From the NCBI GenBank assembly GCA_035063765.1, contig JAPSFT010000033.1, forward strand, positions 1-36,345: a stretch of 36,345 nt of DNA. The letters run 5' to 3'. Below are positions 1 through 36,345 of the stretch, piece by piece (position 1 is the stretch's first letter; every line of letters starts with the position of its first letter). Source of the DNA: Deltaproteobacteria bacterium. GTDB lineage: Bacteria > Myxococcota_A > UBA9160 > PR03. The translations under genes were made by a program, and so were the position numbers. The notes beneath the pieces are model-generated. The model searched no databases. It saw only the letters and a program-made list of their open reading frames with translations, and was not told the DNA's origin.

Positions 1-116
1 GCGACGGCCATGGCTCGGTCGCGCGCCTTGCGAGCGGCCCGTAGCCGCGATCTCGGTGCACACCCAGCCGCCCGCGACGGCTCGAGACTTCGACGGCGAA
101 CTTCCGACACAGGACA
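1..116. other. Intergenic, downstream of nusA
   Basis: Short stretch beyond the nusA stop codon on the minus strand. In many bacteria ylxR and/or infB follow nusA. A minus-strand ATG lies at 9-11, but only three codons are visible and no Shine-Dalgarno sequence precedes it. No YlxR-type cysteine motif appears in any minus-strand frame. I call no gene here. Confidence 0.5.
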
Positions 117-1454
117 CTAGCTCTCCTGCTCCCCGGCAGCCCGCGCGGGCGCCGCCGCCTCGGCGGCGGCCGCCGCTTCCGCGGCCCGGGCCGCCTCGGC
201 GGCCTCGGCCTCGCGGCGCCGCTGCTCCGCCGCGAGCTCCGCGGCGCTGCGCTTCACCGCCTGCGCGCCGGCCTCGTCGATGCCGGGCAGCTGGAGCAGG
301 AGCTCGGCCGGCACGGCGGCCAGGTCATCGAGCGAGGTGATCCCCTGGTTGAGCAGGATCTCGGCCTCGGGCTCGCCCCAGCCGTCCACGACCGACACCG
401 CCTGGGCGAGCCAGCCCGCGATCTCGCGCATCTTCGACTCGCTCTTGATGTCGATGCGCCAGCCGGTGAGCTGCACCGCGAGCCGCACGTTCTGGCCCTT
501 GCGGCCGATCGCGAGCGAGAGCTGGTCGTCGGGCACGATCACGTCCATCGACTTCGCCGCCTCGTCGATGATCACCTTCGACACCTGCGCCGGCGAGAGC
601 GAGCTGCACACGTAGCGGGCCGGATCCGGGCTCCACGGCACGATGTCGATCCGCTCGCCGCGCAGCTCCTGGACGACCGCCTGCACGCGGCTGCCCTTCA
701 TGCCGACGCAGGCGCCGACCGGGTCCACGTCGCTGTCGCGCGAGGCCACGGCGATCTTCGAGCGCACGCCCGGCTCGCGGGCCGACGACTCGATCGTGAC
801 GATGCCCTCGTAGATCTCGGGCACCTCGCCGGCGAACAGCTTGGTCAGGAAGTCGATCGAGGCGCGCGACAGGATGATCTGCGGGCCCTTCGCCTCCTTG
901 TTGACGTCGATCACGTAGGCGCGGATCCGGTCGCCCGGGCGGTAGCTCTCGCGCGGCACCTGCTCCTTGGCAGGCAGCAGGGCCTCGGCCCGGCCGAGGT
1001 CCACGATCAGCGAGCCCTTCTCGAAGCGGCGCACGATCCCGTTCACCACCTCGCCCTTGCGGTCCTTGTACTCGTCGAAGACGATGCCGCGCTCGGCCTC
1101 GCGCACGCGCTGGATGATCACCTGCTTGGCGGTCTGGGCGAGGATCCGGCCGAAGCCCTCGGTGTCGAGCTTGACGCCGATCTCGTCGCCCACCTCGACC
1201 TCGGGGTCGAGCTCGCGTGCCTTCGCGACCAGCACCTGGGTGTCGCGGTCGGTGATGTGCTCGACGACGGTGCGGAACTCGAAGAGCTCCACCTCGCCGG
1301 TCTCGTCGTTGAAGCGGGCCTCGATCTCCTTCTCGTTGCCGAAGCGGCGCCGAGCGGCCTGCAGCATCGCCTCCTCGACGGCGGTGACGATCACCTTGCG
1401 GTCGATGCCCTTGTCCTTGGCGATCTGGTCGATTTCGCGCTTGAGCGGGATCAT
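117..1454 (-). CDS. nusA: Transcription termination/antitermination protein NusA
   Basis: NusA binds RNA polymerase and nascent RNA and modulates pausing, intrinsic termination and antitermination. The protein is 445 residues. It begins MIPLKREIDQIAKDKGIDRK, a typical NusA N-terminal polymerase-binding domain (about 1-125), followed by an S1 domain (about 130-200) and tandem KH domains (about 200-345, with GxKGSRVQAV and IGRKGQNVRLAV). After the KH domains there is one helix-hairpin-helix-like segment (LLLQLPGIDEAGAQAV) and then an Ala/Glu-rich low-complexity tail, so the acidic repeats of enterobacterial NusA are absent. The ATG at 1454 overlaps the rimP stop in an ATGA arrangement, which fixes the start and implies translational coupling. 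The same reading frame stays open upstream, but that part is the rimP region read in another frame. Confidence 0.97.
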   Translation of the reverse strand: MIPLKREIDQIAKDKGIDRKVIVTAVEEAMLQAARRRFGNEKEIEARFNDETGEVELFEFRTVVEHITDRDTQVLVAKARELDPEVEVGDEIGVKLDTEGFGRILAQTAKQVIIQRVREAERGIVFDEYKDRKGEVVNGIVRRFEKGSLIVDLGRAEALLPAKEQVPRESYRPGDRIRAYVIDVNKEAKGPQIILSRASIDFLTKLFAGEVPEIYEGIVTIESSAREPGVRSKIAVASRDSDVDPVGACVGMKGSRVQAVVQELRGERIDIVPWSPDPARYVCSSLSPAQVSKVIIDEAAKSMDVIVPDDQLSLAIGRKGQNVRLAVQLTGWRIDIKSESKMREIAGWLAQAVSVVDGWGEPEAEILLNQGITSLDDLAAVPAELLLQLPGIDEAGAQAVKRSAAELAAEQRRREAEAAEAARAAEAAAAAEAAAPARAAGEQES

Positions 1455-1975
1455 GACGCTCCCCCGGCCCGGCGAGCCGCTCGCGGCGGCTTGCTGAAGT
1501 CCGCCGGCGTGAAGTGGTAGACCTGGCGGGCGCGGGCCACCTCGTCGAAGGGCACGGCGTGGTCGGCGCCGTCCACCCGCACGCGCGCGACGCCGTCCTC
1601 GAAGGCCAGCAGCTCGCCGCGGAAGTGGCGGCGCCCCCCGACCGGGCGGCGCGTCTCGATCTTCACCTCGGCGCCGCGGGCGGCGGCGAAGTCCTTCTCG
1701 CGTGCCAGCAGCCGGTCGAGACCCGGCGAGGCCACCTCGAGCCGGTAGCCGCGGGCAAACGCGCCCTCGGCGTCGAGCCCGGTGCCGATCTCCCGCGACA
1801 CGTCGGCGCAACGCTCGATCGCCACCCGGCCGTCGCCCTCCGGCGTATCCACGACCACGCGCACCACGAGCCCACCGGGACCGGAGAGGATCTCCGCGTC
1901 CACGAGCTCGAGGCCGTGGCCGAGCACGATCGGCTCTACGACGGCACGCAGGGTGTCGGGAATGTCGCGGTACAT
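1451..1975 (-). CDS. rimP: Ribosome maturation factor RimP
   Basis: RimP assists maturation of the 30S ribosomal subunit. The 174-residue product starts MYRDIPDTLRAVVEPIV and contains LGHGLELVDAEI and EVASPGLDRLL, both characteristic of the family (N-terminal alpha/beta domain to about residue 95, then a C-terminal Sm-like barrel). The rimP-nusA order is conserved across bacteria, and infB usually follows. The C-terminal tail (about the last 20 residues) is basic and proline-rich. The stop overlaps the nusA start by 4 nt. It is preceded by a 212-nt gap with a candidate promoter and a hairpin, so rimP is probably the first gene of its transcription unit, with possible read-through from pyrD. 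Confidence 0.96.
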   Translation of the reverse strand: MYRDIPDTLRAVVEPIVLGHGLELVDAEILSGPGGLVVRVVVDTPEGDGRVAIERCADVSREIGTGLDAEGAFARGYRLEVASPGLDRLLAREKDFAAARGAEVKIETRRPVGGRRHFRGELLAFEDGVARVRVDGADHAVPFDEVARARQVYHFTPADFSKPPRAARRAGGAS

Positions 1976-2032
1976 GGGATCTTCTCGAGCTCTTGGAACG
2001 CGCAGGCCAGGAGACCGGAGCCTGGAAACAGA

Positions 2033-2055
2033 AGGGCGGACACCGGGTCCGCCCT
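2033..2055 (-). terminator. Hairpin before rimP: pyrD terminator or rimP-nusA attenuator
   Basis: A perfect 9-bp inverted repeat, AGGGCGGAC / GTCCGCCCT with a 5-nt loop, is followed on the minus strand by a T-rich run (TCTGTTT at 2026-2032). This is the architecture of an intrinsic terminator. It lies about 130 nt after the pyrD stop and 57 nt before the rimP ATG. It could end the ntrYX-pyrKD transcript or, if transcription starts near 2115, act as an attenuator in the rimP-nusA leader. Confidence 0.6.
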
Positions 2056-2121
2056 GAACGACAACAGCGATCCGCAGCACACCTTCCGGATCCACCCGTA
2101 GGCGGACGCGCAAGTGGCCGC

Positions 2122-2150
2122 ACCTTATCCGAATTCTCCCCCCGAGGCAA
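2122..2150 (-). promoter_or_regulatory. Candidate sigma-70-type promoter for rimP-nusA
   Basis: On the minus strand TTGCCT (2145-2150) and TAAGGT (2122-2127) are separated by exactly 17 nt. The match to the consensus is modest. An alternative -10, GATAAG (2124-2129), would have a 15-nt spacer. The same pattern, TTGCC-N17-TA, occurs upstream of ntrY. A start near 2115 would give a ~140-nt leader containing the hairpin at 2033-2055. Confidence 0.35.
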
Positions 2151-2187
2151 GCTGGGATGCAGGCTCCCCCGGAGGGCTTCCGGGTCC

Positions 2188-3120
2188 TCAGCGGACCCCG
2201 GGCATCTCGAGCGTCCCGACCAGATCGGCCACCCGCGCGCAGCCCTGCGCCGCGGCGTAGGCGGCGATCCCCTCGGCGACCTCGGCGGCCGCCATCGGGT
2301 TCAGGTAGCTGGCCGTGCCGACCTGGACCGCGCGGGCCCCGCAGACCAGGAACTTGAGGGCGTCCTCGGCCGTCACGATCCCGCCGATCCCGCAGATCGG
2401 GATCCGCACCGCCTGGGCGGCCTGCCAGACCATGCGCAGCGCCACCGGCCGGATCGCGGGCCCCGAGAGGCCGCCGAGCCCGTTGCGCAGCACGGGCCGG
2501 CGCGTGGCGAGGTCGACGTCGAGGGCCTGGAGCGTGTTGATCAGCGAGAGGCCGGAGGCGCCCTCCCCCTCGCAGACGCGCGCCATCTCCCGGATGTCGG
2601 TCACGTTCGGCGAGAGCTTCACGAGCAGCGGCAGCGCGCTCGCGCGCCGCGTCTCGCGCACGAGGCGCCCGAGCAGCTCGGGGCGCTGCCCGAACTCGAT
2701 CCCGCCGCTCTTCACGTGCGGGCAGGAGGCGTTGATCTCGAGACCCGCCACCTTCGGTACGCCGGTCAGGCGCTTGCACACCTCGGTGTAGCGCTCGATC
2801 TCGGTCTCGAAGACGCTGGCGACGACTGCGATCCCGTCCGGCAGCAGGGGCAGCTTGTCGGCGACGAAGGCGTCGACGCCGACGTTCTCGAGGCCGATCG
2901 CGTTGAGCATCCCGGCCGGCGTCTCGGCGATCCGTGGCGGCAGGTTCCCGCTGCGGGGCTCGAGGGTGAGGCTCTTCGCGACGATGCCGCCGATCCGGGT
3001 CAGGTCGAAGAACGGCGCGAGCTCGCTGCCGTAGCCGAAGGTCCCCGAGGCCGTCAGGACGGGATTGCGCAGCGCGATCCCACCGAGGTCGACGGCGGTG
3101 TCGACGGGGGGCGTGCTCAC
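2188..3120 (-). CDS. pyrD: Dihydroorotate dehydrogenase, class 1B catalytic subunit (PyrD)
   Basis: Oxidises dihydroorotate to orotate in de novo pyrimidine synthesis, with FMN as cofactor. The class 1B enzyme passes electrons through PyrK (FAD, 2Fe-2S) to NAD+. The protein is 310 residues, the usual family length. Visible features are the N-terminal NPVLTASGTFGYG, the FMN-contacting Lys in AKSLT (about 49), the catalytic Cys in NASCPH (about 133; most relatives have NxSCPN), KLSPN, and the phosphate-binding GIGGI and VQVGTA segments. The start is GTG at 3120: its complement carries GGGAGG 7 nt upstream and it overlaps the pyrK stop as GTGA. A GTG at 3135 is also in frame, but it would place the Shine-Dalgarno sequence inside the gene. 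Confidence 0.96.
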   Translation of the reverse strand: MSTPPVDTAVDLGGIALRNPVLTASGTFGYGSELAPFFDLTRIGGIVAKSLTLEPRSGNLPPRIAETPAGMLNAIGLENVGVDAFVADKLPLLPDGIAVVASVFETEIERYTEVCKRLTGVPKVAGLEINASCPHVKSGGIEFGQRPELLGRLVRETRRASALPLLVKLSPNVTDIREMARVCEGEGASGLSLINTLQALDVDLATRRPVLRNGLGGLSGPAIRPVALRMVWQAAQAVRIPICGIGGIVTAEDALKFLVCGARAVQVGTASYLNPMAAAEVAEGIAAYAAAQGCARVADLVGTLEMPGVR

Positions 3121-4425
3121 GGCAGCGCCTCCCACGCGACCGCGGCAGCGTCGAGCACGGGGCCGTCGCGGCAGACCAGCGCGAAGCCACCGCCCGCGCG
3201 CGGCACCGCGCAGCCGAGGCAGACGCCGAAGCCGCAGGCCATCGTGTTCTCGAGCGACACCACGCAGCGGCGCCCGTGGGCCGCGGCGATCGCCGCCGCG
3301 GCTCGCATCATCGGGGTCGGACCGCAGGCGTAGACCTGTTCGCCCCCCGCCCCGGGCTCCGCGAGCGCCTCCTCGAGCAGCGCGGTCACGAGGCCGCGGC
3401 GGCCCGCACTGCCGTCCTCGGTCGCGATCCGCAGGTCGACGCCGAGCGCGGCGAAGTCGGCGCGCCCCATGAGTTCGCCCTCGTGGCGCGCGCCGAGCAG
3501 CACGGCCACCGGCCCGCGCGCCCGCGCCGCCCGCGCGAGGCCGTGGAGCGAGGCGATGCCGGTCCCGCCCCCGACGAGCAGCGCGCGCTGGCCCGCGGCC
3601 GGCAGCGCGAAGCCGCTCCCGAGCGGGCCGACCAGCCGCACCCGTTCGCCGGGACGCGCGTCGGCCAGCAGCCGCGTCCCGCGCCCGCCCACCTTGTAGA
3701 GGATCTCGACCTCCGCGCCGCCCGGCTCGGGCGCCGCGCGGTAGACCGCCATCGGGCGGGGCAGCAGCGGGTCGAAGCGCGGGGCGGCGCCGGTCGCGCC
3801 GGGCGAGAGCATCGCGAACTGCCCGGGCGCGGAGCCCGGCCAGCCCGCGACGCCGAGCACCAGCCGGCGGCCCCCGCCCGCCCGCGCGGCCCCTTCCGGG
3901 CCGTTGGCGCGGACCTCGGCGTCGGCGCGGATCGCGAGCGGCCGGGCTGCGGTCAAGGCGGGCTCCTCCTCGAGGCGCCGGCTCATCAGGATGGCGTCCT
4001 CCCGGCCCTCGTAGTAGCGGGGCCGGCGGCCGACCGCGAGGAAGCCGTGCCGCGCGTAGAGCGCGAGCGCCGCGCGGTTGCCGGCGCGCACCTCGAGGTG
4101 CGCGGCGGCGAGGCCGGCGGCACGGGCCTCGGCGAGCGCGGCCCGGAGCAGCGCACCGCCCCCGCCGCAGCGGCGCCGCGCCGGCGCCACCGCCATCAGG
4201 AGCACGTGCAGCTCGCCCGGGCCGTGGCGCGCGAGGAGGAAGCCGGCCACGGGCCCTCGGGGCAGCCCGCGCAACGCGTAGACGCGGGCGTCGGGGCGCG
4301 CGAGCTCGCCCGCGAGCGCCTCGGCCGACCAGCCGTGCGCCAGCGCGCCGGCACCGAGCGCCGCGAGCGCCGGCGCCTCCCCGGGCGCGGCGCGCGTGAC
4401 GAGCCAGGCGCCGCCAGCGCCCGGC

Positions 4426-4439
<14 letters not shown>
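3117..4439 (-). CDS. RimI-like N-acetyltransferase fused to dihydroorotate dehydrogenase electron-transfer subunit (PyrK)
   Basis: A single 440-residue frame with two unrelated enzymes. Residues about 12-155 form a GNAT domain of RimI type: acetyl-CoA-binding RRRCGGGGALL (88-98), then LEVRAGN, LYARHGF and YYEGREDAILM, the RimI signature. Residues about 173-440 are PyrK: PGQFAML and RPMAVYR for FAD, GGGTGIASL and YACGPTPMM for NAD, and a C-terminal 2Fe-2S site with Cys402, 407, 410 and 423 (C-x4-C-x2-C-x12-C). The PyrK half should pass electrons from PyrD, encoded next with a 4-nt overlap, to NAD+. The GTG start overlaps the ntrX stop by 14 nt. Met152 at the domain junction could in principle start a separate PyrK, but it lies inside the GNAT signature. 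RimI is normally free-standing or fused to TsaB, so this partnership is odd. The acetylation target is unknown. Confidence 0.9.
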
Positions 4440-5790
<1,351 letters not shown>

Positions 5791-5803
5791 GGCCTTCCCC
5801 GGG

Positions 5804-8152
5804 TCACGCGGCGTGCTCGTCCGCCTTCGGGCGCAGGTGGCGGCCCTCGGCGGAGACCGGCAGCTCGACGATCACGCGCGCGCCGCGCGGGGCCGCGTCG
5901 TGGATGCGCACGTAGCCACGGTGGTCGGCGACGATGCGCGAGACGATCGCCAGCCCGAGGCCGGTACCGTGGGGCTTGGTCGAGAAGTAGGGCTCGAAGA
6001 CGCGCCGGCGGTCCTCGGGGCGGATGCCCACGCCGTCGTCCACCACCTCGAGCCGCGCCGCGCGCAGCGGCGCGTCGTAGACGGTGCGCAGCGCGACGCA
6101 GCCGGTGAAGCCGGGCTCCCCGGCGGCGCGCTCGCGCACGGCCGCGAGGGCGTTGTCGATCAGGTTCGTGAGCAGGCGCGCGATCTGCTCGCGATCGACC
6201 TCGACCGGCGGCAGGGCCGGCTCGAGATCGGTCTCGAGCCGCACCCCGTCGACCCCCTCGTACCGGGCCACCGCCTCGCGCACCAGGCGGTTCAGGTCGC
6301 CGGGCACGGGGCTCGCGGCGGGCAGCCGCGCGAAGTTCGAGAACTCGTTCACGAGGAGCTTCAACCCCTCGACCTGGCTCGTGATGGCGTCCACGCACTC
6401 GTCGAACACCCGGGCGTCCTCGGCGTCGCGCAAGCGCGGGCCGAAGCGGCGGCGGATGCGCTGCGCAGAGAGCTGGATCGGGGTCAGCGGGTTCTTGATC
6501 TCGTGGGCGATCCGGCGCGCCACCTCCTGCCACGCCTCCATGCGCTGCACCTTCACGAGCTGCGTGTAGTCGTCGAAGACCACGACGGTGCCGAGCACGC
6601 GGCCCTCCTCGTCCTTGAGCAGCGTCACGGTCACGAGCAGGGTCAGCGTCTCCTCGCCGGACGGGATCTGCACCTGGCGGCGGATGCTCTCGCGGACGCC
6701 CGCACGCAGGCGACCGGCCAGCTCGCGCACCATCTCGAGCTGCTCGGGCGCCCGCACCACCTCGAGCAGCTCGCGGCCCGCCACCCCGACCCCGGGCGGC
6801 ACCCCGAGCAGCCGCTGCGCCGAGGGGTTGATGGTGAGGATGCGGCCCTGCGCGTCCAGGGACACCACGCCGGCGCCCACGTTGCGCAGCACCACCTCCG
6901 TGTAGCTGCGCCGCCGCTCGAGCTCGGCGTTGGTGCGCTCGAGCCCGTCGCGGGCGTCGCGCAGGTCGCGGGTCATGCGGTTGAACGAGCGGACCAGGAA
7001 GCCGACCTCGTCGTCGCTCTGCTCCTCGACCGCGACGTCGAGGTTGCCGCGCGCCACCTGGGCGGTGCCCTCGGCCAGGGCGCGGATCGGGGTCGTCACG
7101 CCCTTGGCCATCCGGAAGCCCCACCAGACGGCGAAGAGCAGCACGACCAGCGAGAAGAGCAGCAGCTCGAGCCGGTAGATCCGCTCGATGTGGCCGGCGT
7201 AGGGCTGGAGCTCCCGGTAGTCGTCGTGCGCCTCGCGGATCTGCTCGATCTTCTGCGCCAGGGCGAAGGGCACGAAGTGGTTCACCACCACCGCGCCGGC
7301 CGCCGGCCCGGCTTCGAGCGGGGTCTCGATCGGCACGGCCGCACGGATCACGCTCCCACCGGTGGCCTCCTCGACCCGCGAGGTCGCGATGCCGCGCAGG
7401 GCCGAGCGCACGAGCTCGCTGTCGCCGCGCGAGAAGCTCGCGGTCGGGATCTCGGGGTTCACCGCGACCACGCGCTCCTCGCCGCCGGGTCCGAACACCT
7501 CGACCACACCGAGCCCGTACTCGCTCTGCTTGCGCTGCACGAAGTCCGCCAGCGGCTCGGGCGCCTCGCTCTCGGAGAGCAGCCGGTGCTCGGCGATCTG
7601 CTCGGCGATGCGACGCCCGAAGCGCAGCGCGTCGTCCGCCTCCGACTGGTAGTACACCTCCGCAACGCGCCGGCTCTCGTCGAGCGTGCGGTCGATCTGG
7701 AGGCTGAACCAGGTGTCGATCGAGTTGCCGACGATCGCCGACGAGACCAGGAACAGCACCGCCGTCGGCACGCTGGCGACGATCGCGAACGAGAGCACGA
7801 ACTTCAGGTTGAGCCGCGAGCCGAGCGCGCCGCGGCGGCGCTCGAAGACCAGCTTCACGAGGTTGCGCGCGACCAGGTAGACCAGCAGGAAGATCAGGAA
7901 CACGTTGACCGCGTTGAGCAGCAGGAACAGCGCCGAGGACGCCGCCGACGGCGCGCGGCGGGGCGCCGATGCCCATTGCTGCCCGAGCACGATCCCGCCG
8001 ATCGCCAGCACCAGCAGGCTCGAGAGCCAGATCTCGCGGCGGCGCCGGCGGCGCTCGGCCTCGGTCACGCCGGCACCGGGGGGTAGCGGAAAACGCAGCG
8101 CTTCCGGCGCTTCGCTGCGCTGCGGCGGCTCCTGGGCGAGTTCGGCGGGCAT
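5804..8152 (-). CDS. ntrY: Membrane sensor histidine kinase, NtrY-like
   Basis: A 782-residue inner-membrane kinase, partner of the adjacent response regulator. Three hydrophobic segments near the N-terminus (about 40-58, 72-98, 117-140) precede a periplasmic sensor region, a fourth membrane segment (IYRLELLLFSLVVLLFAVWW) and a HAMP domain. A PAS domain follows, then HisKA with the phosphoacceptor His550 in AHEIKNPL, and an ATPase domain with the N box NLIDNALAA, DDGVGI and GTGLGLAIV. This is the NtrY architecture. The ATG at 8152 was chosen because MPAELAQEPP begins the first plausible cytoplasmic tail. The frame remains open far upstream, antisense to the TPR gene, but that extension has no domains. 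A candidate promoter lies at 8208-8236. The sensed signal is unknown. Confidence 0.93.
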   Translation of the reverse strand: MPAELAQEPPQRSEAPEALRFPLPPGAGVTEAERRRRRREIWLSSLLVLAIGGIVLGQQWASAPRRAPSAASSALFLLLNAVNVFLIFLLVYLVARNLVKLVFERRRGALGSRLNLKFVLSFAIVASVPTAVLFLVSSAIVGNSIDTWFSLQIDRTLDESRRVAEVYYQSEADDALRFGRRIAEQIAEHRLLSESEAPEPLADFVQRKQSEYGLGVVEVFGPGGEERVVAVNPEIPTASFSRGDSELVRSALRGIATSRVEEATGGSVIRAAVPIETPLEAGPAAGAVVVNHFVPFALAQKIEQIREAHDDYRELQPYAGHIERIYRLELLLFSLVVLLFAVWWGFRMAKGVTTPIRALAEGTAQVARGNLDVAVEEQSDDEVGFLVRSFNRMTRDLRDARDGLERTNAELERRRSYTEVVLRNVGAGVVSLDAQGRILTINPSAQRLLGVPPGVGVAGRELLEVVRAPEQLEMVRELAGRLRAGVRESIRRQVQIPSGEETLTLLVTVTLLKDEEGRVLGTVVVFDDYTQLVKVQRMEAWQEVARRIAHEIKNPLTPIQLSAQRIRRRFGPRLRDAEDARVFDECVDAITSQVEGLKLLVNEFSNFARLPAASPVPGDLNRLVREAVARYEGVDGVRLETDLEPALPPVEVDREQIARLLTNLIDNALAAVRERAAGEPGFTGCVALRTVYDAPLRAARLEVVDDGVGIRPEDRRRVFEPYFSTKPHGTGLGLAIVSRIVADHRGYVRIHDAAPRGARVIVELPVSAEGRHLRPKADEHAA

Positions 8153-8207
8153 CCGGGAAGGGGCCTCGCGGTCGGAGGCAGGTTCGTCGGGCCGGAGGGG
8201 ACGGCCA

Positions 8208-8236
8208 AACCTATCAGCGGGGGGGCCAGGCGGCAA
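8208..8236 (-). promoter_or_regulatory. Candidate promoter for ntrYX operon
   Basis: On the minus strand TTGCCG (8231-8236) and TAGGTT (8208-8213) are separated by 17 nt, the same layout as before rimP. Transcription would start about 50 nt before the ntrY ATG. The rest of the 255-nt divergent region (8153-8407) is G-rich and holds no recognisable gene. Confidence 0.3.
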
Positions 8237-8407
8237 AAAGGGGGAATCGGGGCGGGGATCCAGGATCGGGACCCGGGGCGCCGGGAATCCCCCCCGGCTC
8301 CGATCCGGGGCCGGGCGGTGCGGGCGGGCATCAAGCCGCGGGCCGTCCCGGTCGATCAGAGGCCGACTTGTGCGCGCTTCCTGCGCACCGGAGAGGGACC
8401 CGCCTCC

Positions 8408-11400
8408 TTGACGACGCCGCTCGAGCGCCTGCGCGAACGCTTCGCGAGCGATCCTGCCGATCGCGCCACCTTCGAGGCGCTCGAGGAGCATCTCTTCCTG
8501 CAAGGCGACTGGAGCGCGCTCGTCCCGATCTACGAGCGCCATCTCGCGGCCACCGCGGCGACCCGCCCGGCGATCGACGGCGCGCGGCTGCTCTATCGCA
8601 TGGGGCACGCGCTCGACGAGGCGGGCCTCGACCCGGAGCGGGCGGAGCGGTGCCACCGCCAGGCGCTCGAGATCGATCCGCGCTTCGCGCCGGCGTTGCG
8701 CCGCCTGCGCGGGCGCTGCGCCGCGAGTGGCCGCTGGCAGGAGGCGCTTGCGCTCGCCATGCGCGAGGCCGTCGGCGTGTCGCGGCCGACCGAACGCGCG
8801 GCGCTGCTGGCGGAGGTCGGCGAGGGCGCGCTGCGCGGCGGCGAGCCTGCGCTCGCCGCCGAGGCCTTCGAGCAGGCGCTGGCCGCCGACGCGGGGTCGC
8901 AGCGCGCATGGCTCGGTATCGGCGAGGCCCTCGAGCGCGCCGGACGCTTGGAGGAGGCCGCCCAGCGCTGGCAGCAGGCGCTCTCGCTCGCGCTCGGCGA
9001 AGGGCGCGAGCGGGTGCGGGCCTGGCGGGAGCTCGGGCGGCTGCTCGCCGACGGGCTTGGCGACCCGGCGCGCGCGCTCGCCGTCTACGAGGCCGCACAC
9101 CAGGCGGCGCCCGAGGAGCCGGAGTGGCTCGACGCGATGGCCGGGGTGCTCCGCGCGCTCGGACGCGGGGATGCGCTGGCGGCGCTGGCCGAACGGCGGC
9201 TCGCGCTGGCCGGGGATGCGCCCGCCCGCGCCGCGATCGCGCTCGATGCCGGCCGCGCGCTGCTCGCGAGCGGTGCGGATCCGGGCGCCGCGCGGGCGTG
9301 GCTGCAGCGCGCCGCGGACTTCGTGGAGAGCGGAGACGTACACCTGGCGCTCGCCGAGGCCGCAGGCCGTGCCGGCGACACCGGAGGACGGACGTGGCAC
9401 CTCGAGCGGGCGATGGAGCTCGGCGCGGAGATCCCGAGCTGGGCGGACCTGGGGCTCGGCGGCGAGCCGCCGGAGCCGCCGAGCGACGCCTTGCTCGCGC
9501 GGCTGCGCGACGCGGCCGCCGAACGCCCCACGGACCCGGACGCGCTCGCGGCCTACGCCGACGCGCTCGAGGCCGGCCACCACGAGCTCGAGCGCATCGA
9601 GGTCCTGGAACGGCTGGCGGCACTCGCCGGCGACCCCGCGGAGCGCATCGAGCACCTGCTGCAGCTCGGCGCCCTGCACGAGACGCTCGACGACGTGGCG
9701 GCCGCCGGCTCCGCCTACCAGATGGCCTTCGACCTCGACCCGGGCCATCCGCAGGCGCTCGCCGCCCTCGAGCGCACGCTGCGCAAGCTCGAGCGGCCCG
9801 CCGCTCTCCTGGCCACCTACGCGCGCGCCGCCGAGCGGGCCGCGCCGGTGCGCCGCGCCGAGCTGCTCTGCGCCGCCGGCGTCCTCCAGGCCGAGGGCGT
9901 TGACCCGGTGGCGGCGAACGCCTCGTTCGCGGCGGCGCTGGCCGCCGACCCCGGCTGCGCCGCGGCCCACGACGGCGCCGCGCGCACCGCCGCCGGCACC
10001 GACGACGAAACCCTCCTCGCGGCCTGGATCGCCGAGGCGCCCCGGGCCGGCCTGGCCCGCCTCGAGGTCCTCGCGCCGGAGCTCACCCGCCGGCTCGACG
10101 CCCTCGGCCGCGGCGAGGAGGCGCTCCCGGCGCTGCGCCGGCACGCCGCGCTCTCGCCCGCGCCGCGCGAGGCGCTCGAGCGCCTCGCGCGCCAGCTCGA
10201 GGATCTCGGCGACACCGATGAGCTGTCGCTCGTGCTGGAGCGCCTCGACGACCTGCTCGCGGGCGCCGCCCGCGGCGCGAACCAGCGCCGCCTCGGCTGG
10301 CTGCACGCCGCGGAGGGCCGCGCCGACGCCGCACTCGACGCCTGGCGCGCCGCGCTCCGCCACGACCCGAGCGACCTCGCCTCGCTCGAGGCGCTGCTCG
10401 ACGCCTTCGCGGAGGCGGAGCGCTTCGAGGACGCGCTCGCCTTGCTCGACGAGCTCGGCACCCCGGCCGGCTCGCGCTCGATCGCGCTGCGGCGCGCGCG
10501 CGCACTCGACCGCGGCGGGCGCCCGGCCGAGGCCGCGCACGCCTGGCGCGAGCTCCACCGCGAGGGCGAACGGAGCGAGGAGGTGCTGGAGGGCTGGGAG
10601 CGAAGCGCCCGTGCCGCCGGCGACCCCGAGCTGCTCGCGGACGCACTCCGCGAGCGCGCGGCCCGCACGAGCGAGGGCGACGCGCGCACCCGCATCGAGC
10701 TCGAGCGCGCGCGCCTGCTCGACGCGGCACTCGACCGCCCCGACGAGGCGCGCCGCGCCTGGGAAGCGCTCGCCGACGCCGCGCTGCCGCCCGCCGCCGC
10801 CGAGGAGGTCGAGCGCCGCCTCGACGCGCTGCTCGAGCGCACCGGCGACTACCCCGCGCTCTGCGAGCGGCTCGAGGCGCGCGCCGAGCACAGCACGGCG
10901 GGCCCCGGGTGGCTGCTGCACATGCGGATCGCCGACCTGGCGGAGGCCCGGCTCGGGGACATCGGACGCGCGCGCCGGCACCTCGAGATGGCGATCGGCG
11001 TCGCACCCGAGCATCCCGGGCCCTGGCACCGGCTCGCCGCGCTCTACGACGAGGAGAGCCAGCCGGCCGAATGCCTGCGCGCCTTCGAGGGGGAGCTCTC
11101 GGCGCTGGCGAACGCCGGCGACGACCCCGAGCTCCACGCGCGCCGTCTCGCGCTCCACGCGCAGGCCGCGCGCGTTGCCACCGAGCAGCTCGGCGACGGC
11201 GAGCGCGCGGCCGACCACTGGCGCCGTGTGCTCGCGCTCGCACCGGGGGACCCGGTGGCCGGTGAGGGGCTGCTCGCGCACTGCGAGGCCAACGATCGCT
11301 TCGACGAGGCGGCCGCGCTCCTGCGCGAACGGCTCGAGCGGCTCGGCGACCGCCCGCCCGACGCCGAACGCGCCGCCGACCTGCGCCGCCGGCTCGCCGA

Positions 11401-14400
11401 CCTGCTCGCCGGCAGGCTCGGCCGGCGCGACGAGGCCGTCGCGCTCCTGGAGTCCGCTCCGGCCGTCGGCGCCCATGCCGACGCCGACGCCGAGCGGCTG
11501 GCTGCGCTCTACACCGAATCCGGCCGGCACCACGAGCTGGCCGCGCTGGCCGATGCGCGCGCCGAGCTCGCCACCGACCCGCGGGAGCGGGCACGCTGGC
11601 GCCAGCGCCTCGGCGGCGCCCTGCACGCCACCGGCGATGCGCAGGGCGCCGAGCAGGCCTTCGAGGCGGTCCTCGCCGACGCGCCCGACGCCGACGACGC
11701 GCGCAGCGCGCTCTGCGAGCTGCTGCGCGCCCGGGGCGAGGCCGCGCGCCTCGCGCCGCAGCTCGAGCTCGCGCTGCGCCGCGCGGGAGCCCACGCCCCC
11801 GCCCTGCGCCGCGAGCTCGCCGAGCTCTACGAAGGTCCGCTCGCCGCGCCCGCCCGAGCCCTCGAGCACTGGCTCGCGCTGTGCCGCCTCGACCCGGGGG
11901 CCGGGGAGCCACGCGAGCGCGCGATCGCCCTCGCCTCCGGGCTCGGCCGGCTCGACGAGGCCGCTGCCCTGCTCGAGCAGGCCGCCTCGGATCCCGCCAC
12001 GGGGTCGGCGCGCGCGCGCTGCTGGTGGCGCTGCGCCGAGCTGCTCGCCGGCCCGCTCGGGCGGCCCGAGGAGGCGCTGCGCGCCTGGCGCGAGTCGCTG
12101 CTCCTCGAGCCCGAGCAGCCGGGCGTGCGTCACGCCCTGCGCCGCGCCCTCGAGGCGCTGGGCCGCCCCGAAGAGGCGCTCGCCGAGCTCCATGGCGAGT
12201 GGCGCAGCGCACGGGGCCACGCGCGCGCGGAGCTGGCCGCCCACGGCGCGGATCTCGCCGCCACGGCGCGACCCGAAGCGCTCGCGAGCTGGCTCGCGCG
12301 GCTGGTCGCCGAGGTTCCCGGCGATCCCGCCCTGTGGGAGGCGATCGCGGCCCTCCACCGCCGGACCGGGCGCCCCGCAGCGTGCGAGCGGGCGCTCGCG
12401 GAGGCTGCGCGCTGCGCCCCCGCGCCGGCCTGGCGGGCCGCGCTCCAGCGCGAACGCGCCGCCCTGCTCGCCGGAACGCTCGGGTCACCGGAAGGGGCGC
12501 GGCTCGCGTTCGAGGCCGCGCTCGCGGACGATCCGGGCGACCCCGGCCTGCTCGCGGAGCTCGACCGGCTGCACGCGACCGCCGGCCGCACGCGGGAGCG
12601 CCTGGAGGTGCTGCTCGCACGCATCGCCCACGCGCGCACGGCTTCGCTGCGGGCTGCGCTCGCGGCCGAAGCAGCGCCGCTTGCGAGCGCGCTCGGGGAG
12701 CTGGAGCCCGCTGCCGCGCTGTGGCGCACCGCGCTCGCGACCCCGACCGGACCGGAGCGCGCCGCGCGGCTCGCGCCGGCCAGCGACGCGTTCCGCGTCG
12801 CGCGCTGCGAAGAGGACTGGATCGCGCTCGCCGAGGAGGAGCTCGCCACCACCACGCTGCCCGCGGAGCGTGCCCGCGCGCTCCGCCGGGAGCTCGCCCG
12901 CGCCTGGTGGCGGCACGCCCGTCACGATCGCGCGCTCGCACACGCCCGCGCGCTGGCCGACGACCCGGAAGCGGCCGGCGAAGACCACCGGCTGCTGCTG
13001 GCGCTGCTGCGCGCCGAAGGCGACGCCGGCGAGCGGGCGCGACGGCTGCTCGCATGGGCGGGGCGTGCTCCCGAGGAAGCGGAGCGCTGCGCCGCCTGGA
13101 CCGAGCTCGCGCGGCTGCGCGAGGAGCGGCTCGGGCTGCCCGCGGCTGCTGCCGACGCGTGGCGCGAGCTCCTGCGCCTCGACCCCGACGCAGCCGAAGG
13201 CTGGAGCGGCCTGCGGCGCTGCGCCGAGCGCGCCCGCGACTGGCCCGAGCTGGCACGCGCTCTCGAAGCCGAGCTCGCCCGCGGCCTGGGATCGCCGGCC
13301 GAGCGGTGGCGGCGCCTCGGGCGGGTGCGCTGGCAGGCTCTCGGTGACGCCGCCGGCGCCGAGCAGGCGCTGCTCGCAGCGCGCGCGGCCGAGCCCGACG
13401 AGCTGACGGCGCTTCGCATGCTCCAGGAGATCATGCAGGCCACCGCCGCCTTCCCGCGCGCGCTCGCGCTCCTCGCCGAGGAGCTCGAGCTGCTCGGCGA
13501 CGCCGACCCGCCCCGCCGCCGCGCGCTGTGGCTGTCGATCGCTGCGATCGCGCACCGGCAGGCGCCGGATCCGGCCCGCGCGGCCGACGCCTACGGCGAA
13601 GCACACCGGCTCGGGACGCTCGGCGCCGACGACCTCGGGCGCTGGGCGGCCGTGCTCGCGACCGCCGGCGAGCGCGAACGCTGGTGCGAGATCTGCACGG
13701 CCTGGGTCGATCATCCCGACGCCCGTCCGGCCGCCGCCGACCTGCTGGCACTCGCCGAGGCGCTCGCCGAGCAGGGCCGGCGCGAGGATGCGGAGCAGCG
13801 GGCCGGCGCGGCGCTCGCGCTCGATCCCGCGCTCGCCGGCGCCTGGCGGCTGCGCGCCCGGCTTCGCGAGGCGGACGGCGACGACCCGGGCGCGGCCGAG
13901 GCGTGGCTGCGCGCGGCCGAACAGGAGACCGGGCTTGCCGCCGCCGAGGCGCTGGCGCGCGCGGCGGCCCTGCTCGAGGCGCGCGAGCCCCTACGCGCTC
14001 TCGGCGCGCTCGAGCGCGCCGCCGAGCACGCCCCCGACCACGCGCCCGCACAGGCAGCGCTCGCCCGGCTCGCCGAGCAGCACGACCGGCAGGAGCTCGC
14101 GCTGGCCGCGGCCACCCGCCTGCTCACCGCCGAACACGCGCTCGGGGAGCTGCCCGACACCGATCGTCTCGCCGCCCTGCTCGCGGGCGGCCGTGCTGCG
14201 CGCCGCCTCGAACGCTGGCCCTCGGCCTGGCAGCTCGGGGGGGAGGCGCTCGCCCTCGCGCCCGCCGCGCCCGATGCCCTGGCCGCGCACGGGCTCGCCG
14301 CCTTCCACCTCGGCGCCACCGGCGAATGCCAGCGCGATCTGGCGGCACGGCTGGCTCTTCCCGACCCGGACCCCGCGCGCAGCCGGCTCCTGGTGGCTCT

Positions 14401-15931
14401 CGCGCGCGCGCTCGAGACCAGCGGTGAGCTCGCCGCGGCGCTCGGCCGCCACGAGGAGGCCTTGCGGCTCGATCCGGCCCACGAGGACGCACACGCCGGG
14501 TGCCTGCGGGTGCTCGAACGACTCGGGCGGCGCAGCGAAGCGGCGGCCGCGCTGGCGGCCTGGGCGGTCCACACGCCGGACGCGGCGCGACGCGCCGAGC
14601 GCTACGTGCGCGCCGCGCGGCTGGCGCGGCTCGCGAGCTCCGATGCAGGGCGCGTCGAAGGCTGGCTGCGCGAGGCGCTCCGCGCCGAGCCCTCGCACGC
14701 GACCGCCTGGTACGAGCTCGTGACCGGCCTGTGGGACGAGGGCCGGCACGACGAGGCCTACACCGCTGCCACCGAAGGTGCGGAGAAGGTGGGCTCGACG
14801 AGCGTGCGCGCGCTGCTCGAGAGCGTGCGCGGCCGCGTGCTCGAGGCCCGCGAGGACGCCCCGGGTGCGCTGGCGGCCTACCGCGCCGCCCTCGCGGCCG
14901 ATCCCGAGGCACGCGAGGCCGCGCTCGCGGCCGCGCGGCTGCTGCGCGTCGCCGGCGACTGGAGCCAGGCGGCGGAGGTGCTGCGGCGCGCGATCGAGGG
15001 CCGCGGCGACCCGGCCGAGCGGGCCGAGCTGTGCCTCGAGCTGGGACGCCTGCTCTCGGGGCCCCTCGAGGACGTTCCCGGCGCGCTCGCCGCGTTCGAC
15101 CGCGCCCATGCGCTCACCCCGTCGCGGCTCGACGTCCGCGAGGCGCGCGCGGCCCTGCTCGCGCACCTGCCCGAGCGCAGCGGCGAGGCGCTCGAGGATC
15201 TCGCCGCCGTGCTCGACGCCCTGCCCTTGCGCGTCGAGGCGCTGCGACGAGCGACCCGGGTGCTCGCGGCCGGTGGCGACGAGCCCGGCGCGGCTCGCGG
15301 TCTCGCGCTCCTTCGAGCCCTCGGCGCCGCCTCGCCGCTCGAATCGGAGAGCGCGCCCACCCGCATGGACCTTGCCTGCGCGGCCGCGTTGCCCGTGCTC
15401 GACGCGCCCGGAGAGACGCTACGCGAGGCTGTCGCCGCCCTGGCGCCGCTGGCCGACCAGGCCGCCGTTGCGCCAGCGGGCACGGAGCCCGAGAGCGCGA
15501 GCGCAGCCGGGGGGGCCTGCGTGCCGCCAGCCCTCGACGCCTGGCGATCGGCGGCGCGAGACCTCGTGGGCGCGCCCGATCTGCTCGAGCTCGAGCCCTT
15601 CCGGCTGCGCGGGGCGCTCGAGGCGATGCTGGCGGAGGCCCGCGCCGGACGGCTCGGCCGCAAGGGCTCACGCGCGGTGCGCCGGCTCGACCCGAACGTG
15701 CTCGACCGCCTCGACCTCGGAGCGTGGCGGACGGCCCTGCGCGCGAGCGCCTGGGCGCGCGTCGCGGACCGGCTCGGTGGCGACCTGCGTGCCGTCCTGG
15801 CGGCGATCGCGGCCGAGCGCGGCGCGCCGCTCGACGAGGGGGCGGACCTGACGGTGTGGCTCGGCGAGGCGCCCGACGCGCTCGTGCTCCTGCGCGCGCT
15901 CGAGCGGGCCTGGCTCACCGCCGTGCGCTGA
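8408..15931 (+). CDS. Giant tetratricopeptide-repeat protein (~2,507 residues)
   Basis: One uninterrupted frame built almost wholly of helical TPR-like pairs. Typical units read A-W-x2-L/A-G-x2-L, A-x3-Y/A-x2-A-L and LDPxxxxA (for example LAVYEAAHQAAPEEPEWLD, YQMAFDLDPGHPQALAAL and RHEEALRLDPAHEDAHAG). There is no signal peptide, membrane segment or catalytic motif, so it is probably a cytoplasmic scaffold. About the last 100 residues (from EAMLAEARAGRLG) lose the repeat pattern and form a separate C-terminal segment with a conserved-looking KGSRAVRRLDPNVLDRLD stretch. The start is uncertain. TTG at 8408 follows GGAGAGGG by 10 nt and begins the first helical residues. In-frame codons up to 8318 would add 30 unstructured residues. 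It stands alone, divergent from ntrYX and convergent with lpxC. Large TPR proteins of this type are common in deltaproteobacteria. No specific function can be assigned. Confidence 0.88.
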   Translation: MTTPLERLRERFASDPADRATFEALEEHLFLQGDWSALVPIYERHLAATAATRPAIDGARLLYRMGHALDEAGLDPERAERCHRQALEIDPRFAPALRRLRGRCAASGRWQEALALAMREAVGVSRPTERAALLAEVGEGALRGGEPALAAEAFEQALAADAGSQRAWLGIGEALERAGRLEEAAQRWQQALSLALGEGRERVRAWRELGRLLADGLGDPARALAVYEAAHQAAPEEPEWLDAMAGVLRALGRGDALAALAERRLALAGDAPARAAIALDAGRALLASGADPGAARAWLQRAADFVESGDVHLALAEAAGRAGDTGGRTWHLERAMELGAEIPSWADLGLGGEPPEPPSDALLARLRDAAAERPTDPDALAAYADALEAGHHELERIEVLERLAALAGDPAERIEHLLQLGALHETLDDVAAAGSAYQMAFDLDPGHPQALAALERTLRKLERPAALLATYARAAERAAPVRRAELLCAAGVLQAEGVDPVAANASFAAALAADPGCAAAHDGAARTAAGTDDETLLAAWIAEAPRAGLARLEVLAPELTRRLDALGRGEEALPALRRHAALSPAPREALERLARQLEDLGDTDELSLVLERLDDLLAGAARGANQRRLGWLHAAEGRADAALDAWRAALRHDPSDLASLEALLDAFAEAERFEDALALLDELGTPAGSRSIALRRARALDRGGRPAEAAHAWRELHREGERSEEVLEGWERSARAAGDPELLADALRERAARTSEGDARTRIELERARLLDAALDRPDEARRAWEALADAALPPAAAEEVERRLDALLERTGDYPALCERLEARAEHSTAGPGWLLHMRIADLAEARLGDIGRARRHLEMAIGVAPEHPGPWHRLAALYDEESQPAECLRAFEGELSALANAGDDPELHARRLALHAQAARVATEQLGDGERAADHWRRVLALAPGDPVAGEGLLAHCEANDRFDEAAALLRERLERLGDRPPDAERAADLRRRLADLLAGRLGRRDEAVALLESAPAVGAHADADAERLAALYTESGRHHELAALADARAELATDPRERARWRQRLGGALHATGDAQGAEQAFEAVLADAPDADDARSALCELLRARGEAARLAPQLELALRRAGAHAPALRRELAELYEGPLAAPARALEHWLALCRLDPGAGEPRERAIALASGLGRLDEAAALLEQAASDPATGSARARCWWRCAELLAGPLGRPEEALRAWRESLLLEPEQPGVRHALRRALEALGRPEEALAELHGEWRSARGHARAELAAHGADLAATARPEALASWLARLVAEVPGDPALWEAIAALHRRTGRPAACERALAEAARCAPAPAWRAALQRERAALLAGTLGSPEGARLAFEAALADDPGDPGLLAELDRLHATAGRTRERLEVLLARIAHARTASLRAALAAEAAPLASALGELEPAAALWRTALATPTGPERAARLAPASDAFRVARCEEDWIALAEEELATTTLPAERARALRRELARAWWRHARHDRALAHARALADDPEAAGEDHRLLLALLRAEGDAGERARRLLAWAGRAPEEAERCAAWTELARLREERLGLPAAAADAWRELLRLDPDAAEGWSGLRRCAERARDWPELARALEAELARGLGSPAERWRRLGRVRWQALGDAAGAEQALLAARAAEPDELTALRMLQEIMQATAAFPRALALLAEELELLGDADPPRRRALWLSIAAIAHRQAPDPARAADAYGEAHRLGTLGADDLGRWAAVLATAGERERWCEICTAWVDHPDARPAAADLLALAEALAEQGRREDAEQRAGAALALDPALAGAWRLRARLREADGDDPGAAEAWLRAAEQETGLAAAEALARAAALLEAREPLRALGALERAAEHAPDHAPAQAALARLAEQHDRQELALAAATRLLTAEHALGELPDTDRLAALLAGGRAARRLERWPSAWQLGGEALALAPAAPDALAAHGLAAFHLGATGECQRDLAARLALPDPDPARSRLLVALARALETSGELAAALGRHEEALRLDPAHEDAHAGCLRVLERLGRRSEAAAALAAWAVHTPDAARRAERYVRAARLARLASSDAGRVEGWLREALRAEPSHATAWYELVTGLWDEGRHDEAYTAATEGAEKVGSTSVRALLESVRGRVLEAREDAPGALAAYRAALAADPEAREAALAAARLLRVAGDWSQAAEVLRRAIEGRGDPAERAELCLELGRLLSGPLEDVPGALAAFDRAHALTPSRLDVREARAALLAHLPERSGEALEDLAAVLDALPLRVEALRRATRVLAAGGDEPGAARGLALLRALGAASPLESESAPTRMDLACAAALPVLDAPGETLREAVAALAPLADQAAVAPAGTEPESASAAGGACVPPALDAWRSAARDLVGAPDLLELEPFRLRGALEAMLAEARAGRLGRKGSRAVRRLDPNVLDRLDLGAWRTALRASAWARVADRLGGDLRAVLAAIAAERGAPLDEGADLTVWLGEAPDALVLLRALERAWLTAVR

Positions 15932-15974
15932 GCGGGTTGCCGGGAACCCTCGCCCGCGGAGCGTTCGAGCCCGG

Positions 15975-15996
15975 CCGGGGTGCGGAAGAACCCCGG
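15975..15996. terminator. Hairpin between convergent TPR gene and lpxC
   Basis: A 7-bp inverted repeat, CCGGGGT / ACCCCGG with an 8-nt loop, sits in the 77-nt gap between the two convergent stop codons. It could serve both strands. Neither side has a T tract, so it is at best a weak or Rho-assisted terminator. Confidence 0.35.
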
Positions 15997-16008
15997 ACCG
16001 GCGCCAGG

Positions 16009-16905
16009 CTAGGGGGTCGAGACGGCCAGGGCGGGCGCGTGGGTCGTTCGGAACGCCCCGCTCACGTGCTCGCGGGCTTCCGCGCTGGCCAGCGCCGCGA
16101 CGAGTCGCTGGTGGAGCGCGTGGCCGCCGCGCTCGACCCGGACGTGGCCCTGCACGCGCGCCCCGAGCAGGGCAAGGTCGCCGACCAGGTCGAGTACCTT
16201 GTGCCGCACGAACTCGTCGGGGAAGCGCAGGCCGCCGCGGTTCAGGACGCGGTCGGCACCCAGGACGACCGTGTTCTCGAGCGATGCGCCGCGCGCGCGG
16301 CCGGCGCGCCAGAGCGCGGCGACCTGCTCGGCGAAGCCGAAGGTGCGGGCGCGCGCGAGCTCGTGCTCGAAGCGACCCTCGTCGAGGGAGAGGTCGCGCA
16401 GCTTCTGGCGGCCGACCAGCGGATGCTCGAAGTCGATCGCATAGCTGATGCGCAGCTCGCGGGCCGGCTCGATGCGGATCGAGCGGTTGCCGTCGCGGAT
16501 CTCGAGCGGGCGCCGGACGCGCAGCACCCGGCGCAGCGCCGCCTGCTCGAAGACGCCGGCGGCCCGGAGCAGGAGCACGAAGGAGGCTGCGCTGCCGTCC
16601 ATGCCCGGCACTTCGGGCCCGTCCACCTCGACGCGCACGTTGTCGATGCCGAGGCCGTAGAAGGCGGCGAGCAGGTGCTCGACCGTGTCGACGGTCGTGT
16701 CGCCGCGCCCGAGGGTGGTGGCGAGGTGGGTCCGGCTCAGGGCGGCCGGGGTCGCGGGGATCTCGACCGGGTGGGCGAGATCGGTGCGGACGAACACGAT
16801 GCCGCTGCCGGCCCGGGCGGGGTGCAGCGTGAGCTCGACCGGCTTGCCGGTGTGGAGCCCGATCCCGGCGCACGAGACCTTCTCCGCGATCGTTCGCTGC
16901 TGCAA
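16009..16905 (-). CDS. lpxC: UDP-3-O-acyl-N-acetylglucosamine deacetylase (LpxC)
   Basis: Zinc deacetylase that catalyses the committed step of lipid A synthesis, on the cytoplasmic side of the inner membrane. The protein is 298 residues, the normal length. Visible sites are QQRTIAEKVSCAGIGLHTGK at the N-terminus, Glu76-His77 in TVEHLLAA (general base and zinc ligand), His235 and Asp239 in HKVLDLVGD (zinc ligands), and the catalytic His262 in GGHAL. I chose the TTG at 16905 because GGGGGGGAG lies 6 nt upstream and the family begins exactly here. An in-frame ATG at 17115 would add 70 residues with no similarity to LpxC. The gene follows the TPR-kinase on the same strand after 318 nt. It is essential in most Gram-negatives, so it indicates an LPS-bearing outer membrane. 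Confidence 0.96.
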   Translation of the reverse strand: MQQRTIAEKVSCAGIGLHTGKPVELTLHPARAGSGIVFVRTDLAHPVEIPATPAALSRTHLATTLGRGDTTVDTVEHLLAAFYGLGIDNVRVEVDGPEVPGMDGSAASFVLLLRAAGVFEQAALRRVLRVRRPLEIRDGNRSIRIEPARELRISYAIDFEHPLVGRQKLRDLSLDEGRFEHELARARTFGFAEQVAALWRAGRARGASLENTVVLGADRVLNRGGLRFPDEFVRHKVLDLVGDLALLGARVQGHVRVERGGHALHQRLVAALASAEAREHVSGAFRTTHAPALAVSTP

Positions 16906-17103
16906 GAGACGCTCCCCCCCCGAGGTGCAGAGGCGAGTCCTGGCTCGGCCCCGGCGTGACGGAAAGCAATGGGCGTGCCACCAAGGGCGGAACGCCAGCT
17001 CCGGAACAGAAATAAAAAACCCAGCCGGAGTGAGCAGTTGGAACGCAGTAGGCGGAGCTGTGGTCGATCGGGGAAGACCCAGGAGGAGCCGATCGAGCCA
17101 AAG

Positions 17104-17144
17104 GCGTGACGACATGATTACGGTCGTGACGAGATCGTCACGAT
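17104..17144. promoter_or_regulatory. Operator-like cluster of three CGTGACGA motifs
   Basis: CGTGACGA occurs at 17105-17112 and 17125-17132, and in inverted orientation at 17135-17142. The last two form a near-perfect palindrome, TCGTGACGA-GA-TCGTCACGA (17124-17143). The 2-nt centre is too small for an RNA hairpin loop without melting the inner pairs, which favours a protein-binding site on DNA. It lies 80-120 nt after the kinase stop and about 200 nt before lpxC. Confidence 0.45.
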
Positions 17145-17162
17145 CTCCTGGCTAGCCCCCCG

Positions 17163-17178
17163 GGAACGACCCCGTTCC
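17163..17178 (-). terminator. Short hairpin after the TPR-kinase gene
   Basis: GGAACG-ACCC-CGTTCC is a 6-bp stem with a 4-nt loop, 45-60 nt downstream of the kinase stop on the minus strand. Next to it is the perfect 12-bp palindrome GGCCCCGGGGCC (17182-17193). There is no T tract, so intrinsic termination is uncertain. Confidence 0.3.
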
Positions 17179-17223
17179 TGTGGCCCCGGGGCCCGGGCGG
17201 CCGACGGTCCGGCGCCCTGTCGC

Positions 17224-19878
17224 TCAGGTCTGGGCGCCCGGCCGGCCGCGTCCCACCGCGGCTCGCACCTCCGCGAGGATGTCCCGGGCCGACTGGTAGC
17301 GCTCGGCCGGATCCTTGCGCAGGCAGCGGGCGATGATCTCCGCGAGCAGCGTGGGAACCTCGGGGTGGATCTCGCGGGGGTCCGGCGGCGGGGTGTGGAC
17401 GTGGTGGTAGGGGATGTTGCCCTCCGTGAAGGGCAGCCGCCCGGTGGCGAGCTCGAAGACGGTGACGCCCAGCGAGTAGAGATCGGTGCGATGGTCGACG
17501 TTGCGCCCGAGGGTCTGCTCGGGGCTCATGTAGTACGGCGTACCGGACACCAGCGTCGTGTGGTTGCGCACCTCTTCGACGACCTTGGCGAGCCCGAAGT
17601 CCATGATCTTGGCCTTGCGGTCGCGGGTCCACATCGTGTTCGCGGTCTTGATGTCGCGGTGCACGATCTTCTTCTCGTGCGCGTAGGCGAGCGCCTCGCA
17701 CATCTGCACCAGCACGTGCAGCACGCCGCCCGGCGCGATCGCCCCGCGCCGGCGCACGATCTCCTTCAGCGTGTTGCCGTCCACGTACTCCATCGCGATG
17801 TAGTAGCGGCGGTCCTGCTCGCCCGCGTCGTACACCGTCACGATGTTCGGGTGGTTGAGCTGCGCAGCGCTCTTGGCCTCGCGCAGGAAATTCTTGAGCG
17901 CCTGCGGGTTCTCCTCGAGCGCGGCGGGCAGCACCTTGAAGGCGACCACCCGGTCGAGGACCGTGTCATTGGCCTTGTAGACGATGCCCATCCCGCCGCG
18001 CCCGAGCTCGGAGAGGATCTGATAGCGGGCCACCGGGCCCTTGCGCGCGGTCACCGAGAGCGGCGCCTCCTCCACCGCCGCCGCCTCGGCGGCGCCGTCC
18101 TGCGCGAGCCGCTCCTTGGCGGCCTGGAGGCGCGCCCCGGCGTCCTCGAAGTGGTAGTCGCAGGCGAGGATCTTCTCGTACAGGTCGGCGGCCTCGCGCA
18201 GCTCGCCGTGGCTCTCGTAGGCCTGCGCGAGCGCGTAGTACAGGCGCAGGTTGTGGCGATCGAGGTCCCCGGTTCCGACCGCCTGGCGCAGCTTCTTGAT
18301 CGCGAGCGAGAGCTGGCCGCGGCGCTGGAAGATCTCGCCGAGCACCGCGGAGGCGAGCGCGAAGTCGGGGCTCGAGGCCGGGATCTGCTGGAGGACCTTG
18401 ATCGCCTCCTCGTCGGCGCCCTGCGCGTGATAGGCCTCACCCGCCGCGAAGTGGCGTCCGGCCTGGACCAGCGCGTGCGCCTGGCGGGCGGCGTCGCCGG
18501 CCTCTGCCCAGCAGGAGGCGGCCTCGTCCCAGCGCGAGGCCTTCTCGAAGCACTGTGCGGCGTGGCCGGGGTGGCCGGCCAGCCGGAACATCTCGGCCGC
18601 CTGCACCCGGTCGTTCGCCTTGTCGTAGGCCTGGGCGGCGCGCGCGTAGTCCTCGAGCTTGCGATACACGTCGCCGGCCGCGAAGAACTCGCCGGCGAGC
18701 TCCAGATGGTGGGCGGCCTCCGCGTCCTCGCCGCGCGCGCGGTGGTACTCGCCGAGGATCCGGGCGGCGTTCTGCGCGTCGCCGAGCTGCTGCAGCGCCT
18801 CGGCGGCGCGCACCGGCTGGCTGCCCTGGAGGAACAGCTCGGCCGCGCGCTCGAGATCCCCCTTGCGCAGCCGCACCTCGGCCGCGGCCACGTGGCAGCC
18901 GCCCTTCTCGAGCACCTCGGCCGACTTGTCGAGCAGGCCGGCCTGGTCGTAGAGGCGCCCGGCCTGGAGCACGAGCGTCTGCAGCTCGCGCTGCTCGCGC
19001 GGGTTCTGCCCGGTGCCGGTGCGGGTGCGCTCCTCGAGGATCACCTCCTCGAGCGACTCGGCCGCCTGTTTCCAGGACTGGCAGCGGATGTAGGCGCGCG
19101 CCGCCTGGCGCTCGAAGCCCGCCTCGCGGTAGCAGTCGCCGGCGCGCCGGTGGTCCCCGGCCTTCTCGAACATCTCCGCCGCGACGCTCATCCGGCGCGC
19201 CGCGAGGAAGCTCTCCGCCGCCCGCCGGTGCTCGCCCTGGGCGGCGAGGATCGTGCCGGCGGTGTCGTGGTCGCCGGCCTTCAGGTGCAGCTCGGCGGCC
19301 TCGAGGAAGCGGTTCTGGTCGTGGCGGATGCCGGCGGCGCGCACGAAGTCACCAGCCTCGACGAAGAGCTCTGCCGCCCGGTCGAGCAGGCCGGCGTCGA
19401 AGCAGAGCTCCGCGGCCTCCTGGGGCAGGCCCTTCTTCGCCATCGCCAGCGCCTGGCGCTCGAGCTTGCGGCCGGTCCGGCGGTCGAGCGCGGGCTCGAG
19501 CTCCGGCGCGCGGCCCCGGGCCGCAGCCCCCTTCGCGCTCCCTCCGCGGCCGTGCGGGGCGCTCGCGTCGCGGCGCCGCGCGACCAGGAGCACGCCGATC
19601 GCGAGCCCCGTGCCGGCCCCGACCAGCGCGAAGGGCGTCCAGCCGCGCAGTGCCTCGGGCGGGAGCATCGACTGGCCGGCGAGCCCTTCGATCCGGCGGC
19701 GATGCTCGCGGAGCTGCGGGTCGCTGGCGCTGCGCTGGAGGAGCACGCCGACCGCCCCCGCGCCGATCAGGACCAGCGCGAGCAGCAGGAAGAGCAGACG
19801 CAGCGTCGACGCGATCACCCTGTCGCTCCTCGCACTCCGGCCGGCCGCGGCGACCGGGGCCGTGGTCCCCGGACGCAC
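17224..19878 (-). CDS. Membrane-anchored Ser/Thr protein kinase with N-terminal TPR-like repeats
   Basis: An 884-residue protein. Two hydrophobic segments near the N-terminus (about 22-48 and 81-101) suggest membrane anchoring. Residues about 135-590 are short helical repeats of the form AAELFxxAGDxxRAA, resembling TPR/SEL-type units. The kinase domain (about 614-875) is at the C-terminus: glycine loop GRGGMG, VAFK with Lys648, HRDIKTAN with catalytic Asp742, DFG, and SPEQ in place of APE. All catalytic residues are present. Bacterial kinases of this class more often have the kinase domain first and the sensor last, so the order is reversed. The GTG at 19878 has GGGAG 8 nt upstream. The GTG at 19818 has AGGAG 7 nt upstream and would start right at the first membrane segment; either is possible. 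It follows ruvB by 59 nt and precedes lpxC. Substrates are unknown. Confidence 0.9.
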   Translation of the reverse strand: MRPGTTAPVAAAGRSARSDRVIASTLRLLFLLLALVLIGAGAVGVLLQRSASDPQLREHRRRIEGLAGQSMLPPEALRGWTPFALVGAGTGLAIGVLLVARRRDASAPHGRGGSAKGAAARGRAPELEPALDRRTGRKLERQALAMAKKGLPQEAAELCFDAGLLDRAAELFVEAGDFVRAAGIRHDQNRFLEAAELHLKAGDHDTAGTILAAQGEHRRAAESFLAARRMSVAAEMFEKAGDHRRAGDCYREAGFERQAARAYIRCQSWKQAAESLEEVILEERTRTGTGQNPREQRELQTLVLQAGRLYDQAGLLDKSAEVLEKGGCHVAAAEVRLRKGDLERAAELFLQGSQPVRAAEALQQLGDAQNAARILGEYHRARGEDAEAAHHLELAGEFFAAGDVYRKLEDYARAAQAYDKANDRVQAAEMFRLAGHPGHAAQCFEKASRWDEAASCWAEAGDAARQAHALVQAGRHFAAGEAYHAQGADEEAIKVLQQIPASSPDFALASAVLGEIFQRRGQLSLAIKKLRQAVGTGDLDRHNLRLYYALAQAYESHGELREAADLYEKILACDYHFEDAGARLQAAKERLAQDGAAEAAAVEEAPLSVTARKGPVARYQILSELGRGGMGIVYKANDTVLDRVVAFKVLPAALEENPQALKNFLREAKSAAQLNHPNIVTVYDAGEQDRRYYIAMEYVDGNTLKEIVRRRGAIAPGGVLHVLVQMCEALAYAHEKKIVHRDIKTANTMWTRDRKAKIMDFGLAKVVEEVRNHTTLVSGTPYYMSPEQTLGRNVDHRTDLYSLGVTVFELATGRLPFTEGNIPYHHVHTPPPDPREIHPEVPTLLAEIIARCLRKDPAERYQSARDILAEVRAAVGRGRPGAQT

Positions 19879-19937
19879 GCGAGCGTCTCCCTATCGGCCG
19901 GGCCGAGCTGCGTGTTGAGGAAGGGACCCGGCGGGCC

Positions 19938-21002
19938 TCAGAGGAGGCGGCGCTGGCTTCCGGGCGCCGGCGGCGCGCCGAGGCCGAGATGGCTCCAGGC
20001 GCGCGCCGTGGCGAGACGCCCCCGCGGCGTGCGGTCGAGGTAGCCCGCCTGGAGCAGGAACGGCTCGACCACGTCCTCGAGCGTGCCCCGGTCCTCCCCG
20101 AGCGCAGCGGCCAGGGTCTCGATCCCGACCGGACCGCCGTCGAACTTCTCGAGCAGCGCGCGCAGGAACAGGCGGTCGAGGCGGTCGAAGCCCTGCTCGT
20201 CGACCTCGAGCCGGTCGAGCGCAAGGCGCGCGACCTCGCGGGTGACCTCTCCCGGCCGGCCCGTGCCCACCCGCGTGCCGTCGGGGCCGACCTCGGCGAA
20301 GTCGCGAACGCGCCGCAGCAGGCGCAACGCGATGCGCGGCGTGCCGCGGGCGCGGCGGGCGATCTCGTCGGCGGCCGCCGGCGCGAGCTCGAGCGGCAGG
20401 CGCCCGGCCGAGCGGCGCAGGATCTCGACCAGGTCGGCGGGCGGGTAGTAGTCGAGGCGCGCCACGTAGCCGAAGCGGTCGCGCAGCGGCGCCGAGAGCA
20501 GGCCCGCGCGCGTCGTCGCGCCCACCAGCGTGAAGCGCGGCAGGTCGAGCCGGATCGAGCGCGCGCTCGGCCCCTGCCCGATCACGAGGTCGAGGTGGAA
20601 GTCCTCCATCGCCGGGTAGAGGATCTCCTCGACGGACGGGTGCAGGCGGTGGATCTCGTCGACGAAGAGCACGTCGCCGGGCTCGAGGTTGCTGAGCAGC
20701 GCCGCGAGATCGCCGGGGCGCTCGAGCACGGGCCCGCTGGTGGCACGCAGGCTCGCGCCCATCTCGCGCGCCACCACGTAGGCGAGGGCGGTCTTGCCGA
20801 GCCCGGGCGGACCGCAGAACAGGTGGTGGTCCACGGCCTCACCGCGCTCGCGGGCCGCGGCCAGGAACACGCGCAGGTTGGCGCGGATCGCGTCCTGGCC
20901 CACGAAGTCGTCGAGCGTGCGCGGCCGCAGGGCGGCCTCGAGCCGCCGCTCGTCGTCGAGGGCGGCCGCGTCGAGCTCGGGCCGGACCGGCACGCCGCTC
21001 AT
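19938..21002 (-). CDS. ruvB: Holliday junction branch migration helicase RuvB
   Basis: AAA+ ATPase motor that drives branch migration with RuvA during recombinational repair. The 354-residue protein has the N-terminal [19 protein letters not shown], Walker [12 protein letters not shown], Walker [10 protein letters not shown], the sensor GATTRAG, the arginine-finger region (RDRFG) and a winged-helix C-terminus ending with the typical [13 protein letters not shown]. The ATG at 21002 overlaps the ruvA stop by 4 nt, so RuvA and RuvB are probably translationally coupled. The C-terminal extension after RLAT (about 25 residues) is low in conserved positions. Confidence 0.98.
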
Positions 21003-21610
21003 CGCGCGAGCCTGCGCAGCGCCGCGCGCACGAGCTGCTCGAGCGGCGCACCGGGCTCCGCCTCGAGCGCGTCGCGCGCGGCGCGCTCGGCGCGCGGCCG
21101 GGCGGTCCCGAGATTCACGAGCGCCGAGACGACGCCCTCCACACGCTCTTCGTCTCCGCCGCCGGCCGCGGGCGTGGGCTCCGGAGCCGGCCCCGCGGCT
21201 GCGTGGAGCGCGGCCACGCGCTCGCGCAGATCGAGCACCAGACGCTGGGCCGTCTTCGCGCCGACGCCCGGGACGGCGCAGAGCGACGCCGCGTCGCCGC
21301 GCGCCAGCGCCGTCGCGAGGTCGTGCGGCGCCAGGCCCGAGAGCAGCGCCTGCGCGAGCTTGGGCCCGACCCCGTTGACCCGGATCAGTTGCTCGAAGAG
21401 TGCCCGCTCGAGGTCGGTGTGGAAGCCGAAGAGCTGGATCGCGTCCTCGCGCACGTGGGTGTGGACCCGCAGCGACACGCTCTTGCCCTCGTCGGGCAGC
21501 GCGGAGAAGGTCGAGAGCGAGACGAGCACCTCGTAGCCCACCCCCGCCACGCTCACGATCGCGCGGGTCGGCTCCTTCTGGCGCAGGACGCCTTCGAGGT
21601 GGGCGATCAT
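20999..21610 (-). CDS. ruvA: Holliday junction DNA helicase subunit RuvA
   Basis: Binds the four-way junction as a tetramer and loads RuvB. The 203-residue protein shows an N-terminal OB fold ([24 protein letters not shown]), the helix-hairpin-helix pair ([18 protein letters not shown] and [19 protein letters not shown]) and a C-terminal RuvB-contacting domain (VVSALVNLG to the end) joined by a Pro/Ala/Gly-rich linker. It overlaps ruvC upstream and ruvB downstream by 4 nt each, forming a compact ruvCAB unit. Confidence 0.97.
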
Positions 21611-22182
21611 CGCGCGCGCCTCACGACGAGCCGTCCCGCCCCGTGTGCTGCGGCCCGCCTGCGTCCCGACGCCGCTGCGGCAAGAGCCGCCAGCGGGCCG
21701 CGGTGCGCGTGGCAGAGCGCCGCCGCCAGCGCATCCGCGGCGTCGAAGGCCGGGCACGCTTCGAGAGCGAGGAGCCGTGCAACCATCGCCTGGACCTGGC
21801 GCTTCTGCGCCGCCCCGCTGCCAGCAACGGCGAGCTTGATCTCGGGCGCCGTGTACTCGCACACCGCCAGGCCGGCGGCGGCCGCGGTCGCGAGCGCCAC
21901 GCCGCGCGCGTGGCCGAGCACCAGCGCGGAGCGCGCGCTGCGCCCGGCGAAGACGCGCTCGATCACCGCCACCTCGGGCCGGTGCGCGGCGATCGCGCCC
22001 GCGAGACCCGCCTGGATCACCGCGAGGCGCTCCGCGAGCGAGGCGCCGCGCGCCGGGCGCAGCGTACCGTGGGCCACGTGGCGGATCTGGGCGCCGCGGC
22101 GCTCCACGACGCCGAAGCCGGTCACGCTCGAGCCCGGGTCGACCCCGAGGATCCGGCTCGGTCGCTGGGCCAGGACACGCAT
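21607..22182 (-). CDS. ruvC: Crossover junction endodeoxyribonuclease RuvC
   Basis: Resolves Holliday junctions by paired nicks, using two Mg ions. The 191-residue protein has the four acidic catalytic positions of the RNase H-like fold: Asp in GVDPGSS, Glu in VIERVF, and two Asp in [36 protein letters not shown] matches the conserved DNA-contact segment. The ATG at 22182 follows GGGAG by about 8 nt. The stop overlaps the ruvA start by 4 nt. The C-terminus is Arg/Ala-rich and longer than the E. coli protein by about 15 residues. Confidence 0.97.
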
Positions 22183-22260
22183 CCGTGCACTCCCGCGCGG
22201 CCGCCGCCGCGGGAAGGAGGAAGGGCTCTGGGGGGAGGAGGAGGCGGGGGCAAGGTAGCC

Positions 22261-23010
22261 CTAGGAGGAGATCCGCTCCATCTCCGCCTCCGGGATGTCG
22301 AAGTTGGCGGCGACGCCCTGGACGTCGTCGAGGTCCTCGAGCGCCTCGGCGAGCTTCAGCATCTGCTCGGCCGCGGCGCCCTCGAGCTTCACGGTGGTGG
22401 TGGCCCGCATCGAGACGCCGGCACCGGCGGGCTCGAGGCCCTGGGCCACCAGCGCGTCGCGCACCGCCTCGAAGCTCCGGGGATCGGTCAGCACCTCGAC
22501 CGCGCTCTCGCTCTCGACCACGTCGTCGGCCCCCGCCTCGAGCCCGACCTCCATCAGGCGGTCGAGGTCGAGCCCGGCGCGGTCGAACTCGAGGACGCCC
22601 CGCTTCTCGAAGAGATGCGAGACGCAGCCGCTCTGGCCCAGGTTCCCGCCGTGCTTCGTGAAGGCGTGGCGGATCTCGCCGACGGTGCGGTTGCGGTTGT
22701 CGGTCAGGGCCTCGACGAGGACGGCCACCCCGGCCGGACCGTAGCCCTCGTAGGCGACCTCCTCGTAGCGCTCGCCCTCGCCGCCGCCGGCCCCGCGCTT
22801 GATCGCCCGCTCGATGTTGTCCTTGGGCATGTTCAGCGCGCGGGCCTTCTCGACCACCAGGCGCAGCCGCGGGTTCGCGGCGGGATCGCCCCCGCCGAGG
22901 CGCGCGGCGGTCACCAGCTCGCGGATCACCTTCGTGAAGGCCTTCCCGCGCTTGGCGTCGAGGGCGCCCTTCTTGCGCTTGATCGTCGCCCACTTGGAAT
23001 GACCGGACAT
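22261..23010 (-). CDS. yebC: YebC/TACO1-family protein
   Basis: A 249-residue member of the YebC/PmpR/TACO1 family. Members were long annotated as transcriptional regulators, and some have been linked to translation of difficult (for example proline-rich) stretches. It begins [20 protein letters not shown], the invariant family start, and has [34 protein letters not shown] and [17 protein letters not shown], covering the three family domains. The ATG at 23010 follows GGGAG by 7 nt; upstream in-frame codons precede the invariant start and are rejected. It lies 78 nt before ruvC on the same strand, a common arrangement in proteobacteria. It is divergent from the Hsp70 gene across a 143-nt gap. 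Confidence 0.97.
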
Positions 23011-23153
23011 GCGCGCTCCCGCTGGTCCGGGGGGACGTAGCACGCGCGCGCGGAGACGGTCAACGCGTGCGAGGCGCGTGCGCAGCGCGGCACCGCGGGC
23101 TCGCCGCGTCGCTCAGGAACCGCCCCCGCCCGCCCGATACGCAGGGAGCGCGC

Positions 23154-25481
23154 ATGGCTGGCCCCGCGGGGCGGCCGCTCGCCCTGGCGGAGGGACGGTT
23201 GGTGGCGATCGGGATCGATCTCGGGACCAGCAACTCGTGCGTCGCGGTCGCCCGCAAGGGGCGCGTCGACGTGCTCACCAACGCCTACGGCGAGACGATC
23301 GTCCCGAGCGTGGTGCACTTCGCCGCCGACGGCGCCACCACCGTGGGCCAGCAGGCGAAGGCGCGCGCGGTCCACGATCCCGAGAGCACGGTCACCGCCG
23401 CCAAGCGCCTGATGGGCCGCTACTTCTTCTCCGAGGAGGTGAAGAAGGCCAAGGCGGTCAGCAGCTACCAGATCGTCGAGGGCCCGAACCACTCCGTGCG
23501 CATCAAGGTGCGCGACCAGGTGCTCGCCATCCCCGAGGTCTCGGCCGTCGTCCTGAAGGAGATGAAGGCGATCGCCGAGGCGCAGCTCGGCCAGGCGGTG
23601 ACCCAGGCGGTGATCACGGTCCCCGCCTACTTCAACGACAACCAGCGCCAGGCCACCCGCGACGCCGGCAAGATCGCCGGCCTCGAGGTGCTGCGGCTGC
23701 TCAACGAGCCCACCGCCGCCGCCCTCGCCTACGGCTTCGGCAAGGGCCTCACCCAACGCGTCGCCGTGTACGACCTCGGCGGGGGAACCTTCGACATCTC
23801 GATCCTCGAGATCGGCGCGGACGTCTTCGAGGTGCTCTCCACCTGCGGCGACACCTTCCTGGGTGGCGAGGACTTCGACGACCGCGTGATCGACCTGCTC
23901 GCCGACGAGTTCATGGCGAAGCACAAGGTCAACCTGCGCCAGGACCGCTTCGCCCTCGAGAAGCTCAAGGCGGCCGCCGAGCAGGCCAAGAAGGACCTGT
24001 CGGCGGACGACGAGGCGACGATCCAGGTCTCCGAGGTGGCGCAGGACCCGGCCGGCGAGCCGCTCCACCTCGAGCGCGTCCTCACCAACACCGAGTTCTC
24101 TCGCCTGGTGGCAGACCTGATCCAGCGCACCTTCAAGGTCTGCGACGAGTCGCTGCAGCAGGCCAACCTGACCGTGCGCGACCTCGACGGCGTGATCCTG
24201 GTGGGAGGGCCGACGCGCCTGCCGCTGATCCGGGAGGCGGTGTCCCAGTACTTCCAGCGCGAGCCGAAGGCGGACGTCGACCCGGACCAGGTGGTCGCGA
24301 TGGGGGCCGCGATTCACGCCGCCTCGCTGGTCGGCGAGGAACGCGACTCCTGCCTGCTCGACGTGACACCGCTCTCGCTGCGCATCGGAGTGGCCGGCGG
24401 CCTCGCCGAGACCGTCATCGACCGCAACACGCCCGTCCCGATCGAACAGACGGCCGTGTTCACCACGTTCCGGGACTTCCAGCAGTCCGTGAAGATCCGC
24501 GTCTACCAGGGCGAGTCGCGCGTGCAGGAGGAGAACGAGCTGCTCGGTGAGTTCGAGTTCTCGGGCTTCAAGCACGCGCGTCGCGGGGAGGTGCGGATCG
24601 AGGTGACCTTCGAGATCGACACCGACGGCATCGTGAACGTGACGGCGCGCGACCCCGACACCGGACAGGTCGCCTCGACGCAGATCCACCTCTCGTCGGG
24701 CCTGTCGGACGAGGAGATCCGGACGCTGGTCGCCAAGCACCAGTCGCAGGCCGCGCCGGCACCGCCTCCCGGCGCGGGGGCGGCCGCCGCGCTGGCGGGC
24801 CACGCCCCCGCCCTGGCGCCCGCCGGCTCGTCCGCCGGCTTCGCACCCGGGGGCGACGGCGATCTCGATCTGGGGCTCGGAGCCGATCCCGACACCGACC
24901 TCGTGGCGCTCGAGACCGAGCCCGATGCACCCGAGGCGCTGCTCGCGCACGAGGCCGAGCCGCTGGCACGGGATGCGGACCCGGCGCCTGCCGCCCAGGC
25001 CCGCGACGAGCTCGAGCTCGACGCGGATCCCGGCCCCGAGCCGGTCACCGGTTCCGGTGCGGCCCCGGGGCGCGCCGAGGACCAGGAGTTCGATCTCGAT
25101 CTCGGCGGCGGGGGCGACGTCGAGCTGGCCGAGGCCGGCCCCGCGGAGCCGCTCTCGCCCGACGCCGAGCGCACGCTCGCGATCGGCGGCGAGATCGACC
25201 TCGAGGCGCTCGAGAGCGAGGCTGCGCCGGGCGGCGTGCTGGCCGGCGACGTCGAGCTCGACCCGCTCGACCTCGACGAGAGCGATCTCGACTCGCTGGC
25301 TTCCCTTCCCGACCCGGCGCCGGATGCGCGCGACCACGACGCCACCGCACTCGTCGAAGAGGACGAAGGCGCGATCACCCGCCCGCGACCGCCGGAGGGC
25401 GGCGGGATCCCGCCGCACGGCAGCCTCTTCGACGAGCCGGGTAGCGACCTCTCGCGCTACCAGGACGACGACGAATCCTGA
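23154..25481 (+). CDS. Hsp70 (DnaK-like) chaperone with acidic low-complexity tail and no recognisable lid
   Basis: A 775-residue Hsp70. The nucleotide-binding domain (about 15-395) has [39 protein letters not shown] and [12 protein letters not shown]. The beta-sandwich substrate domain (about 400-515) has [23 protein letters not shown] and [11 protein letters not shown]. Where DnaK normally has a helical lid, this protein has only a short helix ([12 protein letters not shown]) and then about 240 residues rich in Asp, Glu, Ala, Pro and Gly, with repeated short blocks such as DLDLG, FDLDLG, ELELD, IDLEALE and [11 protein letters not shown]. The housekeeping DnaK is therefore probably elsewhere. 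ATG 23154 follows AGGGAG by 6 nt. The N-terminus has about 15 extra residues. A J-domain gene follows after 14 nt. No CIRCE element is present in the 143-nt upstream gap. Confidence 0.92.
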
Positions 25482-25495
25482 CGGCCGGAGCCATC

Positions 25496-26026
25496 GTGTC
25501 CCCGAACCACAGCGCCGAGGTCCGCGCCCTCGCCGGCATCCTGGAGGAGCTCGACTACTACCAGGTGCTCGAGCTGCGCTCCGACGCGCCCACGTCGGCG
25601 ATCCGCAGCGCGTACCACGCCGTCTCGCGGCGCTTCCATCCCGATGCCCACCGCGACGCACCGGGCGAGCTCCAGCAGCAGGTGGCGCGGATCGCGAAGC
25701 GGATCGCGGAGGCCTACTCGGTGCTGCGCGATCCACGCCGGCGCCAGGTCTACGACCGCCAGCTCGCCGGCGACCGGGAGCGCGTGCGGATGCCGCTCGC
25801 CGAGGCCGAGGCGCAGGCGGACCGGCAGCGACGCGAGCAGCAGGAGGGGCGCACGCCGAACGGGCGGCGCTACTTCGCACTCGCCAAGGCCGACGTCGCA
25901 CGCGGCGACCGGGCGGCGGCAGAGCGCAACCTGAAGACCGCCCTGACCTTCGAGCCCGACAACGAGGTGTTCCGCGATCTGCTCGCGCGCGTGCGCGGCA
26001 AGGCGGTCTCGGGCTCCACCCGTTGA
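25496..26026 (+). CDS. J-domain protein with C-terminal helical repeat
   Basis: A 176-residue co-chaperone, likely the dedicated partner of the Hsp70 encoded 14 nt upstream. Residues about 18-88 form a J domain (DYYQVLELRSDAPTSAIRSAY) with the essential His48-Pro49-Asp50 loop and YSVLRDPRRRQVYD. The region that follows is charged and helical (about 90-120). It ends with one TPR-like pair (GRRYFALAKADVARGDRAAA and AERNLKTALTFEPDNEVF). There is no Gly/Phe-rich or zinc-finger region, so it is a class C (type III) J protein, not DnaJ. The GTG start at 25496 follows GGAG. Confidence 0.9.
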   Translation: MSPNHSAEVRALAGILEELDYYQVLELRSDAPTSAIRSAYHAVSRRFHPDAHRDAPGELQQQVARIAKRIAEAYSVLRDPRRRQVYDRQLAGDRERVRMPLAEAEAQADRQRREQQEGRTPNGRRYFALAKADVARGDRAAAERNLKTALTFEPDNEVFRDLLARVRGKAVSGSTR

Positions 26027-26084
26027 TGCCAGCAGCGGCGCCTGCGCGCGGCCGCCCCCAGGTGGGCGCGTGCGGACCCGCCGC

Positions 26085-26090
26085 TATGAT
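26085..26090 (+). promoter_or_regulatory. Candidate -10 element (TATGAT) of a leaderless promoter
   Basis: TATGAT matches the -10 consensus at five of six positions and lies 7 nt before an in-frame GTG at 26098. If it is used, transcription would start at or next to that GTG, and the overlapping ATG codons at 26086 and 26089 would not be transcribed. No clear -35 is visible. Confidence 0.4.
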
Positions 26091-28176
26091 GCCGCCCGTG
26101 CGCCCGACCCCTGCGCTCGCCGTGACCGCCGTCGCGATGCTCCTTCTCGCACTCCCGACGGGATGCAGCGAGGCGGAAGCGCCGCGTGCGGCCTCGACCC
26201 CGCCCGCCGGCGCCGCGCCGCCCGCTGCCGCCGCACAGCCGGCCGCCGCGGCGGCCCCGCCGGCCGTGCGCCGGCAGGAGCGCCCGCTTCCCGGGTTCGA
26301 GGGCACGACCCTCGACGGGCAGCCCTTCACCGTCTCGGAGCTGATGGGCCGGCGTGCCCTGCTCTTCTTCTTCGATCCCGGGGCCCGCGAGGCGGGACCC
26401 GCCGCTGCTGCGGTTGCGCGCGTGGCGGGGGAGCGCGCGCGGAACAACTTCGAGATCGTCGGCATCGCCGTCGGCGCCGGCGCCGACCGGGCGCGCGCCT
26501 TCGCGAAGGAGCACGGCCTCACCTTCCCGATCCTCGACGACCCGGTCTCCGCGATCCAGCGCAGCGTCGGGCTGCGCGCTCCGATGGCGCTGATCGGTGT
26601 CGATGCCGAGGGCTACGTGACCTTCGCGTCGGGCGTACCGCCGCCAGAGGCAGCCAACGCCGCGAAGGTCGTCGAGAGCGAGCTGCGCGAGGCCCTGCGC
26701 CTGCCCACCGACGAGCCCGTGCTGGCGCCCCTGCTCGGCGTGCGGCCCGCTGCGCCGACCTTCACGGCCGAGCGGCTCGAGGGCGGGCCCCGCTTCGACC
26801 TCGCCTCGCTCGCGGGCCGACCGGTCGTGCTGATGTTCTTCCTCCACACCTGCCCGCACTGCCACCACGCGCTCGAGTTCCTGAAGAGCGAGCTGCCGAA
26901 GCTCCCGGAGGCGCAGCGCCCGCAGCTCGTCGGCGTGTCGGTGGCGGGCGATCCGGCCTCCGTGCAGGAGAGCCTCCGGGCGGACGGACTCGACTTCTTC
27001 CCCGTGCTGCTCGACCTCGACGGCGCGTTGCGCGCGGCCTACGGCGTGCTCGGCGGGGTTCCGGACATCTTCGTGATCGATGGCTCGGGCGCGGTCGTGA
27101 GCCGCGTCCAGGGCTGGCGCGACGACCGCGACCCTGCGCTGGTGCGCATGTGGCTGGCGCGCATCGCCGGGCAGAAGGTACCGATGCTGCTCCACTCGAC
27201 CGGCTACAGCGGCAGCGACGCCTGCGCGGTGTGCCACGAACAGGAGACCGAGACCTGGCTCCTGACCCGTCACGCGCACGCCTTCGACACGCTCGTGAAG
27301 CACGCAGCCGACGCGGATCCCGAGTGCGTCGGCTGCCACGTCGTCGGGTTCGGGCAGACCGGCGGCTACACGATCTCGCCGCGGACCCCCGACTTCGAGA
27401 ACGTGGGCTGCGAGTCCTGCCACGGGCGCGGCGGACCCCACCTCTCACCCGGCTTCGTGACGGCCGGGAACTACGAGCCGGTGTGCCTCGGCTGCCACGA
27501 CCAGGAGCACTCGCTCGGCTTCCAGTTCGCGAGCTTCCTGCCGAAGGTCTCGCACGCCGCCAATGCGGAGCTCGCGTCGCTGCCGCTCGCGAAGCGTCAG
27601 GAGCTGCTGGCGGCACGAATGCGCCCGCGCAACGACCTGCTGCCGAGCAACGCCGCCTACGTGGGCTCCGAGGCCTGCCGCTCCTGCCACGAGCAGGAGT
27701 TCGCCACCTGGTCGGCGGGCCCCCACGCACGGGCGATCGCCCCGCTCGAGGCCAAGGGCGAGGCGGACAACGCCACCTGCCAGGCCTGTCACGTGACGGC
27801 GCTCGGCAAGCCCGGCGGTTACCCGAAGGGCGCGTCGCACGGCGCCCATGCGGACCTCGCGCGGGTCGGCTGCGAGTCGTGCCACGGGCCGGGCGGCAAC
27901 CACGTGGGCGAGGGAGCGCCGCGGATCGGGACCATCGTCTCGCTCGGCGACAAGTGCGACTCGTGCGTGATCCTCCAGATCTGCGGCGCCTGCCACGACC
28001 AGGCCAACGATCCCGGCTTCGAGTTCGCCGTGAAGCAGAAGATCGAGCGTCAGAAGCACGGCACCATCGAGGCGTCCGCGACGCGCGCCGGGAAGTCGGC
28101 GGCACGGGTGCCCGCGGGCGCGTCCCTGGTCGGTGCGCTCGAGCGCGGCTTCGCGCTGCTCGACGCCCGGAGCTGA
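26086..28176 (+). CDS. Lipoprotein with two thioredoxin-fold domains and an octahaem cytochrome c region
   Basis: A 696-residue exported redox protein. The N-terminus is a signal peptide with a possible lipobox (LPTGC; Pro at -3 is not ideal), then an Ala/Pro-rich spacer. Domain 1 (about 60-205) has a redoxin fold, but DPGAREAGP replaces the active-site cysteine motif, so it is probably not catalytic. Domain 2 (about 215-365) is TlpA/AhpC-like with Cys256-Pro-His-Cys259 in FLHTCPHCHH. The C-terminal half (about 372-650) has eight CxxCH haem c motifs: CAVCH, CVGCH, CESCH, CLGCH, CRSCH, CQACH, CESCH and CGACH. They fall in two tetrahaem repeats, each beginning Y-x-GS-x-AC and containing GCESCHG, resembling the cytochrome c554 family. 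The start is ambiguous: ATG 26086 is used here, but GTG 26098 is better if the leaderless promoter is real. The haem and thiol partners are unknown. Confidence 0.88.
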   Translation: MMPPVRPTPALAVTAVAMLLLALPTGCSEAEAPRAASTPPAGAAPPAAAAQPAAAAAPPAVRRQERPLPGFEGTTLDGQPFTVSELMGRRALLFFFDPGAREAGPAAAAVARVAGERARNNFEIVGIAVGAGADRARAFAKEHGLTFPILDDPVSAIQRSVGLRAPMALIGVDAEGYVTFASGVPPPEAANAAKVVESELREALRLPTDEPVLAPLLGVRPAAPTFTAERLEGGPRFDLASLAGRPVVLMFFLHTCPHCHHALEFLKSELPKLPEAQRPQLVGVSVAGDPASVQESLRADGLDFFPVLLDLDGALRAAYGVLGGVPDIFVIDGSGAVVSRVQGWRDDRDPALVRMWLARIAGQKVPMLLHSTGYSGSDACAVCHEQETETWLLTRHAHAFDTLVKHAADADPECVGCHVVGFGQTGGYTISPRTPDFENVGCESCHGRGGPHLSPGFVTAGNYEPVCLGCHDQEHSLGFQFASFLPKVSHAANAELASLPLAKRQELLAARMRPRNDLLPSNAAYVGSEACRSCHEQEFATWSAGPHARAIAPLEAKGEADNATCQACHVTALGKPGGYPKGASHGAHADLARVGCESCHGPGGNHVGEGAPRIGTIVSLGDKCDSCVILQICGACHDQANDPGFEFAVKQKIERQKHGTIEASATRAGKSAARVPAGASLVGALERGFALLDARS

Positions 28177-28185
28177 GGACCCGCG

Positions 28186-28968
28186 GTGGGCGGGCTGCGG
28201 ATCGGCAGCGACGGGCACGGCGTCCGCACCCTCGCGATCGACCGCCCGGCCCGCCGCAACGCGCTCGACCGCGCGACCCTCGACGAGCTGGAGGCCGCCG
28301 TCGCAGCAGCCTCCGGCGACCCGGCGGTGCGAGTGATCGTGCTGCGCGGCAGCGGAGAGCAGGCCTTCAGCGCCGGCGCCGACCTCGAAGAGCTGCTCGC
28401 CCACCGGACGATCGAAGACCGCCGCCGGCATTTCGACGGGGTGGCGCGCGTGGTCGCGGCGCTGCACCACGCGCCGCAGCCGGTGATCGCGCGCGTGCAG
28501 GGCTTCGCGCTGGCCGGTGGCTGCGGGCTCGCGGTGGCCGCCGACTTCACGGTGGCGGGCGAGAGCGCCATCTTCGGACTGCCCGAGATCGACCTCGGCC
28601 TGCTGCCGATGGTGGTCTCGGTCCCGATCCTGCGCGCCACCGGCAGCCGCAAGACGGTGCTCGACCTGGTCCTCAGCGGGCGGCGCGTCGGCGCGGAGGA
28701 AGCGCTCGCGCTCGGGCTCGTCACGCGGGTGGTGCCCGACGCGAGGCTCGACGAGGAGGTGGCAGCGCTCGCGGAACGGCTCGCCGGGCTCTCGCCGGCC
28801 GCCCTCCGGCTCGGCAAGGAGGCGATCTACACGATGGGCGAGATGGAGTACGGCGCCGCGCTTCGCTATCTGCGCGAGATGATCGTGCTCACGGCCTCGA
28901 CCGAGGACGCGAAGGAGGGCATCCGCGCCTTCTTCGAGAAGCGGAAGCCGGAGTGGAGCGGGCGCTAG
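28186..28968 (+). CDS. Enoyl-CoA hydratase/isomerase-family protein
   Basis: A 260-residue crotonase-fold protein. The oxyanion-hole segments are FSAGADLEEL and GFALAGGCGLAVAADF. FGLPEIDLGLLP carries the Glu equivalent to Glu144 of rat mitochondrial enoyl-CoA hydratase. The second catalytic Glu (Glu164) appears to be Asp in TVLDLVLSG, so hydratase activity is plausible but not certain, and the acyl substrate cannot be deduced. GTG 28186 follows GAGGA by 7 nt, 9 nt after the cytochrome stop, so it is probably co-transcribed with it. Its stop overlaps the UDG gene by 16 nt. Confidence 0.9.
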   Translation: MGGLRIGSDGHGVRTLAIDRPARRNALDRATLDELEAAVAAASGDPAVRVIVLRGSGEQAFSAGADLEELLAHRTIEDRRRHFDGVARVVAALHHAPQPVIARVQGFALAGGCGLAVAADFTVAGESAIFGLPEIDLGLLPMVVSVPILRATGSRKTVLDLVLSGRRVGAEEALALGLVTRVVPDARLDEEVAALAERLAGLSPAALRLGKEAIYTMGEMEYGAALRYLREMIVLTASTEDAKEGIRAFFEKRKPEWSGR

Positions 28969-29762
28969 CCGCGGAGCTGCGGGCGACGCTCGCGGCGGCG
29001 CGCGCGTGGTTGCGCGAAGCGCTCGACGAGGGCCTCGAGCCCGATCCGCGCCGGCTCCCGGGCCCGCCGGCGGCGCCAGGCGCGCCCCCGGCCGCTTCGC
29101 CCTCTCCGACAGCACGGCCGCCTCGCGACGCCGCGCCGGCCCCTGCCCGCGAGGCGAGCCCGGCCGCCGGCAGCGGCGAGGCCGCCCTCGGCGCGGTGCG
29201 CGCCGCGCTCGGCGAGTGCACCCGCTGCCGCCTCGCCGAAGGCCGCAGCCGCATCGTGTTCGGCGACGGGGCGCCCGACGCGGACCTGCTCTTCGTCGGC
29301 GAGGGCCCGGGCGAGCAGGAGGACCGGCAGGGGCTCCCCTTCGTGGGCCGCGCCGGCGAGCTGCTCACGCAGATGATCGAGAAGGGCCTGCGCATCCCGC
29401 GCTCTGCGGTCTACATCTGCAACATCGTCAAGTGTCGGCCGCCGAACAACCGCACCCCGCTCGCCGACGAGGTGGCCACCTGCCGGCCCTTCCTCGACGG
29501 CCAGATCGACGCGGTGCGGCCCAAGGTGATCGTCGCGCTCGGCAAGCCGGCCACGAGCCTCCTGCTCGGGCGCGACGTCTCGATCACGCGCGTGCGCGGA
29601 ATCTGGCAGGACTATCGCGGCACGCCCGTGATGCCGACCTTCCACCCCGCCTTCCTGCTGCGCCAGTACACGCCCGAGAACCGGCGCCTGGTCTGGGAGG
29701 ACCTCAAGGCCGCGCTCGGCCGGGCGCGCGAGCTGGGCGGGCGGATTCCCGAGCTGTCCTGA
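28953..29762 (+). CDS. Family 4 (4Fe-4S) uracil-DNA glycosylase
   Basis: Removes uracil from DNA (base excision repair). The 269-residue protein has an N-terminal helix, a Pro/Ala-rich linker (about 30-75) and the UDG fold. The iron-sulphur ligands are Cys89, Cys92 (CTRC), Cys161 and Cys177. Motif A is GEGPGEQED (117-124) with GLPFVGRAGELL, and HPAFLLR (from 231) is the family 4 motif B. The linker makes it longer than typical thermophilic members (about 200 residues). The start is GTG 28953, overlapping the preceding crotonase gene. A later start would also keep the catalytic domain intact. It is convergent with purE with only one base between the stop codons. Confidence 0.94.
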   Translation: MERALAAELRATLAAARAWLREALDEGLEPDPRRLPGPPAAPGAPPAASPSPTARPPRDAAPAPAREASPAAGSGEAALGAVRAALGECTRCRLAEGRSRIVFGDGAPDADLLFVGEGPGEQEDRQGLPFVGRAGELLTQMIEKGLRIPRSAVYICNIVKCRPPNNRTPLADEVATCRPFLDGQIDAVRPKVIVALGKPATSLLLGRDVSITRVRGIWQDYRGTPVMPTFHPAFLLRQYTPENRRLVWEDLKAALGRARELGGRIPELS

Positions 29763-29763
29763 T

Positions 29764-30300
29764 CTACGGGCGCTCGGGCACGGCCGCGGTCTGCTGGCGG
29801 CGGAAGGCGGCGAGCGCCTCACGCACCCGAGGGTCCTTGCGCGCCAGGATCGCCGCCGCCAGCAGGCCCGCGTTCTTCGCGCCTGCCTTCCCGATCGCGA
29901 GCGTTCCGACCGGGACGCCCCCCGGCATCTGCACGGTCGCGAGCAGCGCGTCGAGGCCGAGCAGGGGCGAGCCCTCGAGCGGCACCCCGAGCACGGGCAG
30001 CAGCGTGAGCGCCGCCGTGACCCCGGCGAGATGCGCCGCCGCCCCGGCGCCGGCGATGATCACCTCGAAGCCGCGCTCCTCGGCGCGCAGGACGAACTCC
30101 CGGTGCCGCTCGGGCGTCCGGTGGGCCGAGCAGACGCGCGCTTCGTGCGCGATCCCGAGCGCGGCGAGCACGTCGGCAGCCGCCTTCATCGTCGGCCAGT
30201 CCGAGGCGCTGCCGATCAGGATCGCGACGCGGGGACGCGCGTGCGCCCTTCCCTTCGCGAGGCGCGCGCGAGGGCGCGGAGTCCGGGAGCGGGCGGCCAT
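29764..30300 (-). CDS. purE: 5-(Carboxyamino)imidazole ribonucleotide mutase PurE
   Basis: Purine synthesis: converts N5-CAIR to CAIR. The 178-residue protein has the class I signatures ILIGSASDWPTM (phosphate binding), SAHRTPER and AGAGAAAHLAG, plus VQMPGGVPVGTLAIGKAGAKNA. Class I enzymes normally work with PurK, which is not in this window. ATG 30300 follows GGAGG at a 4-nt spacing. An N-terminal extension of about 24 basic residues (RSRTPRPRARLAKGRAHARP) precedes the conserved fold. It is divergent from aroE across 60 nt. Confidence 0.95.
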   Translation of the reverse strand: MAARSRTPRPRARLAKGRAHARPRVAILIGSASDWPTMKAAADVLAALGIAHEARVCSAHRTPERHREFVLRAEERGFEVIIAGAGAAAHLAGVTAALTLLPVLGVPLEGSPLLGLDALLATVQMPGGVPVGTLAIGKAGAKNAGLLAAAILARKDPRVREALAAFRRQQTAAVPERP

Positions 30301-30321
30301 GGTTCCTCCAGATCGGGGTGG

Positions 30322-30327
30322 CATACT
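30322..30327. promoter_or_regulatory. Candidate shared -10 region for purE and aroE
   Basis: CATACT (30322-30327) on the plus strand resembles a -10 for aroE, 33 nt before its GTG. On the minus strand the same bases read AGTATG, continuing as TATGCC, and could serve purE about 20 nt before its ATG. The gap is only 60 nt, so the two promoters must overlap. No clear -35 boxes were found. Confidence 0.3.
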
Positions 30328-30360
30328 TCGCCGATCCGAGCCCCGGACGCAAGGAAGCCC

Positions 30361-31176
30361 GTGCCGATCGGTCCGCGCACCCAGCTCTGCGGCGTCCTGC
30401 TGCACCCGGCCGGCCACACCCGCTCGCCTGCCATGCACAACGCCGCCTTCGCGGCGCTCGGGCTCGACGCCGTCTACCTCGCCTTCGACGTCCCGCCGCC
30501 GGCGCTGGCCGAGGCGCTCGCGGGTGCGCGCGCCCTCGGTGTCCGCCAGCTCGCCGTGTCGCTCCCGCACAAGGAGGCGGTGCTGCGACATCTCGACGAG
30601 GTCGACGACACCGCCCGGCGCATCGGTGCGGTCAACACCGTGACGCTGCGCGGAGGGCGCCTGATCGGCGAGAACACGGACTGGCTCGGCGCCGTACGCG
30701 CCCTCGAGCGCGAGACGACCCTCGAGGGCCGGCAGATCGTGGTGCTCGGCGCGGGAGGAACCGCCCGCGCCGTCGCCTGGGGAGCCCGCGAGCGGGGCGC
30801 GCGGGTCACGATCCTGAACCGTACGCTCGCACGCGCCGAGGCGCTCGCCGCCGAGCTCGGTGTCGCCGGGGCCGGCCGTCTCGAGGACCTGCCGGCACTC
30901 CCGTGCGACGTGCTCGTCAACACCACCAGCGTCGGGCTGCGGAGCGAGGAGACGCCGGTGCCGGCCACGGCGATCCCGGCCGGCGCCGTCGTGCTCGACG
31001 CGGTCTACGACCCTCCCCGGACCCGGCTGCTGCGCGACGCCGAGGCGCGTGGCGCGCGACCCATCGGCGGCAAGTGGATGCTCGTCTACCAGGCGGCCGA
31101 GCAGCTGCGCCTCTGGTCCGGCCGCGACGCTCCGATCGAGCGGATGACCGAGGCCTTCGACCGCGCCGGCACCTGA
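30361..31176 (+). CDS. aroE: Shikimate dehydrogenase AroE
   Basis: NADPH-dependent reduction of 3-dehydroshikimate to shikimate in aromatic amino acid synthesis. The 271-residue protein has a shikimate-binding N-terminal half, with HTRSPAMHN (Ser22; the first Ser of the usual SxS is Thr20), SLPHKEAV with catalytic Lys71, and ENTDWLG with Asp107. It also has a Rossmann half with GAGGTARA (130-137), the NADP-specific NRTLARA, and GGKWMLVYQAAEQ near the C-terminus. GTG 30361 is preceded by AAGGAAG at a suitable distance. Its stop lies 19 nt from that of the convergent ferredoxin gene. Confidence 0.96.
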   Translation: MPIGPRTQLCGVLLHPAGHTRSPAMHNAAFAALGLDAVYLAFDVPPPALAEALAGARALGVRQLAVSLPHKEAVLRHLDEVDDTARRIGAVNTVTLRGGRLIGENTDWLGAVRALERETTLEGRQIVVLGAGGTARAVAWGARERGARVTILNRTLARAEALAAELGVAGAGRLEDLPALPCDVLVNTTSVGLRSEETPVPATAIPAGAVVLDAVYDPPRTRLLRDAEARGARPIGGKWMLVYQAAEQLRLWSGRDAPIERMTEAFDRAGT

Positions 31177-31195
31177 GCCAGCGCGAGTGGCTCGC

Positions 31196-31549
31196 TCAGC
31201 CGGCGAGGCCCCACTTCTTCTTGTTCTCCTCGACCTGCTCGGGGGACGGCTTCGGCTTCTCCACCACCTCGGGCACCGCGAACTGGTCCTTGCACTCGGT
31301 GATCTTCGCGTTGCCGTCGACGTCGGCTACGAACACCTCGGGCACCTGCTCGTCTTCGAAGATGGCCTCCCAGGGGCACTCCGGCTCGCACACGCCGCAG
31401 TTGATGCACTCCTCGGGATCGATGAAGAGCTGGTTCGGGAACGTCTCGCGGTCGTCGCCCTGGTACTCGTAGATGCAGTCCACGGGGCACACCTCGACGC
31501 AGCTCATGTCGACGCAGTCCCGGCAGAGCCTCGTGATCACCCAGGCCAT
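31196..31549 (-). CDS. fdxA: 7Fe ferredoxin, FdxA type ([3Fe-4S][4Fe-4S])
   Basis: Small electron carrier of 117 residues. The cysteine pattern matches FdxA and Azotobacter FdI: Cys9, Cys17 and a late Cys for the 3Fe cluster, Cys21 plus CINCGVC for the 4Fe cluster, with extra free cysteines at 12 and 25 ([33 protein letters not shown]). The last ~45 residues are a charged tail ending [11 protein letters not shown] 31549 begins the conserved MAWVIT. In-frame codons further upstream are rejected because they add non-conserved residues. An AAGGGAG lies 11 nt upstream. The redox partner is not evident from neighbours. Confidence 0.94.
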
Positions 31550-31640
31550 CTCGTCTTCGTCTCCCTTGGCTTCGCAGGGGCCCGCGGGCGCACGGGCCGC
31601 ATTCGATGGTGTCCGCACCGCCGCACGGTCGCCGCCCGCC

Positions 31641-31811
31641 TCAGCGCAGCTTGGTTTCCTTGTAGACGACGTGCTTGCGTACGACCGGGTCGTACTTCTT
31701 GATCTCGAGCTTGTTGGGCGTGTTCTGGCGGTTCTTCACCGTGGTGTAGAAGTGTCCGGTCCCCGCACTCGACTCGAGCTTGATCTGCTCGCGCTTTCCC
31801 TTCTTCGCCAT
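31641..31811 (-). CDS. rpmG: 50S ribosomal protein L33
   Basis: A 56-residue protein: it begins [14 protein letters not shown] and contains [20 protein letters not shown] and YKETKLR, the complete L33 pattern. There are no cysteine pairs, so it is the zinc-free (C-minus) form. The ATG at 31811 lies 16 nt after the rplX stop, so the two are probably co-transcribed. L33 genes often sit near a tRNA and secE or next to rpmB; neither is seen here. The 91 nt following the stop (31550-31640) contain a weak hairpin, GGCCCG/CGGGCC (31579-31598), without a T tract. Confidence 0.93.
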
Positions 31812-31827
31812 GACTCCCTCGGCTCGC

Positions 31828-32157
31828 TCAGCCCGCGGCCGGCGCCGGCACCGGCTCGCCGGTGCTCACGAACACGCGGATGCGGCGGCCGTCGCGCAGC
31901 TCCGTGCGTGCGCGGGTGGTCGCACCCTTCCCGTCGACCAGCATCACGTTGGAGGCGTCGATGAAGCCTTCCTCCTCGAGGATGCCCCCGGTGCGGGAGC
32001 CCCGGCGGCCCGGCTTCAGGTGGCGCTTGTGCATGCGCACCTTCTCGACGCGAATCCGGCCGCGCTCGGCATCGATCGCGATCACCTTGCCCTGCTTGCC
32101 GCGATCCGATCCCTTCACGACGCGCACCACGTCGCCCTTGCGGATGCCGAGGGCCAT
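31828..32157 (-). CDS. rplX: 50S ribosomal protein L24 (uL24) family, outside the usual ribosomal operon
   Basis: A 109-residue KOW-domain protein: [49 protein letters not shown] and GRRIRVF correspond to the L24 sequence throughout, in the normal length range. A conserved-looking position differs: EKVRMHKRH stands where most L24 have EGVNxxKKH. ATG 32157 has AGGAGG 5 nt upstream. L24 is normally encoded between rplN and rplE in the spc cluster, whose genes are not in this window. Here it is paired with rpmG. It may be a relocated sole copy or a second paralogue; the window cannot tell which. Confidence 0.88.
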
Positions 32158-32259
32158 GGAACCTCCTGGACGGATGAAGCGCAGATTGATGAACGACGAC
32201 GCGCACGAAGTCAAGGAGCCCCGCGGGGGTCAGGGCCCGGAGCCGGGCGCCTGGCGCGA

Positions 32260-32265
32260 TATGCT
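32260..32265 (+). promoter_or_regulatory. Candidate -10 element (TATGCT) of a leaderless promoter
   Basis: TATGCT matches the -10 consensus at four of six positions and lies 8 nt before the ATG of the dehydrogenase gene, which has no Shine-Dalgarno sequence. This spacing would put the transcription start on the initiator codon. No clear -35 is visible. Confidence 0.4.
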
Positions 32266-32273
32266 CGCGCGCC

Positions 32274-33809
32274 ATGGCCCGCGTCGTTGCACGCATCGCT
32301 CTCGCCGCCCTGCTCCTCTCCGCCCTCGCGATCGGCGCCTGCCGCCTCCTGCTCCCGGAGCGCTATGCCGTGAACGCGCCGCTCGGCCAGCTGCTCTTCG
32401 GCCGCGGCGGCAAGGCGCCGCCGCCCGACGCGGTCGCGGGACTGCTCACGGTCCCGGCCGGCTTCGCCGTCGAGCAGTGGGTGACCGGGATCGCGAACGC
32501 GCGCCTCCTGCGCTTCACGCCGGCGGGCGACCTCCTGGTCTCGACGCCCCGCTCCGGGCGCATCGTGCTCGTCGAGCGCGACCGGGACGGTGACGGGCGC
32601 GCCGACGGCATCCACCCGCTCCTCGAGGGGCTCGACCGGCCGCACGGAATCGACCTCCACGACGGCTGGCTCTACGTCGGCGAGACGGGCGCCGTCGCAC
32701 GCGTGCGCTTCGATCCCCAGGCGCGGCGCACCGAGGGCGCACTCGAGCGCGTCGTCACCGGGCTGCCCGCCGGCGGCAACCACTGGACACGCAGCGTGCG
32801 CTTCGGCCCCGATGGCTGGATGTACGTGTCGGTGGGTTCGAGCTGCAACGCCTGTATCGAGGGCGACCCGCGGCGAGCGGCGATCCTGCGCTTCCGGCCC
32901 GACGGGAGCAGCGGCGAGATCTTCGCGACCGGCCTGCGCAACTCCGTCGGCCTCGACTGGCGTCCCGCGACCGGCGAGCTCTACGCGACCGACAACGGGC
33001 GCGACCTGCTCGGCGACGACTTCCCGCCCTGCGAGCTGAACCGCATCGTCCGGGGCGGCTTCTACGGCTGGCCCTTCGCCAACGGCGACCGGGTTCCGGA
33101 CCCGGACCTCGGTGCCGGCCACGAGCGGGAGATCGCGGCGTCGATGCCTCCGGTGCACGGGTTCCGCGCCCACAATGCGCCGCTCGGGATCACCTTCCTG
33201 CGCGCCGGAAGCTGGCCCGAGCGCTACCGGGGAGCGGCGGTCGTCGCCCTCCATGGCTCGTGGAATCGCACGCGCAAGGACGGCTACCAGGTCGTCTCGC
33301 TGCACTGGGGCCCGGACGGGCGGATCGAGGAGCGTCCCTTCCTGAGCGGCTTCCTGCGCGACGACGAGGCGCTCGGCCGGCCGGTCGACGTCGCGGAGGG
33401 GCCGGACGGGGCGCTCTACGTCTCGGACGACTACGGCGGCGCGATCTACCGGGTGCGCCCGCGCGCAAAGGGCGAAGCGAGCGTACCCCCGAAGACGGCG
33501 CGGCCGGCCGCCCCGGCCACCCCCGTAGACCCGCTCGCCGGCCTCTCCGAAGGCGAGCGCTCGGCGAGCCGGCAGCGGGGCGCGGCCCTGTACGAAACCC
33601 ACCACTGTGCCCGCTGCCACGAACCGGAGCAGGCCGACCCCGGCGTCGTCGCGGTGCCGCTGTCCGTGGAGCGGCTCGCGTCGCGCTTCGATGTCGCCTC
33701 GCTCGCGCGCTTCCTGCTGGCGCCGACACCGCCGATGCCGGCCCTGGCGATCAGTGAAGGCGAGCGCGGCGACCTGGCCGTCTTCCTGCTCTCGGAGCGC
33801 GGCGACTAG
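32274..33809 (+). CDS. PQQ-dependent sugar (sorbosone/glucose-type) dehydrogenase-like lipoprotein with C-terminal cytochrome c
   Basis: A 511-residue exported protein. The signal peptide ends at a good lipobox (AIGAC). Residues about 55-400 form a six-bladed beta-propeller of the GSDH/sorbosone dehydrogenase type: VPAGFAVEQWVTGIANARLL, LDRPHGIDLHDGWLYVGET, GNHWTRSVRFGPDGWMYVSVGSS, ATGLRNSVGLDWRP, LYATDNGRDLLGDD and GGFYGWPFANGD. A Pro/Ala linker follows (about 400-420), then a monohaem cytochrome c domain with CARCH (Cys445, Cys448, His449) and candidate Met ligands in PMPAL. The haem domain would accept electrons from the quinone cofactor. The sugar substrate is not predictable. PQQ synthesis genes are not in the window. 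Its TAG stop shares the tetranucleotide CTAG with the convergent gene's stop. Confidence 0.9.
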   Translation: MARVVARIALAALLLSALAIGACRLLLPERYAVNAPLGQLLFGRGGKAPPPDAVAGLLTVPAGFAVEQWVTGIANARLLRFTPAGDLLVSTPRSGRIVLVERDRDGDGRADGIHPLLEGLDRPHGIDLHDGWLYVGETGAVARVRFDPQARRTEGALERVVTGLPAGGNHWTRSVRFGPDGWMYVSVGSSCNACIEGDPRRAAILRFRPDGSSGEIFATGLRNSVGLDWRPATGELYATDNGRDLLGDDFPPCELNRIVRGGFYGWPFANGDRVPDPDLGAGHEREIAASMPPVHGFRAHNAPLGITFLRAGSWPERYRGAAVVALHGSWNRTRKDGYQVVSLHWGPDGRIEERPFLSGFLRDDEALGRPVDVAEGPDGALYVSDDYGGAIYRVRPRAKGEASVPPKTARPAAPATPVDPLAGLSEGERSASRQRGAALYETHHCARCHEPEQADPGVVAVPLSVERLASRFDVASLARFLLAPTPPMPALAISEGERGDLAVFLLSERGD

Positions 33810-34876
33810 GAGATCGGCGCGTGGAGCAGGATCCCGCCGGGTCCCCACTCGACGCGCACACGTCCGCACGCCTCGAGCTCGTCGAGCCCGCCGATCACCA
33901 TCATCATGCGCGTACGCATCTGGGTGAGCGGATCGAGCTTCGGAAAGAGGGCCTGCCACACGGCCCAGGCGCTCGCAGCTCCGCTGCTCTCGGCAGCACG
34001 CGCAAGCGCGCGCTCGATGCGCTGGATCCGCACCGAGTAGAAGAGGATCGCCTCCTCGATCGCACGCGCGGGACGATCGATGATGCCGCCGTGGGCGGGC
34101 AGGATCCTCCGGAAGCTGCGTCCGCGCAGCCCGCGCAGGCTACCGAGATAGGCGGGTAGACCCCGGAAGCAGGGCCTGCGCCCGAGCGGATCGCCGGGCG
34201 CGGCCGTGGAGGCGAGGAAGTAGCTCTCGGTGAAGGGGACCGCCTGACCCATCAGGTGATCGCCCGTCAGCAGGGTGCCCGAGCGGGGCTCGTGCAGGAG
34301 GACGTGCCCCGCCGTGTGGCCCGGCGCATGGATCACCTCGAGCTCGAAGTCCTTGAAGGGCACCCGATCGCCGCCTCGCAGCCGACGCTCGACGCGGGTC
34401 GCCGCGCACAGCGGCGGCTCGCGCTCGATCCAGGCCCGGATGTGCGCTGCCTGGCGGGCCAGCAGATCCTCGGGGACACCGTACTCGCGGAACAGCTCGT
34501 TGCCGACCTCGATCCGCTCGTCGCGCTCCATCGAGTACAGCTCGACGTCCTCGGCGTCGTCCTCGTGGACCCACAGCGCGAGGTCGGCACCCGCGTCGCG
34601 CAGGGCCTGGACCTGCCCCATGTGATCCGTGTGGTGGTGCGTGAGGACGACGCGTTCGACCTCCTCGAGCCCGAGCCCGAGCTGGTCGAAGGCGGCCTCG
34701 AGCGCGCGCCGCGACTCCGGCCGCGCGACCCCGGTGTCGATCAGGGTGAGCGGATCGCCCTCGACGAGGTAGACCTGCACGGGGCCGATCTCCCAGGGCG
34801 TCGGCAGGACGATCTGGTGCAGGCGTGGCAGCTCGGGCACGGGTGAGCGCTGCAGCAGCGGAGCGGCGGTGGCCAT
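33806..34876 (-). CDS. MBL-fold metallohydrolase, LACTB2/glyoxalase II-like
   Basis: A 356-residue metallo-beta-lactamase-fold hydrolase. The metal-binding motif HxHxDH is at 80-85 (THHHTDHMGQ). Further metal residues are in APGHTAGHV, TGDHLM and the C-terminal PAHGG. A C-terminal helical region (about 285-356) resembles the winged-helix end of LACTB2-like proteins. Long insertions relative to glyoxalase II suggest a different substrate; adjacent crotonases make a thioester or lactone plausible but unproven. The start is ATG 34876, where similarity begins; in-frame codons further upstream run antisense to the ECHDC3-type gene and are rejected. There is no Shine-Dalgarno sequence. TAGACT lies 10 nt upstream. 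Confidence 0.88.
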   Translation of the reverse strand: MATAAPLLQRSPVPELPRLHQIVLPTPWEIGPVQVYLVEGDPLTLIDTGVARPESRRALEAAFDQLGLGLEEVERVVLTHHHTDHMGQVQALRDAGADLALWVHEDDAEDVELYSMERDERIEVGNELFREYGVPEDLLARQAAHIRAWIEREPPLCAATRVERRLRGGDRVPFKDFELEVIHAPGHTAGHVLLHEPRSGTLLTGDHLMGQAVPFTESYFLASTAAPGDPLGRRPCFRGLPAYLGSLRGLRGRSFRRILPAHGGIIDRPARAIEEAILFYSVRIQRIERALARAAESSGAASAWAVWQALFPKLDPLTQMRTRMMMVIGGLDELEACGRVRVEWGPGGILLHAPIS

Positions 34877-34886
34877 CGGGATCCGC

Positions 34887-34929
34887 AGTCTAGCGACCCG
34901 GGGAAGGCGGGCGGAAGCCGTGATAGCGT
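34887..34929. promoter_or_regulatory. Divergent -10-like hexamers between the MBL and ECHDC3-type genes
   Basis: TAGCGT (34924-34929) on the plus strand lies 7 nt before the ATG at 34937. TAGACT on the minus strand (34887-34892) lies 10 nt before the ATG at 34876. Neither gene has a Shine-Dalgarno sequence. Both fit the TAnnnT -10 pattern of leaderless or near-leaderless transcripts; the whole gap is only 60 nt. Confidence 0.35.
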
Positions 34930-34936
34930 CCCGCCC

Positions 34937-35704
<768 letters not shown>

Positions 35705-35720
35705 AACGGTGAAACGACGA

Positions 35721-35748
35721 CGGCGCCGGACCCGAAGATCCGGCGCCG
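35721..35748 (-). terminator. rrn operon terminator hairpin
   Basis: A perfect 10-bp stem, CGGCGCCGGA / TCCGGCGCCG with an 8-nt loop, starts 12 nt past the 5S 3' end and is followed on the minus strand by a moderately T-rich run (TCGTCGTTTCA). It ends the rRNA transcript and stops it 17 nt short of the crotonase stop codon. It could also work in the other direction. Confidence 0.75.
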
Positions 35749-35760
35749 CCCCAAAGAGGG

Positions 35761-35878
<118 letters not shown>

Positions 35879-35964
35879 AAACCGAGGGCTAGACGCCCTT
35901 GGACAATCGAACAGGTTCGAAGGCTCTCGCATGCATCGCAAGTCGAGTGCGCGGCCATGGGTCG
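35879..35964 (-). other. 23S-5S spacer
   Basis: 86 nt with no tRNA. Just before the 5S there is a small hairpin (AGGGC / GCCCT, 35885-35899) followed on the minus strand by CGGTTTT, probably a processing site. Confidence 0.6.

Positions 35965-36345
<381 letters not shown>

Follow-up and report, generated by a model that had tools for sequence, protein, structure and literature searches.

Does a single exported protein link thiol/disulfide exchange to electron transfer by haems? This question is raised by a gene in the 36,345 nt-long stretch of DNA analysed here (hereafter the window; Deltaproteobacteria bacterium, contig JAPSFT010000033.1), whose product combines redoxin domains and haem-binding repeats. 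Electrons travel in pairs in thiol chemistry and one at a time through haems, and we know of few proteins that join the two kinds of transfer directly. Judging from the sequence, we assign a probability of about one half to the reading in which both are linked inside this one exported, probably lipid-anchored chain. If it is true, the protein would represent a compact junction, pairing a redoxin dithiol with a second, invariant dithiol next to a haem and occurring almost throughout a bacterial order.

The fused gene and its conservation

The 696-aa protein matches the Pfam families AhpC-TSA/Redoxin and Cytochrome_C554 twice each (Table 1), in the order redoxin-redoxin-octahaem proposed in the initial annotation of this DNA. 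The same annotation had described an exported protein, with a first redoxin devoid of active-site cysteines, a second one with an intact CPHC and two tetrahaem repeats, and this anatomy was borne out: there is a signal sequence at the N-terminus, Cys is absent from redoxin 1 in each of the 45 homologues aligned, both Cys of CPHC are invariant in the homologues, and the haem motifs form two repeats with near-identical spacing. The count of eight CxxCH stood for the haem-type motifs; the literal count is nine, since CPHC followed by H260 also matches the pattern. The architecture is a new, widely conserved combination of known domains.

Precisely, H260 is replaced by Arg or Gln in 2 of the 45 homologues and by Gln, Arg, Val, Thr, Leu or Ala in redoxin-octahaem relatives that are about 30% identical, and none of the remoter redoxin-octahaem proteins that were checked retains it. 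Because relatives replace this residue, we considered CPHC as the redoxin active site and not as a haem site, and a ninth haem at CPHCH was judged unlikely.

Table 1 Features of the redoxin-redoxin-octahaem gene, in positions of the window
Feature	Position	Strand	Details and basis
Redoxin-redoxin-octahaem gene	26086..28176	+	696 aa plus stop, translated without internal stop
Signal sequence with the probable lipobox LPTGC (C27) at its end	26086..26166	+	Sequence; aligned Cys in homologues
Ala/Pro-rich linker, residues 28-63	26167..26274	+	Mostly unstructured in the model
Redoxin domain 1, residues 64-206, ResA-like fold, 0 Cys	26275..26703	+	VIA match to ResA
Redoxin domain 2, residues 215-363, ResA/DsbE-like	26728..27174	+	VIA match to 3gl3; AhpC-TSA 6.6e-27
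CPHC active site C256-C259, then H260	26851..26862	+	Homologue alignment
Tetrahaem repeat 1, residues 374-490, motifs at 380, 414, 442, 467	27205..27555	+	Cytochrome_C554 5.7e-26; c554 1bvb 3.6e-13
Tetrahaem repeat 2, residues 525-658, motifs at 531, 565, 596, 633	27658..28059	+	Pfam, NCBIfam, sequence
Non-haem dithiol C624-D-S-C627	27955..27966	+	45/45 homologues; 0/66 c554 proteins without redoxin
Haem 8 motif CGACH, residues 633-637	27982..27996	+	5 residues separate C627 from the motif

The window protein is at most probably a lipoprotein: its N-terminal LPTGC has Pro at -3, a Cys is aligned at the position of C27 in 35 of the 45 homologues, and a relaxed lipobox pattern fits 29 of the 45.

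Two objections to the fused gene were also checked, namely that the frame might be a sequencing join of two genes and that homologues might carry the redoxin and haem regions as separate genes. Full-length matches in a single frame were found in about 74 of 98 related genomes, the remaining homologues being mostly partial matches at contig ends or matches with internal gaps; hence an assembly join was rejected. No homologue with the two parts split into separate genes was seen among the relatives, in which they stay together. The full-length homologues are 42-73% identical, and an identity of about 46-73% over most of the length across the order rules out a chance likeness. The named records of these relatives are metagenome assemblies of Myxococcota and 'Deltaproteobacteria'.

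Across the order and the class a gene-order block is shared (ruvBAC, yebC, dnaK and a J-domain gene), after which there are often a DUF35-like gene and a thiolase, and then the redoxin-octahaem gene; downstream from it, sometimes, comes an enoyl-CoA hydratase, then uracil-DNA glycosylase, purE and aroE. These neighbours are housekeeping genes and are uninformative on function. In the window, a gene upstream from the fusion gene, within this class-wide block, encodes a DnaK-like protein of 804 aa with a long acidic tail (23067-26026) and adjoins that of the J-domain protein. One class relative (G085) has two full-length copies of the redoxin-octahaem gene (L035 and L036), only one of them within the conserved block. 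Positions 32274-33809 of the window encode a glucose/sorbosone-dehydrogenase-like protein with a single-haem cytochrome c domain at its C-terminus.

Comparison with known redoxins and cytochromes

The structure was predicted with AlphaFold2 from 79 sequences (mean pLDDT 79.6, pTM 0.70), an earlier model from 15 sequences being poor in the haem region. The pLDDT was above 90 over most of the length of both redoxins and mostly 80-91 in the haem repeats, about 45-70 around haem 8 and below 50 for residues 1-55. The Foldseek and VIA matches listed were thioredoxin folds, with redoxin 1 superposed on ResA 2h1b (VIA Z 20.6, 134 residues, rmsd 1.6) and redoxin 2 on 3gl3, a Chlorobium DsbE (VIA Z 20.8, 140 residues, rmsd 1.7); the haem part was matched to c554 by sequence (1bvb, 3.6e-13). 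Redoxin 2 therefore has both the thioredoxin fold, by its Z of 20.8 to 3gl3, and an invariant CxxC, C256/C259.

Both redoxins share the fold of the extracytoplasmic thioredoxins ResA, CcmG, DsbE and TlpA (Z about 20). They differ from these proteins in that redoxin 1 is free of Cys, redoxin 2 has CPHC and its homologues mostly lack the ResA-type Glu, and both are fused to haem repeats. The scores were below the curated cut-offs of ResA (NCBIfam, 48.3 vs 170) and of DsbE (PRK15412, 26.7 vs 359).

As for the haem part, it resembles the Nitrosomonas cytochrome c554 (PF13435, 1bvb) in its tetrahaem family match and in the order of its motifs, present twice here, with 91.7 bits against a gathering threshold of 20.8 over two stretches; the cut-off of the cytochrome c-550/c554 equivalog NF043010 was not reached (78.6 vs 400 bits). 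Unlike c554, the window protein is doubled to eight haems, is fused to two redoxins and has an extra CxxC beside haem 8. In cytochrome c554, three haems have His/His ligation and the fourth is open, for which three non-motif His are needed. Each repeat of the window protein has three such residues (H396, H452 and H490; H547, H606 and H658), each conserved in 44-45 of the 45 homologues, a number that would fit a c554-like ligation.

The haem repeats are also matched by the C-terminal part of a UshA-like PCGU (seleno)protein family, NF041198, at 184 bits against a cut-off of 275. The window protein differs from this family in lacking the phosphoesterase part, and its homologues have no in-frame Sec. 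In fact, the in-frame TGAs within homologue matches are ordinary C-terminal stops, and a selenoprotein was rejected. Neither a redoxin-octahaem fusion nor the CxxC-haem motif was found in the literature, of which the coverage was partial.

A second dithiol beside haem 8

The protein has an extra CxxC at residues 624-627 (KCDSCVILQICGACH), unmentioned in the initial annotation and invariant in 45 of the 45 aligned homologues. No stretch of the protein is better conserved than the 25 residues starting at 623: the mean frequency of the commonest residue is 0.90, compared to 0.76 in the next-best stretch. We counted the Cys of each region in the homologue alignment (n = 45). Redoxin 2 has 2 Cys in 44 of the homologues and the haem region has 18 in 42 of them, that is, the 16 haem Cys plus 2, none being located after haem 8. 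Given this inventory and the Cys-free redoxin 1, the non-haem Cys of the mature chain are, barring the lipid-bearing one, those of CPHC and C624/C627 only, in almost every homologue.

The pair is very near haem 8 in sequence and, as structural residues too can be invariant, it could be purely structural, such as a disulfide or a metal clamp on the haem-8 loop, with an unrelated role for the redoxins. This explanation appears improbable to us: a CxxC located 3-8 residues ahead of a CxxCH was found in none of 66 related c554 proteins without redoxin, and it is kept in the redoxin-octahaem proteins, so the second dithiol tracks the redoxin and not the haem fold. The coupling of thiols and haems gains support from this confinement of an invariant dithiol by haem 8 to redoxin-octahaem proteins, rather than from the fusion alone.

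The pattern extends to the wider family. Redoxin-octahaem relatives sharing about 27-36% identity with the window protein have a motif near LG[DE]xCPxCVIExxCxxCH. A second clade (L152-L165, L082-L085), from other families of the phylum, consists of proteins of about 460-585 aa with one redoxin and the octahaem part; the signature CxxC-x5-CxxCH was present in 12 of the 14 single-redoxin proteins examined, the exceptions being L164, which is truncated at the end of its contig, and L165, in which two Cys stand farther apart. A further redoxin-haem fusion from a Thermodesulfobacteriota assembly (L081:9842-11743) has a redoxin-1-like region and both dithiols (CSNC and CMSC) and has lost the sixth haem motif.

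Direction of electron transfer and alternative roles

In the mechanism that we propose, the best supported of the readings considered, redoxin 1 would be a dead redoxin, probably structural or partner-binding, and redoxin 2 would exchange electrons with protein or small thiols via CPHC. Electrons would pass in twos, through a putative relay, between CPHC and C624/C627, and then between the latter and haem 8, which is adjacent in sequence; the c554-type haems would transfer single electrons to or from a presumed external partner. Transfer from thiols through the haems to the respiratory chain would be the likelier direction. The case for coupling is weakened by the predicted structure, which is poor around haem 8.

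An x-His dipeptide in the active site is a feature of DsbA and PDI, and its His is present in 44 of the 45 homologues. The Glu three residues past the second active-site Cys, a ResA/CcmG trait known as Glu80 of ResA, corresponds to A262 in the window protein, and the homologues have Ala in 35 cases and Glu in 1 case out of 45. The reading leans towards thiol oxidation on account of these two features, the x-His site and the missing ResA-type Glu.

The same anatomy would also serve a disulfide reductant, in which respiratory electrons pass via the haems to C624/C627 and CPHC and then to the disulfides of exported proteins or to extracellular sulfur compounds. Shewanella offers precedents for this opposite direction, since NapB has been reported to reduce CcmG (PMC8782879) and Mtr mutants are poorer at reducing DTNB (PMC10986466). 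We consider such a reductant unlikely, in that a CcdA/DsbD-type membrane reductant (CcdA/DsbD_TM) is already present in 19 of the 21 near genomes searched, that of the window included, and the x-His site without the ResA-type Glu is mildly contrary to a reductase. The potential is not fixed by a CPHC site on its own: in another thioredoxin, AfTrx3, a mutation to CPHC raised it only to -221 mV, compared to -89 to -124 mV in DsbA (PMC4395160). Owing to this precedent and to the Shewanella cases running from cytochrome to thiol, a strong claim for thiol-to-haem transfer is unwarranted.

Redoxin 2 might instead act as a private ResA/CcmG, reducing the haem-binding Cys of its own chain before haem attachment and being otherwise inert. 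Its ResA/CcmG-like fold and the 16 haem Cys in cis are in favour of this maturation role. However, it would leave the invariant non-haem CxxC by haem 8 unexplained, the ResA-type Glu is absent, and a fused redoxin is lacking in many multihaem proteins, the 66 c554 proteins among them; we regard it as very doubtful.

Returning to thiol-to-haem transfer, a haem-linked thiol oxidase can be envisaged, in which electrons of exported or DsbA-like proteins would flow to CPHC, C624/C627 and haem 8 and then, through the eight haems, into the respiratory chain. With the DsbA-DsbB/VKOR systems it would possibly share the logic of an oxidising x-His dithiol followed by a further dithiol adjacent to a cofactor that takes up electrons, but the window protein has haems in place of a quinone, has no membrane bundle and shows no sequence relation that we could find. 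This oxidase seems unlikely; if real, it would give disulfide formation another electron sink in addition to DsbB and VKOR, of which neither was found in half of the genomes sampled from the class of the window (10/20, from a 96-genome sample of the phylum).

If the protein were the principal thiol oxidase, its carriers would be expected to be short of DsbB and VKOR. Such a replacement was considered and rejected, because in this phylum-wide sample there was no association: genomes showing neither oxidase numbered 10 among the 35 carriers of a redoxin-octahaem protein and 19 among the 61 others, counts which are uncorrected for kinship and rest on Pfam profiles that may miss distant DsbB. Among carriers of the single-redoxin form, 0 of 15 were without both oxidases, and all 15 have VKOR.

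The matter bears on periplasmic thiol handling in bacteria that are rich in DsbA-like proteins and have no recognised DsbB or VKOR. Of the 21 near genomes, only 4 showed DsbB or VKOR, which by itself had looked promising for a replacement; the genome of the window carries a DsbB-like gene. DsbA-family matches were found in all 21, with 2-13 per genome, and the several proteins of this family that we inspected are lipoproteins, membrane-anchored or exported, with CPFC-type sites.
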